From Streptomyces sp. RPA4-2 (GTDB taxonomy: Bacteria; Actinomycetota; Actinomycetes; Streptomycetales; Streptomycetaceae): a stretch of 64,000 bases of DNA. The stretch spans positions 2,418,001 to 2,482,000 of the forward strand of contig NZ_CP050975.2 of the NCBI RefSeq assembly GCF_012273515.2, written 5' to 3'. A program made the translations under genes and the position numbers. Under the pieces are notes generated by a model that was not told where the DNA came from, ran no database searches, and worked only from the letters and a program-made list of their open reading frames with translations. Of the stretch, positions 1-64,000 are shown piece by piece (position 1 is the first letter of the stretch; the number at the start of each line of letters is the position of its first letter).

Positions 1-122
1 AGCCGGCGCAGCAGGGCCCGGTGGGTGTCGCGGTCGATCGTCCCGTCCTGCGCGAAGGGGGTCACGGGGATCGCCACGACCTCGGCGAGCGCCGCCCGCC
101 CGGTCTCGTACGTCGCTGTCAT
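1..122 (-). CDS. Dihydrodipicolinate synthase-family protein, N-terminal part only
   Basis: Only the first 40 codons lie in the window; the rest is beyond the left edge. The start ATG overlaps the stop of the GntR gene by four bases (ATGA), so the two are co-transcribed and probably translationally coupled. The visible N-terminus contains VVAIPVTPF followed by an aspartate-containing stretch and RDTHR. That is how DHDPS/N-acetylneuraminate lyase TIM barrels begin: strand 1, then the TPF loop. Family members are Schiff-base aldolases or dehydratases acting on pyruvate-derived or keto-sugar-acid substrates. With a GntR partner a catabolic role is more likely than lysine synthesis, but the active site is not visible. 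Confidence 0.7.
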   Translation of the reverse strand, partial: MTATYETGRAALAEVVAIPVTPFAQDGTIDRDTHRALLRR

Positions 123-775
123 TCCTGTCCGTCCTCCTCCCGGGCCGGGGGGAAGGCCCGTCGCACGAACGACTCGATGTGGGCGTGCAGCGCGCGGGCC
201 GCGCCGTCCGCGTCGTCGTCGAGGGCCAGACGCAGGATCTCCCGGTGCTCGCCGGCCTCGCGCTCCCAGGACGGGTCGGCGGCCCAGGCGACCGCGGAGA
301 CCAAGGCGGCCTGGTCACGGACCTCGTCGAGCATGCGGCCCAGCAGGGGGTTGCCGCAGGACACGTACAGGGCGCGGTGGAACTCCCGGTTGGCCAGGGA
401 GCGTTCGGCGGTGTCGGAGGCGTCGTCGGCGCGGGTCAGCGCGTCCCGTGCGGCGGCGAGCGAGGCTCCGCGCAGGACGGACCGGCGCAGCGCCTCCGGC
501 TCCAGTAGCAGCCGGACGTCGTACACCTCGCGCGCCATGTCCGCGTCCACCATGCGCACCGTGACGCCCTTGTACTGGTTCATCACGACGAGTCCGGTAC
601 CGGCCAGGGTCTTGAGCGCCTCACGCACGGGCGTCTTCGACACCCCGAACTGCGCGGCGAGCTCGCTCTCGACGAGGGCCTGACCAGGCGTCAACTGCCC
701 GGTGAGGATGCGGTGTTTGATCCCTTCCAGCACGAACTGCGTGCGGGACGGTATCGGTGTGGGCACAGAGGTCAT
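119..775 (-). CDS. GntR-family transcriptional regulator (FadR/FCD subgroup)
   Basis: The 218-residue protein has an N-terminal winged helix (about residues 10-75, recognition region GVSKTPVREAL) and a C-terminal helical FCD domain (about 85-205). In the FCD domain the REFHRALY motif and a later HREI histidine fit the usual metal- or ligand-binding pocket. Such proteins are mostly repressors released by organic acids or sugar acids. The stop overlaps the start of the downstream DHDPS-family gene, so it probably controls that catabolic unit and itself. A tandem 14-bp repeat and short palindromes just upstream are the likely operator. The ligand is not known. Confidence 0.88.
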   Translation of the reverse strand: MTSVPTPIPSRTQFVLEGIKHRILTGQLTPGQALVESELAAQFGVSKTPVREALKTLAGTGLVVMNQYKGVTVRMVDADMAREVYDVRLLLEPEALRRSVLRGASLAAARDALTRADDASDTAERSLANREFHRALYVSCGNPLLGRMLDEVRDQAALVSAVAWAADPSWEREAGEHREILRLALDDDADGAARALHAHIESFVRRAFPPAREEDGQE

Positions 776-786
776 GCGCGCCTCTC

Positions 787-845
787 GGATCTCACGTATC
801 GGATCTCACGTATCGCGTCTCATATATGACGTACGAAGTACGACG
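787..845 (-). promoter_or_regulatory. Candidate operator/promoter region of the GntR gene
   Basis: Immediately upstream of the regulator start there is a perfect 14-bp tandem repeat (GGATCTCACGTATC at 787-800 and 801-814), a perfect 10-bp palindrome TCATATATGA (820-829), and a GTAC-GAA-GTAC element (831-841). Clustered repeats next to a GntR gene fit autoregulation. No motif was tested experimentally or by search. Confidence 0.45.
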
Positions 846-924
846 CGATGAACGTAGGAGCGCGCTCGTGTTTCGTCAACGCTTCGGACAGAAGAAAGAA
901 AAGAAAGGGAGACGAATCGCGGAA

Positions 925-966
925 GGGCCCCTTCCGAAGCCCGGTGCGGGGCTTCGGAAGGGGCCC
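925..966 (-). terminator. Strong hairpin terminator
   Basis: An almost perfect inverted repeat with arms at 925-942 and 948-966 and a five-base loop lies downstream of the DinB-like gene (minus strand) and upstream of the GntR gene. It should separate the two transcription units. There is no long U tract, as is common in high-GC actinomycetes. Confidence 0.65.
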
Positions 967-983
967 AAGGACCCGAGGCGTAC

Positions 984-1212
984 CAGGGCGTGTTGCGATA
1001 AGTCCCGTCGGCCGCCCGGAGGGCGGGCCTCGCGGCGTCTGGTGCGTGCTCTCGGTGGGCCGGGCGGAAGCCCGCGTACTGGACGTACTCGGGTTTTCGC
1101 CCGGTGCGGCGAGAGTGCGTGCCAGGCGTCGCGAGGCAGACGGGACTTTCGTAACACGCCCTAGGGCGTGGCAGGCGTCGCGAGGCAGGCGAGACTTTCG
1201 CAACACGCCCTA
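984..1212. repeat. Cluster of three copies of a Streptomyces REP-like repeat
   Basis: Two direct copies of an approximately 42-bp element (1122-1163 and 1171-1212), each ending in ACACGCCCTA, follow a partial inverted copy beginning GGGCGTGTTGCGA at about 986. Between them lies GC-rich sequence with no supported gene. A weak relative of the element occurs at about 47942-47973. The elements look like short interspersed palindromic repeats that could fold in RNA. Confidence 0.6.
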
Positions 1213-1797
1213 GGACTTCCAGCCGGGGTCGCGGCCGCTGAGGGCGATCAGGCGGTCCAGCAACGGCGCGTCGTCCGGCACCGGCACCACGGGTCCGAAC
1301 ACGCCTCCGCCCCGGCCGGGGTCCTGGGCGGCCGCGGCGAGGAAGCCGTACGACGCGTGCAGCGCGGCCGGGTCGGGATCGTACTCCTGGCCGGTGGCGC
1401 GGGCCAGGTCCCAGCCGTGCACGACCAGTTCGTCGGCGACCACGGCACCGGCGACGGCGCCCGGCAGGGTCACCCCGCCCGCTCGGGTCTCCCCCTCCCA
1501 GGCGGCCGGGTCGCGCCAGACCTCCACGAGTTCGTCGAGTGCCTTCGGCAGGGTCCCGCGCCAGTCGGGGGCGATGTCGGGCACGGCCGTGTCGGGGCTG
1601 GTGTCGGTCCTGGCGCCCAGGTTCTTGCGTCCGGCGTCGCGGAAGGCGACGGCCAGTCCGCCGATATGCCCGAGCATGTGGTGCACCGCGTAGGCCGGGC
1701 AGGGGGTGACGTCGTCGAGCTGCCGCTCCGTCACCCCCGCCACGAGTCGCACCACGATCAGGGCCTGCGGCCCCAGGTCGAGGGTCGGGTCGGTCAT
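1210..1797 (-). CDS. TIGR03086-type DinB-like metal-binding protein
   Basis: This 195-residue protein resembles the actinobacterial TIGR03086 / mycothiol-dependent maleylpyruvate isomerase N-terminal (DinB-like four-helix) family. Visible landmarks are the early PCPAYAVHHMLGHIGG segment, supplying a histidine ligand on helix 2, and the later ELVVHGWDLARATG segment, a family hallmark with a second histidine. Length is normal. Members are presumed metal-dependent, mycothiol-linked transferases or hydrolases, but the substrate here is unknown. A good GAGGAG ribosome site precedes the ATG. It is a single gene, divergent from the MFS gene, and ends at the REP-like cluster. Confidence 0.75.
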   Translation of the reverse strand: MTDPTLDLGPQALIVVRLVAGVTERQLDDVTPCPAYAVHHMLGHIGGLAVAFRDAGRKNLGARTDTSPDTAVPDIAPDWRGTLPKALDELVEVWRDPAAWEGETRAGGVTLPGAVAGAVVADELVVHGWDLARATGQEYDPDPAALHASYGFLAAAAQDPGRGGGVFGPVVPVPDDAPLLDRLIALSGRDPGWKS

Positions 1798-2014
1798 CGG
1801 CTGCTCCTCGGTTCCGAATTCTCACAGAGTCCGCTCGTGGGGTAGACGGGCGCCGCGCCGGGAACTCATCGGCGCGGCGCCCGGGAGCGGGTGCGCGGGG
1901 TGCGGGCCACCGGTGACGGCGTGCAGTGCGAAGAAGCGCGGGTTGGAGAGACTCGCCGGTATAGGGCACCTGCCCGATCTCCGCCGGCCACCCTTAGGAC
2001 CACGATCACCTGCC

Positions 2015-3190
2015 ATGACATGGACAGTGACGCGTGTACTGCGGGACCGTGACGCGGGCCTGTATCTGACCGCGGTGGTGGTCTCCGGCTTCGGCTCGTC
2101 GGCGATGTGGCTGGTGTCGGGGATCTGGGTCAAGGACCTGACGGGCTCGAACGGTCTGGCGGCCCTGTGTGTGTTCGCGCTCTGGGCCCCCACACTCGTC
2201 GGCCCCCTCCTGGGCACGTTCGCGGACCGCACCCGTCGCCGGCCCCTGCTGATCGGCGCGAACCTGGCCCTGGCGGTGCTCCTGCCCGCTCTCCTCGCCG
2301 TGGACGCCCCGGACCGGCTGTGGATCCTGTTCGCGGTGCTCCTGGTCTACGGCGCGGCGGGCGTCGTCCATGACGCCGCCGAGTCCGCTCTGGTGGCCGC
2401 GGTGGTCGACCGGAGCCTTCTCGGGGACTTCAACGGGCTGCGCATGACGGCCAACGAGGGCATGAAGCTGGTGGCGCCGCTGGCCGGGGCGGCCCTGTAC
2501 GCGGCGTACGGCGGTGCGCGGGTCGCGCTTCTCGACGCGGTGACGTTCGCGCTGGCGGCCGGGGTGTGCGCGCTGCTGCGGGTCCGGGAAGCGCCGCCCG
2601 CCCCGGACGCCGGGACCTGGCGGTCCCGGACGGCCACGGGCGCGCGGTACGTCCTGGGGCACCCGGAACTCCGGCCGCTGGTCCTGGCCGGCGGTACGAC
2701 GATGCTCTTCGCGGGTCTCAACGGCGCCCTGATCTACGCCGTCGTCGAGGCACTGGGCCACTCCCCCGCGTACGCCGGGCTCCTCTACGCCCTCCAGGGC
2801 GCCGGTTCGGTACTGACCGGCCTGGTCTCGGGCCCGCTGTTGCGGCGGTGGGGTGAGCGTCGCTTCGCCGCGTACGGGATCGCGCTGACGGCGGTCGCGG
2901 CCGGGTCGCGTGCGGTGGCGTCCGACGGCGTGGCCCTGGTGTGCAGTGCCGCGATCGGGGCCGGGCTTCCGTGCGTGCTGATCGCCGCGTACACCGCCGT
3001 GCAGCGCGAGACGCCGGGGCGGCTGCTCGGGCGTGCCACCGCCACCGCGAACACCCTGATGTTCGCGCCGAACGCGCTCGGGCTGGCAGTCGGTGCGGGG
3101 GTGGTCGAGCTGGTCGACTGCCGCCTCCTGCTCCCGGTGCTGGCGCTCGCCCGGCTGCTGACGCTCCGGCCGCTGCTGACCCGGCGCTGA
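2015..3190 (+). CDS. MFS transporter, probable drug/metabolite exporter
   Basis: The 391-residue membrane protein has about 12 hydrophobic segments. It carries a GTFADRTRRRPLL loop (MFS motif A-like) between helices 2 and 3 and a polar central loop near residue 200. The ATG at 2015 is chosen because the hydrophobic core begins at once after a short basic N-terminus; the frame is open further upstream, but that translation is not MFS-like. It resembles the enterobactin-exporter-type / DHA3 group of actinobacterial MFS proteins. The substrate cannot be told from sequence. It is convergent with the kdgD operon, with a repeat-rich gap between them. Confidence 0.8.
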   Translation: MTWTVTRVLRDRDAGLYLTAVVVSGFGSSAMWLVSGIWVKDLTGSNGLAALCVFALWAPTLVGPLLGTFADRTRRRPLLIGANLALAVLLPALLAVDAPDRLWILFAVLLVYGAAGVVHDAAESALVAAVVDRSLLGDFNGLRMTANEGMKLVAPLAGAALYAAYGGARVALLDAVTFALAAGVCALLRVREAPPAPDAGTWRSRTATGARYVLGHPELRPLVLAGGTTMLFAGLNGALIYAVVEALGHSPAYAGLLYALQGAGSVLTGLVSGPLLRRWGERRFAAYGIALTAVAAGSRAVASDGVALVCSAAIGAGLPCVLIAAYTAVQRETPGRLLGRATATANTLMFAPNALGLAVGAGVVELVDCRLLLPVLALARLLTLRPLLTRR

Positions 3191-3194
3191 ACCT

Positions 3195-3375
3195 GCCGAC
3201 GCCCCGGGGGCGGCGCCCCGAACCCCCGCATCGGCCTGAACAGCCTCGTCCTCGAACGCCGGACGGACTGAAGGTCCCGGCCCGCGCTGAACACGCGGGG
3301 CCGGGCCACGTACCTAAGGGGCGCGAGGAACTGCGCGACCGGCCCCCACTCAGCCGCACCCGAAGACCCCCCGCC
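3195..3375. repeat. Composite Streptomyces intergenic repeat, copy 1
   Basis: The gap between two convergent genes holds a GGGGGCGGCGCCCC hairpin, a block reading CTCGTCCTCGAACGCCGGA, and a block reading GGGGCGCGAGGAACTGCGCG. The same blocks in the same order recur at 55985-56340, and the first two recur near 11950-12100. This is a dispersed non-coding element, probably transcribed as hairpins that end both flanking genes. Confidence 0.6.
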
Positions 3376-3377
3376 CC

Positions 3378-4550
3378 TCAGGACGCGGCCGTCAGTACCG
3401 CCCTCACCGCCTCCAGATCCCCCTCCGAGGCCAACCCCGCGTGATACAGCCGCAGTTCCCCCGCTCCCAGCGAAGCCGCCCGCGCCGCGTCGTCCACGAG
3501 GGTGTCCGGGCTGCCCCCCATCCCCGACACGACCGTGAAGTTGGCGGCCAAGACCGCCGCGTCCCGTCCCTGCCGCGCGAACGGTGTCAGCAGCTCCGTG
3601 CCGCCGGTGCACGGCACCACCACCCCGTCCGCCACGGAGAGGATGTGCGCGGGATCGACCCCGGCGTTCGCCCCGCAGTGGAACGAGACGGGATCGGCGT
3701 GCAGCAGCACCTGGAACCCGTCGGGCGCGGCCGCCCGAACCGCCGCGACCGTCGTCTCCTGGAGCGAGCGGGCCACCCCGTCGCGCCACGCGCGCGTGGC
3801 GCCCGCCACCTCGCTCCCGAGCAGCTTCTCGATCGCCGGCCAGCCCCCGTCCGACGGCACGGCCCCCCTCCACACGGGCTCCAGGGCCTCCCGGACGGTG
3901 GCCGCGGCCTCCCCGGCGTCGAGCCCGTGCCCCGCGTACCCGTCCCGGCACGCCGGGCAGAAGCACAGGGACATCAGGTACTGCCCGGCGTCGCCGAGTC
4001 CCACTCCGCCGATCTTGTCGTGCGCGTGCAGATGCGCCATCCCGTACCACCCGAGCGACTCCAGCTCGGTGCCCCGCGCCCCGGGCCGCACCGCCGCCTC
4101 CACCGCGAGGTCGACGAGGTACTCCTGGGTGCCGGCCTGCGCGACGCACGGCGCCCACCCGTACCGGTCGCCGTACGCGTTGACGACGGACGTGTCCGGA
4201 TGCTCGGCCCCCAGGCGGGAGTTGTGCGCGAGGACCACCCAGGTGTGCACGTCGAGCCCGGCCTCGGCGAGCGCGGCGGCGGCCGTCCCGTACGCGTCCC
4301 CGGGCGCCCAGTCCCCGGCCTCGTACGGCCGCAGCGCACGCCCGGCCCAGCGCGCGCCGTCCACCGGGTACAGGACGGCCGCGTGCGCCGCCGTCACGAT
4401 GCGGTGCCGGGGGTGACGGGGGGTCAGCGCGCGGGTGGAGTGGTAAGCGGAGGCGAGCGTCGCCTGCCGCACCCCGAGCCCGGCGATCCGCCCGGCCGCC
4501 TCCGGGTCCCCGACGACGTCCCACGGATAGACGAAGGCCGACGCCTTCAC
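3378..4550 (-). CDS. Uncharacterised TIM-barrel (glycoside hydrolase-like) protein of the kdgD operon
   Basis: The GTG start overlaps the kdgD stop (GTGA), giving 390 residues. I do not recognise a characterised family. The pattern looks like an alpha/beta barrel related to uncharacterised glycoside-hydrolase-like proteins: HTWVVLAHNSRLG near residue 120, HPDTSVVNAYGDRYGWAPC, then LESLGWYGMAHLHAHDKIG, and a conserved-looking SLCFCPACRDGY with three cysteines. No signal peptide is seen, so it should be cytosolic. Translational coupling with 5-keto-4-deoxyglucarate dehydratase suggests work on a uronate- or aldarate-derived compound, but no reaction can be assigned. Confidence 0.75.
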   Translation of the reverse strand: MKASAFVYPWDVVGDPEAAGRIAGLGVRQATLASAYHSTRALTPRHPRHRIVTAAHAAVLYPVDGARWAGRALRPYEAGDWAPGDAYGTAAAALAEAGLDVHTWVVLAHNSRLGAEHPDTSVVNAYGDRYGWAPCVAQAGTQEYLVDLAVEAAVRPGARGTELESLGWYGMAHLHAHDKIGGVGLGDAGQYLMSLCFCPACRDGYAGHGLDAGEAAATVREALEPVWRGAVPSDGGWPAIEKLLGSEVAGATRAWRDGVARSLQETTVAAVRAAAPDGFQVLLHADPVSFHCGANAGVDPAHILSVADGVVVPCTGGTELLTPFARQGRDAAVLAANFTVVSGMGGSPDTLVDDAARAASLGAGELRLYHAGLASEGDLEAVRAVLTAAS

Positions 4551-5500
4551 AGGCTCTCCCCCTCGGCCGGCTCCAGCAGCGCGTACCCGCGCTCGACCAG
4601 CTCGGCGAGCTGCTTCACATGGTCCTCGGTCGGCTCGTGCAGCGGCGGCCGTACCTCCCCCACGTCCAGTCCGCGCAGCCGCACTCCCGCCTTGACCAGC
4701 GACACGGCGTAGCCGCGCCCCTGTGCCCGCAGATCGACGAACGGCCGGTAGAACCCGTCCAGCAGCCGGTTCACGATGTCGTCGGCCCCAGCGTTCAGCG
4801 CGGCGTGGAAGGCCAGCGCAATCTCGGGCGCGAAGCAGAAGACCGCGGACGAGTACAGCGTGATGCCGATGCCCCGGTAGGCGAGCCCCGTCAGTTCGGC
4901 GGTGGGCAGCCCGTTGAAGTAGAGGAAGTCCCCGGGGGCCTCGGTGCGCACCGCGCTGACGACGCGCTGCATCAGGTCCAGGTCGCCCAGCCCGTCCTTG
5001 AAGCCGATGATCCCCTCGGTGCGGGCCAGTTCGACCACGGTCTCGGGCGTGAACACGGCGTTGTCGCGCTGGTACACCACGATGTCCAGGGAGGTGGCGG
5101 CGGCCAGTTCCCGGTAGTGGCGCAGCAGCCCCTCCTGTCCCGCGACCACGAGGTACGGCGGCATCGCGAGCAGCCCGTCGGCGCCGGCCTCCTCGGCGAG
5201 GCGCGCGAACCGTACGGCGAGCGCGGTCCCGTACCCCGCGCCCGCGACGACCGGCACCCGTCCCGCCGTCTCCTCCACGGCCGCCCGCACGCACTCCTGG
5301 AACTCCTCGGGGGCGAGCGCGTGGAACTCGCCGGTGCCGCAGCAGGCGAAGACCGCGGCGGCCCCGGCCTCGACGCCGCGGCGTACGTGCTCGCGGTAGA
5401 CGTCGAGATCGAGGGCGCCGTCGGGGCCGTACGCCGTGACGGGGAAGAACAGCGGCCCGCTGGGGATGCTGAGCCGAGCGGCAAGGGGGGCTGACGTCAC
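4547..5500 (-). CDS. kdgD: 5-dehydro-4-deoxyglucarate dehydratase
   Basis: A DHDPS-fold decarboxylating dehydratase converting 5-keto-4-deoxy-D-glucarate to 2,5-dioxopentanoate, water and CO2 (EC 4.2.1.41), a step of glucarate/galactarate breakdown leading to 2-oxoglutarate. The 317-residue product shows CCGTGEFHAL (substrate loop), VVYQRDNA with the catalytic tyrosine, and IIGFKDGLGD with the Schiff-base lysine. The GTG at 5500 is preferred over an in-frame GTG at 5530 because GGGAGAG sits six bases upstream of it. It heads an operon with the barrel protein and diverges from uronate dehydrogenase, the enzyme that starts the same route. Confidence 0.85.
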   Translation of the reverse strand: MTSAPLAARLSIPSGPLFFPVTAYGPDGALDLDVYREHVRRGVEAGAAAVFACCGTGEFHALAPEEFQECVRAAVEETAGRVPVVAGAGYGTALAVRFARLAEEAGADGLLAMPPYLVVAGQEGLLRHYRELAAATSLDIVVYQRDNAVFTPETVVELARTEGIIGFKDGLGDLDLMQRVVSAVRTEAPGDFLYFNGLPTAELTGLAYRGIGITLYSSAVFCFAPEIALAFHAALNAGADDIVNRLLDGFYRPFVDLRAQGRGYAVSLVKAGVRLRGLDVGEVRPPLHEPTEDHVKQLAELVERGYALLEPAEGESL

Positions 5501-5539
5501 GGACTCTCCCTGAGGCAGGTGCTCACGCACACAACAGCG

Positions 5540-5611
5540 GGTGCATGTTTCTGATCCATGTCCATATTTCTGAACGCGACCACGCTAAAGCGCGACCTTG
5601 GGGCCGGTCAA
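5540..5611 (-). promoter_or_regulatory. kdgD promoter with CATRTTTCTG direct repeats
   Basis: Read on the minus strand, TTGACC (5606-5611) and TAGCGT (5582-5587) are separated by 18 bases and form a good housekeeping-type promoter. Downstream, the repeats CATATTTCTG (5563-5572) and CATGTTTCTG (5544-5553), 19 bp apart, lie where a repressor could block transcription. Confidence 0.55.
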
Positions 5612-5660
5612 GCGCGCAAACCCGCAACACGGCAGCGGATTGACCGACTCCGCGCGACAC

Positions 5661-5690
5661 TTGACTCGACAGGCGGACGATCCTTAGCGT
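5661..5690 (+). promoter_or_regulatory. udh promoter
   Basis: TTGACT (5661-5666) and TAGCGT (5685-5690) are separated by 18 bases, upstream of the udh start at 5754. The -10 hexamer and spacing are identical to those of the divergent kdgD promoter, which suggests the two sides are expressed together. Confidence 0.55.
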
Positions 5691-5753
5691 GTCCATGGAT
5701 GTGAATGCCGTACAAGCATACGGCCGCTCGTGTGGCCCTGAGGAGAGACCCGC

Positions 5754-6578
5754 ATGCCCGCTCCCCGTACCGTTCTGCTCACCGGCGCCGCCGGCGGACT
5801 CGGCACCCTGATGCGGGGGCTGCTGCCGGAGCACGGCTACCGGCTGCGCCTGCTCGACCTGCTCCCGGTCGAGGGCGAGCCGGACGCGATCACCGGGGAC
5901 CTGGCCGACCGGGCCGCGCTGCGCGAGGCGGTACGCGGTGTCGACGCGATCATCCACCTCGCCGGCATCTCCCTGGAAGCCTCCTTCGACAAGATCCTCA
6001 AGGCGAACATCGAGGGGACCCACAACCTGTACGAGGCGGCGCGCGAGGAGGGCGTACGGCGTGTCGTCTTCGCCTCCTCCAACCACGCGGTCGGCTTCAC
6101 CCCGCGCCCGCCGGGGGACGCCCCGTTCGCCGAGGACTCCCTGATCCCCGTCGACACCCCCCGCCGGCCGGACACCTTCTACGGCCTGTCGAAGTCCTTC
6201 GGCGAGGACCTGGCCCAGTTCTACTGGGACAAGCACGGCCTGGAGACGGTCTCGGTCCGCATCGGCTCCTGCTTCGCGGAGCCCACCAGCGTGCGCATGC
6301 TCTCCGTGTGGATGAGCCCCGGGGACGGCGCCCGCCTCTTCCACGCGGCGCTCACCGCCGAGAACGTGGGCCACACGGTCGTCTACGGCTCGTCCGCCAA
6401 CACCCGTCTGTGGTGGGACCTGTCGACGGCACGGGCACTGGGCTACGAGCCGCAGGACGACTCCGAACCGTACGCCGAGAAGCTCATCGCCGAGCAGGGC
6501 GAGCTCGACCCGGACAATCCGGACCACGCCCACCTGGGCGGCCACTTCACCACGCACCCGCCGATCTGGCCGTACTGA
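5754..6578 (+). CDS. udh: Uronate dehydrogenase (NAD-dependent, SDR family)
   Basis: The 274-residue extended SDR protein matches uronate dehydrogenases (EC 1.1.1.203), which oxidise D-glucuronate or D-galacturonate to the aldarolactone. Seen directly are GAAGGLG (residues 11-17, NAD loop), SSNHAVG with the catalytic serine (near 109), YGLSK giving Tyr143 and Lys147, and a short C-terminal half ending HPPIWPY. The length is that of bacterial Udh. It is expressed from a promoter facing kdgD. Together they cover the first oxidation and the late dehydration of hexuronate catabolism, while an aldarate dehydratase is not in the window. A more general epimerase role is the main alternative. Confidence 0.82.
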   Translation: MPAPRTVLLTGAAGGLGTLMRGLLPEHGYRLRLLDLLPVEGEPDAITGDLADRAALREAVRGVDAIIHLAGISLEASFDKILKANIEGTHNLYEAAREEGVRRVVFASSNHAVGFTPRPPGDAPFAEDSLIPVDTPRRPDTFYGLSKSFGEDLAQFYWDKHGLETVSVRIGSCFAEPTSVRMLSVWMSPGDGARLFHAALTAENVGHTVVYGSSANTRLWWDLSTARALGYEPQDDSEPYAEKLIAEQGELDPDNPDHAHLGGHFTTHPPIWPY

Positions 6579-6600
6579 CGGCGCCGCACGGGCACGACGG

Positions 6601-6631
6601 AGCGGGCGGGCACCGAACGGGCCCGCCCGCT
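6601..6631 (+). terminator. Terminator after udh
   Basis: Inverted repeat AGCGGGCGGGC (6601-6611) and GCCCGCCCGCT (6621-6631) with a nine-base loop, 22 bases past the udh stop. Confidence 0.65.
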
Positions 6632-6847
6632 GCCGTGTTCGGGCACGAACCCTGCCCGATCCCACCCCCGCACCGGCTCCGCCCCAGGTCCGGCGCGCTC
6701 CCCCGCACCGCCGAACGGGCACAGCCGGGCATCATCGGGCGTGCAACAGGCCTGGTCAGTGCCGCGCGCCCGCTGTAGAACTTCCTCCAAGGCCCGACCG
6801 GGCCCGAACGGGCAGCGAGGACAGGACGCGGGAAGCGGGTGCCGGCC

Positions 6848-7609
6848 ATGAGCGCGGAAGAACGTCAGCGGGAGATCGTCCGAGCCGCCCGCCGTACGGG
6901 TTCGGTCGACGTCACCGCGCTCGCCGCCGAACTGGGCGTCGCCAAGGAGACCGTACGACGCGACCTGCGCGCCCTGGAGGACCACGGTCTGGTACGCCGC
7001 ACCCACGGCGGCGCCTATCCCGTCGAGAGCGCCGGATTCGAGACGACACTCGCCTTCCGCGCCACCAGCCACGTACCCGAGAAACGGCGGATCGCGACCG
7101 CGGCGGCCGAACTGCTCGGGGACGCCGAGACGGTGTTCGTCGACGAGGGCTTCACCCCACAGCTCATCGCCGAGGCACTGCCCCACGACCGGCCGCTGAC
7201 CGTGGTCACCGCCTCCCTCGCCACGGCGGGCGCGCTCGCCGAGGCGGACAACACCAGCGTCCTGCTGCTCGGCGGCCGGGTTCGCCCCGGCACCCTCGCC
7301 ACCGTGGACCACTGGACGACGAAGATGCTCGCCGGCTTCGTCATCGACCTGGCCTACATCGGCGCCAACGGCATCTCCCGCGAACACGGCCTCACCACCC
7401 CCGACCCGGCGGTCAGCGAGGTCAAGGCCCAGGCGATCAGGGCCTCCCGGCGCACGGTCTTCGCCGGGGTGCACACCAAGTTCGGGGCGGTCAGCTTCTG
7501 CCGCTTCGCGGAGATCACCGTCCTGGAGACGATCGTCACGAGCACCCTGCTCCCGACGGCCGAGGCCCACCGCTACACCTTGCAGGGACCTCAGGTCATA
7601 CGCGTCTGA
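6848..7609 (+). CDS. DeoR-family transcriptional regulator of the polyol operon
   Basis: An N-terminal DeoR helix-turn-helix (about residues 3-58, with ETVRRDLRALEDHGLVRRTHGGA) is followed by a DeoRC sugar-phosphate sensor domain, including VDEGFTPQLIAEAL and GANGISREHGLTTPD. Members repress sugar or polyol operons and are released by a phosphorylated sugar. It lies directly upstream of, and on the same strand as, the importer and dehydrogenase genes, so it is the likely local repressor. ATG 6848 is chosen; an in-frame GTG at 6839 is possible. Confidence 0.87.
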   Translation: MSAEERQREIVRAARRTGSVDVTALAAELGVAKETVRRDLRALEDHGLVRRTHGGAYPVESAGFETTLAFRATSHVPEKRRIATAAAELLGDAETVFVDEGFTPQLIAEALPHDRPLTVVTASLATAGALAEADNTSVLLLGGRVRPGTLATVDHWTTKMLAGFVIDLAYIGANGISREHGLTTPDPAVSEVKAQAIRASRRTVFAGVHTKFGAVSFCRFAEITVLETIVTSTLLPTAEAHRYTLQGPQVIRV

Positions 7610-7654
7610 AATCCGAACCGCACCGCGTCCGACATCCCCGCACCGTTCCCGTCC

Positions 7655-7710
7655 CCAATCACCTCTCCCCACCCCCACCCCCACCCCTTCCCCTTCCCCT
7701 TCCCCAGTCA
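7655..7710 (+). other. Homopyrimidine tract upstream of the importer operon
   Basis: C-runs separated by A and then TT (CCCCACCCCCACCCCCACC followed by CCTTCCCC repeats) give an almost pure pyrimidine strand of about 45 bases; the minus strand has many runs of four or more G. It sits between the regulator and the lipoprotein gene. It could form a G-quadruplex or triplex, or be low-complexity sequence. Confidence 0.5.
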
Positions 7711-7773
7711 CCCTCCCAGGGGCCCCCACACCCGGTACCACCCCATATCTCCCTATAAGTCCAGGAGTGATCC

Positions 7774-9144
7774 ATGCGAACCCCGAGCCGACGGAGGCCG
7801 CGCGCGCTGTTCGCCGCGGTCGCCGCAGGGACGCTGCTCACCCCGCTGCTCTCCGGGTGTTGGACCGGAGCGGGCGGGGCGGGCTCCGGAGGCGACTCCA
7901 TCAACGTCCTGATGGTCAACAACCCGCAGATGGTGGAGCTTCAGAAACTCACCAAGGCCCACTTCACCAAGGAGACCGGCATCAAGGTGAACTTCACCGT
8001 GCTGCCGGAGAACGACGTCCGCGACAAGATCAGCCAGGACTTCGCCAACCAGGCGGGCCAGTACGACGTGGCCACCCTGTCCAACTACGAGATACCGATC
8101 TACGCCAGGAACGGCTGGCTGCACGAGATGGACTCCTACGTCCGCCAGGACAGCGGCTACGACGAGCAGGACATCCTCGCGCCCATGCGGCAGTCCCTGA
8201 CGGCCGACGACGGCAAGCTCTACGGGCAGCCCTTCTACGGCGAGTCGTCCTTCCTGATGTACCGCAAGGACGTGTTCGCCGCGAAGGGCCTGACCATGCC
8301 CGCGCATCCCACCTGGGACCAGGTGGGACAGCTGGCCGCCGAGGCCGACGGCGCCCGGTCCGGCATGAAGGGCATCTGCCTGCGCGGCCTGCCCGGCTGG
8401 GGCGAGCTGATGGCCCCGCTGACGACCGTCGTGAACACCTTCGGCGGCACCTGGTTCGACAAGGACTGGAAGGCGCACCTCGACTCCCCCGAGTTCGTGA
8501 AGGCGACGAAGTTCTACGTGGACCTCGTCCGCGAGCACGGCGAGTCCGGCGCCGCCCAGTCCGGCTTCGCCGAGTGCCTGAACAACATCACCCAGGGCAA
8601 GGTCGCCATGTGGTACGACGCCACCTCCGCGGCCGGTTCCCTGGAGGCGTCCGACTCCCCCGTCAAGGGCAAGATGGGCTACGTACCGGCGCCCGTGGAG
8701 AAGACCGCGTCCTCCGGCTGGCTCTACACCTGGGCCTGGGGCCTGCAGAAGGCCTCCCACAACTCCGACAAGGCCTGGAAGTTCATCTCCTGGGCCTCGA
8801 GCAAGCAGTACGAGCAGCTGGTCGGGGACACCATCGGCTGGTCCAACGTGCCGGCCGGCAAACGCGCCTCGACCTACACCAACGCCGCGTACACCAAGGA
8901 GGCCTCGGCCTTCCAGGAGATGACCCGCGCGGCCATCGAGGGCGCCCGCCCCCGCGACCCCGGGGTGCAGCCGCGCCCCGCGCCCGGCATCCAGTTCGTC
9001 GGCATCCCCGAGTTCACCGATCTCGGCACCAAGGTCTCGCAGGAGATCAGCGCGGCCATCGCCGGGCGCCAGTCCGTCGACTCGGCCCTGAAGAAGTCCC
9101 AGAAACTCGCCGAGAAGATCTCCAAGGAGTACGAGGGACGATGA
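7774..9144 (+). CDS. Sugar/polyol ABC transporter substrate-binding lipoprotein
   Basis: The 456-residue protein has a basic N-terminus, a hydrophobic signal and a lipobox LLSGC with Cys29, so it should be a membrane-anchored extracellular lipoprotein. The rest is a type-1 solute-binding protein (SBP_bac_1/UgpB-like) with the early INVLMVNNPQMVELQKL strand and the domain segment WYDATSAAGSLEAS. It resembles binding proteins of mannitol/sorbitol importers, which agrees with the polyol-type dehydrogenase at the end of the operon. AGGAG precedes the ATG. Its stop overlaps the first permease start by four bases. Confidence 0.87.
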   Translation: MRTPSRRRPRALFAAVAAGTLLTPLLSGCWTGAGGAGSGGDSINVLMVNNPQMVELQKLTKAHFTKETGIKVNFTVLPENDVRDKISQDFANQAGQYDVATLSNYEIPIYARNGWLHEMDSYVRQDSGYDEQDILAPMRQSLTADDGKLYGQPFYGESSFLMYRKDVFAAKGLTMPAHPTWDQVGQLAAEADGARSGMKGICLRGLPGWGELMAPLTTVVNTFGGTWFDKDWKAHLDSPEFVKATKFYVDLVREHGESGAAQSGFAECLNNITQGKVAMWYDATSAAGSLEASDSPVKGKMGYVPAPVEKTASSGWLYTWAWGLQKASHNSDKAWKFISWASSKQYEQLVGDTIGWSNVPAGKRASTYTNAAYTKEASAFQEMTRAAIEGARPRDPGVQPRPAPGIQFVGIPEFTDLGTKVSQEISAAIAGRQSVDSALKKSQKLAEKISKEYEGR

Positions 9145-10079
9145 CCGCCACGACGACAGCCCCCCTGGCCACCGCTCCCGTCCGCGCCGCCCGGCCACCC
9201 TCCGGCCGCCTGCGCGCCTGGGCCACGCGCGCCCCGCTGCTCCCCGCCCTGATCTTCATGATCGCCGTGACCCAGCTCCCGTTCGTGGCCACGCTGGTGA
9301 TCTCCTTCTTCGACTGGAACTCCCTCTACCCGAAGGCCCGCCACTTCACCGGCCTGTCCAACTACTCGGACGTGCTGACCGATCCGGACCTGCGCCACTC
9401 GGTCTGGACGACGATCCTCCTGACAGCGGCCGTGGTCCTGGTCAGCCTGGTCCTCGGCCTCGCCCTCGCGCTGCTCCTGGACCGCAGGTTCCGGGGGCGG
9501 GGGGTGGTGCGCACGCTCCTGATCGCGCCGTTCCTGGTGGTCCCGGTCGCCGCCGCCCTGCTCTGGAAGCATGTGCTCTACAACCCCGAGTACGGCCTTC
9601 TCAACGGGCTGCTGCACTATGTGGGCGGCCCCCAGCCGGACTGGATCTCCAACACCCCGCTGCTGGCGGTCGAGGCCTCCCTCGTCTGGCAGTGGACGCC
9701 CTTCATGATGCTGATCCTGCTGGCGGGCCTGCAGAGCCGCGACCAGCAGCAGATCGAGGCCGCCCGGGTGGACGGCGCGAGCGACTGGCAGGTCTTCCGC
9801 CACCTCACGCTCCCGCACCTGCGCCGCTACCTCGAACTCGGCGCCCTGCTGGGCTCGATCTACATCGTGCAGAACTTCGACGCCGTCTTCACGATCACCT
9901 CCGGCGGCCTCGGCACCGCCAACCTGCCCTACACCGTCTACCAGAGCTTCTACCAGGCCCATGAGAACGGTCTGGCCTCGGCCGCCGGGGTCCTGGTCGT
10001 CATCGGTTCGATCATCATCGCGACCTTCGCGCTGCGCGTGGTCTCGTCCCTGTTCCGCGAGGAGGCGTCCCGCGCATGA
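9141..10079 (+). CDS. Sugar ABC transporter permease (MalF-like)
   Basis: The 312-residue permease has about six transmembrane segments after a short cytosolic N-terminus. The EAA loop reads EAARVDGASDWQVFRHLTLP, the contact site for the ATPase. It starts inside the stop of the lipoprotein gene (ATGA) and ends overlapping the second permease. It belongs to the BPD_transp_1 carbohydrate uptake type 1 group. No ATPase gene is nearby; in Streptomyces a shared MsiK-type ATPase normally drives such importers, and that is inferred here. Confidence 0.9.
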   Translation: MTATTTAPLATAPVRAARPPSGRLRAWATRAPLLPALIFMIAVTQLPFVATLVISFFDWNSLYPKARHFTGLSNYSDVLTDPDLRHSVWTTILLTAAVVLVSLVLGLALALLLDRRFRGRGVVRTLLIAPFLVVPVAAALLWKHVLYNPEYGLLNGLLHYVGGPQPDWISNTPLLAVEASLVWQWTPFMMLILLAGLQSRDQQQIEAARVDGASDWQVFRHLTLPHLRRYLELGALLGSIYIVQNFDAVFTITSGGLGTANLPYTVYQSFYQAHENGLASAAGVLVVIGSIIIATFALRVVSSLFREEASRA

Positions 10080-10927
10080 GCACCACCACGATCCGCGTAC
10101 GTCCCCGGCGCACCCGGGGAACGGGCCTGGGCCTGCTGGCCTGGGTACTCGGTGTGCTGTTCTTCCTGCCCATCGCCTGGATGGCCCTGACGTCGTTCCA
10201 CTCGGAGGCGGACGCGGCGACCAACCCGCCGTCCTTCGGCGCCGCCCTCACCTTCGACGGCTACCGCGACTTCTTCGGCTCGGGCGGTGGCGCGAGCCCC
10301 TGGCCGGCGCTGGCCAACTCGCTGGTGGCGTCCGTGGTCTCCACCCTCTGTGTCCTCCTCCTCGCCCTCCCCGCGGCGTACGCGCTCTCGGTCCGGCCGG
10401 TGAAGAAGTGGACGGACGTCCTGTTCTTCTTCCTGTCGACGAAGATGCTGCCGGTGGTGGCGGGCCTGCTGCCCATCTACCTGTTCGCCAAGAACGCCGG
10501 GATGCTCGACAACATCTGGCTCCTGGTCATCCTCTACACCTCGATGAACCTGCCGATCGCGGTGTGGATGATGCAGTCGTTCCTCGCCGAGGTGCCGGTG
10601 GCGGTGATCGAGGCGGCGCAGATCGACGGCGCGCGGCTGCCCACGATCCTGGCACGGGTCGTGGCCCCCATCGCCCTGCCGGGCATCGCCGCCACGGCCC
10701 TCATCTGCTTCATCTTCAGCTGGAACGAACTGCTGTTCGCCCGGGTCCTCACGGGCGTGGTCGCGGAGACCGCCCCCGTCTTCCTGACCGGCTTCATCAC
10801 CAGCCAGGGCCTCTTCCTGGCCAAGGTGTGCGCCGCGTCGCTCGTCATCTCCCTGCCGGTACTCGCCGCGGGGTTCGCCGCCCAGGACAAACTGGTCCAG
10901 GGCCTGTCACTGGGAGCCGTGAAATGA
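10076..10927 (+). CDS. Sugar ABC transporter permease (MalG-like)
   Basis: The 283-residue second permease of the importer has an N-terminal basic stretch, about six membrane spans and the EAA loop EAAQIDGARLPTILARVVAP. It overlaps both its neighbours by ATGA, so translation of the four-gene unit is tightly coupled. With the MalF-like partner it forms the membrane channel for the substrate delivered by the lipoprotein. MalG-type permeases start with a longer periplasmic stretch after helix 1, as seen here with the FHSEADAATNPPSFG region. Confidence 0.9.
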   Translation: MSTTTIRVRPRRTRGTGLGLLAWVLGVLFFLPIAWMALTSFHSEADAATNPPSFGAALTFDGYRDFFGSGGGASPWPALANSLVASVVSTLCVLLLALPAAYALSVRPVKKWTDVLFFFLSTKMLPVVAGLLPIYLFAKNAGMLDNIWLLVILYTSMNLPIAVWMMQSFLAEVPVAVIEAAQIDGARLPTILARVVAPIALPGIAATALICFIFSWNELLFARVLTGVVAETAPVFLTGFITSQGLFLAKVCAASLVISLPVLAAGFAAQDKLVQGLSLGAVK

Positions 10928-11913
10928 AGGCCGCCGTCATCGAGTCCGTGGGCCGCGCCGTCGTCACCGAGATCCCGGACCCGACGCCCGGCCCGCGCGA
11001 CGTCGTCGTCGAGGTCGCGGCGTGCGGGCTGTGCGGCACGGACCTGCACATCCTCCAGGGCGAGTTCGCGCCGAAGCTGCCGATCGTGCCGGGCCACGAG
11101 TTCGCCGGCACGGTGGTCGGCGTGGGCACCCAGGTCACGGAGGTCTCGGTCGGCGACCGGGTGGCGGTGGACCCGTCGCTCTACTGCCACGAGTGCCGGT
11201 ACTGCCGTACGGGCCACAACAACCTCTGCGAGCGCTGGGCCGCGATCGGTGTCACGACGGCGGGCGGCGCGGCGCAGTACGCGACCGCCCCCGTGGCCAA
11301 CTGCGTCAAGCTCCCCGATCACGTCCGCACCCAGGACGCGGCACTCGTCGAACCGCTCTCCTGCGCGGTACGCGGCTACGACGTGCTGAACTCCCGGCTG
11401 GGGGCCCATGTCCTGATCTACGGCTCCGGGACGATGGGCCTGATGATGCTGGAGCTGGCGAAGCGGACGGGTGCGGCGAGCGTGGACGTGGTGGACGTGA
11501 ACGCCCAGCGGCTCGCCACGGCCCGGTTGCTGGGGGCGTCCGCCTCGGCGGCGAACGCGGACGAGCTGGACCGGCCGCGGGGGTGGGACGTGGTGATCGA
11601 CGCCACGGGGAACGCGGCGGCGATCCAGGACGGCCTGGACCGGGTCGCCAAGGCCGGCACCTTCCTCCAGTTCGGTGTCGCCGACTACGCCACGCGGGTC
11701 TCGATCGATCCGTACCGCGTCTACAACCAGGAGATCACCATCACCGGTTCCATGGCCGTCCTGCACAGCTTCGAACGTGCGGCGGAACTCTTTGCCGGGG
11801 GTGTCCTCGATCCGGACGTCTTCATCAGTGACCGCATCCCGCTGGCGGACTATCCCCAGGCGCTGGAACAGTTCGCCGCGGGCGTGGGCCGCAAGATCGT
11901 CGTGGTCCCGTAG
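10924..11913 (+). CDS. Zinc-dependent alcohol (polyol) dehydrogenase
   Basis: A medium-chain dehydrogenase of 329 residues. Catalytic zinc ligands appear at Cys37 (CGTDLH) and in GHEF; the structural zinc lobe is CHECRYCRTGHNNLC; the NAD loop is YGSGTMGLM. The set resembles sorbitol/arabitol/mannitol dehydrogenases, so it would oxidise the polyol brought in by the preceding importer to a ketose. It is the last gene of the operon and overlaps the second permease stop by ATGA. The exact substrate cannot be read from sequence. Confidence 0.85.
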   Translation: MKAAVIESVGRAVVTEIPDPTPGPRDVVVEVAACGLCGTDLHILQGEFAPKLPIVPGHEFAGTVVGVGTQVTEVSVGDRVAVDPSLYCHECRYCRTGHNNLCERWAAIGVTTAGGAAQYATAPVANCVKLPDHVRTQDAALVEPLSCAVRGYDVLNSRLGAHVLIYGSGTMGLMMLELAKRTGAASVDVVDVNAQRLATARLLGASASAANADELDRPRGWDVVIDATGNAAAIQDGLDRVAKAGTFLQFGVADYATRVSIDPYRVYNQEITITGSMAVLHSFERAAELFAGGVLDPDVFISDRIPLADYPQALEQFAAGVGRKIVVVP

Positions 11914-11939
11914 GGGTTCCCGCCCCGCCGCCCCTACCC

Positions 11940-12110
11940 GTCCCGTCCTGTCCTGGGGGCTCCGCCCCCGGACCCCCGCCAAGGGGCTGCGCCCCCTGGA
12001 CCCCCGCTTCGCCCGAAGGAGCTCGTCCTCAAACGCCGGACGGGCTGGGTAGGTCAGCCCGTCCGGCGATTGAGGACAAGGCCCTGGGGCCGGAGCGGGG
12101 TCTGGGGGCG
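11940..12110. repeat. Composite Streptomyces intergenic repeat, copy 2
   Basis: After the dehydrogenase lies GGGGGCTCCGCCCCCGGACC, GGGGCTGCGCCCCC, and CTCGTCCTCAAACGCCGGACG followed by an inverted partner (CGTCCGGCGATTGAGGA). The CGTCC/TTGAGGA arms form a stem of about 20 bp that can act as a terminator. The same blocks occur at 3195-3375 and 55985-56340. Confidence 0.65.
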
Positions 12111-12214
12111 GCGGGGGCGAAAGAAGAAGCCCCTTTTCTCCCGCCCGCACCCACCCCCGGCATCTCACCCTTGGGTAAGGGAACGGTAAAGCGCCCCCGG
12201 TCGTTACCCCAGTC

Positions 12215-13425
12215 ATGACAGCTATGACCCCTGGCTCGAACATCCCTCTCCCCGTCACCCGCGTGACGGTGGACGTCGCCGCTCCGGTGCGGCTCGACGT
12301 GTCGGGCCTGCTGCTCACCGCCGACGGCAAGGTGCGCTCCGACGACGACTTCATCTTCTACAACCAGCCCACCGGCCCCGGCGTGACCTACCGCTCGGGC
12401 GGCGGCACCTCCCCGGACGCGATCACGGTCGACACGACCGCGGTCCCCCCGGGTATCGAGAAGATCGTCGTCACCGCGAGCCCGGACGCCGCTCTACCAG
12501 ACCTTCCAGGGCATCGAGCCCACGGCCACCATCCGCAACGCCGACGACAACGCCGTACTGGCCAGTTTCACGCCGCCCCAGCTCGGCACCGAAACGGCCC
12601 TGGTGATCGTCGAGGTCTACCTCCGCAACGGCGCCTGGAAGGCCCGCGCGGTCGGCCAGGGATACGCGAACGGCCTGGCGGGCATCGCCACGGACTTCGG
12701 CGTCACGGTGGAGGAGGCCCCCGCCGCTCCCCCCGACCCCCCCGATGCAGACCCCTGTCACCCCCGTCACCCCCGTGACCCCGTCGACCCAGGCAGCTCC
12801 CCCCGCACCCCCCGCACCTCCCACCCCGCCCTCCACCCCGCCCTCCGGAAAGATCAACCTCGACAAGGGCCGGGTGAGCCTCCAGAAGAACCAGACCGTC
12901 TCCCTGGTCAAGGGCGGCCGCCCGCTGCTCTCCCAGGTCAAGATGGGCCTCGGCTGGGAGCCGGCGTACCGCGGCAAGGACATCGACCTGGACGCCTCGG
13001 TCATCGCCTACGGCCCGCAGCGCAACCACATCGACAGCTGCTACTTCGGCAAGCTCTCCATCGTGAACGGCGCGATCAAGCACTCCGGCGACAACCTGAC
13101 GGGCGAGGGCGGCGGAGACGACGAGGTGATCGTCGTCGACCTCGGCCGGCTGCCGCAGGAGGTCACCGGCCTGGTCTTCACGGTCAACTCCTTCTCCGGC
13201 CAGAAGTTCACCGAGGTCGCCAAGGCCTACTGCCGGCTGATCGACGCGGCCAGCGGCGAGGAACTGGTCCGCTTCGACCTCACCAACGCCGAAGCCCAGA
13301 CCGGCGTGATGATGGCCAAGCTGATCAAGCAGTTCTCCGGCGAGTGGGAGATGACGGCCATGGGCGACTTCGTGAAGTCCCGCACGGTCCGCGGCATGGT
13401 GAAGCCGGCGGCCCAGGCACTCTGA
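12215..13425 (+). pseudogene. TerD-family tellurium-resistance-like protein, broken by two frameshifts
   Basis: Three frames together rebuild a TerD-family protein of about 400 residues. Frame one (12215 to about 12490) starts MTAMTPGSNIPLP and runs to VVTASPDA. Frame two (about 12490-12740) carries YQTFQGIEPTATIRNADD and VIVEVYLRNGAWKARAVGQ. Frame three (about 12740-13425) carries a proline-rich linker and a second domain with SLVKGGRPLLSQVKMGLGW, DLDASVIAYG and a C-terminal GVMMAKLIKQFSGEWEM, typical of TerD domains. The breaks lie near 12485-12496 and in C-runs near 12725-12745. TerD proteins bind calcium and belong to stress or phage-defence-linked ter systems. Sequencing error in the C-runs remains possible. 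Confidence 0.75.
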
Positions 13426-13491
13426 CCTTCCATCCGCGGCGGCCACGGACACCCCCGGCCCCCCACCGCCCCGCGGCCGCCCCGCACGGAA

Positions 13492-13603
13492 GGGGCCGTG
13501 CCGGTACATCGCAAGCCCGTCGCTTACGCCCGGATCTGGAAACAGCCCCTCCAGGGCAACGTCTGATCCAGCGGCGACGGGCTCGATGTACCGGCACGGC
13601 CCC
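13492..13603. repeat. Long imperfect inverted repeat between convergent genes
   Basis: Arms at 13492-13523 and 13574-13603 pair over about 30 bp with one bulged base; the 50-base loop has some internal pairing. It sits between the TerD-like gene and the TetR gene, which converge. It may be a two-way terminator, but the arms are long for one, and a small non-autonomous mobile element is an alternative. Confidence 0.55.
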
Positions 13604-13624
13604 GACCCACCCACCGGCGCTCCG

Positions 13625-13675
13625 CCCCACCCGGTGCTGGGCCCCACCCGGTGCTGGGCCCCACCCGGCGCTAGG
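13625..13675. repeat. Short tandem repeat
   Basis: A 17-bp unit beginning CCCACCCGGTGCTGGGC is repeated two and a half to three times directly after the TetR stop. Low-complexity, no gene role seen. Confidence 0.5.
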
Positions 13676-14237
13676 CCCGCAGCCCCTCCGTCAGCAGCGA
13701 CAGATACCGCCGGATGTACTTCCCCTGGCCGTCCGCCAGCTCCGACGCCGTGGCAACCCCGTGCGCCAGCCGCAGCACCTCGATCGGCTCCACGTCCGCC
13801 CGCAGCGTGCCCTCCCGCTGAGCGGCCTCGACCAGCCGTTCGGCCGCGCCCTTCACGGACGTCCCGCACGCGGTCAGCACCGCGCTGCTCCCGTCCGAGA
13901 CGGCCGATCCGAGCAGCGCCTTCAGACAGCGGACCTGGATCATCATCCCGCTCAGCTCGTTGAGCCACTCGACCAGCGCCTCGCCGGGCGCGAGTTCCGC
14001 GGCGATCTCGTCCGCGCGGACAGCGATCGCCTCGATGCTGTCGACGTAGACGGCCTCCAGGAGCGCCTGCCGGGTGGGGAAGTGCCGGTACAGCGTCCCG
14101 GAGCCCACCCCGGCCCGCTTGGCGATGTCGTCGAGGGACGCGCCCTCCCCGTGCTCGGCGAACGCCACGGCCGCCTCCTCGATCAGCCGCTCATAGTTCC
14201 GCCGCGCATCCGCCCGCATCGGCTTGACCTGCGCCAT
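13671..14237 (-). CDS. TetR/AcrR-family transcriptional regulator
   Basis: The 188-residue regulator has an N-terminal TetR helix-turn-helix (about residues 10-60: ASLDDIAKRAGVGSGTLYRHFPTRQALLEAVY) and a helical ligand domain. ATG 14237 is chosen over one at 14255 because AAGGAG lies seven bases upstream. It diverges from an MFS gene remnant, the usual arrangement for a repressor and the drug pump it controls. That pump is now deleted to a stump, so the regulator appears orphaned, although its own reading frame is intact. Confidence 0.87.
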   Translation of the reverse strand: MAQVKPMRADARRNYERLIEEAAVAFAEHGEGASLDDIAKRAGVGSGTLYRHFPTRQALLEAVYVDSIEAIAVRADEIAAELAPGEALVEWLNELSGMMIQVRCLKALLGSAVSDGSSAVLTACGTSVKGAAERLVEAAQREGTLRADVEPIEVLRLAHGVATASELADGQGKYIRRYLSLLTEGLRA

Positions 14238-14371
14238 TCCGTTACTCCTTGCCAACCGGGGGCACTCCCCGCATCTTGGCGGGCATCAAACGGAGAAAGT
14301 CCCCACATTCCTCGCGGGCAGTCCGCGCCGCCCGCACGCCCCGCACCGGGGACACAGACAGGGAGCATCCC

Positions 14372-14587
14372 ATGCCCACCCCGTCACCACCTTCCACACC
14401 GTCCACGCCCGGCCCGCCGGGCCAACCCGGCCAACCCTGCGAATCCGGCCTGCCCCCGGCCCGCCTCGGCACCGCCCTCTTCGTCACCGTCACCGCCCGC
14501 CTCATGGTCGGCGCCGACTCCACCGTGGTCAATGTCGCCCTGGCCATCACCGGGCGCCGCCGACAGGATCAGAAGAGCACGCTGTAG
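14372..14587 (+). pseudogene. MFS (DHA2-type) drug transporter, N-terminal stump
   Basis: After a proline-rich leader the translation reads LGTALFVTVTARLMVGADSTVVNVALAI. This is the first transmembrane segment of DHA2 (EmrB/QacA-like) multidrug pumps with the D-STVVNVALP signature. Homology stops at about 14555, where the sequence runs straight into the inverted 3' end of an ACC deaminase gene. Roughly 13 further helices are missing. A GGGAG ribosome site precedes the ATG. The divergent TetR gene was probably its repressor. Confidence 0.75.
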
Positions 14588-14869
14588 GCGTTCAGGGCGG
14601 GCTGGCCGCCGAGATGGGCGTACAGGACGGTGGCGTCGCGCCCGATCTCGCCGCGTGCCACCAGGTCGATGATCCCGGCCATCGACTTCCCCTCGTAGAC
14701 GGGGTCGGTGACCATCCCATTGATCCCGCCGTACACCACACCGGAGTTGCAGTCCTCCCGCTCGGCCCAGAGCGCGGCACCCCCCGAGGTGCCGCGTCAG
14801 CCGCTCCAGCGGATGCACCGGCGAGGGCCCGAACAGCAGCGGGTAAGGCACGTACGAGGAAAGGGACAT
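14569..14869 (-). pseudogene. ACC deaminase remnant, internally deleted and frameshifted
   Basis: The N-terminal 30 residues (MSLSSYVPYPLLFGPSPVHP then [10 protein letters not shown]) are those of 1-aminocyclopropane-1-carboxylate deaminase. After a one-base shift in a six-G run the sequence continues [12 protein letters not shown], then jumps to the enzyme's C-terminus, [13 protein letters not shown] and [19 protein letters not shown], followed by a stop. About 230 residues, including the PLP-lysine region (GGNK), are deleted. The enzyme would convert the ethylene precursor ACC to 2-oxobutyrate and ammonia. The remnant abuts the MFS stump tail to tail, so one deletion may have removed parts of both genes. 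Confidence 0.75.
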
Positions 14870-14959
14870 GGAGCCGGCCTGCCTCTCCACCCCACCGCGC
14901 CCGCGCCCGGGCCGGGCAAGTCACCGCGTCGCCCGATGACTTCCCCGGCGGCCCCGCGC

Positions 14960-16546
14960 TCATTCACTCATCCACGGCCAGAGCCCGTCCCTGCCGGACT
15001 CGAGCAGGGAGACCATCCGGAACGCCGTGTCCGACAGGCCCCCGAACGTGTGCCGGTTGTCCTTGCCGGCCGGTCCGTGGCCGGCCCGGTAGCCGGCGAG
15101 GTTCCAGGTGTAGACCGGTACGTGCGCCGGGACCTGCTCGGTCGGGTCGCCGTGGTGGCTGTACGCGGCCTGCTCGTCCGTGACGATGAGCACCCGGTCG
15201 TGCCCCCGGTAGTGCGCCCGTACCGCCTCGCTGGTGTTCGTGCCACCGAGGTCGCCGAAGCGCTCCAGCACCTTCAGCACCGACTCGCCCCCGCGGAACC
15301 GCACCCGGTCGCTGCTGGTGCCGAACTGGACCAGGTCCGCGTCCGCCGCGCGCAGGGCGAGCGCCGTGCCGAAGACCGCCGCAGCGTCGGCCCGGTTGAG
15401 CTCCGAGCGGTCCGACAGCCGCGAGAAGAACATCGAGCCGGACCGGTCGACGAGCACGAGCGTCCGTCCGGGCAGCGCCGGCACGTTGGCCAGCGAGTGC
15501 CCGAGCGCCTGCTCCAGCGGGTACGACCAGCGCAGCGAGGGCGCGTGCTGGTAGGCGGCCAGATAGCGGAAGGGGAACTGGCGCGACCGTGCCACCTCCG
15601 CCGGGTCGCTGATCCGCACCGCGACCCGGGCCGCCACGTCGTCGCCGACACCCGCCTCGTCGAAGTTCCGCAGGTTGCGAACGAGCGCCATCGTGCCCAT
15701 GGACGGGATCACGGCCTCCCAGGCCGCCTTGTCCATCGGACCCTGCAGCCAGCCCGCCAGCGCCTCCCAGGTGAGACCCGCCGCCGCGAGCCGCTCGGCA
15801 CCGTCCGGAGCCGTCACGACCGCGCGCCGCTCGGCGACGGGCACCGCCATCAGCTCACGGTGCGCGACGAGCACACGGTTCGAGGCGGGCGGCAGCGCCG
15901 TGTCGGGGTTGTGGCGCCGGTCCAGGGCGTACTGGAACAGCTCGCCCTGCCACGGCTTGTCGGGGTCGGGCGCCGCGTGCACCAGGTTGAGGATGTCGCC
16001 GAAGCGGTAGCCCTTGGACGCGGTGTCGTACTTCAGCAGCGACTTGCCGTTGTACAGACGTCGTACGGCGTCGGCGATGCCGCGCTTGACGGGCTTGGGC
16101 ACGTTGCGGCCGTACCGGGAGGTCCAGTAGGCGAGCAGCTCGCCGGGCTCGTCGGGGCGGCGCAGCACGGAGGCGACGACCTGACGGTTGGCGGGGCCGT
16201 CGGTGGCGCCCGCGTCGAGGCGTGCCTTCACGTACTCGGCGGCGCCCACGACCGAGGCGGAGCGCAGGTTGCCGTCGCCGCGCAGCCAGCCGAGCAGGGC
16301 GGCCGTCCACGAGGGGTCGTGGACGGCGAGCTCGCGCACCAGCGTGGCGAACCGGTCGTCGCGGTCGGCGCCGCTCTCGTAGAAGGTCTGCTGCGAGACG
16401 AAGTGGGAGACGGCGAGCAGAAAGAGCTCGGAGCGCGCGTCGCGCTCCCGTCCGCGGCCGCCCTGATGTGTCCGCAGGACGCGGCCGGTCGAGGTGACCC
16501 GCGAAGTGGGCTGTGCCTTCGCGGCCTTGGTGTTGAATCGCGCCAT
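14960..16546 (-). CDS. rsr: Ro60/Rsr-like TROVE and vWA domain protein
   Basis: The 528-residue protein has an N-terminal TROVE HEAT-like ring (about residues 20-350: FLLAVSHFVSQQTFYESG, RYGRNVPKPVKRGIAD, KYDTASKGYRFGDILNL) and a C-terminal von Willebrand A domain with an intact MIDAS (LVLVDRSGSM, GGTNTSE, VTDEQA). This is the plan of the Ro autoantigen and bacterial Rsr, ring proteins that bind Y RNAs and misfolded RNAs and assist RNA decay or maturation with PNPase. The ATG at 16546 starts MARFNTKAAKAQ. Directly upstream on the same strand lie three Y-like RNAs, its presumed partners. No RtcB/RtcA genes are seen nearby. Confidence 0.92.
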   Translation of the reverse strand: MARFNTKAAKAQPTSRVTSTGRVLRTHQGGRGRERDARSELFLLAVSHFVSQQTFYESGADRDDRFATLVRELAVHDPSWTAALLGWLRGDGNLRSASVVGAAEYVKARLDAGATDGPANRQVVASVLRRPDEPGELLAYWTSRYGRNVPKPVKRGIADAVRRLYNGKSLLKYDTASKGYRFGDILNLVHAAPDPDKPWQGELFQYALDRRHNPDTALPPASNRVLVAHRELMAVPVAERRAVVTAPDGAERLAAAGLTWEALAGWLQGPMDKAAWEAVIPSMGTMALVRNLRNFDEAGVGDDVAARVAVRISDPAEVARSRQFPFRYLAAYQHAPSLRWSYPLEQALGHSLANVPALPGRTLVLVDRSGSMFFSRLSDRSELNRADAAAVFGTALALRAADADLVQFGTSSDRVRFRGGESVLKVLERFGDLGGTNTSEAVRAHYRGHDRVLIVTDEQAAYSHHGDPTEQVPAHVPVYTWNLAGYRAGHGPAGKDNRHTFGGLSDTAFRMVSLLESGRDGLWPWMSE

Positions 16547-16615
16547 GATGAATTCCCCCGAATTCTCGGTACGACGGTGACGTCGTGTTTCGGAGGGAGG
16601 CGCGGCAAAGGGAGG

Positions 16616-16758
16616 GTGCCCGAGTTCAGAGGGCGGCGACGGACCAGCCAGATGCTCTACCGATTGAGCTACGCCGGCCGAAGCCGGCGGCGGGACTCGA
16701 ACCCGCAACCGTCCGATCCCATGAAGTAGCCGTCGCCTGCGCACCGGGCACCGGGCAC
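16616..16758 (-). ncRNA. YrlA-type Y RNA with permuted tRNA mimic, copy 3 (nearest the Ro gene)
   Basis: On the minus strand the order is: outer stem GTGCCCG (16745-16751) pairing with CGGGCAC (16616-16622); internal loop GTGCGCA; inner stem GGCGACGG pairing with CCGTCGCC; T-arm GCGGG-TTCGAGT-CCCGC (16690-16706); a seven-base-pair acceptor-like hairpin CGCCGGC-TTCG-GCCGGCG (16672-16689); then TA and a D-arm GCTC-AATCGGTA-GAGC (16653-16671). The T-half precedes the D-half, and the acceptor helix is closed by a UUCG tetraloop, so it cannot be aminoacylated. This is the published plan of YrlA RNAs. A duplicated GTGCCCG at 16752-16758 makes the 5' end uncertain. Confidence 0.85.
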
Positions 16759-16773
16759 CCACCTTGAGCTGCG

Positions 16774-16847
16774 CCTCCCGAGATCAGAATCGGCGGCGGC
16801 ATGGGATTCTTTTGCAGAGAAGTAGCCGCAGCCCGCGCACCGGGAGG
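16774..16847 (-). ncRNA. Short Y-like RNA without tRNA mimic, copy 2
   Basis: Minus strand: outer stem CCTCCCG (16841-16847) pairs with CGGGAGG (16774-16780); the internal loop begins GTGCGCG as in the other copies; the inner stem GGCTGCGGC pairs with GCCGCCGCC with a mismatch at the fourth position, the same place as in copy 1; on the 3' side TTCTGATCT matches the CTGAACT of the others. The apical part (CTACTTCTCTGC and on) lacks T-arm and D-arm. It would be a Ro-binding module alone. Confidence 0.7.
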
Positions 16848-16860
16848 TGCATGAAATTGT

Positions 16861-17003
16861 GGTGTCCAGAGTTCAGGATCGGCGGAACCGACAAGGTGCT
16901 CTAACCCCTGAGCTACACCGGCCTGTTGTACCGGTGGCGGGACTCGAACCCGCGGCCGCCCCATTATGAGTGGAAGTAGGTCCTGCCTTCGCACCTGGAC
17001 GTG
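16861..17003 (-). ncRNA. YrlA-type Y RNA with permuted tRNA mimic, copy 1 (first transcribed)
   Basis: Minus strand: outer stem GTCCAG (16995-17000) pairs with CTGGAC (16864-16869); loop GTGCGAA; inner stem GGCAGGACC pairs with GGTTCCGCC with one A-C mismatch; T-arm GCGGG-TTCGAGT-CCCGC (16937-16953); acceptor-like hairpin CACCGG/CCGGTG (16931-16936 with 16916-16921) with a nine-base loop; D-arm TA-GCTC-AGGGGTTA-GAGC (16897-16915). A possible -10 box TAGAGT lies at 17009-17014, reading into the RNA. Conserved arm sequences would attract tRNA-modifying enzymes. Confidence 0.83.
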
Positions 17004-17089
17004 CATCACTCTAGGAGGCGTACCGCGGAACGGGCGAGCGAATTAATCGTGGGGCGAATGCGCGGAGTTCAGCCGCGTTTCCACGGAGT

Positions 17090-18535
17090 TCATCCGCGCT
17101 TCTGGCGCTTCCAGGGACCCGTGATCGCGAGCATGATTCCGGGTTCCTGGATGTTCGCGAACAGCGTCCGGCCGTCCGGCGAGAAGGTGACGCCGGTGAA
17201 CTCGCTGTAGGCCGGCTCGCCTTCGGTGCCGATGTTGAGCTCGTTGCGGGCGATCGGGTACGTACGTCCGCTGTCGGTGGCGCCGAACAGGTGCTGGACG
17301 CCTTCGCCGTCCTCGGCGATGACCAGACCCCCGTACGGGGAGACCGTGATGTTGTCGGGACCGTCGAAGGCACCGTCCACGGACGGGTCGGGGTTCACTC
17401 CGATCAGGACCTTCAGGGTCAGGGTGCGGCGCTTGGGGTCGTAGAACCAGACCTGGCCGTCGTGCTGGACGGGGCTCTCCTCGCGGGCGTACGAGGAGAC
17501 GATGTAGACGCCGCCGTCGCCCCACCACATGCCTTCGAGCTTGCGGGCGCGGGTGACCTCACCGGCGGCGAACTGCTTGCGTACGGAGACCGTCCTGGCG
17601 TCACGGTCGGGGACGTCCACCCAGTCGACGCCGTACACGGTGCCGATCTTCGTGGCGCGGGACAGGTCGTCGACGAAACGGCCGCCGGAGTCGAAGCACT
17701 TGAAGGCCTGCAGGGCGCCCGCGTCGTCGGCGAGGGTGCGCAGTTGTCCGTGGCCGTGCTCGAAGCCCTGCGGCGGGGTCCACCGGTACAGCAGGCCGTT
17801 GGGCGTCGCCGCGTCCTCGGTGAGGTAGAGGCGGCCGCGCTTGGCGTCGACGACGACGGCCTCGTGGGCGTACCGGCCGAGCGCCTTGATCGGCTCGGGG
17901 TTCCGGTGGCGGCGGCGGTCGGCGGGGTCGACCTCGAAGACGTAGCCGTGGTCCTTGGTCATGCCGCTCTGGCCGGCCTTGTCCTCGGTCTCCTCGCAGG
18001 TGAGCCAGGTGTCCCAAGGGGTGTTGCCGCCCGCGCAGTTGGTGGACGTGCCGGCGATGCCGACCCACTCGGCGACCTTGTCGTGGCGAACCTCGACGAC
18101 GGTGCAGCCACCGGACGCGGCCGGGTCGTAGACCAGGCCCTCGGTGAGCGGCACGGGGTACTTCCAGTTGTCGCGGGTGCCCTTGAGCTCGTGGTTGTTG
18201 ACGAGGAGGGTGGCGCCGCGCGGGCCGTCGAAGGTGGACGTGCCGTCGTGGTTGGACGGCGTGAACTCACCGGATTCCAGCTTGGTCCGGCCGCTGTAGG
18301 TGATGACGCGGTAGGAGAATCCGGCGGGCAGCGCGAGTACGCCCTTGGGGTCGGGGACCAGCGGTCCGTAGCCCACACCGCCGTGCCGGTCCGCGGACTC
18401 CTCTCCCACACTCTCCGTGTCGGTGGAGGCGAGGGCGTTCGGGGCGGTGGCGAGGGCGCCCACACTGCCGGCCAGGGCCACTCCGGCACCGGTGATCGCG
18501 GATCGTCTGGCGAAGTCCCTGCGGGTGAGCGACAT
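17090..18535 (-). CDS. PhoX-family phosphatase, Tat-exported
   Basis: The 481-residue protein begins MSLTRRDFARRSAITGAGVA, a twin-arginine signal, so it is exported folded by Tat. The mature part is the PhoX beta-propeller (DUF839): PAGFSYRVITYSG, NHDGTS, LVNNHE, the cysteine-containing NCAGGNTPWDTWLTCEE, YAHEAVVVDAKRGRLYLTEDA, and MWWGDGGVYIVSSYA. PhoX enzymes are iron- and calcium-dependent alkaline phosphatases that release phosphate outside the cell. AGGAG lies seven bases before the ATG. A likely PhoP box sits 80 bases upstream. It is a single gene. Confidence 0.88.
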   Translation of the reverse strand: MSLTRRDFARRSAITGAGVALAGSVGALATAPNALASTDTESVGEESADRHGGVGYGPLVPDPKGVLALPAGFSYRVITYSGRTKLESGEFTPSNHDGTSTFDGPRGATLLVNNHELKGTRDNWKYPVPLTEGLVYDPAASGGCTVVEVRHDKVAEWVGIAGTSTNCAGGNTPWDTWLTCEETEDKAGQSGMTKDHGYVFEVDPADRRRHRNPEPIKALGRYAHEAVVVDAKRGRLYLTEDAATPNGLLYRWTPPQGFEHGHGQLRTLADDAGALQAFKCFDSGGRFVDDLSRATKIGTVYGVDWVDVPDRDARTVSVRKQFAAGEVTRARKLEGMWWGDGGVYIVSSYAREESPVQHDGQVWFYDPKRRTLTLKVLIGVNPDPSVDGAFDGPDNITVSPYGGLVIAEDGEGVQHLFGATDSGRTYPIARNELNIGTEGEPAYSEFTGVTFSPDGRTLFANIQEPGIMLAITGPWKRQKRG

Positions 18536-18615
18536 GGGTGTCTCCTGTGACGGTGAGGATGACCATGGAAGGCTACGGAGGGCCGCGGACGGCGTTGCGG
18601 GCACACCGTCCCGCC

Positions 18616-18637
18616 CCGGCCTGAACGGGAGTTGAAC
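18616..18637 (-). promoter_or_regulatory. Candidate PHO box (PhoP binding site) for the PhoX gene
   Basis: Read on the minus strand, GTTCAACTCCC and GTTCAGGCCGG are adjacent 11-bp units, each starting GTTCA. This is the spacing and core of Streptomyces PhoP direct-repeat units. Match outside the GTTCA core is only fair. Its place 80 bp upstream of a phosphatase gene supports the call. Confidence 0.42.
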
Positions 18638-18767
18638 GCCCGGCGACTTCACCGGACTCCCTTCCATGAATCCGTAAGGGCTGGACCACAGGTACCCAAA
18701 ACGCCCTCAGCCGTCCCCTCGCGCGCCCGCTCTCCCCGACGCGGCGCGCGGATCCCGGCCGGCGCCC

Positions 18768-20189
18768 TCAGCCCCCTTGTTGCGACCGTGCCTTGAACGC
18801 GGCCTTGCGGGCTTCCTTGGCGACCTTCTTGTCGGGGTGCAGGCGCCCCATCGCCTCCAGGACGTCGGGCGTGGCGGGGTGGTCGACCCGCCAGGCCGCG
18901 GCGAAGAAGCCGCCGTGCTGCTGCGCCAGGCCCTCCACGAGACCCTGCAGCTCCGCGGAGTTCCCCTCGGCCGCGAGTTGCGCGGCGACCGTGTCGATGG
19001 TGAGCCAGAAGATCATCGCCTCGGACGGCGGGGGCACGTCGACGGCGCCGTGCTCGGAGAGCCAGACCCGGGCGAGGCCGCCCAGCTCGGCGTCGTCGAG
19101 GACGTCACGCAGCGCGGGCTCGGCCTCCATGCCGACGAGGGAGAGCGCCTGCTGACAGCGCAGCCGCCGCAGCGGCGCGCCGGCGTCGCCGCCGCGTGCC
19201 GCGGCGAGCAACTCCCGGGCGGCGGGGAGGGGTTCACGCCGGGCGAGCCACTGCTCGGTCTCGGCCTGCGCCGCGGCCGGCGGGAAGGCGCCGGTGCCGT
19301 CCAGCAGCGCGTCCGCGCCCTTGTCCACCAGGTCACCCACCGCGGGAACGGAGAACCCCGCCTCCAGCAGCCGGGCCCGCAGCCCGTAAAGACCGAGCGG
19401 GGTCAGCTGCACCATCCCGTACCGTGAGACGTCCGTCTCGTCGAGGGGGCCTGCCGACTCCTCGTCGGTGTCCGCCATCAGCGCCTCGTCGACCGGCTGG
19501 AAGTCGACGAGTCCGACGGGTTCCAGCAGCCGGAACTGGTCGTCGAGCCGCATCATCGCGTCCGACACCTGTTCCAGCACGTCGTTGCTGGGGTCTCCCA
19601 TGTCATCGGGCACGATCATCGACGCGGCGAGGGCCGGCAGCGGCACCGGCCCCTCCCCGCCCTCGCTCACGGTCAGCAGGTACAGATTGGCGAGCACGCC
19701 GTCCAGGAACTCGGCCTCGGCCTCGGGGTCCCAGGCCAGCGAGGAGAGGTCGAGCTCCCCGCCGTCCTCCACCGCTCCGGCCAGCTCGTCGAGGTCGGGC
19801 ACGCTCGCGTCGGCGAGCACCGCCTCCAGGGCGACGAGCCACACCCCCAGGACGTCCTGGGGCCCGCCGGAGGTGAGCAGGGTGAGGTCCGCGCCCGCGG
19901 CGACGGTGCCCTCGTCCTCGTCCACGATCTCCACGAGTCCGGTGTCGACGGCGATCCGCCAGGCCTCACTGGCGAAGGCCGCGGCGTCGTCACCGCTCAG
20001 CCCGAGCGCGTCGGCCGCCCCGGCGAGCTGCTCCTCGACGAGTTCACCGCCCGCGCCGACCCGCGTGTCCGGCCCGGCCCAGCGGGCCAGCCGCGCGGCG
20101 CGGGAGAGCAGCGGCGTGGCGAGCGCGTCCCGCGCCAGCTCCGCTTCGGACGTCAGCCGCACCGGCGGCAAGGGGGAGCTGTCTGACAT
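18768..20189 (-). CDS. Hypothetical protein, acidic, with HEAT-like C-terminal part
   Basis: The 473-residue cytosolic protein is not one I can place. The N-terminal two thirds is acidic and helical, with stretches such as DEDEGTVAAGAD and DDQFRLLEPVGLVDFQ. The C-terminal third has repeated helical units rich in Ala, Leu and Glu (ALSLVGMEAEPALRDVLDDAELGG, AEGNSAELQGLVEGLAQQHGG) ending in a basic KKVAKEARKAAFKARSQ tail, which resembles HEAT/armadillo-type scaffolds. It has no signal or membrane segment. AGGAG precedes the ATG. It stands alone between the PhoX and nuclease genes. Confidence 0.75.
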   Translation of the reverse strand: MSDSSPLPPVRLTSEAELARDALATPLLSRAARLARWAGPDTRVGAGGELVEEQLAGAADALGLSGDDAAAFASEAWRIAVDTGLVEIVDEDEGTVAAGADLTLLTSGGPQDVLGVWLVALEAVLADASVPDLDELAGAVEDGGELDLSSLAWDPEAEAEFLDGVLANLYLLTVSEGGEGPVPLPALAASMIVPDDMGDPSNDVLEQVSDAMMRLDDQFRLLEPVGLVDFQPVDEALMADTDEESAGPLDETDVSRYGMVQLTPLGLYGLRARLLEAGFSVPAVGDLVDKGADALLDGTGAFPPAAAQAETEQWLARREPLPAARELLAAARGGDAGAPLRRLRCQQALSLVGMEAEPALRDVLDDAELGGLARVWLSEHGAVDVPPPSEAMIFWLTIDTVAAQLAAEGNSAELQGLVEGLAQQHGGFFAAAWRVDHPATPDVLEAMGRLHPDKKVAKEARKAAFKARSQQGG

Positions 20190-20213
20190 CGGCTGGGTTC
20201 TCCTCCGAACGAT

Positions 20214-20260
20214 CAGGACCCGACGAACGGGACCGGACAGGACCCGACGAACAGGACCGG
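20214..20260. repeat. 24-bp tandem duplication upstream of the hypothetical gene
   Basis: CAGGACCCGACGAAC-R-GGACCGG occurs twice in tandem (20214-20237, 20238-20260) with one base difference, about 25 bp upstream of the minus-strand start. It may influence that promoter or be a replication slip. Confidence 0.5.
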
Positions 20261-20461
20261 TACAAGCATGACGGACAGGGGTGGGCTTGACGGCGAGGAC
20301 AGGCGGGATACGGCAGGGGGTCCGTCGAGACCAGGAGCCCGCCCTGGACACGCACACCCGGACGCCACCCCGGAAATCCACGTGGACGACTCAGCCTAGA
20401 CGGATTTCCACCCATGCCGCCCGGTTCATGTCCCTGCCAAAAGCTGGACACCACCGAAACC

Positions 20462-20547
20462 TTGACAACTCCCCCGCTCACACACGAGATTGACGCGCGT
20501 AGAAGTTCAACGGGGGTTGGGCTCGCCGATTTTTTCTACGCGCGTCA
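20462..20547 (+). promoter_or_regulatory. Candidate nuclease promoter with 14-bp perfect inverted repeat
   Basis: TTGACA (20462-20467) is followed after 18 bases by GAGATT (20486-20491), a weak -10. Overlapping the likely transcription start is TGACGCGCGTAGAA (20491-20504), whose exact inverse TTCTACGCGCGTCA is at 20534-20547, 29 bases away. The arms could be paired operator sites or a stem in the 5' leader of the nuclease message. The regulator is unknown. Confidence 0.5.
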
Positions 20548-20626
20548 CCGATCCGCATACGGGTCGTGTTCCCCCCACCGCTTCACCCTCGTCCCGGCGC
20601 TCATGTATGTCCCCGGAGGGATTCCC

Positions 20627-22453
20627 TTGCCGAGCAAGAGAACCGCGCGCATCGGCGCGCTGACCGTAGCCGCGGTCTGTTCCACCGTCTCCGCCGTCGT
20701 GCTCACCGCACCGGCCCACGCGGACACCGTCCGCATCCACGACATCCAGGGCACGACCCGGGTGTCCCCGTACGCGGGCCGGCAGGTCACGGACGTGGCG
20801 GGCGTGGTGACGGGGGTGCGGACCTACGGCTCGTCCAAGGGCTTCTGGATCCAGGACCCCACCCCGGACGCCGACCCCGCCACCAGTGAGGGCGTCTTCG
20901 TCTTCACCAGCTCCACCCCGAAGGTGGCGGCCGGCGACTCGGTCACGGTCTCGGGCACCGTCTCGGAGTTCGTGCCGGGCGGAGCCTCCACCGGTAACCA
21001 GTCGGTGACGGAGATCACCAAGCCGGTGGTCACGGTGCTGTCGTCCGGCAACCCGGTCCCCGCCGCCACGGTGATCAACCGCCGTTCCGTGCCGGACGCC
21101 TACACCCCCGCCGGTGACACGGCGGCGAGCGGCTCGGTCAACGCGCTCACCCTGGAGCCGAAGAAGTACGCCCTGGACTACTACGAGTCCCTGGAGGGCA
21201 TGAACGTCCAGGTCGCCGACACCCGTGTGGTCACCGCGACCGACCCGTACAGCGAGCTGTGGGTCACCGTGAAGCCGCACGAGCACGCCGGCCGGCGCGG
21301 CGGCACCGTCTACGGCGCGTACACCTCGCAGAACACCGGGCGTCTGCAGATCCAGTCCCTGGGAGCGACCGCCGACTTCCCCGCCGCGAACGTCGGTGAC
21401 GAGCTCGCCGGCACCACCGAGGGCCCGCTCGACTTCAACCAGTTCGGCGGCTACACGCTCGTCGCGAGCCGGCTGGGCACCCTGGACAAGGGCGGCCTGC
21501 AGCGCGAGACGACCCGCCGGCAGTCGCGCGGCGAGCTGGCGGTGGCGACGTACAACGTGGAGAACCTCGACCCGGGTGACGGCACCTTCGCCGCCCACGC
21601 GGCCGCGATCGTGAACAACCTCCAGTCGCCCGACATCGTGTCCCTGGAGGAGATCCAGGACAACAACGGCGCGACGGACGACGGCACGGTAGCCGCCGAC
21701 CAGACGGTGAACAAGCTGATCGACGCGATCGTCGCGGCGGGCGGCCCGAAGTACGAATGGCGTTCCATCGACCCGGTCAACGACCAGGACGGCGGCGAGC
21801 CGGGCGGCAACATCCGTCAGGTGTTCCTGTTCAACCCGCAGCGGGTCTCCTTCACGGACCGCGCGGGCGGCGACTCGACGACCGCCGTCGGCGTCACCAA
21901 GGTGCACGGCACGGCGCGGCTGACCGCCTCCCCGGGCCGGATCGACCCGGGCAACACGGCCTGGACGTCCAGCCGCAAGCCCCTCGCCGGCGAGTTCGTC
22001 TTCCGCGGCCGCACGGTCTTCGTGATCGCGAACCACTTCGCCTCCAAGGGCGGCGACCAGGGTCTGACCGCGCAGTACCAGCCTCCGGTGCGCAGTTCGG
22101 AGACCCAGCGCCACCTCCAGGCGACCGCGGAGAACACCTTCGTGAACCAGATCCTGAAGGCCCAGAAGGACGCCGACGTGATCGCGCTCGGCGACCTGAA
22201 CGACTTCGAGTTCTCGGACACCGCGAAGATCCTGGAGGGTCACGGCGAGCTCTGGTCGGCGATCAAGTCGCTGCCGAAGAGCGAGCGTTACACGTACGAC
22301 TACCAGGGCAACGAGCAGGTCCTCGACCAGATCCTGGTCAGCCCGTCGATCCGCCGCGACTGCGACCTCGACTACGACAGCGTGCACGTCAACTCGGAGT
22401 TCTCCGACCAGATCAGCGACCACGACCCGCAGGTGCTGAGGTTCAGGCCGTAA
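20627..22453 (+). CDS. Secreted endonuclease/exonuclease/phosphatase-family nuclease (ExeM/NucH-like)
   Basis: A secreted nuclease of about 608 residues. The signal peptide ends near APAHA-DTV. The middle (about 40-280) is an OB-fold-containing extracellular nuclease domain (IHDIQGTTRVSPYAGRQV, FWIQDP). The C-terminal EEP domain (about 300-608) shows ATYNVENLDPGD, SLEEIQD, VIANHFASKGG, ALGDLNDFE and the catalytic SDHDPQ. Such enzymes degrade extracellular DNA for nutrient recovery. A TTG at 20627 is chosen because GGAGGG lies five bases before it; an ATG at 20603 in frame is the alternative. Confidence 0.87.
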   Translation: MPSKRTARIGALTVAAVCSTVSAVVLTAPAHADTVRIHDIQGTTRVSPYAGRQVTDVAGVVTGVRTYGSSKGFWIQDPTPDADPATSEGVFVFTSSTPKVAAGDSVTVSGTVSEFVPGGASTGNQSVTEITKPVVTVLSSGNPVPAATVINRRSVPDAYTPAGDTAASGSVNALTLEPKKYALDYYESLEGMNVQVADTRVVTATDPYSELWVTVKPHEHAGRRGGTVYGAYTSQNTGRLQIQSLGATADFPAANVGDELAGTTEGPLDFNQFGGYTLVASRLGTLDKGGLQRETTRRQSRGELAVATYNVENLDPGDGTFAAHAAAIVNNLQSPDIVSLEEIQDNNGATDDGTVAADQTVNKLIDAIVAAGGPKYEWRSIDPVNDQDGGEPGGNIRQVFLFNPQRVSFTDRAGGDSTTAVGVTKVHGTARLTASPGRIDPGNTAWTSSRKPLAGEFVFRGRTVFVIANHFASKGGDQGLTAQYQPPVRSSETQRHLQATAENTFVNQILKAQKDADVIALGDLNDFEFSDTAKILEGHGELWSAIKSLPKSERYTYDYQGNEQVLDQILVSPSIRRDCDLDYDSVHVNSEFSDQISDHDPQVLRFRP

Positions 22454-22465
22454 CCCCGTGTGCGG

Positions 22466-22502
22466 AAGAGCCCGGCCCCGTCGTCCGGGGGGCCGGGCTC
22501 TT
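22466..22502. terminator. Bidirectional terminator
   Basis: AAGAGCCCGGCCCC (22466-22479) pairs with GGGGCCGGGCTCTT (22489-22502). Flanking A and T runs allow use on both strands, between the convergent nuclease and SRPBCC genes. Confidence 0.8.
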
Positions 22503-22514
22503 TCCTGTGGGCGC

Positions 22515-23249
22515 TCAGGCCGCGAACACGCCGTTCAGCCAGCCCCGCCAGGCCGTCTCGTCGCGCTTGGCATCGGCGTCGGCCGCGAAGTCGTGGACGC
22601 TGATGCCGACGGGGGCACCCCAGTGGTTGCGTCCGAAGAAACGCAGCAACTGGTCCTCGGTACGCAGGCCGATGAAGTACGGGTTACGGAAGTCGAGTAC
22701 GGCGTCGAGGAGTTGGCCCTCGGGTCCCCGTGCCCGTACGCGCGCCCCCGCCTCGGTGTCGTCGGCGAGCCCGAGCGCACGCCCCACCGCGGTGAAGGCG
22801 TCGGACGCCATGGACGCCTCGGGTCCGTCGAAGGTGGCGAAGGCGACCGGGCGGCCCGCGAAGTGCGTCACGTACTCCCGCAGGGTGTGCAGATAGAAGT
22901 CCGTGTGCCGGCTCGCCCCGTCGTACTGGTTGTCCCAGTCCTCGACGAAGATGCCGCTGTGCACGTAGCGCATCCAGGAACGGCGGCCGTCGTCGCGCGG
23001 CTCGATGGTCTCGTCGATCTGGTTGAGGGTCTGCTGGGAGATGCCCTGGACGTCCTCGACCCGGCTGGTCAGGCGGTGCGGCGGGTCCCAGTTGGTGAGT
23101 GTGGAACCGAAGGGTCCGCTGCCTCCCTGGCGCGGCTCGAACTCCATCGGCCACAGCCAGCCACCGATGCCACTGGTGATGGCCTCCCACATCTGCTCCG
23201 GGGTGGCGTCGACCTCGAACTCGCGGGCGATCTCGAATTCCTTGGACAT
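22515..23249 (-). CDS. SRPBCC (START/Bet v1-like, AHSA1-type) domain protein
   Basis: The 244-residue cytosolic protein starts MSKEFEIAREFEVDATPEQMWEAIT, the first strand and helix of the AHSA1/SRPBCC fold, and continues with GGSGPFGSTLTNWDPPHRL and LREYVTHFAGRP. SRPBCC proteins bind hydrophobic ligands in a deep cavity. The C-terminal 100 residues look like a second, more divergent copy. It lies 19 bases after a winged-helix ArsR-like gene on the same strand; this regulator/SRPBCC pairing is common in actinomycetes. AGGAG precedes the ATG. No ligand can be named. Confidence 0.78.
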   Translation of the reverse strand: MSKEFEIAREFEVDATPEQMWEAITSGIGGWLWPMEFEPRQGGSGPFGSTLTNWDPPHRLTSRVEDVQGISQQTLNQIDETIEPRDDGRRSWMRYVHSGIFVEDWDNQYDGASRHTDFYLHTLREYVTHFAGRPVAFATFDGPEASMASDAFTAVGRALGLADDTEAGARVRARGPEGQLLDAVLDFRNPYFIGLRTEDQLLRFFGRNHWGAPVGISVHDFAADADAKRDETAWRGWLNGVFAA

Positions 23250-23268
23250 GGCGGTGATTCTCCTGGGG

Positions 23269-23970
23269 TCAGCCCTGGGCGGGCGGGATCGGGGCAGGGG
23301 CCGTGGCGGCGATGGCGGAGGACGTCGCCGAGGAAGCCGCCGCGACGGGAGCGGCACCGGGCGGCGCGGCAGGATCGGTGACGGACTCCGGTTTGACCGT
23401 GGGGTGGACGGCGACGACGATCCGGTGATCCCGTCCGCCCTCCGCGTTCCCGTCGTGGTACTTGCGGATGAGCGCGCCGACCCCCTGCGTCAGCTCCTCG
23501 ATGAACGCGGCACGGTCGGCGGCGGTCGCGAAGGTCACCTCGCCGTCGAGCGCGAACGTGGCGAGCCGCTTGCGGGCCTTGGTCGCGCCGGTGATCAGCG
23601 AGCCGACGTCCCGGACCAGCCGGGCGCCGAGCGCGAGCAGCCAGCGGGCCGAGAGCTGATCGCGGAAGCGGTCCGGATCGGGCTGCACGGCGGCGAGCGC
23701 GAGCGGCGAGATGACGTACGACGCCGCGGTCGCCCGCATCAGCCGCTCGGTGACGTTGCCCTTGCGGCGCTCGCCCGCCAGCTCGACCAGGCCGTGCCGC
23801 TCCAGCGTCTTCAGGTGGTAGTTCACCTTCTGCCGCGGCAGCCCGACCTTGCCGGCCAGCATGGCGGCCGACGCGGGTCCGGCGGCCAGCTCGGCCAGCA
23901 GCCGGGCCCGTATCGGGTCCAACGAGACGGCTGCGGCCTCTGCGTCCTCGATGACGGTCACATCCAACAT
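23269..23970 (-). CDS. ArsR-like winged-helix transcriptional regulator
   Basis: The 233-residue protein has a helix-turn-helix at about residues 15-75 (LDPIRARLLAELAAGPASAAMLAGKVGLPRQKVNYHLKTLERHGLV) and a helical middle. The C-terminal tail, rich in Ala, Pro and Ser (about 200-233), is probably disordered. No cysteine metal site of classical ArsR type is seen. It is the first gene of a two-gene operon with the SRPBCC protein and likely controls it. Confidence 0.82.
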   Translation of the reverse strand: MLDVTVIEDAEAAAVSLDPIRARLLAELAAGPASAAMLAGKVGLPRQKVNYHLKTLERHGLVELAGERRKGNVTERLMRATAASYVISPLALAAVQPDPDRFRDQLSARWLLALGARLVRDVGSLITGATKARKRLATFALDGEVTFATAADRAAFIEELTQGVGALIRKYHDGNAEGGRDHRIVVAVHPTVKPESVTDPAAPPGAAPVAAASSATSSAIAATAPAPIPPAQG

Positions 23971-24121
23971 GCCCCTACCGTCTCACCGAACACTTTTTTT
24001 GTCCAGGAGGGTGGAGTTGTCGGTCGGGTGGCGGAGGGAAGGGGCTGCGCGGGCGTACGCGAAGCCGGCGGCGGCGCACCGGCGGGCGCACGGTGCGCGT
24101 GGCCGCCGGTGTCCCGCTTCG

Positions 24122-24790
24122 CTACCCCCGCTCCCCGCTCTCGCCGAGTCGCGCCAGCTGGGTCTGGAACCAGTCGAGTCGGGCCTGCAACAGGGCCGCC
24201 TCGGCGGCGAGTTCGGACACCCCGAACCCGGCGGCCGGATCCACCACCGCGATCCCGCTCCCGGCACGGACCCGCAGCCCCTCCCCCGCCAGCCGGGCGA
24301 ACCCGGCGAGCGACACGGACCCGCGGCCGCGTACGCAACCCGCGCAGGCCGCCGTCAGACCGCGCCGGCCCGGCCGCCCCCAGCCGGCGTCAGCGAGCGC
24401 GGTGGCCACCGCACCGCACGCGCAGGGGCCGACCGTCACGGTGCGCACCCGCTGGCGGGCGTAGCGGAAACCCTGCTCGAAGCGGATGTACGCGCCGAGG
24501 ACGGTGACCTCCAGAAGGGCGGCCGCCCGGTGCTCGGTGGTGCACAGCAGCGCCTCGGCGGCGGCGCGGTCGTGCACGCAGTGGAAGCCGCAGTCGCAGC
24601 GGCGGTGCGGCGTACGGTGCCGCAGCCCGTAGACGCAGCGCGCCTCGTCCAGCACTCCGTACGGCAGCGCGCCACCCAGCGAGACGCCGGTGAACCCGGC
24701 CCGGGTGCCGTCCTGGGACAGCACCGGGTGGGCGATCTTGTATCCGGTCGGCGGCTCCGTCGGGCGTTCCTCGGGGAGCCGCAGCCTCAT
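24122..24790 (-). CDS. Hypothetical protein with cysteine clusters
   Basis: The 222-residue product is not assignable. It has CDCGFHCVHD near residue 65, CACGAV near 125 and CAGCVRG near 148. These are CxC, CxxxC and CxxC arrangements that could bind zinc, with helical segments around them (AAEALLCTTEHRAAALLEVTVLG). A leucine-rich helix ends the protein. The start overlaps the stop of a 47-residue ORF by ATGA, so the two are translated together. No signal peptide. Confidence 0.65.
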   Translation of the reverse strand: MRLRLPEERPTEPPTGYKIAHPVLSQDGTRAGFTGVSLGGALPYGVLDEARCVYGLRHRTPHRRCDCGFHCVHDRAAAEALLCTTEHRAAALLEVTVLGAYIRFEQGFRYARQRVRTVTVGPCACGAVATALADAGWGRPGRRGLTAACAGCVRGRGSVSLAGFARLAGEGLRVRAGSGIAVVDPAAGFGVSELAAEAALLQARLDWFQTQLARLGESGERG

Positions 24791-24930
24791 CGGGCGACCG
24801 GGACCTCTTCGGGCGCGGCCGTCTCCGGCTCCGCGACCTCCGCGATCCCCTCGGCCTGCCGGAGATCCTCTTCGTCCGCGCGGACCTGCTCCTCCGCGAC
24901 TCCGGTGGCGAGTGCCCTGCCCAGCCTCAT
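24787..24930 (-). CDS. Small hypothetical protein (47 residues)
   Basis: An ATG with a strong GGGAGG ribosome site six bases upstream opens a 47-codon frame, MRLGRALATGVAEEQV and on, rich in Glu and Ala. Its stop overlaps the start of the cysteine-cluster gene by ATGA. Ribosome site, coupling and start support expression; function is unknown. It could serve as a leader peptide or a small partner of the downstream protein. Confidence 0.6.
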   Translation of the reverse strand: MRLGRALATGVAEEQVRADEEDLRQAEGIAEVAEPETAAPEEVPVAR

Positions 24931-25106
24931 GACGCCTCCCGCGATCTGCCGTCGACTTCCGTCCTCGTCATGGTGACCCATGGGGGCCCGAGTTGGCACC
25001 AGTGCCTCCGGGAAGCCCCCGAAAGAGGCACCTCGTAGCAGCCCTTCCGACCATGTCGTAGAAGAATTAAGTGGAGCTTCACCATGAGGGTGCCGAGACT
25101 GCTCAC

Positions 25107-26027
25107 ATGACGCACATCCCTCGCACCACGGCCACGGCCACACCCGCGCCTCCCTTCGGCCGTGCGCTCTGCGCGATGGTCACGCCCTTCACCGAAGCGG
25201 GTGCGCTCGACCTCGACGGGGCGGCGCTGCTCGCCGACCGGCTGGTCCGCGGAGGCTGCGACGGTCTGGTCCTGTCCGGCACCACGGGCGAGTCCCCGAC
25301 CACGACGGACGCCGAGAAGTCCGCGCTCGTGCGGGCCGTGCGGGAGGCGGTCGGGAGCCGTGTGTCGATCCTCGCGGGCGTCGGCACCGCCGACACACGG
25401 CACACGGTGGAGCTGGCCCAGGAGGCCGAGAAGGCGGGAGCGGACGGTCTGTTGGCCGTCACCCCGTACTACAGCAGGCCGCCGCAGGACGCCGTCGAGG
25501 CCCACTTCCGGGAGGTCGCCGACGCCACCGGGCTGCCGCTCGTCCTCTACGACATCCCCGGCCGCACCGGCACCCGCATCGAGCCCGACACCCTGATCCG
25601 GCTCGCTGGGCACCCCCGGATCGTGGCCGTCAAGGACTGCGCGTACGACCTGCTCGGCACCCAGAAGGTGCTGGCCCGGACGGAGTTGGCGTACTACACC
25701 GGGTGCGACGAGTACGTGCTCGCGCTGCGGGCGATCGGCGGGGCCGGATACGTCAGCACGGTGGCGAACGCGGCCCCGGGCGCCTTCCGCGCGATCCTCG
25801 ACGCGTTCGACTCCGGGGACACCGCCGAGGCGGCCCGCCGCCAGCGGCAGGTGATCCCGCTGGTCGAGTCGATGATGTCGGCCGGTCTGCCCGGCGCGGT
25901 CACGGCGAAGGCCCTGCTCGGCCGGCTCGGCCTGCCCGCGGGTCCGGTCCGCGCGCCGCTGCGGTCCGCCGGCCCGGAGGTGGCCGACGGTCTGCTGGCG
26001 GTGTACGAAGAACTGGTGGCCTGCTGA
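25107..26027 (+). CDS. dapA: 4-hydroxy-tetrahydrodipicolinate synthase
   Basis: Condenses aspartate semialdehyde and pyruvate, the first committed step to diaminopimelate and lysine (EC 4.3.3.7). The 306-residue barrel shows CAMVTPFTEAG, SGTTGESPTT, the catalytic tyrosine in LVLYDIPGRTG, and the Schiff-base lysine in IVAVKDCAYD. The ATG at 25107 has no strong ribosome site, and an upstream in-frame GTG at 25071 is possible. dapD, a later enzyme of the same pathway, is 5 kb downstream on the other strand. Because Streptomyces often have two dapA paralogues, a sugar-acid aldolase role cannot be fully excluded. Confidence 0.82.
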   Translation: MTHIPRTTATATPAPPFGRALCAMVTPFTEAGALDLDGAALLADRLVRGGCDGLVLSGTTGESPTTTDAEKSALVRAVREAVGSRVSILAGVGTADTRHTVELAQEAEKAGADGLLAVTPYYSRPPQDAVEAHFREVADATGLPLVLYDIPGRTGTRIEPDTLIRLAGHPRIVAVKDCAYDLLGTQKVLARTELAYYTGCDEYVLALRAIGGAGYVSTVANAAPGAFRAILDAFDSGDTAEAARRQRQVIPLVESMMSAGLPGAVTAKALLGRLGLPAGPVRAPLRSAGPEVADGLLAVYEELVAC

Positions 26028-27242
26028 TCAGCGCTCGGCGAAGACGGGCTCCCACGACTGCCGCGTCGGGTCGCTGTTCAGTGCCGGGCCACCGCTCAGT
26101 GGTACGACCTTGTCGCTGCCGATCGTCACCAGCACGAGCTGGGGCCGGTACAGGGTCCCGCCCGGGAGCCTCTCCCAGGCGATGAGCCTCTTGTCGTCGA
26201 CCCAGGCGAGCAACTCCGCTCCACGCACCAGGGTGATCCGTTTGCCGGTGCGCGGATCGAGGAGCGCGGAGTACGACTTGTCGGGCTTCTCGCGCGTCAG
26301 GCCGCTCGCGGCGAGGCCGCCGTCCGGGGACAGCCGCGCGCCGACGTCCGCCCGGAGGTACAACTCGTTCGCGGGTGCGGGCACCTTCGCGCCCTCCAGG
26401 TCGTAGAACTGCTGCATGCCGTCCCGGCCCCCCGCCACGACGACCCGGGAGTACACCAGCCTGCCGTCGCGGCTGAAGGCGAAGTCCTCACGGGCGCCGG
26501 TGGAGCGGCCGGGTGCGACGCCGCTCCAGGTCCCCTTGCCGGAGGCCACGTCGACGACGAGGAACCCGGACCTGCTCGACCCGCCGTAGCGCGCCATCCA
26601 GTCGGTCCCGGAGGTGCCGTGCACCTTGTCGCGCAGGTCCGGGTTCTCGTCGTAGGTCGTCGCGACGAGCCTGCTCCCGTCCCGGGAGAACGCGAGTCCC
26701 CCCACCCCGTGGTCGACCGGGATCCACCGCTCGATCCTGCCGGTGGTGAGGTCGAGCAGACCGATCCTCCGGGTGGGCAGGTCGTTCTCCAGGACGGCGG
26801 CGGTCCGCAGACCGGGGGCGACGGCGACGAACGACCACTTGCTGTTCTTCTCGTATCGTCCGGACCTCGGGTCGAGCAGCCAGTAGGTGCGGGTGTAGAC
26901 GGCGCGGTCCTTCGTCTGCGGCACGGACTTCGCGGTGTAGTACGCGCCCAGCGCCACGTCGCCTGCCGCGATCAGGTCACGCGGCGGCGACTGGTCCGGG
27001 TGGGCGCTCAACCCGGTTCCGTCCAGAACGCTCGCGGGGCGTACGTCGTCCCTGCCGGAGACGAGCGGCACCGCCACGGCGACGGCGACCACCGCGGCGG
27101 CGGCCGCGGCGACGGAGCCGAGCGTACGGGTGCGCCGGCGCCGGCGGACGGCCAGCACGCGGTCGGCGAAGCCCGGTCCCACGGAGGGCTGTTCAGCGGC
27201 CTGCTCCCGCAGGGAGTCGCGCACCAGTTGGTCGACGTTCAC
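26028..27242 (-). CDS. Membrane-anchored beta-propeller protein, partner of the SigE-family sigma factor
   Basis: A GTG start overlaps the sigma-factor stop (GTGA). The 404-residue product has a cytosolic N-terminus (MNVDQLVRDSLREQA), an arginine-rich stop RRRRR, one transmembrane helix (about residues 40-62) and an outside domain of about 340 residues. The outside part has repeated WD40/TolB-like blades (GLAFSRDGSRLVATTYDE, DFAFSRDGRLVYSR, GARLSPDGGLAASG). The plan is that of a sigma-factor-associated sensor or anti-sigma protein, although no classical zinc anti-sigma motif is visible, so that role is inferred from coupling. Confidence 0.75.
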   Translation of the reverse strand: MNVDQLVRDSLREQAAEQPSVGPGFADRVLAVRRRRRTRTLGSVAAAAAAVVAVAVAVPLVSGRDDVRPASVLDGTGLSAHPDQSPPRDLIAAGDVALGAYYTAKSVPQTKDRAVYTRTYWLLDPRSGRYEKNSKWSFVAVAPGLRTAAVLENDLPTRRIGLLDLTTGRIERWIPVDHGVGGLAFSRDGSRLVATTYDENPDLRDKVHGTSGTDWMARYGGSSRSGFLVVDVASGKGTWSGVAPGRSTGAREDFAFSRDGRLVYSRVVVAGGRDGMQQFYDLEGAKVPAPANELYLRADVGARLSPDGGLAASGLTREKPDKSYSALLDPRTGKRITLVRGAELLAWVDDKRLIAWERLPGGTLYRPQLVLVTIGSDKVVPLSGGPALNSDPTRQSWEPVFAER

Positions 27243-27799
27243 GATCGCACCTCCACGGGCGAGAAGTCACGGGACGGCTGCTGCCCGGCCTCCCCCGTTC
27301 CCAGCGTGGCCAGTTCAGGGGCGAGGGCGCGCAGCCGGGCGAGCGAGCGGTGTGTCGTGGACCGCACAGTCCCGACGGAGCAGCCGAGGAGCCGGGACAC
27401 GTCGGCCTCGGGCAGGTCCTCGTAGTAGCGCAGTACGAGAACGGTGCGCTGGCGTGCGGTGAGCCGGGCCAGCGCGCCGCGCATCACGACGCGCAGGTCG
27501 GCCGCGGCCGAGGAGTCCGTGCCGTGGTGCGCGCCCTCCGGCGGCTCGGCGACGCTCACCTCCCGCCGGGGCCACTTCAGCCGCCAGCGGCTCACCTGCT
27601 GCCGGTAGAGGATCTGCCGTACGTACGCCTCGGGTTCGTCGATGCGGTGCCAGCGCCCGGCGGCCTTGATCAGGGCGGTCTGCAGCAGGTCCTCGGCGGC
27701 GTGGCGGTCCCCGCCGCTGAGCAGGACGGCCGTCCTCAGCAGCGCGGACGACCGGTTCGCCACGAACTCCCGGAAATTCTCCTGTGCTTCGGCATCCAT
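27239..27799 (-). CDS. SigE-family ECF-type RNA polymerase sigma factor
   Basis: The 186-residue sigma factor starts MDAEAQENFREFVANRSSALLRTA. It has region 2 (GGDRHAAEDLLQTALIKAAGRWHRI) and region 4 (LTARQRTVLVLRYYEDLPEADVSRLLGCSVGTVRS) typical of the actinobacterial SigE / sigma-70 family group. ATG 27799 is favoured because AAGG lies seven bases upstream; GTG 27805 in frame is possible. The downstream membrane propeller is translationally coupled, suggesting that this sigma factor answers an envelope signal. Confidence 0.88.
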   Translation of the reverse strand: MDAEAQENFREFVANRSSALLRTAVLLSGGDRHAAEDLLQTALIKAAGRWHRIDEPEAYVRQILYRQQVSRWRLKWPRREVSVAEPPEGAHHGTDSSAAADLRVVMRGALARLTARQRTVLVLRYYEDLPEADVSRLLGCSVGTVRSTTHRSLARLRALAPELATLGTGEAGQQPSRDFSPVEVRS

Positions 27800-27949
27800 C
27801 GTCACCTTCGTCTTTCCCGCGGGTCTTCTCCGACGGCCCTCGCCGCACTCCCCTGCCCCGTATGACGCGCGGGACCGTCCGCCACTATGCCCCCGGCCGG
27901 AGGGAAATTACGCGGTCCCCTTCACCCGGTGTCCCTTACGGTGGGCCCC

Positions 27950-28453
27950 GTGAGCCGACCGCTGCTGTTCCTCGACGTCGACGGCCCGCTGAACCCGTAC
28001 GCGGCCCAGCCGGAGCGCCGGCCCGAGGGGTACACGACGATCCGGGTGACGCTGACCCCCGGCAGGCCCCTGCGTGTCTGGCTCCACCCCGAGCACGGCC
28101 GCGCCCTCCTGGGCCTCGGTTACGACCTGTGCTGGGCGACGACCTGGATGGACGCCGCCAACCGCCACATCGGGCCGGTCATCGGTCTGCCCGCGCTCCC
28201 GTACGTCGACTTCACCGGCGCCCTGTTCGCCACGCGGCCGGACGGCGTGCACTGGAAGACGGAGCGGATCGTGACGTACGCGGCCGGCCGGCCCTTCGCC
28301 TGGGTGGACGACGAACAGTCCCCGGCCGACGACACCTATGTGACCGCCCACCATCCCGCCCCCGCGCTCCTGCACCACGTCGACCCCCGACGGGGCCTGC
28401 TCCCACCGGACTTCACCACCCTGGAGGAGTTCGCGGCGACGCTGTCCGCGTAG
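27950..28453 (+). CDS. HAD-superfamily domain protein
   Basis: The 167-residue product begins with the HAD catalytic motif I, LLFLDVDGPLNP, has the threonine motif LCWATTWMD near residue 60, and a late acidic motif VDDEQSPAD. That is a complete minimal HAD hydrolase without a large cap. It resembles the HAD domain annotated in Swiss Army Knife RNA-repair proteins, widespread as a stand-alone gene in Streptomyces. The GTG at 27950 is chosen because it directly precedes the HAD strand. Substrate unknown; a phosphatase role is inferred. Confidence 0.75.
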   Translation: MSRPLLFLDVDGPLNPYAAQPERRPEGYTTIRVTLTPGRPLRVWLHPEHGRALLGLGYDLCWATTWMDAANRHIGPVIGLPALPYVDFTGALFATRPDGVHWKTERIVTYAAGRPFAWVDDEQSPADDTYVTAHHPAPALLHHVDPRRGLLPPDFTTLEEFAATLSA

Positions 28454-28463
28454 CGGAGTTGCG

Positions 28464-28809
28464 GATGCCGCGCGGATCCCCCCGCGAGCTGAGGGCCACC
28501 GTGTCCGATGGACACGGCGACGGTGCGGTGAGCACGCTCCTCGTCAGTACGTGTCCTGGGCCGCCGTCGTGTGCTGCCGTGCACACGTACCTCTTCGTCG
28601 ACGGCCTCGACGTGGTCGCGCGCAGCGACAGCGGAATGGCCGGCCTCGATCCGAGGCGACTGCTCCGCCCGGGCGGACCGCCTTTCCCTGTCCTTCTGAC
28701 CGGCCTCCCTCAGCCACCTCCCCGCCCGTCGTGCACGTCCAGGGGCAGCGGGGACCGTACGGGACGGGCTGATCATGCGAGCGGCGACAGGCCCAGGCCC
28801 TCCAGGTGA
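28464..28809 (+). pseudogene. Possible remnant of a small hypothetical gene
   Basis: Between the HAD gene and a minus-strand gene, a plus-strand frame reads HTYLFVDGLDVVARSDSGMA and DPRRLLRPGG, which looks like the start of a small Streptomyces protein family with a VDGxDVVAR strand. After the PGG it becomes proline/arginine-rich low-complexity sequence and runs into the opposite gene. No convincing ribosome site. It may be a decayed N-terminal fragment or chance. Confidence 0.3.
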
Positions 28810-29075
28810 GCGAGCAACGAGTCGAGGCACGCGTCCGCCGTGCGCAGGTCCGCACGGAGGAACGCGTCCTCGCCGAGCGGCCCACCGCTGACGACGACCA
28901 TCCATGCCGACCTCCGCTCGACCATGCGGTCACCGTCGACCTTGAAAACCGTCGTGACTCCGCGCTCGGCCAGCCACTCCATCAGTTCGAGCATGTCCGC
29001 TCGCACCCCTCCGGAGAGATCGTCCCAAAAGGCCTCTTGAGTAAGCGAGTCGGCCCGAGTTCGCGCTGACCGCAC
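28773..29075 (-). CDS. Hypothetical protein (100 residues)
   Basis: The GTG at 29075 lies one base after the stop of the upstream gene, so the pair is one operon. The product starts VRSARTRADSLTQEAFWDDL and contains MLELMEWLAERGVTTVFKVDGDRM and SAWMVVVSGGPLGEDAFLRAD, an alpha/beta single domain with alternating helices and strands. I do not recognise the family. The size and the neighbourhood of small orphan genes resemble immunity-protein-type accessory genes, but no toxin is nearby. Confidence 0.6.
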   Translation of the reverse strand: MRSARTRADSLTQEAFWDDLSGGVRADMLELMEWLAERGVTTVFKVDGDRMVERRSAWMVVVSGGPLGEDAFLRADLRTADACLDSLLAHLEGLGLSPLA

Positions 29076-29076
29076 G

Positions 29077-29844
29077 TCAGTACCGGTGGCCGGGCCAGTG
29101 CGGATCCGTCCAGCGGTCCTCTTCGGTGAGGCCGAGCAGCCGTATCCGGTGCCGCAGATCGACCGACGCGCCCGACTCCCGGAGCCGCACCGTGGCGTGT
29201 TCGAGGAGCCAGCGGACCAGTTCGGCGCGCATCTCCTCCTCATCATGCTCGTACCAGCACACTCCCCACGGCAGGCTGTCCCCCAGGAGCTCGTACTCCC
29301 ATTCCGCCGCCGCCTCGGCGAGACGTCGATCGCTGAGGTGGCCGGTCCGCCTCTCCCACTCGGCCAGCCAAGGACCGACAGTCCCGGAGGCCTCGGCACA
29401 CACCAGGAAGACTTCGTGCGCCGGGACGATCGCATCCGGGTCGGTCAGGCTCTGCACCCACCAGGCGTGCAGGAAATCCCGTACCGCGTCTGCCTGATCG
29501 TCGGACCACTCCTGCCAGCGACCGCGGGCGAAGCAGTACCCGGCCTCGTCCAGCCCGGACAGGGCTTCCGCGCGACCGGCGACCAACACGGTGGCGAACT
29601 GCGGCAGTATGCGGCGCAACACGGCCGCGTGATCGGTCCAGTCAACGGCCTGCCAGGTCCGGCGCAGGAGATCCGGCTCCAGTTCCACGTCCGGCGTCTT
29701 CAGAAGGGAGAGTTCCTCGGAACTGCCCCAGTGACAGTCGCAGTTGTACTCGTCCGGATGTGCGGTCATACCGCGGAAGGTGCCGGCGAGGTTGTCCAGA
29801 GCGGCGCTGAGGCGACGGCGTGCGGGATGGTCGGCGGGATGCAT
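29077..29844 (-). CDS. Hypothetical protein (255 residues)
   Basis: Soluble, acidic and tryptophan-rich protein: YNCDCHWGSSEEL near residue 35, WQAVDWTDHAAVL, YCFARGRWQEWSDDQADAVRDFLHAWW, and GVCWYEHDEEEMRAELVRWLLEH. Helical throughout, no signal or membrane segment. Homologues are expected among actinobacterial proteins of unknown function. The stop is one base before the GTG of the 100-residue partner. Codon use is less extreme in GC than in the neighbouring core genes, suggesting a more recent arrival. Confidence 0.65.
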   Translation of the reverse strand: MHPADHPARRRLSAALDNLAGTFRGMTAHPDEYNCDCHWGSSEELSLLKTPDVELEPDLLRRTWQAVDWTDHAAVLRRILPQFATVLVAGRAEALSGLDEAGYCFARGRWQEWSDDQADAVRDFLHAWWVQSLTDPDAIVPAHEVFLVCAEASGTVGPWLAEWERRTGHLSDRRLAEAAAEWEYELLGDSLPWGVCWYEHDEEEMRAELVRWLLEHATVRLRESGASVDLRHRIRLLGLTEEDRWTDPHWPGHRY

Positions 29845-29993
29845 GAGGGACCCGGCCTTCGAGGACTCCGTACGGCTTCCGCCGCCCGAAGATCGCCACC
29901 TTACCGCCAAGTTACCGGGATCAGGGCTGGTCCGGCTGCCGCGGTGGAGTCGCGTCGCGCATCCCTTGGGGCTGGGACGCGCTGGCCGACCGG

Positions 29994-30614
29994 ATGTGGC
30001 TGAAGCGCGTGGCGGAGCAGGCCGCATGGCAGGGCGAGACGGACCCTGAGCGGCTCACCCGCGCGTTCGTTGCACTCCAGGAGGCCGGTATCACCGCCCG
30101 CGAGAACTTCACCTGCTGCCGCACCTGCGGTCAGTCCGAGATCGTCGGCGAAGGCGGGCCCGACGCCCGCGGCTTCGTCCACTTCCACACTCAGTGCACG
30201 GACTCCGCCGCGGCCGGGCACGGACTGACGCTTCTCTACGGTGGCTTCGACGGCTCGTCCGAGACGACCACGGCCATCGGCGACGAGGTCGTGGCCGCCC
30301 TCGAAGCAGCCGGCCTCAACGCCGAGTGGGACCACGACCCCGACCGGGCCATCACCGTCACTCCCCTGGACTGGCGCCGCCGCCTGGTCGGCTGGGGCGG
30401 GTTGCGTTCGAATCACCCAGGTGCGACGCAGAGCAGTGCTCAGGGCTCGTTCGTCGCGGCAGTGAGCCCTTCCCAACCTGCGGTTGAGCGCACCCGGGCG
30501 ACGGCGGCTGCCGTGCGCCACTCCTTCATGCGCCTTCGGTGTCCAGCCGCTCCGCTGACTCGAGCAGGTACGTGGGCAGTTTTGAGTCGGCCGCCAACAC
30601 CTCGATACCGATGA
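29994..30614 (+). CDS. DUF6891-type protein, truncated at both ends
   Basis: The frame carries the conserved C-terminal half of a DUF6891-like family: WLKRVAEQAAWQGETDPERL, ITARENFTCCRTCGQSEI, GFVHFHTQCTD, LLYGGFDG and VTPLDWRRRLVG. Upstream in frame there is only WGWDALADR, with no start or ribosome site, where family members have about 100 more residues. Downstream, the family normally ends near RRLVG, but this frame reads on 70 residues into unrelated sequence. So it is probably a remnant cut at both ends. The CC-x-x-C motif suggests a metal or redox site. Confidence 0.5.
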   Translation: MWLKRVAEQAAWQGETDPERLTRAFVALQEAGITARENFTCCRTCGQSEIVGEGGPDARGFVHFHTQCTDSAAAGHGLTLLYGGFDGSSETTTAIGDEVVAALEAAGLNAEWDHDPDRAITVTPLDWRRRLVGWGGLRSNHPGATQSSAQGSFVAAVSPSQPAVERTRATAAAVRHSFMRLRCPAAPLTRAGTWAVLSRPPTPRYR

Positions 30615-30771
30615 GGCGGCCCTGCTCGTCGAAGTCGAGGTTGATCATGCCGTCGACGTCCACCGGATCACAGGGATACATGTGCGCGGAGTGCACGTGG
30701 GCCTGTGGATCGGTGAAGTACACGTACGCTGCGTTCACGGTCTTGTCGTAGGTGACCCTGACGTCTGCCAC
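30526..30771 (-). CDS. DUF2283 domain-containing protein
   Basis: An 81-residue protein MADVRVTYDKTVNAAYVYFTD with the DUF2283 signature: an initial strand, N-A-A-Y-V-Y, a central VDVDGMINLDFDEQGRLIGIEVL and a C-terminal helix ending LPTYLLESAERL. This is the usual full length for a family found in bacteria, phages and toxin-antitoxin or restriction islands; function is not known. Its end overlaps the run-on of the DUF6891-type frame on the other strand. Confidence 0.8.
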   Translation of the reverse strand: MADVRVTYDKTVNAAYVYFTDPQAHVHSAHMYPCDPVDVDGMINLDFDEQGRLIGIEVLAADSKLPTYLLESAERLDTEGA

Positions 30772-31110
30772 GGTGAACCGGCTCCCTCATGTCGTCGACG
30801 GCTGCGCCGTCCTCGCCCGTGCCGGTGCTTCGCCGACCTCATGCTGACGCGCCGAGCTGCAGGACCAGGACGTCCTTGACGATGTCGGTGATGCGGGTGG
30901 TGCCGCAAGGAAGTTTGCGGGGGGGCGCCGGGGCCGGAGGGCTGCTGTCCGAGACCCCCGGGTGAGCGAGGGGGAGTACGACGAGGACCACATGCCGGAA
31001 CCGTCCACGTCGATGCGCGATTCACCTGGGCTGCCACGACAGCCCGAGTGACCTGGGGACCTCCCTCACAGATCACGTCCGCCTCGCAAGGCCGCTATCC
31101 CCTGACGCAC
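30772..31110. other. Gene-poor stretch with possible coding remnant
   Basis: No supported gene. On the minus strand one frame ends TTRITDIVKDVLVLQLGASA and a stop (30843-30910), a well-formed amphipathic helix that looks like the tail of a lost gene. The rest is low-complexity GC-rich sequence. Confidence 0.4.
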
Positions 31111-31154
31111 GAGCGCCCTCCCTGGCCGTCCGGGGGCCGTGGAAGGGCGCTCGA
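31111..31154 (-). terminator. Terminator after dapD
   Basis: CGAGCGCCCT (31111-31120) pairs with AGGGCGCTCG (31145-31154), with a further GGCC stem inside the loop, 90 bases past the dapD stop on the minus strand. Confidence 0.6.
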
Positions 31155-31242
31155 TGGTTACCGGCGTCGACAACTGCCGACAGATCAGCGGCGGTTCGGA
31201 GCGGTACTCCGGTGACCGGCCGCACGTCACGGACGCCGACGA

Positions 31243-32232
31243 TCAGTTGTGGCTGTGCAGGATCTCGTTCAGTCCGCCCCACACCGCGTTGTTCGGCCGG
31301 GCCTCGACGGTTCCGGTGACCGAGTTGCGGCGGAAGAGGATGTTGGACGCGCCGGAGAGTTCGCGGGCCTTGACGATCTGGCCGTCGGGCATGGTCACGC
31401 GGGTACCCGCCGTGACGTACAGGCCCGCCTCGACCACGCACTCGTCGCCGAGGGCGATGCCGACGCCGGCCTCGGCGCCGACCAGGCAGCGCTCGCCGAT
31501 GGTGATGCGGACGTTGCCGCCGCCGGACAGGGTGCCCATGGTGGAGGCGCCCCCGCCGATGTCCGAGCCGTCGCCGACGACGACGCCGGCCGAGATGCGG
31601 CCCTCGACCATCGAGGTGCCGAGGGTGCCCGCGTTGAAGTTCACGAAGCCCTCGTGCATCACGGTGGTGCCCTCGGCGAGGTGCGCGCCGAGCCGGACGC
31701 GGTCGGCGTCGGCGATGCGGACGCCCTTGGGCGCGACGTAGTCCGTCATGCGCGGGAACTTGTCGATGGACGTGACCTGGAGGTGCAGTCCCTCGGCGCG
31801 GGCGTTGAGCCGTACCTTCTCGACGTCGTCGACGGCGACCGGGCCGAGCGAGGTCCAGGCGACATTGGCGAGGTGGCCGAAGATGCCGTCCAGGCTCTGG
31901 CCGTGCGGCTGTACGAGTCGGTGCGAGAGCAGGTGCAGCCGCAGGTACGCGTCGTGCGCGTCGATCGGCTTCTCGTCCAGCGAGGCGATGACCGTGCGGA
32001 CCGCGACCACTTCGACGCCCCGGCGGGCGTCGGGCCCGATGGCTTTCGCGGCGCCTTCACCGAGCAGTTCGACGGCACGCTCGGCGGACAGCCGCTCGGT
32101 GCCGGCCGGGCCGGGTTCGGTGGACAGTTCGGGCGCGGGGAACCAGGTGTCGAGGACGGTGCCGTCGGCGGTGAGGGTGGCGAGGCCCGCGGCGACGGCG
32201 CCGGTGGTGCGCGTGGCAGTCGTGTCGGTCAT
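31243..32232 (-). CDS. dapD: 2,3,4,5-tetrahydropyridine-2,6-dicarboxylate N-succinyltransferase
   Basis: Succinylates tetrahydrodipicolinate from succinyl-CoA in the succinylase branch of diaminopimelate/lysine synthesis (EC 2.3.1.117). The 329-residue protein has the actinobacterial DapD form: an N-terminal globular domain (about 1-150) and a left-handed beta helix with hexapeptide repeats ([57 protein letters not shown]). The [14 protein letters not shown] segment is the acyl-CoA site. It stands alone with its own terminator. dapA at 25.1 kb feeds the pathway. Confidence 0.92.
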
Positions 32233-32330
32233 GGGTGAAACCTAACGCGGCCCGGGCCGCGCGGGCCAACCGGTGCCCCCGCCGTCTCATGTCCCGGGCC
32301 AACCGCCAGGCCGCGCCCGCCATTCGCACG

Positions 32331-32430
32331 TACCGGACCCGACCCGCGCGCCCACCGACCCCACATACCGGACCCGACCCGCACGCCCACCGACCTCACA
32401 TACCGGACCCGACCCGCACGCCCACCGACT
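32331..32430. repeat. 35-bp tandem repeat, three copies
   Basis: Units start TACCGGACCCGACCCGC at 32331, 32366 and 32401, each ending CCCACCGAC and a few bases, the third one shortened. Located between dapD and a TetR gene. Copies are nearly identical, so slippage expansion is recent. There are no spacers, so this is not CRISPR. Confidence 0.8.
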
Positions 32431-32519
32431 CACCCGCGCGGCGCACCGTACGCCGCGACCCCGGGCCGCCACACGGGCATCCGTACGAGCATCCGCACGG
32501 ACACCCGCGTCACCGCTTC

Positions 32520-33083
32520 TCAGCCCCCGGCTCCGCTCCCGCTCCCGCCGATCAGCCGTCCCAGCACCTCCCGCGCGTACGTCTCTTCGTAGGTCCCCCC
32601 GGTCAGCAACACCTGGAGGCAGATGCCGTCCAGCAGGGCCACGAGCGCCCGCGCCGTGACGGGGTCGGTGCGGCGGGCGAGGGGGTCGACGAGTCCCTGG
32701 ACCCAGGCGGCGGCGACGGGGCGCAGCGCGGGGCGGCGCAGGGCGGCGAGGTACAGGTCGTACTCCAGCTCGACCCCCGTGCGCTCCCCGGCGAGCCATG
32801 CGCCCATGAGCCCGGCGAGTTCGCCCGCGAGGTCGACGCGGGGGTCCTCGAGCGCGCCACGCGCGGCGACCATCTCGGCGAAGCCCTCGTTCGTCTGGCG
32901 CAGGGCGGCGACCATGAGTTCGTCGAGGGTCTTGAAGTGGTAGGTGGTGGAGCCGAGCGGCACATCGGCCTCGGTGGCGACGGAGCGGTGACTCAGCCCG
33001 GCGAGCCCCTTGCCGCCCACCACGCGGATCGCCGCGTCGATGATGCGCTGGCGTCGCTCGGGGTCGTAGCGGCGCGGGGCCAT
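32520..33083 (-). CDS. TetR/AcrR-family regulator paired with an SMR pump
   Basis: The 187-residue regulator starts MAPRRYDPERRQRIIDAAIRVV and has a TetR helix-turn-helix (LAGLSHRSVATEADVPLGSTTYHFKTLDEL, residues about 28-58) followed by a TetR_C-type ligand domain (about 80-180). Its ATG overlaps the stop of the SMR gene, so pump and regulator are one transcript. Paired palindromes at the SMR start are the probable operator. It likely represses the pump until a cationic drug or metabolite is bound. Confidence 0.87.
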   Translation of the reverse strand: MAPRRYDPERRQRIIDAAIRVVGGKGLAGLSHRSVATEADVPLGSTTYHFKTLDELMVAALRQTNEGFAEMVAARGALEDPRVDLAGELAGLMGAWLAGERTGVELEYDLYLAALRRPALRPVAAAWVQGLVDPLARRTDPVTARALVALLDGICLQVLLTGGTYEETYAREVLGRLIGGSGSGAGG

Positions 33084-33403
33084 CAGTGGGCTCCGCCCAG
33101 GTTCAGCACCACGACCCCGCCGATGATCAGCAGTACCCCGGCCACCTTGGTGACGGTGAGCGCCTCCCCGAGGAAGAGCATGCCGATCGCGGCGATGACG
33201 GCGGTCCCGGCGCCGGCCCAGATCGCGTAGGCCGTGCCGACCTGGACGGTCTTGAGGCACTGCGCGAGCAGGAGGAAGGCGACGACATATCCGAGGGCGG
33301 TCACCAGTGACGGCCACAGTCTGCTGAAGCCCTCGCTGTACTTCATGGCGGTCGTGGCGGCCACCTCGGAGACGATGGCCCCGGCGAGCAGCAGGTATCC
33401 CAT
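33083..33403 (-). CDS. Small multidrug resistance (SMR/QacE-like) efflux protein
   Basis: A 106-residue protein with four transmembrane helices, the standard SMR size. Seen are MGYLLLAGAIVSEVAATTAMKYSEGF with the essential membrane glutamate (Glu14 in SEVAAT), AYAIWAGAGTA in helix 3, and a last helix ending GGVVVLNLG. SMR proteins form dimers exchanging protons for cationic compounds. The stop overlaps the TetR start by ATGA. The A-Y-A-I-W-A-G pattern fits the drug-exporting Qac group. Confidence 0.9.
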   Translation of the reverse strand: MGYLLLAGAIVSEVAATTAMKYSEGFSRLWPSLVTALGYVVAFLLLAQCLKTVQVGTAYAIWAGAGTAVIAAIGMLFLGEALTVTKVAGVLLIIGGVVVLNLGGAH

Positions 33404-33439
33404 GTGTACGAGGGTACACATCGATGCGTACACCTGTAC
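33403..33439 (-). promoter_or_regulatory. Two palindromic operators at the SMR/TetR operon start
   Basis: TGTGTAC-GAGG-GTACACA (33403-33420) and GTACA-CC-TGTAC (33428-33439) share the TGTAC core. The first overlaps the SMR start codon and the second lies about 25 bp upstream. Their symmetry and position suit TetR dimers blocking the promoter. Confidence 0.6.
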
Positions 33440-33682
33440 ATAAACGGATCGCCCCACTCGCGTGGGGGCTGCGTCCGGGGGCTGCCGAGCCCTGGAGATC
33501 GCGGGAGATCGGAAGGGATCACTCAGTCGAACGACTGCTCAGAACTCACCGTTTCCACTACTGTTTCACCAGCCGCACACCCGATCTTCACGGCCGACGC
33601 CGATCCGGGCGCTCGCGCCCCTCTTGTACGGAAACCAGTGGACGAATCCGCGTGCGCCCCGGGCGACGCTGGAGGTACGCGC

Positions 33683-34645
33683 ATGCCTGAGATATCGCCG
33701 GACCCCGAGCGAGGGCCCGACCGTCCCGCGCCCACCGCGGAGGAACCCGCCTGGCGTCCCACTCCCCACGGTGCCCGCCACCCGGCGGAACCGCCTTCCT
33801 TCACAGGGTCCCCGGCGCCCTGGCTGAGCGGTGCGGCCCCGGACGGGGAACGGCTGCCCGGAACGCGGCGGCTCTGGCTGGCCGGAGGACTCGCGGTGGC
33901 GGTTCTCGTCACCACCGCGATCGCCGTACTGGACCAGCGAACTGACATCGCGTCATGGGACCGGGCGAACCGGACCGTCTCCGACACGGAACCGCCCTTG
34001 CCGCCCGCCGACTTCACCACGGCCTCCGGCGAGGCGGCGACCCCGGCCGGCGAGCCCACCCCGTCCTCCGCACGGGCTTCCGGCTCCGCGCCGACGGGCC
34101 AGGCCTCCCCCAAGTCCTCGGCACGGGGCTCCGACAGCATGGGCGCTCCCGGCACCACCGGACCGTCCAAAGCGGCCCCGTCCAGCAAGCCTCCCGCGTC
34201 CCGGCCCTCCTCCACGCCCTCGCCGAAATCGGTCCGGTCCGTCAACTACCCGGACCGGTACTGGCACTTGCGCCACGGCTACGTCCGTCTCGACGAGGTC
34301 ACCGCCGACAGTCCGGCCGACATCAGGCGGGACGCCGACTTCACGGTGGTGGCGGGGCTCGGGAACGCCTCCTGCTACTCCTTCGCCACCGCCGACGGCG
34401 GCTACCTCCGCCATCGGGACTTCGTCCTGCGTGCCGACCGCGACGACGGTTCCGCCCTCTTCGAGCGGGACGCCACCTTCTGCCCCCGGACCTCGGCGTA
34501 CAGCGGCGCCGTCATGCTGGAGTCGCTGAACTATCCGGGCCGCTATCTGCGGCACCGCAACTTCCGGCTCCGCCTGGAGGCGTACGACAACTCCCGGCTC
34601 TTCCGCGCGGACTCGGCGTTCCGTGTGGTCGACGGCCTGACCTGA
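33683..34645 (+). CDS. Membrane-anchored AbfB-domain protein
   Basis: GGAGG seven bases upstream supports the ATG at 33683. The 320-residue protein has a proline-rich cytosolic N-terminus (about 1-60), one transmembrane helix (LWLAGGLAVAVLVTTAIAVL, near 64-83), a long Ser/Pro/Ala linker, then a C-terminal AbfB (alpha-L-arabinofuranosidase B) beta-trefoil (about 185-320). Three repeats are visible, each with RSVNYPDRYWHLRH, YLRHRDFVLRA or YPGRYLRHRNFRLRLEAYD. AbfB domains bind arabinose side chains. No catalytic domain is present, so it is a surface binding protein or an arabinan sensor. Confidence 0.8.
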   Translation: MPEISPDPERGPDRPAPTAEEPAWRPTPHGARHPAEPPSFTGSPAPWLSGAAPDGERLPGTRRLWLAGGLAVAVLVTTAIAVLDQRTDIASWDRANRTVSDTEPPLPPADFTTASGEAATPAGEPTPSSARASGSAPTGQASPKSSARGSDSMGAPGTTGPSKAAPSSKPPASRPSSTPSPKSVRSVNYPDRYWHLRHGYVRLDEVTADSPADIRRDADFTVVAGLGNASCYSFATADGGYLRHRDFVLRADRDDGSALFERDATFCPRTSAYSGAVMLESLNYPGRYLRHRNFRLRLEAYDNSRLFRADSAFRVVDGLT

Positions 34646-34693
34646 GCCCGGAATCGGGGCCGGGCGACCGGCAGCGGAGCGGGAACAGCGAAA

Positions 34694-34734
34694 ACGTGCG
34701 TGGTCCCCGGCGCACTGCCGGGGGCCACGCACGT
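34694..34734. terminator. Bidirectional terminator
   Basis: ACGTGCGTGG (34694-34703) pairs with CCACGCACGT (34725-34734), with an inner CCCCGGC/GCCGGGG extension, between the convergent AbfB-protein gene and the end of the suf operon. Confidence 0.75.
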
Positions 34735-34805
34735 ACGACGCCGGGGTGGGCGTACGACCGGACGCCGCGGTGGACGTCCGGTCGGAGGCCGGAACGGACG
34801 ACCGG

Positions 34806-35144
34806 TCAGACGTTGAAGCCGAGTGCCCGAAGCTGCTCGCGCCCGTCGTCCGTGATCTTGTCCGGGCCCCACGGCGGCATCCAGACCCAGTTGATGCGCA
34901 GTTCGTTGACGATGCCGTCCGTGGCGGACTTGGCCTGGTCCTCGATGACGTCGGTGAGCGGGCAGGCCGCGGACGTCAGGGTCATGTCGATCGTCGCGAT
35001 GTTCGCGTCGTCGATGTGGATGCCGTAGATCAGGCCGAGGTTGACGACGTCGATGCCCAGCTCGGGGTCGACGACGTCGTACAGCGCCTCGCGGAGTTCG
35101 TCCTCCGAGGCCGGCTTCGTCGTCAGGGTCTCGTTCTCGCTCAT
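34806..35144 (-). CDS. Metal-sulfur cluster assembly factor (DUF59/MIP18, SufT-like)
   Basis: The 112-residue protein has the MIP18 pattern: ELREALYDVVDPELGIDVVNLGLIYGI, then MTLTSAACPLTDVIEDQA with the conserved reactive cysteine, and a closing WVWMPPWGPDKITDDGREQLRALGF. Proteins of this kind help hand iron-sulfur clusters to target enzymes. It is the last gene of the suf operon and starts within the sufU stop. Confidence 0.9.
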   Translation of the reverse strand: MSENETLTTKPASEDELREALYDVVDPELGIDVVNLGLIYGIHIDDANIATIDMTLTSAACPLTDVIEDQAKSATDGIVNELRINWVWMPPWGPDKITDDGREQLRALGFNV

Positions 35145-35605
35145 GCCGTCTTCCTCTCGGCGCTCTCGCCCAGAGCCTGGGCTGTCGCGTCCTTCCACGC
35201 CATCCAGCTGAGGAGGGCGCACTTGACCCGGGCCGGGTACTTGGAGACACCGGCGAACGCGACCGCGTCCTCCAGCACCTCCTCCATCGCCTCGTCCGGC
35301 TCGGTCCGGCCCTTGGACTGCATCAGCTCCAGGAAGGTCTCCTGGATCTTCTGCGCCTCGGACACGTCCTTGCCGACGAGCAGATCGTTGAGCACGGACG
35401 CCGAGGCCTGGCTGATGGAGCAGCCCTGCCCCTCGTACGAGATGTCCGCGATCTGCTCGCCGTCGTACTTCACGCGCAGCGTGATCTCGTCGCCGCACGT
35501 CGGGTTGACGTGGTGCACCTCGGCATCGCCATCCCGCAAGCCCCGCCCGTGCGGGTGCTTGTAGTGGTCCAGGATGACTTCCTGGTACATCGAATCCAGC
35601 TTCAC
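35141..35605 (-). CDS. sufU: SufU-type zinc-dependent sulfurtransferase
   Basis: The 154-residue IscU-like protein has the three cysteines NPTCGDE (near residue 40), GQGCSIS (near 63) and VKCALLSW (near 128) plus the insertion typical of SufU. In Gram-positive bacteria SufU binds zinc and accepts persulfide sulfur from SufS before passing it to SufBCD. Start GTG at 35605. It follows sufS with 16 bases between them and overlaps the DUF59 gene. Confidence 0.92.
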   Translation of the reverse strand: MKLDSMYQEVILDHYKHPHGRGLRDGDAEVHHVNPTCGDEITLRVKYDGEQIADISYEGQGCSISQASASVLNDLLVGKDVSEAQKIQETFLELMQSKGRTEPDEAMEEVLEDAVAFAGVSKYPARVKCALLSWMAWKDATAQALGESAERKTA

Positions 35606-35621
35606 GATCCCAGCCAGCCCC

Positions 35622-36874
35622 TCAGCCGAAGAAGTTCCGGACGTGCTCCAGGCCGTCTACCAGAGCGTCGATCTCGGCCGGCGTGGAGTACAGGTAGAAC
35701 GACGCTCGCGTGGTCGCAGGAATTCCGTAGCGCAGGCAGACCGGGCGCGCGCAGTGGTGTCCCACCCGGACCGCGATGCCCTGCTCGTCCAGGACCTGGC
35801 CCACGTCGTGCGGGTGGATGTCACCCAGCGTGAACGAGATCGCCGCGCCGCGGTCCTCGGCCGTGGTCGGGCCGATGATCCGCAGGTCGGGGACCTCGGT
35901 GAGCCGCTTCACCGCGTACTCGGTGAGCGCGTGCTCGTGGGCGAGGATCTTGTCCATGCCGATCGCGTTCAGGTAGTCGATCGCCGCGCCGAGACCGACC
36001 GCCTGGGCGATCGGCGGGGTGCCCGCCTCGAACTTGTGGGGCGCCGGGGCGTACGTCGACGAGTGCATCGACACCGTCTCGATCATCTCGCCGCCGCCCA
36101 GGAACGGGGGCAGGTCCTCCAACAGCTCCTGGCGGCCCCAGAGGACGCCGATGCCGGTCGGGCCGCACATCTTGTGGCCGGTGAAGGCCACGAAGTCGGC
36201 CTGGAGGGCCTGTACGTCCAGCGGCATGTGCGGAGCGGCCTGGGAGGCGTCGATGCAGACCAGCGCGCCGACCTCCTGGGCGCGGCGCACTATCGCCTCG
36301 ACCGGGTTCACGGTGCCCAGGATGTTCGACACCAGCACGAAGGAGACGATCTTCGTCTTCTCGGTGATGATCTCGTCGATGTTCGAGAGGTCGAGACGGC
36401 CGTCGTCGGTCAGGCCGAACCACTTCAGCTTCGCGCCCGTGCGCTGCGCGAGCAGCTGCCACGGCACGATGTTGGAGTGGTGCTCCATCTCCGTGATGAC
36501 GATCTCGGTCTCGTGGTCGACCCGGTAGGGCTCGTCGGCCCAGCCGAGCATGTTGGCCACGAGGTTGAGCGACTCGGAGGCGTTCTTGGTGAAGATCACC
36601 TCGTCGCGGCTCGGCGCGTTGATGAACGCGGCGACCTTGTCGCGCGCGCCCTCGTACAGCGCCGTGGCCTCCTCGGCGAGCACATGCACACCGCGGTGGA
36701 CGTTGGCGTTGTACTGCTCGTAGTAACCACTGAGGGCGTCCAGCACCTGGCGCGGCTTCTGTGAAGTCGCCGCGTTGTCCAGGTACACGAGCTTCCGGCC
36801 GTCGTGGACCAGTCGGTCCAGGATGGGGAAGTCCTTGCGGATCGCCTCGGTGTCGAGGAGGCCCGGCAGCTGCG

Positions 36875-36878
<4 letters not shown>
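35622..36878 (-). CDS. sufS: Cysteine desulfurase SufS
   Basis: A 418-residue PLP enzyme releasing sulfur from cysteine as a persulfide (EC 2.8.1.7). Motifs: VYLDNAATSQKPRQVLDAL at the start, TKNASESLNLVANML, EMEHHSNIVPWQ (PLP-stacking histidine), DASQAAPHMPLDV, the PLP lysine in FVAFTGHKMCGPTG and the catalytic cysteine loop VRVGHHCARPVC. The GTG start overlaps the sufC stop (GTGA). It passes sulfur to SufU, encoded next. Confidence 0.94.
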
Positions 36879-37639
<761 letters not shown>

Positions 37640-37646
37640 GGGTTCC

Positions 37647-37976
37647 TCAGGACTCCTGGGAGAGGGAGACGAGCACATCGTCCCCTTCGATCTTTACGGG
37701 GTAAACGGGGACGGGGCGCGTCGCGGGCAGGCCGGACGGTTTGCCGGTGCGGAGGTCGAACGCGGAGCCGTGCAGCCAGCACTCGATCTGACAGTCCTCC
37801 ACCTCGCCCTCGGAGAGCGAGACGTTCGCGTGCGAGCAGATGTCGTTGATCGCGAACACCTCCCCCTCGGTCTTCACGACCGAGACCGGCGTGCCGTCGA
37901 GTTCCACCCGCTTCGGGGTGTCCTCCTCCAGCTCGCTCAGCCCACAGGCGCGTACGAACGTCGTCGAGGCGGTCAT
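37647..37976 (-). CDS. Rieske [2Fe-2S] ferredoxin-like protein of the suf operon
   Basis: The 109-residue protein has one Rieske domain with both ligand pairs: CSHANV (near residue 47) and CWLHGSAFD (near 66), and a last strand YPVKIEGDDVLVSL. It belongs to the non-heme iron oxygenase ferredoxin-subunit group, which is fixed within actinobacterial suf operons. It may deliver electrons for cluster building, but its precise part is unproven. Start and sufD stop overlap by ATGA. Confidence 0.9.
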   Translation of the reverse strand: MTASTTFVRACGLSELEEDTPKRVELDGTPVSVVKTEGEVFAINDICSHANVSLSEGEVEDCQIECWLHGSAFDLRTGKPSGLPATRPVPVYPVKIEGDDVLVSLSQES

Positions 37977-39193
37977 CAGAGCGACGCCTCCAGCTCCTCG
38001 TCGATCTTCACGAGAAGGCGCTCTTCGATGTCGTCGACGCCGATCTGCTGGACCAGTCCGGCGAAGAAGCCGCGGACCACGAGCCGACGGGCCTCGTCGG
38101 CCGGAATCCCTCGGGCCATCAGGTAGAAGAGCTGCTCGTCGTCGAAGCGGCCGGTGGCGGAGGCGTGACCGGCGCCGACGATCTCGCCCGTCTCGATCTC
38201 CAGGTTCGGCACGGAGTCGACGCGGGCGCCGTCGGTCAGAACCAGGTTGCGGTTCATCTCGTAGGTGTCCGTGCCCTCGGCCTTGGCCTCGATGAGGACG
38301 TCGCCGATCCACACCGCGTGGGCGCCGTCGCCCTGGAGCGCGCCCTTGTACATGACGTTGGACTTGCAGTGCGGGGTGTTGTGGTCCACCAGGAGGCGGT
38401 GCTCCTGGTGCTGGCCGGCGTCGGTGAAGTACAGGCCGAACAGCTCGGCCTCGCCGCCGGTGCCGGCGTAGGAGACCCGCGGGTGCAGGCGTACGACGTC
38501 GCCGCCGAAGGTGACCACGAACGACTTGAAGGTGGCGTCCCGGCCGATCAGGGCGTTGTGCTGGCCCACGTGGACGGCGCTGTCGTCCCAGTCCTGGACG
38601 GAGACGACGGTGAGCTTGGCTCCGTCGCCCAGCACGAAGTCGACGTTGGCGGCGAGCACCGCGTCGCCAGTGTGGTCGATGACGACGACGGCCTCGGCGA
38701 AGGCTCCGAGCTCGACGACCTGGTGGCCGTAGGCGACCCCGCCCTCGCCGTGCACGGCGATGCGGATCGGCTCGGTGAGCACCGTCTCCTTGGGGACGGT
38801 GATGACACCGGCCTTCTCGAACGCCGAGTACGCCTGGGCGGCGACGCGGTCGACGGGGGTGCCCGCCGTGCCCAGCCGGGCGTCGTCACGGCCGACGGTC
38901 TCCACGAGGACGCCCTCGGGCGCCTGGATGTCGACCTTCACGCCGTCACCGGTGGCGACCGCGGTGCCGTCGTGCAGCCCGCGCAGGCGCTCCAGCGGGG
39001 TGAAGCGCCATTCCTCCTCGCGGCCGTGGGGGACCGGGAAGTCCGCCACGTCGAAGGACGGGGGCGCGCTCATGCGGGTGGCGACGGTCGACTCGGCGGC
39101 CACCGCGATCTGCCCGGCGGTGGTGGAACCCAGCGGTGGGGGTCCCCCCGCCCGAACGGAGTTGAGGGTGGGGGGGTTCTGAGCCTCGGCCAT
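37976..39193 (-). CDS. sufD: Fe-S cluster assembly protein SufD
   Basis: The 405-residue beta-helix scaffold protein pairs with SufB. Seen are the N-terminal helical domain with EEEWRFTPLERL, the SufBD core with DHNTPHCKSNVMYKGAL (the conserved His/Cys-containing turn), AEGTDTYEMNRNLVLTDGARVDSVPNLEI and GHASATGRFDDEQLFYLMARGI. The first 25 residues (NPPTLNSVRAGGPPPLGSTT) do not look like SufD. They come from a GC-rich palindromic repeat inserted in frame, so the original start may have lain downstream (MSAPPSFD, near residue 41). Confidence 0.93.
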   Translation of the reverse strand: MAEAQNPPTLNSVRAGGPPPLGSTTAGQIAVAAESTVATRMSAPPSFDVADFPVPHGREEEWRFTPLERLRGLHDGTAVATGDGVKVDIQAPEGVLVETVGRDDARLGTAGTPVDRVAAQAYSAFEKAGVITVPKETVLTEPIRIAVHGEGGVAYGHQVVELGAFAEAVVVIDHTGDAVLAANVDFVLGDGAKLTVVSVQDWDDSAVHVGQHNALIGRDATFKSFVVTFGGDVVRLHPRVSYAGTGGEAELFGLYFTDAGQHQEHRLLVDHNTPHCKSNVMYKGALQGDGAHAVWIGDVLIEAKAEGTDTYEMNRNLVLTDGARVDSVPNLEIETGEIVGAGHASATGRFDDEQLFYLMARGIPADEARRLVVRGFFAGLVQQIGVDDIEERLLVKIDEELEASL

Positions 39194-39283
39194 GGCTGTC
39201 GGTCTGCTCTCTTTCCTGCGTCGGTGGAGATCCTCGGGCCCGCCGGGAGGGGCGGGCCACCAGCTGTTTCCGGAAGGCGGCGG

Positions 39284-40708
39284 TTAACCGACCGAGCCTT
39301 CCATCTGCAGTTCGATCAGCCGGTTGAGTTCGAGGGCGTACTCCATCGGCAGTTCCTTGGCGATCGGCTCGACGAAGCCGCGCACGATCATCGCCATCGC
39401 CTCGAACTCGGTCATCCCTCGGCTCATCAGGTAGAAGAGCTGGTCCTCGGAGACCTTGGAGACCGTCGCCTCGTGGCCCATGGACACGTCGTCCTCGCGG
39501 ACGTCCACGTAGGGGTACGTGTCCGAGCGGGAGATCGTGTCGACGAGCAGCGCGTCGCACAGCACGTTGGACTTCGAGCCGTGGGCGCCCTCGCCGATCT
39601 CGACCAGACCGCGGTACGAGGTACGGCCACCGCCGCGCGCCACCGACTTGGAGACGATGTTCGACGAGGTGTTCGGCGCCATGTGGACCATCTTGGAGCC
39701 GGCGTCCTGGTGCTGGCCCTCGCCCGCGAAGGCGATGGACAGGGTCTCGCCCTTGGCGTGCTCGCCCATCAGGTAGACGGCCGGGTACTTCATGGTGACC
39801 TTGGAGCCGATGTTGCCGTCGATCCACTCCATGGTCGCGCCCTCGTACGCCACGGCGCGCTTGGTGACCAGGTTGTAGACGTTGTTCGACCAGTTCTGGA
39901 TGGTCGTGTAGCGGCAGCGGGCGCCCTTCTTCACGATGATCTCGACGACCGCGGAGTGCAGGGAGTCCGACTTGTAGATCGGCGCCGTACAGCCCTCGAC
40001 GTAGTGGACGTAGGCGTCCTCGTCGACGATGATCAGCGTCCGCTCGAACTGGCCCATGTTCTCCGTGTTGATACGGAAGTAGGCCTGGAGCGGGATCTCG
40101 ACGTGCACACCCTTCGGCACGTAGATGAAGGAGCCGCCGGACCACACCGCGGTGTTCAGCGACGCGAACTTGTTGTCGCCGACCGGGATGACCGTGCCGA
40201 AGTACTCCTTGAAGAGCTCCGGGTGCTGCTTGAGAGCGGTGTCGGTGTCCAGGAAGATGACGCCCTGCTCCTCCAGGTCCTCACGGATCTGGTGGTAGAC
40301 GACCTCGGACTCGTACTGGGCCGCGACACCCGCGACGAGGCGCTGCTTCTCCGCCTCCGGGATGCCGAGCTTGTCGTACGTGTTCTTGATGTCCTCGGGC
40401 AGGTCCTCCCAGGACTCCGCCTGCTTCTCCGTGGAGCGCACGAAGTACTTGATGTTGTCGAAGTCGATGCCCGACAGGTCCGAGCCCCAGTTGGGCATGG
40501 GCTTCTTCTCGAAGAGGCGCAGGCCCTTGAGGCGGAGCTTGGTCATCCACTCCGGCTCGTTCTTCTTCCCGGAGATGTCGCGGACGACGTCCTCGTTGAT
40601 GCCGCGCTTCGCAGAGGCACCGGCCACGTCGGAGTCGGCCCAACCGTATTCGTACGTACCCAGACCCTCGAGCTCAGGGTGGGCAGTCTCCTCGATGGGG
40701 AGCGTCAT
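39284..40708 (-). CDS. sufB: Fe-S cluster assembly protein SufB
   Basis: A 474-residue scaffold protein and the site of cluster assembly with SufC and SufD. Landmarks: [16 protein letters not shown] at the N-terminus, [19 protein letters not shown], the core [28 protein letters not shown] with the conserved cysteine, [16 protein letters not shown], and [29 protein letters not shown] near the C-terminus. Length and sequence are those of actinobacterial SufB, with no intein in the usual insertion sites. GGGAGG precedes the ATG, and the sufR stop overlaps its start. Confidence 0.95.
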
Positions 40709-41457
40709 GCGGGGTTCCTCCCGGCGGTGCTTGCAGATGCGTTGGGATCGCGCTGATCGGACTTGGAAATCTTGGGGATGAACGTCGTGCACACACCGTC
40801 GCCGTGGGCGATGGTGGCCAGTCGCTGGACATGTGTGCCGAGCAGCTGGGAGAAGAACTCGGTCTCCGCCTCGCACAGCTGCGGGAACTGCTCGGCGACA
40901 TGCGCGACCGGGCAGTGGTGCTGGCAGAGCTGCTCGCCGACCGGTGCGCTGCGCGCCGTAGCAGCGTACCCGTCCGCGCTCAGGGCCTTGGCCAGGGCTT
41001 CGGTGCGGCCCTCGGGGGCCGCGGACTCGATGACCTCGCGGTACGCGTCCGCCTGGGCGGCGATCCTGGCGCGGGCGAAGGCGACGATCGCCTCGTCCCC
41101 GCCCTCACGCTCCGCGATCCATCGCAGGGCGTCGGCGGCGAGCGTGTCGTAGGACTGGTCGAAGGCGTCCCGGCCGCAGTCGGTCAGGGCGAACACCTTG
41201 GCGGGACGGCCGCGCGTGCGCGCGCCGTAGACCCGCTGCTCACGAGCTTCCACGACGTCGTCGGCGACGAGCGCGTCGAGGTGGCGGCGCACGGCGGCCT
41301 GGGTCAGCCCCAGCCGTCCCGCGAGGTCGGCCACCGTCGACGGGCCGTGGTCCAGGATGGACCGCGCGACCCGGTTGCGGGTGGACCGCTCACCGGTCGC
41401 GAGTTCCTCCTGCGGGGCCCCCGTGGGGGTCTCCCGAGCCTCGCCAACGTTTTTCAC
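40705..41457 (-). CDS. sufR: SufR-type iron-sulfur sensing repressor
   Basis: The 250-residue regulator has a winged helix (about residues 25-95: [39 protein letters not shown]) and a C-terminal cluster-binding motif [18 protein letters not shown], whose cysteines bind the [4Fe-4S] cluster in SufR homologues. It heads the suf operon and starts with GTG at 41457. A CAAC-N6-GTTG element covers the start codon. The N-terminal [15 protein letters not shown] stretch may be repeat-derived. Confidence 0.9.
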
Positions 41458-41470
41458 AACGCCATTGTTG
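41457..41470 (-). promoter_or_regulatory. SufR operator, CAAC-N6-GTTG
   Basis: CAAC at 41457-41460 and GTTG at 41467-41470 are spaced by six bases, exactly the inverted repeat bound by cyanobacterial SufR. It overlaps the sufR start codon and a likely -10 box (AACAAT, minus strand), with TTGTCA 18 bases further upstream, so the repressor would block the whole operon. Confidence 0.65.
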
Positions 41471-41528
41471 CGTAATTCCTCAGGACCTGACAAGCCGCGT
41501 CCCAGGAGGCGGACGGTGCGGTGCATCA

Positions 41529-41544
41529 CTTAGGCATGCCTAAG
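41529..41544. promoter_or_regulatory. Perfect 16-bp palindrome, possible metalloregulator box
   Basis: CTTAGGCATGCCTAAG is a perfect palindrome with TTAGG/CCTAA halves like those of DtxR/IdeR/DmdR iron boxes, although the spacing between halves (four bases) differs from the 19-bp consensus. It lies between the suf operon and the AAC(3) gene. A second palindrome TTGATCGATCAA is at 41565-41576. Confidence 0.35.
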
Positions 41545-41618
41545 CTGACCTGGGGAAACGATCTTTGATCGATCAATTCGGTGGCATCGGGGTGTGGTCT
41601 CGGGGAGACTCCCGGAGC

Positions 41619-42470
41619 ATGTCGACACCCCCTCCCACCGGCCCACTCGTCACCCGGGGCACCCTCGCGGCGGAGCTTCGCGCACTCGGCGTCCGGCCCG
41701 GCGAAGCGCTCCTCGTGCACTCCTCGCTCCGATCCCTCGGCTGGGTCAACGGCGGCCCGGTCGCGGTCGTCCAAGGTCTGCTCGACGCGCTCGGCCCCGA
41801 CGGCACGCTGGTGGTCCCCACGCAGTCCGGCGAGCTGTCCGACCCGGCCCTGTGGAGCCGGCCGCCGGTCCCCGAGGAGTGGTGGTCGACCATTCGGGCG
41901 ACGATGCCCGCCTACGACCCCCTCGTCACCCCCACCCGTGGGCTCGGCGTGGTCCCGGAGACCGTCCGCACCTGGCCCGGCGCCCTGCGCAGCGCGCACC
42001 CGCAGACCTCCTTCGCGGCTCTCGGCCCGCGCGCGGCCGAGATCGTCGACGGCCACGCCCCGGACTGCCGGCTGGGTGAGCGCAGCCCGCTGGCCCGGCT
42101 GGAGGCCCTCGGCGCCCGCGTGCTCCTGCTCGGCACGGGCTACGACACCTGCACCAGCTTCCATCTCGCCGAGTACCGCATACCGGCGCCGCTCGTCGAG
42201 GTGGGGCGCCCGGTGCGGACGGCACGGGGAGCCACCCGGTGGGAGGTGGTCACGGAGGTCGCGATCGACTCCGACCGCTTCGACCAGCTGGGCTCCGACT
42301 TCGAGCGGGACCGCCCCGTCGTACGCGGCCGGGTGGGCGCGGCCGACGTACGCCTGTTCCCGGTCGCCGACGCGGTGGCGTACGCGGAGCGCTGGCTCAC
42401 GCTGCACCGCCCCGGTGCGCCCGGCCCGGATGCGGCCCCCGGCGCCCGCGGGCCCCGGAGACGTCCCTAG
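41619..42470 (+). CDS. AAC(3)-family aminoglycoside N-acetyltransferase-like protein
   Basis: The 283-residue protein has the Antibiotic_NAT fold: [42 protein letters not shown] near the N-terminus, [31 protein letters not shown] (HP motif of the active site) and [19 protein letters not shown]. Family members acetylate the 3-amino group of deoxystreptamine aminoglycosides with acetyl-CoA. It may give natural resistance or act on another amine. It starts 160 bp from sufR, divergently; an ABC exporter follows 11 bases downstream on the same strand. Confidence 0.82.
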
Positions 42471-42481
42471 ACTTGCTCCTC

Positions 42482-43405
42482 ATGCGAAGCGAGCCCGTGG
42501 TCCAGGTCCAGGCCCTGGTGAAGCGGTACGGCACGAAGACCGCGGTGGACGGCCTCGACCTGGTGGCCAGGGCGGGCATCACCGCCGTACTCGGTCCCAA
42601 CGGGGCCGGCAAGACGACCACGGTCGAGACCTGCGAGGGGTACCGGAGGCCGGATTCCGGCACGGTGCGCGTCCTGGGCCTCGACCCGGTGAGACAGTCC
42701 GGTGAGCTGCACACCCGTATCGGCGTGATGCTCCAGTCCGGTGGGGTCTACTCCGGCGCGCGGGCCGACGAGATGCTCCGGCACGTGGCGAAACTGCACG
42801 CCCGCCCCCTCGACGTCGACGCGCTCATAGCGCGCCTGGGCCTCGACAGCTGTGGCCGTACGGCCTACCGGCGGCTGTCCGGCGGCCAGCAGCAGCGCCT
42901 CGCGCTCGCGATGGCCGTGGTCGGCCGCCCGGAGCTGGTCTTCCTCGACGAGCCGACCGCCGGCCTGGACCCGCAGGCCCGCCGGGCCACCTGGGACCTG
43001 GTCCGCGACCTGCGTAGCGACGGGGTCTCGGTCATCCTCACCACGCACCACATGGACGAGGCCGAGCAGCTCGCCGACGACGTCGCGATCATCGACGCCG
43101 GCCGGGTCATCGCACAGGGCTCCCCGGAGGAGCTGTGCCGCGGCGGCGCCGAGAACACCCTGCGGTTCACCGGCCGCCCCGGCCTCGACGTCGGCTCCCT
43201 GCTGAAGGCCCTCCCGGCCGACTGCACGGCGGCCGAGCTGACCCCCGGCGCCTACCGGGTGGGCGGCAAGGTCGATCCGCAGCTGCTGGCCACCGTCACC
43301 TCCTGGTGCGCGCAGCACGGGGTGATGCCGGAGAGGATCTCCGTCGAGCGGCACACCCTCGAAGACGTGTTTCTGGAACTGACCGGCAAGGAGCTGCGTT
43401 CGTGA
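42482..43405 (+). CDS. ABC transporter ATP-binding protein (DrrA-like)
   Basis: The 307-residue ATPase has Walker A GPNGAGKTTT (near 38), Q-loop VMLQSGGVY, signature LSGGQQQRLALAMA, Walker B LVFLDEPTAGLD and H-loop TTHHMDEAEQL. The C-terminal 80 residues form the regulatory extension found in DrrA/CcmA-type exporters. It is translationally coupled to the permease (GTGA) and follows the AAC(3)-like gene closely. The exported substrate is unknown. Confidence 0.9.
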   Translation: MRSEPVVQVQALVKRYGTKTAVDGLDLVARAGITAVLGPNGAGKTTTVETCEGYRRPDSGTVRVLGLDPVRQSGELHTRIGVMLQSGGVYSGARADEMLRHVAKLHARPLDVDALIARLGLDSCGRTAYRRLSGGQQQRLALAMAVVGRPELVFLDEPTAGLDPQARRATWDLVRDLRSDGVSVILTTHHMDEAEQLADDVAIIDAGRVIAQGSPEELCRGGAENTLRFTGRPGLDVGSLLKALPADCTAAELTPGAYRVGGKVDPQLLATVTSWCAQHGVMPERISVERHTLEDVFLELTGKELRS

Positions 43406-44172
43406 CCACCGCCGGCACCTACACCCCGAGCCCGGGGGCGGCCCCCCTGCCCCGCATGATCGGCGCGCAGGCCGCGCTCGAGACGAGGATGCTGCTGCGC
43501 AACGGCGAGCAGCTCCTCCTCACGGTCGTCATCCCGGCGCTCCTGCTGGTCCTGTTCGGCTCGGTGGACATCGTCGACACGGGCAAGGGCGCGGCGGTCG
43601 ACTTCCTCACCCCCGGCGTCCTGGCACTCGCGGTGATGTCGACGGCCTTCACCGGCCAGGCCATCGCCACCGGCTTCGAGCGGCGCTACGGCGTGCTGAA
43701 GCGGCTCGCCGCCTCCCCGCTCCCCCGCTGGGGTCTGATGACCGCGAAGACGGTGTCCGTGCTGGTCACGGAGGTCCTCCAGGTCATCCTGCTGACGGTG
43801 ATCGCCTTCGCGCTGGGCTGGTCGCCGCACGGCAACCCGGCGGCCGTCCTGCTCCTGCTGATCCTCGGCACGGCCGCCTTCTCGGGCCTGGGCCTGCTGA
43901 TGGCCGGCACGCTGAAGGCGGAGGCGACCCTGGCCGCCGCGAACCTGGTCTTCCTGCTGCTGCTGGTGGGCGGCGGGGTCATCGTCCCGCTGGACAAGTT
44001 CCCCCCGGGTGTCCAGGACGTGCTGGCTCTGCTGCCGATCTCGGCGCTCTCGGACGGCCTGCGGGACGTGCTCCAGCACGGTGCGGGCATGCCGTGGGGC
44101 GACCTGGGGATCCTGGCGGTCTGGGCGGTCGTCGCGCTGGCGGCGGCGGCCCGCTTCTTCCGCTGGGAGTGA
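43402..44172 (+). CDS. ABC-2 type transporter permease
   Basis: The 256-residue protein has about six transmembrane helices in the ABC2_membrane pattern: NGEQLLLTVVIPALLLVLFGS, FLTPGVLALAVMSTAFTGQAIATGFERRYGVLKRLAASPL, and a final VPLDKFPPGVQDVLALLPISALSDGLRDVL. It starts with GTG within the stop of the ATPase gene. The pair is placed upstream of ctaA, an arrangement recalled from other actinobacteria near heme/cytochrome genes, but a link to heme is not proven. Confidence 0.9.
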   Translation: MTTAGTYTPSPGAAPLPRMIGAQAALETRMLLRNGEQLLLTVVIPALLLVLFGSVDIVDTGKGAAVDFLTPGVLALAVMSTAFTGQAIATGFERRYGVLKRLAASPLPRWGLMTAKTVSVLVTEVLQVILLTVIAFALGWSPHGNPAAVLLLLILGTAAFSGLGLLMAGTLKAEATLAAANLVFLLLLVGGGVIVPLDKFPPGVQDVLALLPISALSDGLRDVLQHGAGMPWGDLGILAVWAVVALAAAARFFRWE

Positions 44173-44292
44173 CGGCCGGGCCGGCCGGGCGCCGGGCCGC
44201 GCGGGAGGTCCCGCGTGGCCCGCGACGAGGCCGGTGAGCTGCGACGCGCGGGACTGCCCGGGGCCCTCGTGAAGGCGTGCACAAGCAGCCGC

Positions 44293-44309
44293 CTACGATG
44301 GGGCGCGTG
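44293..44309 (+). promoter_or_regulatory. Possible leaderless promoter of ctaA
   Basis: TACGAT lies nine bases before the GTG start at 44307 and no ribosome site is present, as expected for a leaderless transcript starting at the GTG. The -35 region is not clear. Confidence 0.45.
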
Positions 44310-45305
44310 CCAAACGTGACCCGAGCCGACGCCGTAGCCCTCGCGCGCAACCCGCTCGCCCTCATCGCCGAACGCTGGACCCCGACCGCACGGACGGTCC
44401 GCCGCGCGGCCCTCGCCGCGCTGGTCATGTCCGTGGTCATCGTGGTCACCGGCGGCGCGGTACGGCTGACCGGTTCGGGGCTCGGCTGCCCGACCTGGCC
44501 CAAGTGCACCGCCGACTCGCTCACCGCGACGAGCGAGATGGGCTTCCACGGGTTCATCGAGTTCACCAACCGCATGCTGACCTACGTCCTGTGCGCCGCG
44601 GTCGGCTGGGCGATCATCGCCGCGCGCTCCGAGAAGCCGTGGCGGCGCGACCTCACCCGGCTCGGCTGGGCGCAGTTCTGGATCGTCATGAGCAACGCGA
44701 TCCTCGGCGGCGTCGTCGTCCTGGTCGGCCTCAACCCGTACACGGTCGCCGCGCACTTCCTGCTCTCGACCGCGCTCATCACCGTCGCCGCCGTGATGTG
44801 GCAGCGCACCCGTGAGGGCTCCGCCGCGCCGCGCCCGCTGGTCGGCAAGGCGGTGCAGCAGCTCGTGTGGTGTCTGGTCGCCGCGGCCGTGGTGCTGATC
44901 GCCGTCGGCACGGTCGTCACCGGCGCGGGTCCGCACGCGGGCGACTCGAGCGAGGTCGACCGTATGCACGTCAGCTGGGAGAACGTCGCCAAGCTGCACG
45001 CCGTGCTGGCGTGGATCGTGGTCACGCTGACCTTCGCCCTGTGGTTCGTCCTCAAGGCGGTCGACGCCCCCAGGGGCCCGCTGGACCGCACCCGCGACCT
45101 GTTCCTGATCCTGCTCGGCCAGGGGGTCATCGGCTACGTCCAGTACTTCACGGACCTTCCCGAGGCTCTGGTCGGCCTGCACATGTTCGGCTCCTGCCTG
45201 GTGTGGATCGGCGTCCTGCGCGTCCTGCTGTCACTGCGCGAGCGGCCCGCCGTCGTGCCGGACCTGCCGGGGCCGGCCGCGGAATCGGCGCTCACGCGCG
45301 TGTGA
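44307..45305 (+). CDS. ctaA: Heme A synthase (COX15/CtaA)
   Basis: The 332-residue integral membrane oxidase has eight transmembrane helices in two pseudo-repeats. It oxidises the methyl group of heme O to give heme A for cytochrome aa3 oxidase. Landmarks: VVTGGAVRLTGSGLGCPTWPKC (helix 1 with the conserved glycine/cysteine turn), EFTNRMLTYVL with the heme-ligand region, NPYTVAAHFLLSTALI, and VVTGAGPHAG, AKLHAVLAWIV, ALVGLHMFGSCLVW giving the histidines. GTG 44307 is chosen. ctaB, making its substrate heme O, is 3 kb away on the other strand. Confidence 0.92.
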   Translation: MPNVTRADAVALARNPLALIAERWTPTARTVRRAALAALVMSVVIVVTGGAVRLTGSGLGCPTWPKCTADSLTATSEMGFHGFIEFTNRMLTYVLCAAVGWAIIAARSEKPWRRDLTRLGWAQFWIVMSNAILGGVVVLVGLNPYTVAAHFLLSTALITVAAVMWQRTREGSAAPRPLVGKAVQQLVWCLVAAAVVLIAVGTVVTGAGPHAGDSSEVDRMHVSWENVAKLHAVLAWIVVTLTFALWFVLKAVDAPRGPLDRTRDLFLILLGQGVIGYVQYFTDLPEALVGLHMFGSCLVWIGVLRVLLSLRERPAVVPDLPGPAAESALTRV

Positions 45306-45324
45306 GAGCCGTGGAACCGGCCGC

Positions 45325-46095
45325 TCACGCACGGGTGCGCGGTTCGTACGCGGCCACCAGGCCGTCGATCGCGGGGCCCAGGTAACTCCTGGTCAGCTCG
45401 GCCCTGCGCGCCGTCCACCCCCGGGCGGGCGGCGCGGGCACGGAGTCGTCGTACCGCCTGCGCCGTACGTCCTCGACGACCTCGGCGGGCGCCCCGAGTC
45501 CCGGCAGCAGTTCCAGTGCCTCCCTCTTGGACACCAGGCGCCCTTCCCGCAGGGTGACGGTCGCGCGGGCGAAGGTGATCGTCCCGAGGTCGACCCACAC
45601 GTCCTGCTTCCAGAGCCGGGCCTTGTCCACGGCGGGCCGCCAGAACTCCTTCTGGTCCCGCACGACGAAGGCGCGCAGCTCCTGGTCGGGCACCGGCGGC
45701 AGCAGACCCTCGGGCCGCTCTCCGTGCAGGACCCGTCCGAAGGCGTGCAGTTCGCGGCGGGTGACGGGAGTGACCGGGCGTCTCAGCAGCCGGTCGTGGG
45801 CCCAGGTGACGTACGACCGCTCGGCACCGGCCAGGGTGGCGGGCGTCGGATAGCCGCAGTGCAGCCGGCGCGCGAGGGGCTGGTCCTCGCGCAGGCGGTG
45901 GTGCAGCCGGACCAGCCGTCGCACGGTGGCGAGCGGGACCGGGTCCGGCAGGACCGCGATCAGGTCCAGGTCGCTGCGCCCCTCCTGGTAGTCGCCCCCG
46001 GCGAGCGATCCGTGCGCCCACAGCGCGAGGGGCGCGAAGGCGTCCAGGCCGGCGAGGAAGCGGTCGAGCAGACGTGCCGTGGCGTCGTCGGTCAT
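45325..46095 (-). CDS. Nucleotidyltransferase-domain protein (aminoglycoside adenylyltransferase-like)
   Basis: The 256-residue protein has the pol-beta nucleotidyltransferase core near residue 28: LWAHGSLAGGDYQEGRSDLDLIAVL, with GS and the D-x-D metal pair. The C-terminal helical part (WKQDVWVDLGTITFARATVTLREG) resembles AadA-like adenylyltransferases in size and layout. These enzymes move AMP to aminoglycosides, but many soil homologues are not resistance enzymes. No close partner. It ends 19 bases from ctaA, convergently. Confidence 0.75.
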   Translation of the reverse strand: MTDDATARLLDRFLAGLDAFAPLALWAHGSLAGGDYQEGRSDLDLIAVLPDPVPLATVRRLVRLHHRLREDQPLARRLHCGYPTPATLAGAERSYVTWAHDRLLRRPVTPVTRRELHAFGRVLHGERPEGLLPPVPDQELRAFVVRDQKEFWRPAVDKARLWKQDVWVDLGTITFARATVTLREGRLVSKREALELLPGLGAPAEVVEDVRRRRYDDSVPAPPARGWTARRAELTRSYLGPAIDGLVAAYEPRTRA

Positions 46096-46144
46096 CAGGA
46101 CAGTGTGGAGCCACCGGGCGGCGCGCCGGAAGCCTCCCCGCCGT

Positions 46145-47251
46145 TCACTGCACCCCGTACACCCGGCGCGCGTTCCCCGCGGCGATCAGTCCCGCCACCC
46201 GCTGCGCGTCCGCGGGCGACCAGGCACCCTCCGCGACCCAGGTGCCGAGCACCCGGGTGAGTGCCTCGCGGAAGAGACGTGCGCCGACCACATGCAGTTC
46301 GGGCAGGCCGTGTGCTCCGCTGGAGAAGAGGAGCTTGCCGAAGGGAGCCAGTTCCAGGATCTCGGCGAGGACGGCCGCGGCCCGCGCTCCGGTGCGCACC
46401 AGCGCGGCGCCCAGGTCGGCGTACACGTGCGGGAAGACCCCGGCGAGGTGTGCCGCGTGCCGGTGGTACGGGTAGCCGTGCAGCAGTACGAGGTCGGTGC
46501 CGAGCCCGGCCGTGGCGCGCGCGAAGTCGGTGAGCAGGACGGGGTCGGTGCGGTCGATCCGCAGGCCCGGTTCGCCGAGTCCCGCGTGGAGTTGGAGGGG
46601 CAGTCCCGAGGCGACCGCGATCCACAGCAGATGGCGCAGCAGGACGGGGTCGCTGAGCGCCCCGCCGACCCGGCGGTCCGCGAGCCACCTGCCCGCCGCG
46701 CCGCGTACCTCTCCGGGCCCGGGGGGTTCGGGAGCGAGCGCCAGGCCGTGCCGTCCGCCCGCCACGGAGGTGAAGGCGACGGCGTTCGCGGCGGCCCCGT
46801 GGACCGACTCGGCGAGATTGGCGAGGAAGGACTCGACGGTGCCGGAGGTGTCCGCGACCTGTTCCGCCAGCAGCTCCAGGCGGACGATCTCATGGGCGTC
46901 GGCGGCACCGGTGGAGGCCATCTCGCCCGGCCCGGTCAGGTCGCCGGGCAGCCCGGTGTCGACGAGAAAGGTGGTGACACCGCTGCCGCGCAGCAGTCTG
47001 CGGCCCGCTTCGAGGACGCCGAGTTCGCGCCGCCGGGCGAGATAGCGGGCGGGCGGGCAGTGCGGTTCCAGGCCGAGCAGGGGCGGACACCAGCGGCGTA
47101 CCGCGAAGCCGGTCTGGGTGTCGAAGAGGGTGGTGCCGGGGGCCGGGGGCCCCTCGGTTCTGGCGAGGTGGGCCTCGAAGGTGCCGAGGCCCAGCTCCGT
47201 CCTCAGCACTCCGTGACAGTACTGGTCCACCAGGGACGGCGTTTCGATCAT
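46145..47251 (-). CDS. Amidohydrolase-family protein
   Basis: The 368-residue TIM-barrel hydrolase is of Amidohydrolase_2 type. It starts ETPSLVDQYCHGVLR with HxxxH/H-C-H-type metal ligands reduced to one histidine, LPLQLHAGLGEPGLR (histidine after strand 5), LVLLHGYPYHRHAAHLAG, and the late aspartate-equivalent FSSGAHGLPE. The first HxH is incomplete, so its metal site may differ from classical members. Similar proteins act as decarboxylases or glutamine-synthetase-associated amidohydrolases. No operon partner. Confidence 0.7.
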   Translation of the reverse strand: MIETPSLVDQYCHGVLRTELGLGTFEAHLARTEGPPAPGTTLFDTQTGFAVRRWCPPLLGLEPHCPPARYLARRRELGVLEAGRRLLRGSGVTTFLVDTGLPGDLTGPGEMASTGAADAHEIVRLELLAEQVADTSGTVESFLANLAESVHGAAANAVAFTSVAGGRHGLALAPEPPGPGEVRGAAGRWLADRRVGGALSDPVLLRHLLWIAVASGLPLQLHAGLGEPGLRIDRTDPVLLTDFARATAGLGTDLVLLHGYPYHRHAAHLAGVFPHVYADLGAALVRTGARAAAVLAEILELAPFGKLLFSSGAHGLPELHVVGARLFREALTRVLGTWVAEGAWSPADAQRVAGLIAAGNARRVYGVQ

Positions 47252-47508
47252 CCGGACTCCCCCGCGCGACTGGACCGTTCTTTCTCAGGTCCTAACGGGT
47301 GAGCCGGGCGTCAGGTGTTGGTCGCCCGTGTTCCAGGCGCGTCGCTCGGCCGTTCGTGGGGTTCGGCGACCGACGGCGGCGCGGGCCGGTGACACAGGCC
47401 GGTGGGGCGTCCGTGCGGTGCCCGGGAGCCGGCCGGGGGCGCGGACCCCACGGGCCCGGCTGCGGCCGTTCGGGTGATGTCGCGCCCGCGGTGAGCCACC
47501 CGTACGGG

Positions 47509-47865
47509 TCAGTCGTTGCGCGGGCCGCCCAGCTGGATCCCCGCCATCCGCTTCCACTCGTACGGCCCCGTCCGCACCTTCGCGGCGAACTCCCCGTCGA
47601 ACTCCTCGTGAACAGTGATCCCGGCCTGCTTCACGGCTTCCTCGGCGATCGCGTAGCCGGGCGCGACCAGATCGCCCCAGTCGCCGTCCTCACCGACGAG
47701 CACGATGCGCGCGCCGCGCTCCCCGATGTACGCCACCTGGCCCTCGGCCCCGCCGTGCTCGTCGGCGAAGGCGCGGATCTGCCGGGCGAGCCTGGCCGCC
47801 TTGCGCTCGGCGCCGGTGTCCCGGGCGGTGCCGGTGGTCTCGTCAGTCTGCTCGGTGTCTGCCAT
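47509..47865 (-). CDS. Hypothetical protein (118 residues)
   Basis: A soluble acidic protein with an early Thr/Asp-rich tail (TEQTDETTGTARDTG), then ERKAARLARQIRAFADEHGG, an extended VAYIGERGARIVLVGEDGDWGDLVAPGY segment and a C-terminal EFAAKVRTGPYEWKRMAGIQLGG. It looks like a conserved small protein of Streptomyces with no known function. ATG at 47865; the stop is within the amidohydrolase upstream gap. Single gene between the amidohydrolase and ctaB. Confidence 0.7.
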   Translation of the reverse strand: MADTEQTDETTGTARDTGAERKAARLARQIRAFADEHGGAEGQVAYIGERGARIVLVGEDGDWGDLVAPGYAIAEEAVKQAGITVHEEFDGEFAAKVRTGPYEWKRMAGIQLGGPRND

Positions 47866-47899
47866 GGCCAGGATGCTACCGACGGGTAGATCGAACGGC

Positions 47900-47941
47900 G
47901 ACGGGCGGGGTGCGTGGCCTTGACCACGCACCCCGCCCGTC
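47900..47941 (-). terminator. Perfect 18-bp hairpin terminator after ctaB
   Basis: Arms 47900-47917 and 47924-47941 pair without mismatch over 18 bp with a six-base loop CCTTGA, 30 bases past the ctaB stop. Directly beside it is a fragment of the REP-like repeat seen at 1122-1212. Confidence 0.8.
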
Positions 47942-47970
47942 GACAGGCAGACAGGACTTCGCCGTACGCC

Positions 47971-48918
47971 CTAGTGGAGGAAGGGGTCCACCGCGACGGC
48001 CACGAAGAGGATCGACACATAGGTGATCGACCAGTGGAACAGTCGCATCTCCTTGAGCTTCCCGCCCGCCACCTCGGCCTTGGCGCGGTTCTGCAGGCCG
48101 TGCGCCTCCCACAGCCAGAACCCGCCGGCCGCCAGCGCGACCACCGTGTAGAACCAGCCCGTGTAGCCGAGCGGGGTCAGGAGCAGCGAGACGCCGACCA
48201 TCACCCAGCTGTAGATGACGATCTGGCGGGCGACCACCTTGTTGGACGCGACGACCGGCAGCATGGGCACGCCCACGCGCGCGTAGTCGTCCTTCACCTT
48301 CATGGACAGCGGCCAGTAGTGCGGCGGCGTCCAGAAGAACATGACGAGGAAGAGGATGACGGGCGCCCACGACAGGGAGTTCGTGACGGACGACCAGCCG
48401 ATGAGGACCGGGAGGCAGCCCGCGATGCCGCCCCAGACGATGTTCTGGGACGTACGGCGCTTGAGGAGCATCGTGTAGACGACGACGTAGAAGAGGAGCG
48501 CTCCGAGTGACAGCCACGCGGACAGCCAGTTGACGGCCAGACCGAACAGCAGCGTCGAGACGACCGCCAGCGCGATGCCGAAGGCCAGGCACTCACGGGG
48601 GCTGACCATGCCGGTGACCAGTGGACGCTGCGAGGTCCGCTCCATCAGAGCGTCGATGTCACGGTCGATGTACATGTTGAGCGCGTTGGCGCCGCCCGCC
48701 GACAGATAGCCGCCGAGACAGGTGAGCAGGACCAGTTTGAGGTCCGGTACACCCTGCTGGGCCAGGAACATCACCGGAACGGTGGTGATCAGGAGCAGTT
48801 CGATGATTCGTGGCTTCGTGAGTGCCACGAACGCCTTCACACGGGCCCCGAACGGCCGGTGGCTCGGGCTGCTGCTCGTCCCGAGCACCCCCGCTGGACG
48901 GGATTCGACGGCCGTCAC
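47971..48918 (-). CDS. ctaB: Protoheme IX farnesyltransferase (heme O synthase)
   Basis: The 315-residue UbiA-family prenyltransferase adds a farnesyl group to heme B, making heme O (EC 2.5.1.141). The first aspartate motif reads [26 protein letters not shown] and the second [15 protein letters not shown]; nine hydrophobic helices follow the pattern of CtaB/CyoE. GTG 48918 (VTAVESRP) has AGGGG six bases upstream; an ATG at 48939 is the alternative. It supplies ctaA at 44.3 kb. Divergent from tkt. Confidence 0.92.
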
Positions 48919-49303
48919 GCACACCCCTGACAGAGACATCCCAGCAAGCCCCCGGGTGTGAACTCCCCGTAAAGGCTCGCGCGTACCACGCCACTGTAGA
49001 CGTTGCCCAGACCCCGGCCTTCGCGGGGGTGGGGTCGTGTTGGGGGCGCCCGGACCAGCGCCTCGGCGGGGCCCGCACAACGGGCGTCGGGGGGCTCGAT
49101 TGAGCACTCTTACGAGCGGCTCCGTATTCAGTTGCCGAAGACGGAACGGACCAGTCGGGAGGCGGATTCCGCCGAGTCCCGGCAGTCTGGAATGACTCGA
49201 AAAAACGCAGGTACCTACGGGGGTAGGCTCGACAACGGCCGGTGGGCGCCCAGTGCACCGGCATTCGACATGCGTGACATGTGGAGAGGAGCCCTGACCC
49301 AGG
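48919..49303. promoter_or_regulatory. Divergent ctaB/tkt intergenic region
   Basis: This 385-bp gap has no supported gene. It should hold the promoters of ctaB (left) and the pentose phosphate operon (right). A possible -10 TAGGCT is at 49225-49230, following a CTACGGGGG stretch. No clear operator was recognised. Confidence 0.5.
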
Positions 49304-51391
<2,088 letters not shown>

Positions 51392-51425
51392 CGCTGACAA
51401 ACGACACGTAGGAGATGCATTTTCC

Positions 51426-52544
51426 ATGACAGACGCACTCAAGCGCCTCTCCGAGGAAGGCGTCGCGATCTGGCTGGACGACCTGTCGCGCAAGCGGATC
51501 ACGTCCGGCAACCTCGCCGAACTGATCGACCAGCAGCACGTCGTGGGCGTCACCACCAACCCGTCGATCTTCCAGAAGGCGATCAGCAGCGGCGACGGCT
51601 ACGAGCAGCAGCTCACCGAGCTCGCCGCCCGCAAGGTCACGGTCGAAGAGGCCATCCGCATGATCACGACGGCGGACGTCCGTGACGCCGCCGACATCCT
51701 GCGCCCGGTCTTCGAGGCGACGCAGGGCCAGGACGGCCGGGTCTCCATCGAGGTCGACCCGCGCCTGGCGCACAACACCACCGCGACCGTCGCCGAGGCC
51801 AAGCAGCTGGCCTGGCTGGTGGACCGTCCGAACACGCTCATCAAGATCCCGGCGACCAAGGCGGGCCTGCCCGCGATCACCGAGGTCATCGGCAAGGGCA
51901 TCAGCGTCAACGTCACGCTGATCTTCTCGCTGGAGCGTTACCGCGAGGTCATGGACGCCTACCTGGCGGGGCTGGAGAAGGCGAAGGCCGCGGGCCTGGA
52001 CCTCTCCAAGATCCACTCGGTGGCGTCCTTCTTCGTGTCCCGGGTCGACACCGAGATCGACAAGCGGCTCGACGCCCTGGGCACCTCCGAGGCCAAGGCC
52101 GCACGCGGCAAGGCCGCCCTGGCCAACGCCCGGCTCGCCTACCAGGCGTACGAGGAGGTCTTCTCCTCGGAGCGCTGGGCCCCCCTCGACAAGGCGCAGG
52201 CGAACAAGCAGCGCCCGCTGTGGGCGTCGACGGGTGTGAAGGACCCGGCGTACAAGGACACCCTGTACGTCGACGACCTGGTGGCGCCGAACACGGTGAA
52301 CACCATGCCGGAGGCCACCCTGCAGGCCACCGAGGACCACGGCGGCATCACCGGCAACACGATCGCCGGTACGTACGAGCAGTCCCGCGCCGAACTCGAC
52401 GCGGTCGAGAAGCTCGGGATCTCGTACGACGACGTGGTCCAGCTCCTCGAGGACGAGGGCGTCGAGAAGTTCGCGGCGTCCTGGAACGACCTGCTCAAGT
52501 CCACAGAGGCGGAGCTCCAGCGCCTCGCCCCTTCGGAGGGCTGA
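51426..52544 (+). CDS. tal: Transaldolase
   Basis: A 372-residue transaldolase (EC 2.2.1.2) moving the dihydroxyacetone unit from sedoheptulose-7-phosphate. It is the longer actinobacterial form. Seen are [15 protein letters not shown] at the first strand, [26 protein letters not shown] with the Schiff-base lysine, [20 protein letters not shown], and [28 protein letters not shown]-type ribosome site precedes the ATG. The next start (zwf) is four bases after the stop. Confidence 0.95.
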
Positions 52545-52548
52545 AACC

Positions 52549-54072
52549 TTGTCAAGCAGCAACCCGCTGCGTGACCCCGCAGACCGACGGCTCCCGCGTA
52601 TCGCGGGGCCGTCGGGCCTGGTCATCTTCGGCGTCACGGGCGATTTGTCACGTAAAAAGCTGATGCCCGCCGTGTACGACCTCGCCAATCGCGGACTGCT
52701 GCCGCCGGGCTTCTCGCTCGTCGGTTTCGCCCGCCGCGAGTGGAAGAACGAGGACTTCGCCCAGGAAGTCCACGACGCGGTCAAGGAACACGCCCGTACG
52801 GAGTTCCGCGAGGAGGTCTGGCAGCAGCTCATCCAGGGGATGCGCTTCGTCCAGGGCACCTTCGACGACGACGACGCGTTCGAGCGGCTGCGCGCCACCA
52901 TCGAGGAGCTCGACAAGGCACAGGGGACGGGCGGCAACTTCGCCTTCTACCTCTCCGTGCCGCCGTCCGCCTTCCCGGTGGTCATCAAGCAGCTGAAGAA
53001 GCACCACCTGGCCGACCAGTCGAACGGCTCCTGGCGGCGCGCGGTCATCGAGAAGCCCTTCGGTCACGACCTGAAGTCGGCCGAGGACCTCAACGCGATC
53101 GTGCACGAGGTCTTCGCCTCGGACCAGGTCTTCCGTATCGACCACTACCTCGGCAAGGAGACCGTCCAGAACATCCTGGCGCTCCGCTTCGCCAACACGA
53201 TGTTCGAGCCGATCTGGAACCGGTCCTTCGTCGACCATGTGCAGATCACCATGGCCGAGGACATCGGCATCGGCGGCCGGGCGGGCTACTACGACGGCAT
53301 CGGCGCGGCCCGTGACGTCATCCAGAACCACCTGCTCCAGCTGATGGCCCTGACGGCCATGGAGGAGCCCTCGTCGTTCGACGCGGACGCGCTCGCCGCC
53401 GAGAAGACCAAGGTGCTCGGCGCGGTGCGGATCCCGAAGGACCTGGGGCGCGACACCGTCCGCGGGCAGTACGCGGCCGGCTGGCAGGGCGGCGAGAAGG
53501 CCGTCGGTTATCTCCAGGAAGACGGCATCGACCCCAAGTCGAAGACCGACACCTTCGCCGCGATCAAGGTGGAGGTGGACAACCGCCGCTGGGCGGGCGT
53601 CCCGTTCTACCTGAGGACCGGCAAGCGTCTGGGCCGGCGGGTCACCGAGATCGCGGTCGTCTTCCAGCGCGCCCCGCACTCCCCCTTCGACCACACGGCG
53701 ACGGAGGAGCTGGGCCAGAACGCGATCGTCTTCCGCGTCCAGCCCGACGAGGGCGTCACGGTCCGCTTCGGCTCCAAGGTGCCCGGCACCTCCATGGAGA
53801 TCCGGGACGTCTCGATGGACTTCGCCTACGGCGAGTCGTTCACCGAGTCCAGCCCGGAGGCGTACGAGCGACTGATCCTCGACGTGCTGCTCGGCGACTC
53901 GAACCTCTTCCCGCGCACCGAGGAGGTCGAGCTGTCCTGGAAGATCCTCGACCCGATCGAGCAGTACTGGGACAAGCACGGCAAGCCCGCGCAGTACCCC
54001 TCGGGCACCTGGGGCCCCGTCGAGGCCGACGAAATGCTCGAACGAGACGGACGGAGCTGGCGTCGCCCATGA
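52549..54072 (+). CDS. zwf: Glucose-6-phosphate 1-dehydrogenase
   Basis: The 507-residue enzyme performs the first oxidative pentose phosphate step and makes NADPH (EC 1.1.1.49). Seen are the NADP loop VIFGVTGDLSRKKLMPA, EKPFGHD, the active site RIDHYLGKETVQNIL, and SFVDHVQITMAEDIG. A TTG start at 52549 is backed by GGAGGG eight bases upstream. Its stop overlaps opcA (ATGA), whose product is required for full activity in actinobacteria. Confidence 0.95.
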   Translation: MSSSNPLRDPADRRLPRIAGPSGLVIFGVTGDLSRKKLMPAVYDLANRGLLPPGFSLVGFARREWKNEDFAQEVHDAVKEHARTEFREEVWQQLIQGMRFVQGTFDDDDAFERLRATIEELDKAQGTGGNFAFYLSVPPSAFPVVIKQLKKHHLADQSNGSWRRAVIEKPFGHDLKSAEDLNAIVHEVFASDQVFRIDHYLGKETVQNILALRFANTMFEPIWNRSFVDHVQITMAEDIGIGGRAGYYDGIGAARDVIQNHLLQLMALTAMEEPSSFDADALAAEKTKVLGAVRIPKDLGRDTVRGQYAAGWQGGEKAVGYLQEDGIDPKSKTDTFAAIKVEVDNRRWAGVPFYLRTGKRLGRRVTEIAVVFQRAPHSPFDHTATEELGQNAIVFRVQPDEGVTVRFGSKVPGTSMEIRDVSMDFAYGESFTESSPEAYERLILDVLLGDSNLFPRTEEVELSWKILDPIEQYWDKHGKPAQYPSGTWGPVEADEMLERDGRSWRRP

Positions 54073-55139
54073 AGATAGACCTCACCGACTCCACTGCCAG
54101 CAAGATCAACAAGGCGCTCGTGCAGGGCCGCCGGGCCATCGGCACCCCCGCGGTGGGCATGGTCCTGACCCTCGTCATCGTCACCGACGAGGAGAACGCC
54201 TACGACGCCCTGAAGGCCGCCAACGAGGCCTCGCGCGAGCACCCCTCGCGCACCCTCGTGGTCATCAGGCGTGTCTCGCGCTCGCCCCGCGACCGCACGA
54301 AGTCGCGACTCGACGCCGAGGTGCGGCTCGGCGCGGAGGCGGGCACCGGCGAGACCGTCGTGCTGCGGCTGTACGGCGAGGTGGTCGACCACGCCGACTC
54401 GGTCGTCCTGCCGCTCCTGCTGCCGGACGCGCCGGTCGTCGTCTGGTGGCCGGTGAACTCGCCGCTCGACCCGGCGAAGGACCCGCTGGGCGCGCTGGCC
54501 CAACGCCGGGTCACGGACACCTACGCGGCCGAGGCGCCGGTACGGGAGCTCAACGCCCGCGCCGACGCCTACGCCCCCGGGGACACCGACCTCTCCTGGA
54601 CCCGCATCACACCGTGGCGTTCGATGCTGGCCGCGGCCCTGGACCAGGTCGTCTGCGACGTGAGCGCGGTCGAGGTGGAGGGCGAGGAGTTCAACCCGAG
54701 CTGCGAGCTGCTCGCCATGTGGCTCGCGGACCGGCTGAAGGTCCCGGTCAGGCGTTCGCAGTCGTCCGGCCCCGGCCTCACGGCCGTCCGGATGCAGACC
54801 AGCTGCGGCCCGATCGTCCTGGACCGTGCCGACGGCTCCCTCGCCACGCTGTCCATCGACGGCCAGCCCGACCGCGCCGTGGCGCTCAAGCGCCGCGACA
54901 CGTCCGAGCTGATCGCGGAGGAGCTGCGCCGGCTCGACCCGGACGACACGTACGCCTCGGCGCTGCGGTACGGGGTGGAGCGGCTGAGCACCTCGTCGGA
55001 CGAGTCCTCGGACCGGACCCCGGCTCCGGCCAGGACGGCGGCCAAGGCCGCCGACAAGGCACCGGCCAAGGCCCCCGCCAAGAAGGCCGCCGCCAAGACC
55101 GGCGCCTCGGCCCCGGCCAAGAAGGCGGCCTCCAAGTGA
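54069..55139 (+). CDS. opcA: Glucose-6-phosphate dehydrogenase assembly protein OpcA
   Basis: The 356-residue protein is fixed next to zwf in actinobacteria and cyanobacteria and stimulates or helps assemble the dehydrogenase. Core features: MVLTLVIVTDEENAYDALKAANEASREHPSR, VVLPLLLPDAPVVVWWPVNSPLDP and DLSWTRITPWRSMLAAALD. The last 40 residues are a Lys/Ala/Pro-rich tail (AAKAADKAPAKAPAKKAA), low complexity and probably disordered. Overlaps both zwf and pgl. Confidence 0.94.
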   Translation: MKIDLTDSTASKINKALVQGRRAIGTPAVGMVLTLVIVTDEENAYDALKAANEASREHPSRTLVVIRRVSRSPRDRTKSRLDAEVRLGAEAGTGETVVLRLYGEVVDHADSVVLPLLLPDAPVVVWWPVNSPLDPAKDPLGALAQRRVTDTYAAEAPVRELNARADAYAPGDTDLSWTRITPWRSMLAAALDQVVCDVSAVEVEGEEFNPSCELLAMWLADRLKVPVRRSQSSGPGLTAVRMQTSCGPIVLDRADGSLATLSIDGQPDRAVALKRRDTSELIAEELRRLDPDDTYASALRYGVERLSTSSDESSDRTPAPARTAAKAADKAPAKAPAKKAAAKTGASAPAKKAASK

Positions 55140-55918
55140 TCACTCCGCAGCTTGTCGTGCACCGCGACAAGGAGCTGATGGCCCAGGCCGCGGCGGCCCG
55201 GCTGATCACCAAGGTCGTGGACGCGCAGGCCTCGCGCGGCTACGCCTCGGTGGTCCTCACCGGCGGCCGCAACGGCAACGGGCTCCTCGCGGCGCTCGCG
55301 GCCGCGCCCGCCCGGGACGCCATCGACTGGGGCCGGCTCGACCTGTGGTGGGGCGACGAGCGGTTCCTGCCCGCGGGGGACCCGGAACGCAATGACACCC
55401 AGGCCCGTGCGGCACTGCTGGACTCGGTGCCGCTGGACCCGGCGCGGGTGCATCCGATGCCGGCGTCCGACGGCCCCCACGGCGCGGACGCGGACGCGGC
55501 GGCCGAGGCCTACGCCGCCGAACTCGCGAAGGACGCGGGGCCGGAGAACCATGGTTCGGTCCCGGCCTTCGACGTCCTGATGCTGGGCGTCGGGCCGGAC
55601 ACGCATGTGGCCTCGCTCTTCCCCGAGCTGCCCGCGGTGCGCGAGACGGAGCGGACGGTGGTGGGTGTGCACGGCGCGCCGAAGCCCCCGCCGACCCGGA
55701 TCTCGCTCACGCTGCCCGCGATCCGCTCGGCCCGCGAGGTGTGGCTGCTCGCGGCCGGCGAGGACAAGGCGCAGGCCGCGGCGATCGCCCTGTCGGGCGC
55801 GGGTGAGGTACAGGCTCCGGCGGCGGGCGCCCATGGGCGCTCGCGGACGCTGTGGCTGCTCGACGCGGCGGCCGCTTCGCAGCTGCCGCGTTCGCTGTAT
55901 CCGCCGGCTTCGGCGTGA
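55136..55918 (+). CDS. pgl: 6-phosphogluconolactonase (DevB type)
   Basis: The 260-residue protein has the NagB-like fold with SVVLTGGRNGNGLLAAL, the WWGDERFLPAGDPERNDTQARAAL segment, and the catalytic-loop LMLGVGPDTHVASLFP. It hydrolyses 6-phosphogluconolactone, the second oxidative pentose phosphate step (EC 3.1.1.31). Usual family members read GGTTP and GMGPDGHTASLFP; here the GRN and DTHV variants are conservative and seen in actinobacteria. GTG start overlaps the opcA stop. Last gene of the operon. Confidence 0.92.
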   Translation: MITPQLVVHRDKELMAQAAAARLITKVVDAQASRGYASVVLTGGRNGNGLLAALAAAPARDAIDWGRLDLWWGDERFLPAGDPERNDTQARAALLDSVPLDPARVHPMPASDGPHGADADAAAEAYAAELAKDAGPENHGSVPAFDVLMLGVGPDTHVASLFPELPAVRETERTVVGVHGAPKPPPTRISLTLPAIRSAREVWLLAAGEDKAQAAAIALSGAGEVQAPAAGAHGRSRTLWLLDAAAASQLPRSLYPPASA

Positions 55919-55984
55919 CGGCAGGGTAGGGGCGAACGAGGCGTCTCTCGCTCTCGCCGCCCCTACCCTCCCCCAAGCTTCTCG

Positions 55985-56338
55985 GCTTCACTCGAGCAGG
56001 GGGACTTCTCTCATCTCCGGGGGCTTCGCCCCCAGACCCTCAAGGGCTGCGCCCCCTGGACCCCCACATCGCCCGAAGGGCTCGTCCTCAAACGCCGGAC
56101 GGGCTCAGGGTGCGGGCCTCCGCCGGATGGTCCGCACGGGCTCAGGGTACGGGCCTCCGCTGAAAGGTCCGCACGCGCTGGGGTGCGGGCCCGCGCCGAA
56201 AGGTTCCGGCCAGGCTGGAGATGCCGGGTACGGGCCATGCTGTGAAGGGGCGCGGGGAACTGCGCGACCAGCCCCCGCCTACCCGCACCCGAGAAACACC
56301 CCACGACGGGCGGCCCCCCACCGCCCGTCGTCCCGCAC
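55985..56338. repeat. Composite Streptomyces intergenic repeat, copy 3, with internal repeats
   Basis: Between convergent pgl and pgi lie GGGGGCTTCGCCCCC, CTGCGCCCCCTGGACCCCC, CTCGTCCTCAAACGCCGGACG, three degenerate copies of a unit with GCTCAGGGTRCGGGCCTCCGC and GGTCCGCACG, and AAGGGGCGCGGGGAACTGCG. Same blocks and order as at 3195-3375. No gene is seen; it should fold into hairpins that end both genes. Confidence 0.7.
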
Positions 56339-58000
56339 TCACAGACCCTGACGGCCGCGCAGCTCCCGGTACTTGGCGACCAGCGCCTGGGTGGAGGGGT
56401 CGAGGCCGGGTACGTCGGTGCCGTCGGTGAGGGCGGGTTCGATGCGTTTGGCGAGGACCTTGCCGAGTTCGACGCCCCATTGGTCGAAGGAGTCGATGTT
56501 CCAGACGGCGCCCTGGACGAAGACCTTGTGTTCGTAGAGGGCGATGAGCTGGCCCAGGACGGAGGGAGTCAGTTCGCGGGCGAGGATGGTGGTGGTGGGG
56601 TGGTTGCCCTGGAACGTCTTGTGGGCGACCAGGTCCTCGGGCACGCCCTCGGCGCGGACCTCGTCGGGTGTCTTGCCGAACGCCAGCGCCTGGGTCTGGG
56701 CGAAGAAGTTCGCCATCAGCAGGTCGTGCTGGGCGGCCAGGCCCGTCTCCAGTTCAGCGACGGGGTTGGCGAAGCCGATGAAGTCGGCCGGGATCAGCTT
56801 GGTGCCCTGGTGGATGAGCTGGTAGTAGGCGTGCTGTCCGTTGGTGCCGGGGGTGCCCCACACCACCGGTCCGGTCTGCCAGTCCACCGGCTCGCCCTGC
56901 CGGTCGACGGACTTGCCGTTGGACTCCATGTCGAGCTGCTGGAGGTAGGCGGTGAAGCGGCTGAGGTAGTGCGAGTAGGGCAGCACGGCGTGGGACTGCG
57001 CGTCGTGGAAGTTGCCGTACCAGATGCCCAGCAGGCCCAGCAGCAACGGTGCGTTGGACTCGGGGGGCGCGGTGCGGAAGTGCTCGTCGACGAGGTGGAA
57101 ACCCGCCAGCATCTCCCGGAACCGGTCCGGGCCGATCGCGATCATCAGCGACAGGCCGATCGCCGAGTCGTAGGAGTAGCGTCCGCCGACCCAGTCCCAG
57201 AACTCGAACATGTTGTCCGTGTCGATACCGAAGTCGGCGACCTTCCCGGCGTTGGTCGACAGTGCCACGAAATGCCGGGCCACCGCCTCCGGACCGGCTT
57301 TCAGCCCGGACAGCAGCCAGGACCGCGCCGAGGTCGCGTTGGTGATCGTCTCGATCGTGGTGAACGTCTTCGACGCGATGATGAACAGTGTCTCGGCCGG
57401 GTCGAGGTCACGGACGGCCTCGTGGAGGTCGGCGCCGTCCACGTTCGACACGAACCGCACCGTCAGACCGCGGTCGGTGAAGGAACGCAGCGCGTCATGA
57501 GCCATCGCGGGGCCGAGGTCGGAGCCACCGATCCCGATGTTCACGACGTTCTTGATCCGCCTGCCGGTATGACCGGTCCACTCACCCGAACGCACCCGCT
57601 CGGCGAAACCCGCCATCCGGTCGAGGACCGCGTGCACCGCCGGCACGACGTTCTCCCCGTCCACCTCGACCACCGCGTCCCGCGGCGCACGCAACGCCGT
57701 GTGCAGAACCGCACGCCCCTCGGTCACATTGATCTTCTCACCACGGAACATCGCGTCCCGCAGCCCGAACACATCCGTCGCCACGGCCAGCTCACGCAGC
57801 AGCCGCAGTGTCTCGTCGGTGACCAGGTGCTTGGAGTAGTCGACGTGCAGATCGCCTACCCGGAGGGTGTACCCGGAGCCGCGCCCGGGGTCGGCCGCGA
57901 ACAGGTCCCGCAGATGGGTGTCCGCGAGCTCCTCGCGGTGCTCCCCCAGAGCGGTCCACTCGGGCGTCCGGTCGAGCCTGGTACGGGTGTCTGCGTTCAT
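56339..58000 (-). CDS. pgi: Glucose-6-phosphate isomerase
   Basis: The 553-residue enzyme interconverts glucose-6-phosphate and fructose-6-phosphate (EC 5.3.1.9), joining the pentose phosphate operon with glycolysis. Motifs: [58 protein letters not shown], and [16 protein letters not shown] to [20 protein letters not shown]. Full-length, start ATG at 58000. It faces pgl. Downstream of an MFS gene on the same strand by 72 bases. Confidence 0.95.
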
Positions 58001-58072
58001 CTCTGACTTCCGCCTTCTCTCCTGCGTGTGCTGCTGCGTCCCTCGCCCCGCTGCCGGTCCCAACCTAATTGA

Positions 58073-59344
58073 TCAGGGCTTGACGTGAGCTGTCGTCACG
58101 CCGTCGTCCGGCTCAACAACAGATACGTCCGGCTTGAGCGCGGGTATCAGCGAAACGACGGCGAGTGCGAAGAGCGCGGCCGCGAACAGCGCGGGCCCGT
58201 TCAGCCCGTACACCGCGGCGACCGCGCCACCGAGCAGGGCGCCGACGGGGGCTCCGGAGGTGGAGGCGGTACGGAAGGCGGCGCTGATGCGGCCGACCAT
58301 GGCCTGGGGGCTGCGCTGCTGCATCAGCGTGACCTGGTTGACGTTCCACACCATGTTCATCACTCCGAGCAGGACCATGCCCAGCAGGAGGGCGCCCAGT
58401 TGGCGGACGGTGCCGATGAGCAGGAGGGACGCCGTCTGGACGCCTCCCCCCAGGAGCAGGCCGCGGACGCGCCCGAACCGGCGTGCGACACGCTGCGCCA
58501 GCAGTGCTCCGCCGGCCAGGCTTCCGGCCGAGTAGGCCGTCATCGCGGCGGCGAAGCCCGTGTTCCCCGCGTGCAGCCAGCCGGTCACGTGCAGGACCAG
58601 CGTGGCGATCAGGGCGCCCATTCCGATGTTGCACAGCAGTGTGGCCGTGCAGACGGCGCGCAGCACCCGGTCGCTCCACAGGGCGCGCAGTCCCTCGGCG
58701 ACCTCCGTCCGCAGGGTGCTTCCGGCCCGCCGGGGCTCCCGCTCGGGCGCCGCGATCCGCAGGGACGCCACGAGCACGGCGGCCAGCAGGTAGGTGGCGG
58801 CGTCGGCGACGAACGGCACGGCGGCCCCGGCGGCGAGCAGCAGCGGCACGAACGGGCCGGCCAGGAAGCCGCCGGCGAGCTGTTGGCCGGTCATCAGCCG
58901 GGCGTTGGCGCTGCCCAGGGCCTCCTTGTCGACCAGGGACGGCAGCAGGGCCGTGGAGGCGTTGTCGAAGAGGGTCTGGAGAGTGGTCAGGGCGAAGGCG
59001 AGCGCGATCAGCAGCCCGATCGAGGCGTGGCCGAGCCCGACGGCGAGGCCGAAACAGGCGACGAGCGTGCCCCGCAGGGTGTCCACGCTCCACATCGCCC
59101 GGCGTTGGTCCACCCGGTCCGCGACCGCGCCGCCGAGCAGCCCGAAGAGCAGCCACGGGAGATATCCGCAGGCGGTGACGGACGCGATGACGAACGGGTC
59201 GTCGGTGAGGCGCACGGCGATCAGCGGCAGCGCGGCGGTGCGCAGCGCGTCCCCGAAGCGCGACACCACCGCCGCGCTCCACAGCCGCCCGAATCCCCCG
59301 CGCCACGCGGGCACCCGCACGGCCGTCGCCTCGCTCACCGTCAC
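58073..59344 (-). CDS. MFS transporter
   Basis: The 423-residue membrane protein has about 12 helices in the DHA3-like pattern. Seen are ARWSAAVVSRFGDALRTAALPLIAVRLT-type helix 1, GGAVADRVDQRRAMW (motif A) after helix 2, and the TASTSGAPVGALLGG region near helix 11. GTG 59344 is chosen with GGAGGG eight bases upstream; GTG 59338 is equally in frame. Likely an exporter, substrate unknown. Possibly co-transcribed with pgi. Confidence 0.82.
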   Translation of the reverse strand: MTVSEATAVRVPAWRGGFGRLWSAAVVSRFGDALRTAALPLIAVRLTDDPFVIASVTACGYLPWLLFGLLGGAVADRVDQRRAMWSVDTLRGTLVACFGLAVGLGHASIGLLIALAFALTTLQTLFDNASTALLPSLVDKEALGSANARLMTGQQLAGGFLAGPFVPLLLAAGAAVPFVADAATYLLAAVLVASLRIAAPEREPRRAGSTLRTEVAEGLRALWSDRVLRAVCTATLLCNIGMGALIATLVLHVTGWLHAGNTGFAAAMTAYSAGSLAGGALLAQRVARRFGRVRGLLLGGGVQTASLLLIGTVRQLGALLLGMVLLGVMNMVWNVNQVTLMQQRSPQAMVGRISAAFRTASTSGAPVGALLGGAVAAVYGLNGPALFAAALFALAVVSLIPALKPDVSVVEPDDGVTTAHVKP

Positions 59345-60112
59345 AACACCCCCTCCACCGCTGCCACTTCGACAACCGTAGAGGTCACCACTGACAATCG
59401 GGCGGAGAGCGGGCGGGGCAGGCGGCGCGAGCACGACCGGACCGCCACGCACGGGGATGCCAGGCCCGAACAACAGTCCGACGCCACGGGAAGCCACCGG
59501 GACGAGCCTCGACCGGGACGAAAGCCCGCCCGGACGCGGCGAGACCGGAACAGGAAGCCACCCGGACGGGGACGTCCGAGCCCGGCGCCAGAGCAGGAAG
59601 CCACTCGGACAGGAACGGCCGAGCCCGGCGCCAGAGCGGGAAGCCACTCGGACGGGAGCGGCCGAGCCCGGCGCCAGAGCGGAGAGCCGCCTGGACAGGA
59701 ACGGCCGGGACGGCGTACGCCCTTCCGCACGAGACCGGCCGCACGTCGCGCGGGAGCGACCCTGCGAGATCCGCCGTACGAAGTCGGCCGCGCAGGGTCG
59801 GCCGTACGAGGTGAACCCACACCCGTCCGCCGTACGAGGTGAACCACGCCCGTCGGCCGCACGACGTCGGCGGCCGCCCGGTGCCGAGCCGGGCGCGCGG
59901 CCCCCCTCACGGCCCCCAGGGGCCCCACGCCCACCGTGCGGTCACGGACGGCACCCCACCGACCACGCGCTGTTCGTGACCCGCCTCGCGTGGCCGGCGT
60001 CGGCGTACCGCCCCACCACCGGAGGCATGGGCACGCGTTCGGACGCGTACGACCGGAGGGCGCCCGGTGGCGGGCACGCCGATTCCGTACGCGGACGTCG
60101 TGCGAGACAGCT
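59345..60112. repeat. Gene-free GC-rich stretch with 43-bp tandem repeat
   Basis: No supported gene in 770 bp. From about 59554 to 59720, 3.7 copies of a 43-bp unit containing GAAGCCACTCGGACRGGA and GGCCGAGCCCGGCGCCAGAGC stand in tandem. Further on, CGCCGTACGAGGTGAACC recurs at 59809 and 59829. The open frames are repeat translations with arginine/proline bias. Confidence 0.7.
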
Positions 60113-60142
60113 CCGGCCAGACACCCCTCGGTGTCCGGCCGG
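60113..60142 (-). terminator. Terminator after the RbpA-family gene
   Basis: CCGGCCAGACACC pairs with GGTGTCCGGCCGG with one mismatch and a four-base loop, 11 bases past the stop on the minus strand. Confidence 0.7.
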
Positions 60143-60152
60143 TTCGCAACTC

Positions 60153-60488
60153 CTAGATCTCGCCCCGCAGTTTGGCGAGCGCCTCGGCGAGAATCGCCTC
60201 GCCGTCCGCGTCGCTGCGCCGCTCCCGTACGTACGCCAGGTGCGTCTTGTACGGCTCGGTGCGCGGCGGGTCCGGCGGGTTGTCCCGGTCCTGTCCGGCG
60301 GGAAAGCCGCAGCGCGGGCAGTCCCAGGTCTCGGGAACCTGCGCGTCGCTGGCGAAGCTGGGCACCGTCTCGTGCCCGTTGGAGCACCAGAAGGAGATGC
60401 GCAGCCGGGGCGCGGACTCGCCACGCTCGGCCTCGCCCATCGGCCCCGCCCCGACCCGGCTTCCTCGGATCGCGTTGCCACTTGCCAC
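60153..60488 (-). CDS. RbpA-family RNA polymerase-binding protein
   Basis: The 111-residue protein MASGNAIRGSRVGAGPMGE shows the RbpA plan: the N-terminal RGSR tail, a central zinc-ribbon-like domain (FWCSNGHETVPSFASDAQVPETWDCPRCGFPAG, with two CxxC-type pairs), a basic linker PPRTEPYKTHLAYVRERRS and a C-terminal sigma-interaction helix GEAILAEALAKLRGEI. RbpA proteins strengthen promoter opening by the housekeeping sigma factor. The core differs from the better-known Streptomyces RbpA as I recall it (which has an EYACENGH-like centre), so this may be the paralogue RbpB. GTG start with GGGAG. Confidence 0.82.
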   Translation of the reverse strand: MASGNAIRGSRVGAGPMGEAERGESAPRLRISFWCSNGHETVPSFASDAQVPETWDCPRCGFPAGQDRDNPPDPPRTEPYKTHLAYVRERRSDADGEAILAEALAKLRGEI

Positions 60489-60554
60489 GGTCGTAACTCC
60501 CTGCGTGATGGTGCCGCGAAGCGAGTCGGCGTGACGCTTCGCTGCGAGCGCCTC

Positions 60555-60583
60555 AGTCTACGTAAGGCCCAACGCGCGTCCAG
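60555..60583 (-). promoter_or_regulatory. Promoter of the RbpA-family gene
   Basis: On the minus strand CTGGAC (60578-60583) and TAGACT (60555-60560) are 17 bases apart, a near-consensus housekeeping promoter about 67 bases before the start codon. Confidence 0.6.
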
Positions 60584-60613
60584 TGATTGGAGTTACACCC
60601 CACCCCTAGACGC

Positions 60614-60663
60614 AAGCCCCATGATAGGCCGCGCCTGCTGGCGCGTACCGGACATGGGGCCTT
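60614..60663 (-). terminator. Terminator after secG
   Basis: AAGCCCCATG (60614-60623) pairs with CATGGGGCCTT (60653-60663) around a GC-rich inner stem (GGCCGCGCC/GGCGCG), 60 bases past the secG stop. Confidence 0.65.
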
Positions 60664-60723
60664 ACGTGTGGATCGTGCTTGCGTACTGTGCGTTTGTGCG
60701 GTCGTACCGATGTCAGCCGTTGA

Positions 60724-60960
60724 TCAGTTGTTGACCTTCATCAGGATGCCGAGCACGACAATGCACGCGAACCACAGCAGACCGAGCACCACGGTGATGC
60801 GGTCGAGGTTGCGCTCGGCGACCGAGGAGCCGCCGACGGACGACTGCATGCCGCCACCGAACATGTCGGAGAGGCCGCCGCCCTTCCCCTTGTGCATCAG
60901 CACCAGCAGCATCAGCAGCAGGCTGAAGACGATCAGGGCGATCGAGAACCCCAAAACCAC
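60724..60960 (-). CDS. secG: Preprotein translocase subunit SecG
   Basis: The 78-residue membrane protein has two transmembrane helices (LGFSIALIVFSLLLMLLVLMHKG and RITVVLGLLWFACIVVLGILM) joined by the hallmark glycine-rich loop KGKGGGLSDMFGGGMQSSVGGSSVAERNLDR. It assists the SecYE channel. GTG start at 60960. It lies 97 bases downstream of tpiA on the same strand, in the conserved gap-pgk-tpi-secG order. Confidence 0.95.
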   Translation of the reverse strand: MVLGFSIALIVFSLLLMLLVLMHKGKGGGLSDMFGGGMQSSVGGSSVAERNLDRITVVLGLLWFACIVVLGILMKVNN

Positions 60961-61057
60961 GGCTGGACCAACTTCCTCGGAACTGGATGGACGACGGGGG
61001 TCCGGTGACAGTCACCAGACCCCCGCAAGGGTACGACGGATCGTCGCTACCGCATAC

Positions 61058-61834
61058 TCACTGGTCGCGGAAACGGACGATCTTGACGAACTCGTCGGCG
61101 TCCAGGGACGCCCCACCGACGAGCGCGCCGTCGATGTCGGGGTTCGCCATGATCTCGGCGACGTTGCCGGACTTCACCGAGCCGCCGTACTGGATGCGGA
61201 CCTTGTCGGCCAGCTCCTGGGAGTACAGCTCGGCCAGCCGGCTGCGGATCGCCGCGCAGACCTCCTGGGCGTCGCCGGCGCCGCAGACCTTGCCGGTTCC
61301 GATGGCCCAGACCGGCTCGTACGCGATCACGATCGACTCGGCCTGCTCGGCCGGGACGTCCTTGAGACCGCCGTCGACCTGCGCGAGCGTGTGGGAGACG
61401 TGGTTCCCCGCCTCGCGGACCGCCAGCTCCTCGCCGACGCAGAGGATCGGGGTCAGGCCGTGCTTGAACGCGGACTTGACCTTGGCGTTGACGATCTCGT
61501 CGGTCTCCGCGTGGTACTGGCGTCGCTCGGAGTGACCGACCGCCACGTAGGTGCACTTCAGCTTGGCCAGCATGGGGCCCGAGATCTCGCCGGTGAAGGC
61601 ACCGGAGTCGTGCGCCGAGAGGTCCTGGGCGCCGTACTTGATCTTGAGTTTGTCGCCGTCGACCAGGGTCTGCACAGAGCGCAGGTCGGTGAAGGGCGGC
61701 AGGACGGCGACCTCACAGGCGTCGTAGTCCTTGTCGGCCAGGGCGAAGGCGAGCTTCTGGACGTGCGCGATGGCCTCGAGGTGGTTGAGGTTCATCTTCC
61801 AGTTGCCCGCCATCAGCGGCGTGCGCGTGCTCAT
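61058..61834 (-). CDS. tpiA: Triosephosphate isomerase
   Basis: A 258-residue TIM barrel (EC 5.3.1.1) with AGNWKMN (catalytic lysine), [12 protein letters not shown] (catalytic histidine), [16 protein letters not shown] (catalytic glutamate and loop 6) and [11 protein letters not shown] plus GALVGGASL phosphate loops. It follows pgk by six bases. The enzyme joins the glyceraldehyde-phosphate pool made by tkt/tal with glycolysis. Confidence 0.96.
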
Positions 61835-61840
61835 AAAAGG

Positions 61841-63052
61841 TCAGTCCTCCAGTGCGGCGAGGCCGGGGAGCGTCTTGCCCTCGAGGTATTCGAGGGAGGC
61901 GCCGCCACCGGTCGAGATGTGGCCGAATGCCGTCTCGTCGAAGCCCAGGGTGCGGACGGCCGCGGCGGAGTCGCCACCGCCGACCACCGTGAAGGCCGGG
62001 GAGTCGAGGAGGGCCTGGGCGACCGCCTTGGTGCCCTCGGCGTAGTCGGGGTGCTCGAAGACGCCCATCGGACCGTTCCAGAAGACGGTGGCCGCGTCGG
62101 CGAGCTTCGAGGCGTAGAGGGCACCGGTCTCGGGACCGATGTCGAGGCCCATCCCGTCGGCCGGGATGGCGTCCGCGGCGACGGTGGTGGGGTGGGACGG
62201 GGCCTTGGTCTTCAGGTCCGGGAACTGCGACGCGGTCACGACGTCGACCGGGACGACCAGTTCGACGCCGTTCTTCTCGGCGCGCTCGACGTACTCCTTG
62301 ACCGCGGGCAGCTGGTCGTCCTGGACGAGGGAGGCGCCGATCTCGTAGCCCTTCGCCTTGAGGAAGGTGAAGGCCATGCCGCCGCCGATGAGCAGCCGGT
62401 CGGCCTTGCCGAGCAGTTCGTCGATGACGGCGAGCTTGTCGGAGACCTTGGAGCCGCCGAGGGCGACGACGTACGGGCGCTTGACGTCCTCGGTGAGCTT
62501 CTTCAGGACACCGACCTCGGTGGCGATGAGGTAACCGGCGTAGTGCGGCAGGCGGGCCGGGAGGTCGTACACGGAGGCGTGCTTGCGGTGCACGGCGCCG
62601 AAACCGTCGCCCACGTAGACATCGGCCAGGGCCGCGAGCTGGTCGGCGAACTCGCCGCGCTCGGTGTCGTCCTTGGACGTCTCGCCCGCGTTGAAGCGCA
62701 GGTTCTCGATGACCGCGACCTGACCGGGCTCCAGACCCTTCACGGCGTCGTGGGCGGCGGGGCCCACGGTGTCCTGGGCGAACGCGACCGGGGCGCCGAG
62801 GAGTTCGGCAAGGCGCTCGGCGGGCTGCAGCAGGGAGAAGGCGGGGTCCGGGGCCCCCTTGGGCCGGCCCAGGTGGGAGGCGACGATCACCTTGGCGCCC
62901 GCTTCCGCCAGCGCCTTGACGGTGGGCAGGACGGCGCGGATGCGGCCGTCGTCCGTGATGAGGCCGTCGGCCAGCGGCACGTTCAGGTCGGCGCGGACGA
63001 AGACCCGCTTGCCGTCCACGCCTTCGGCGATGAGTTCGTCGATCGTCTTCAT
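61841..63052 (-). CDS. pgk: Phosphoglycerate kinase
   Basis: The 403-residue kinase (EC 2.7.2.3) has FVRADLNVPLADG, SHLGRPKGAPDP, VIENLRFNAGE, GGSKVSDKL, LIGGGMAFTFLKAKG, and the ATP-binding WNGPMGVFE with VVGGGDSAAAV. Normal two-domain length. ATG 63052. Transcribed after gap with a hairpin between, and before tpiA, as a glycolytic operon. Confidence 0.96.
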   Translation of the reverse strand: MKTIDELIAEGVDGKRVFVRADLNVPLADGLITDDGRIRAVLPTVKALAEAGAKVIVASHLGRPKGAPDPAFSLLQPAERLAELLGAPVAFAQDTVGPAAHDAVKGLEPGQVAVIENLRFNAGETSKDDTERGEFADQLAALADVYVGDGFGAVHRKHASVYDLPARLPHYAGYLIATEVGVLKKLTEDVKRPYVVALGGSKVSDKLAVIDELLGKADRLLIGGGMAFTFLKAKGYEIGASLVQDDQLPAVKEYVERAEKNGVELVVPVDVVTASQFPDLKTKAPSHPTTVAADAIPADGMGLDIGPETGALYASKLADAATVFWNGPMGVFEHPDYAEGTKAVAQALLDSPAFTVVGGGDSAAAVRTLGFDETAFGHISTGGGASLEYLEGKTLPGLAALED

Positions 63053-63110
63053 GAAGGGACTCCTAGGAAGGCTCTTGAGATCCGAGAGGGCTGATCGATC
63101 CGTACGCGAG

Positions 63111-63152
63111 ACAGGGCCCGGACAGCGCGGCCTTGCGCTGCCCGAGCCCTGT
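63111..63152 (-). terminator. Hairpin between gap and pgk
   Basis: ACAGGGC-C-CGG-A-CAGCGC pairs with GCGCTG-C-CCG-A-GCCCTGT with two bulges and a loop of about six bases. It could partly end transcription after gap or protect the gap message, giving a higher level of gap than pgk-tpi. Confidence 0.6.
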
Positions 63153-63181
63153 GCTCACATCGAGGTGCCTGGCTCCGGGAC

Positions 63182-64000
<819 letters not shown>

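Follow-up and report, generated by a model that had tools for sequence, protein, structure and literature searches.

The Ro60/Rsr gene in the window, the 64,000-nucleotide stretch of Streptomyces sp. RPA4-2 DNA analyzed here, is preceded on the minus strand of a Streptomyces-type chromosome by three Y-RNA units, Y1, Y2, and Y3. Y1 and Y3 each contain a tRNA mimic in circularly permuted order. The three RNAs would bind Ro, and the two closed tRNA bodies probably serve as Ro-tethered tRNA decoys or adaptors, a reading whose probability we put at roughly 0.55. The anatomy of the units, their pairing, their pattern of conservation, and the switching of the Y3 body are drawn from sequence comparison with related loci.

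The Ro60/Rsr gene (14960..16546, minus strand) encodes 528 amino acids, with its ATG and TGA confirmed, and the TROVE domain of the protein (PF05731) scores 44.4 bits against a Pfam cut-off of 23, which places it in the Ro60/Rsr family. Of 295 genomes in the genus, its own included, 167 have a match to it at E ≤ 0.001, though a part of these matches are weak or partial. Beside this gene, the units share a conserved basal stem and an internal-loop signature, with GGTGCG in its 5′ strand and CTGANCT in its 3′ strand, that mark them as Y RNAs. The Ro gene and the three units reported in the earlier note are thus located as described, as are two permuted mimics and one unit without: Y1 and Y3 both run in the order T-arm, closed acceptor hairpin, TA, D-arm, and so hold all three arms of the permuted module, while Y2 holds none. 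The note's claim of one outer stem common to all units fails, as the sequences differ (GTCCAG/CTGGAC, CCTCCC/GGGAGG, and GTGCCC/GGGCAC).

Y1 (16864..17000, minus strand, as are all its parts) contains a complete permuted tRNA cloverleaf, traced in the sequence and by covariation in a 51-sequence alignment. Its T-arm (16937..16953), placed by the Rfam alignment, has changes on both sides in two pairs, and its closed acceptor hairpin (16916..16936, loop ACAACAG) in three. The stem of the D-arm (16898..16913) is invariant and therefore shows no covariation; the Levitt pair 15-48 fits here. Among 230 class I and initiator-like mimics it fits in 227, compared to a mean of 127.7 and a maximum of 154 after shuffling. 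An anticodon-like hairpin supported by covariation, CCA-CTCATAA-TGG (16961..16973, nucleotides 29-41 in tRNA numbering), is followed by nucleotides 42-43 (GG, 16959..16960), which pair with nucleotides 27-28 (CC, 16895..16896) after the D-arm (alignment columns 42-112 and 43-111). The arm thus has five base pairs, two of them through the post-D strand, and a C-U-N-N-U-A-A loop, and is opened between nucleotides 28 and 29. Both mimics had been described as cut at the anticodon, which holds for Y3 and not for Y1, where the anticodon-like arm is kept.

The alignment comprises 51 copies, chosen to be diverse among 132 of full length, 119 of them distinct. It was proposed earlier that compensatory stem changes should be sought among relatives, and they are present: 99.9% of cells are paired, and 13 pairs have changed on both sides. 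On four measures all 500 shuffled alignments scored lower, and on a fifth a single one scored as high, with slid versions far lower, a result to be read with the tool's warning that kinship among sequences can make them outscore shuffles. In the arm, two-sided changes support pairs 27-43, 30-40 (CG in 47, GC in 4), and 31-39 (AU in 46, GC in 5), and 29-41 is invariant; of the two pairs made with the post-D strand, 42-112 is an invariant G-C and 43-111 is GC in 45 and CG in 6. Across 134 copies, nucleotides 43 and 27 are G/C in 124 and C/G in 10, without exception, the C/G form being found in one locus of the same genus (L093) and nine loci of another genus in the family. RNAalifold favors a hairpin with U28·G42 and leaves out 42-112 and 43-111, so two Y1 pairings may compete. 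Treating the arm as a hairpin alone, with U27·G43, was rejected, as it breaks in 6 of the 51 sequences. ARAGORN called all 134 un-permuted copies, but also 366 of 402 in which nucleotides 29-43 had been shuffled, and its calls therefore lend no support to Y1 as a tRNA. A few copies (L089, L099, and L177) have lost the arm or have one of altered length.

The loop of this arm evolves unevenly. On a tree of Ro proteins (118 rows), with Y1 picked by its Ro stem only and the loop pattern left unconstrained, nucleotides 32 to 38 changed 3, 3, 32, 28, 4, 14, and 1 times. The tree leaves out two short Ro proteins (L098 and L105) and any protein identical to another; 41 of its 159 inner branches are weak, so that errors in the tree may account for some label changes. 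Y1 was not found in 43 of 162 tree rows. A set picked mostly by a pattern (CU start, no U at nucleotide 37, and A38 demanded) gave 0 changes at nucleotides 33 and 38, and the contrast between nucleotides 34-35 and the other positions persists in the stem-only recount. Because nucleotides 34 and 35 change so often, Y1 would not decode.

A possible, less favored account is that these are ordinary YrlA-type Y RNAs in which the extra hairpin of Y1 is a structural U-turn stem-loop stacking on the junction, with no role in recognition. The drift of nucleotides 34-35 fits it, and a structural U-turn loop would likewise hold U33 and stacked purines. ACUUC follows the inner stem in all three window units, Y2 included, and GAA lies 3-14 nucleotides downstream of it in 114 of 144 distinct Y2 copies, so that the ancestral unit may already have had a hairpin here. 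Against such an account, U36 is almost fixed, with only 4 changes compared to the 32 and 28 of its neighbors, and a U-turn does not need U36; moreover, the post-D strand supplies two of the arm's pairs, as in a tRNA.

Ro loci on phage and other viral contigs also hold arms similar to that of Y1. Of 103 ACUUC-linked mimics on phage, plasmid, and viral contigs, 59 form a hairpin of 3 bp with U33 in a loop of 7 nt, compared to 31 and 30 in controls offset by −1 and +1. The variable-loop length could be 4 or 5 in this count, and some loci are near-copies; the remaining 44 mimics lack an anticodon-like arm by these criteria. Among the 59 arms, both 27-43 and 28-42 pair in 40, U36 is present in 41, A37 in 48, and A38 in 55, and the 18 with another nucleotide at position 36 have G (10), C (5), or A (3). 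Accordingly, some of the 'tRNA' predictions made next to phage Ro genes may be portions of Y RNAs. In one Streptomyces phage, an RNA ligase gene (PF09414) lies immediately upstream of Ro, a neighborhood that would suit a doubtful second alternative, in which Y1 is a decoy for anticodon nucleases, cut instead of cellular tRNAs, and the drift of nucleotides 34-35 follows changing nuclease specificity. Against it, the passages of PMC7790460 covered here report YrlA fragments as undetected, although YrlA, in the covered passages of PMC8394870, has no anticodon arm.

Y3 (16616..16751, minus strand) carries a YrlA-like class I mimic. Its tRNA-like module (16648..16716) is made up of two anticodon-stem strands (16712-16716 and 16648-16652), a T-arm (16690-16706), an acceptor (16672-16689), and a D-arm (16654-16669), all on the minus strand and with coordinates checked. 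The body is cut at the anticodon and has no anticodon loop; in relatives the anticodon stem varies, and 74 of 87 class I copies retain 4 bp or more of it when the loop is fixed at 5 nt. The body in the Y3 slot switches among relatives and may be class I, class II tRNALeu-like with a paired variable arm, or initiator-like. A Leu-type D-arm is present in 57 mimics, with a variable region of at least 11 nt in 48 and of just 6 nt in nine. The best stems of 40 distinct variable segments sum to 207, against a mean of 128.6 and a maximum of 147 in 500 shuffles, though segments in some loci (e.g., L254, L222, and L076) fold poorly and may be misparsed. The combination of a Leu-type D-arm and a long, paired variable arm that defines a class II tRNA mimic is seen in Y3 of relatives and not in that of the window.

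Y2 (16774..16847, minus strand) ends in a short terminal hairpin in place of a tRNA mimic and occurs in 155 of the 206 loci; of 144 distinct copies, 135 keep at least 8 of 9 pairs in the inner stem. Where a locus has several Y RNAs, mimic-less ones occur among them, and Y2, which likewise joins the Ro-stem signature to a short hairpin, does not differ visibly from these. The motif count over 206 upstream stretches gave three units in 107, two in 79, none in 15, one in 4, and four in 1; as second Ro copies and near-copies are among the 206, these are not counts of independent events. The 206 are what two rounds of repeat removal left (238 to 225 to 206), and L182, which could not be oriented, was dropped. 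Arrays of three units, one of them mimic-less, are thus common in the genus and a usual layout among the relatives examined, contrary to the earlier view that three copies with one lacking the mimic would be unusual.

The array might also be a cis-acting leader of the Ro mRNA rather than a set of separate RNAs, which we consider improbable. A putative −10-like TAGAGT (17008..17013, minus strand), recognized by pattern alone, lies immediately upstream of Y1, and a conserved GAATTCGGGGGAATTC surrounds the likely ribosome binding site; both would suit a leader. Of the 206 loci, 185 have a pattern match to a TANNNT hexamer (TAGAGT in 79, TACAGT in 39, TAAAGT in 27, TAAGGT in 11, and others fewer) ahead of a unit of the Y1 or Y2 type, and 21 have none. 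A leader would be harder to reconcile with one Ro-stem signature repeated across units, with unit numbers that vary between loci, and with tRNA bodies that are separate and evolve differently.

Agreement with published YrlA RNAs, also proposed earlier, is borne out by the Rfam model (RF02553), which matches Y3 at 50.2 bits (E 2.8e-9) and the Y1 module at 32.9 bits (E 2.7e-4); both scores are below the gathering score of 69, which none of 296 genomes in a phylum sample reached either, and Y2 gave no match in a search up to E 10. Like YrlA (Salmonella structure 6CU1), Y1 and Y3 are adjacent to Ro/Rsr and have a basal stem and a permuted T-acceptor-D body with a closed acceptor, and Y3 fits this description, including the lack of a separate anticodon arm. 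Y1 departs from it by its extra anticodon-like arm, the YrlA arms described in the covered passages of PMC8394870 being D, T, and acceptor, and relatives' Y3 departs where it is class II or initiator-like. As a search for unlinked Y RNAs, the model was set aside: the second-best match in the genome itself (3102323-3102435) overlaps two neighboring tRNA genes, and for this reason the many weak matches in the phylum were given no weight.

Permuted tRNA genes of algae and archaea, which yield real tRNAs after processing, resemble Y1 in placing the 3′ half before the 5′ half, but Y1 has no fixed anticodon and its acceptor is closed. It is thus very unlikely that Y1 is a functional permuted tRNA gene matured to a charged tRNA, for although it has a full cloverleaf, its nearest match among 52 host tRNA sequences is tRNAMet(cat) (58 of 67 aligned positions identical), and some acceptor loops begin with ACCA, the anticodon varies among close relatives (at nucleotides 34 and 35, as counted above), the acceptor is closed, by TTCGG in 11 of 134 copies, and we know of no splicing route for permuted tRNAs in bacteria. 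tmRNA, like Y1, is a non-coding RNA bearing a tRNA-like domain; it is charged and has no anticodon arm, whereas Y1 retains one and in its closed form would not be chargeable. Permuted tRNA mimicry by Y RNAs is already published for YrlA. The titles, abstract starts, and passages covered by a literature search describe no Y RNA with an anticodon arm or with a class II body; the novelty of the Y1 arm and of Y3 switching is provisional, and absence from print is not claimed.

We infer that in this organism Y1, Y2, and Y3 would bind the Ro60/Rsr ring through their common stem and internal-loop signature. Y1 and Y3 would then display a permuted tRNA body that, as its acceptor end is closed, could not be charged as it stands. 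Y1 would present a complete cloverleaf (acceptor, T, variable loop, D, and anticodon-like arm), the 5′ strand of its arm nicked between nucleotides 28 and 29 at the entry point of the Ro stem, and Y3 a body without an anticodon loop whose identity varies among relatives. In other species, according to the covered passages of PMC8394870 and PMC7790460, Y RNA binds Rsr, its tRNA-like domain is modified, and it forms a tether to PNPase. As decoys or adaptors, the mimics may titrate enzymes that read tRNA or may draw Ro to them, together with a partner nuclease if there is one.

Since C32, U33, U36, A37, and A38 are kept in the Y1 loop while nucleotides 34-35 drift, a reader probably needs U36-A37-A38; candidates would be the t6A37 machinery or anticodon nucleases acting on such loops. 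C32 and the D stem are important to the KEOPS complexes of yeast, human, and nematode (PMC9976931); the comparison of Y1 with t6A37 concerns determinant bases only, and the t6A data are from eukaryotic systems. Tentatively, and with less confidence than in the decoy or adaptor role as such, Y1-type RNAs may be Ro60-tethered, non-decoding, and unchargeable whole-tRNA decoys that keep the t6A37 determinants as nucleotides 34-35 drift, with the Y3 slot swapping class I, class II tRNALeu, and initiator-type bodies so that the Ro particle samples different tRNA surfaces, and with phages and prophages carrying the same device. An anticodon arm whose conservation pattern sets candidate recognition bases apart from decoding ones would offer a specific test of the purpose of the tRNA-like part, namely, who reads U36-A37-A38. 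Repeated changes of body at one locus, with acceptor and T-arm retained, may likewise provide natural replicates for finding the partner of each body.

The Ro60/Rsr gene of the window lies on the minus strand (14960-16546), has a TROVE domain match, and its product has a single match in the host genome, one contig of 9.86 Mb. Upstream on the same strand are the Y-RNA units Y1 (16864-17000), Y2 (16774-16847) and Y3 (16616-16751). They have in common a 5'-side GGTGCG, an inner stem and a 3'-side CTGANCT, and in each unit the inner stem is followed by ACUUC; the outer stem, described in the earlier note as the same throughout, differs in sequence from unit to unit. The Rfam YrlA model matches Y3 over its full length (50.2 bits) and Y1 in its core only (32.9 bits), both below the cut-off of 69. 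Sequence comparison argues strongly for this array anatomy and for that of the Y1 arm, and by family membership the Y RNAs are expected to bind Ro in this organism. A PhoX gene lies upstream of the locus and TetR and TerD genes lie downstream; the Ro of phage BRock also has a TerD-domain protein downstream, as ro has here (12745-13425). At 16550-16565, GAATTCGGGGGAATTC forms an inverted repeat whose loop contains the likely ro ribosome binding site; some form of it is found in 145/206 loci, and translational control is possible. Before Y3, the short tandem repeat GTGCCCG (16740-16757) has two copies in the window and more in another Ro locus, L011, possibly through slippage.

Ro matches at E <= 0.001, some of them weak or partial, occur in 167/295 genomes of a genus sample, 61/101 of a family sample and 9/296 of a phylum sample, where seven of the nine belong to the same genus. 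Among the matches listed in named genomes (80 of 290), all Ro relatives are labelled Streptomyces. Collection of upstream stretches, second Ro copies included, gave 238, or 206 after repeat removal. By motif count, 107 of these contain three units, 79 two, 15 none, four one and one four; three units in a row, which seemed unusual to the earlier note, is therefore a usual layout. Y2 is detected in 155/206 loci, and at least 8/9 inner-stem pairs are preserved, with compensated changes, in 135 of the 144 copies that are distinct.

Y1 is best read as a complete cloverleaf into which the Ro stem is inserted between nt 28 and 29 (tRNA numbering), opening it at that point. In the earlier note this copy was cut at the anticodon; instead, an anticodon-like arm is kept. 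The segment ahead of the T-arm is UUCCA-CUCAUAA-UGGGG, and among 134 copies selected by stem and loop pattern, the window copy included, the stem takes the forms UUCCA/UGGGG (111), UUCCA/UGGGC (10), UUCGA/UCGGG (8) and UUCCG/CGGGG (5). When Y1 was picked via the Ro stem alone, all three hairpin pairs were present in 135/138 copies, and five of these 138 fall outside the stem and loop pattern (loci L089, L099, L170, L177 and L187). In the 134-copy set, nt 43 co-varies without exception with the nt 27-equivalent after the D-arm, as G/C in 124 copies and C/G in 10, the latter found in L093 and in nine loci that belong to a different genus within the family. The Y1 structure whose arm combines three base pairs from the hairpin with two from the strand after the D-arm was applied to 51 diverse copies drawn from 132 full-length ones; 99.9% of cells are paired and 13 pairs have changed on both sides, so that the compensatory stem changes to which the earlier note had tied its proposal are present among relatives. 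Of 500 shuffles, none reached the model on four measures and one did on a fifth, and slides were far lower. A hairpin-only arm was rejected, its 27-43 pair being broken in 6/51 copies. Unconstrained RNAalifold itself favours hairpin pairs 28-42 to 31-39, and the two pairings may therefore compete.

The Y1 loop is non-decoding yet constrained. Mapped onto a FastTree phylogeny of 162 Ro proteins, the 118 rows whose Y1 was chosen by Ro stem only need at least 3, 3, 32, 28, 4, 14 and 1 changes at nt 32 to 38; an earlier pattern-chosen set (115 rows) gave 1, 0, 31, 25, 4, 11 and 0. By these counts the positions that would specify most of a codon, nt 34-35, are drifting; U33, U36 and A38 hold, and A37 does so less strictly. 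The pattern resembles the requirements for t6A37 described in excerpts of two eukaryotic sources, a likeness only: formation in Xenopus oocytes requires U36 and A38 besides A37 (PMC3814370), and KEOPS also needs C32 and the D stem (PMC9976931). Compared with 52 distinct host tRNA sequences from 74 matches, the window Y1 is nearest to tRNA-Met(cat), at 58/67 aligned positions; across the 134 copies the nearest is Met(cat) in 75, Thr(cgt) in 45 and others in 14.

Y3, to judge from alignments and the Ro tree, is a slot that switches tRNA type among relatives. The window carries a class I copy. A D-arm of the form TGGCGGAA..AGACGCG, matching host tRNA-Leu, occurs in 57 loci, with anticodon stems such as CCAGU/ACUGG and a variable region that measures 11-19 nt in 48 of them and 6 nt in the other nine. 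Pairing within 40 distinct Leu-type variable segments, a few of which have no fold, totals 207, against a mean of 128.6 and a maximum of 147 in 500 shuffles. Three loci (L099, L103 and L107) have an initiator-like D-arm, TGGAGCAG, and, by eye, a CCGGG/CCCGG-type stem. Placing the three labels on the Ro tree needs 28 changes; for the Leu group, 13 are forced by well-supported branches alone (41/159 inner branches are weak). Aligned near neighbours such as L219 and L242 differ in two blocks: the D-arm plus one anticodon strand, and the variable region plus the other strand. The intervening T-arm and acceptor, like the flanking Ro stem, are largely unchanged. The ACUUC-to-T-arm spacing is 13-18 in 82/87 class I copies (ACUUC was not found in the other five) and 15-28 in the 57 Leu-type copies.

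A tertiary signal is also present in the mimics. Of 230 class I and initiator-like mimics, 227 have A-U or G-C at the 15-48 Levitt pair (after shuffling, a mean of 127.7 and a maximum of 154), as do 162 of 165 distinct sequences (shuffled maximum 105). Shared descent contributes to this signal, since much of the contrast lies between Y1, which has G-C, and Y3, which has mostly A-U.

Ro relatives extend to 85 of 50,697 phage and 26 of 72,556 plasmid records, and by eye several Streptomyces and Gordonia phages have rows of Y-type units at their Ro loci. A set of 94 loci, 14 from phages or plasmids and 80 from IMG/VR (the 80 kept out of 473), some of them near-copies, holds 103 ACUUC-linked mimics spread over 68 loci. 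With a free variable loop of 4 or 5 nt, 59/103 have a 3-bp hairpin, a 7-nt loop and U33; as this selection itself imposed stem and U33, the unimposed features are the joint pairing of 27-43 and 28-42 (40/59), U36 (41/59), A37 (48/59) and A38 (55/59). Offset controls with the same freedom gave 31 at -1, 30 at +1, 0-3 at -3, -2, +2 and +3, and 3-12 further out. Annotated tRNA genes overlap mimics in phages Alone3 and LuckySocke (tRNA-Ser gct), GiJojo (tRNA-Arg cct), VanLee (tRNA-Arg tct) and Frankenweenie (tRNA-Pro tgg); at L357, L359, L360, L367 and L369 they sit just upstream of phage Ro, and such annotations are likely misannotations. Elsewhere, Streptomyces phage JustBecause has an RNA ligase gene (PF09414; L363:1729-2481) immediately upstream of its Ro gene. 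By eye, a Streptomyces plasmid Ro paralogue (L365) has one mimic-less Y2-like unit upstream, and a Y unit of Gordonia phage Rabbitrun (L366:2200-2345) has an apparent second T-arm inserted near the acceptor.

That YrlA is circularly permuted relative to tRNA is already on record, as an excerpt of PMC11472068 states. Excerpted descriptions of its arms name D, T and acceptor, and have DusA and TruB modifying YrlA and YrlA joining Rsr to PNPase (PMC8394870). For the Y1 anticodon arm and the Y3 class II body, a first report is provisionally left unclaimed. The weak Rfam YrlA match at G000:C1:3102323-3102435 in the host genome spans two adjoining ordinary tRNA genes, which hints at a possible origin of a permuted mimic from the 3' half of one tRNA and the 5' half of the next. 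As to function, an excerpt of PMC7790460 suggests YrlA as an anticodon-nuclease competitor and reports that no YrlA fragments were seen. On the plain alternative, the extra hairpin of Y1 may be just a structural U-turn hairpin. With a probability of about one in three, Y1 would instead serve as a tRNA decoy or adaptor that is tethered to Ro and recognised by way of U36-A37-A38.
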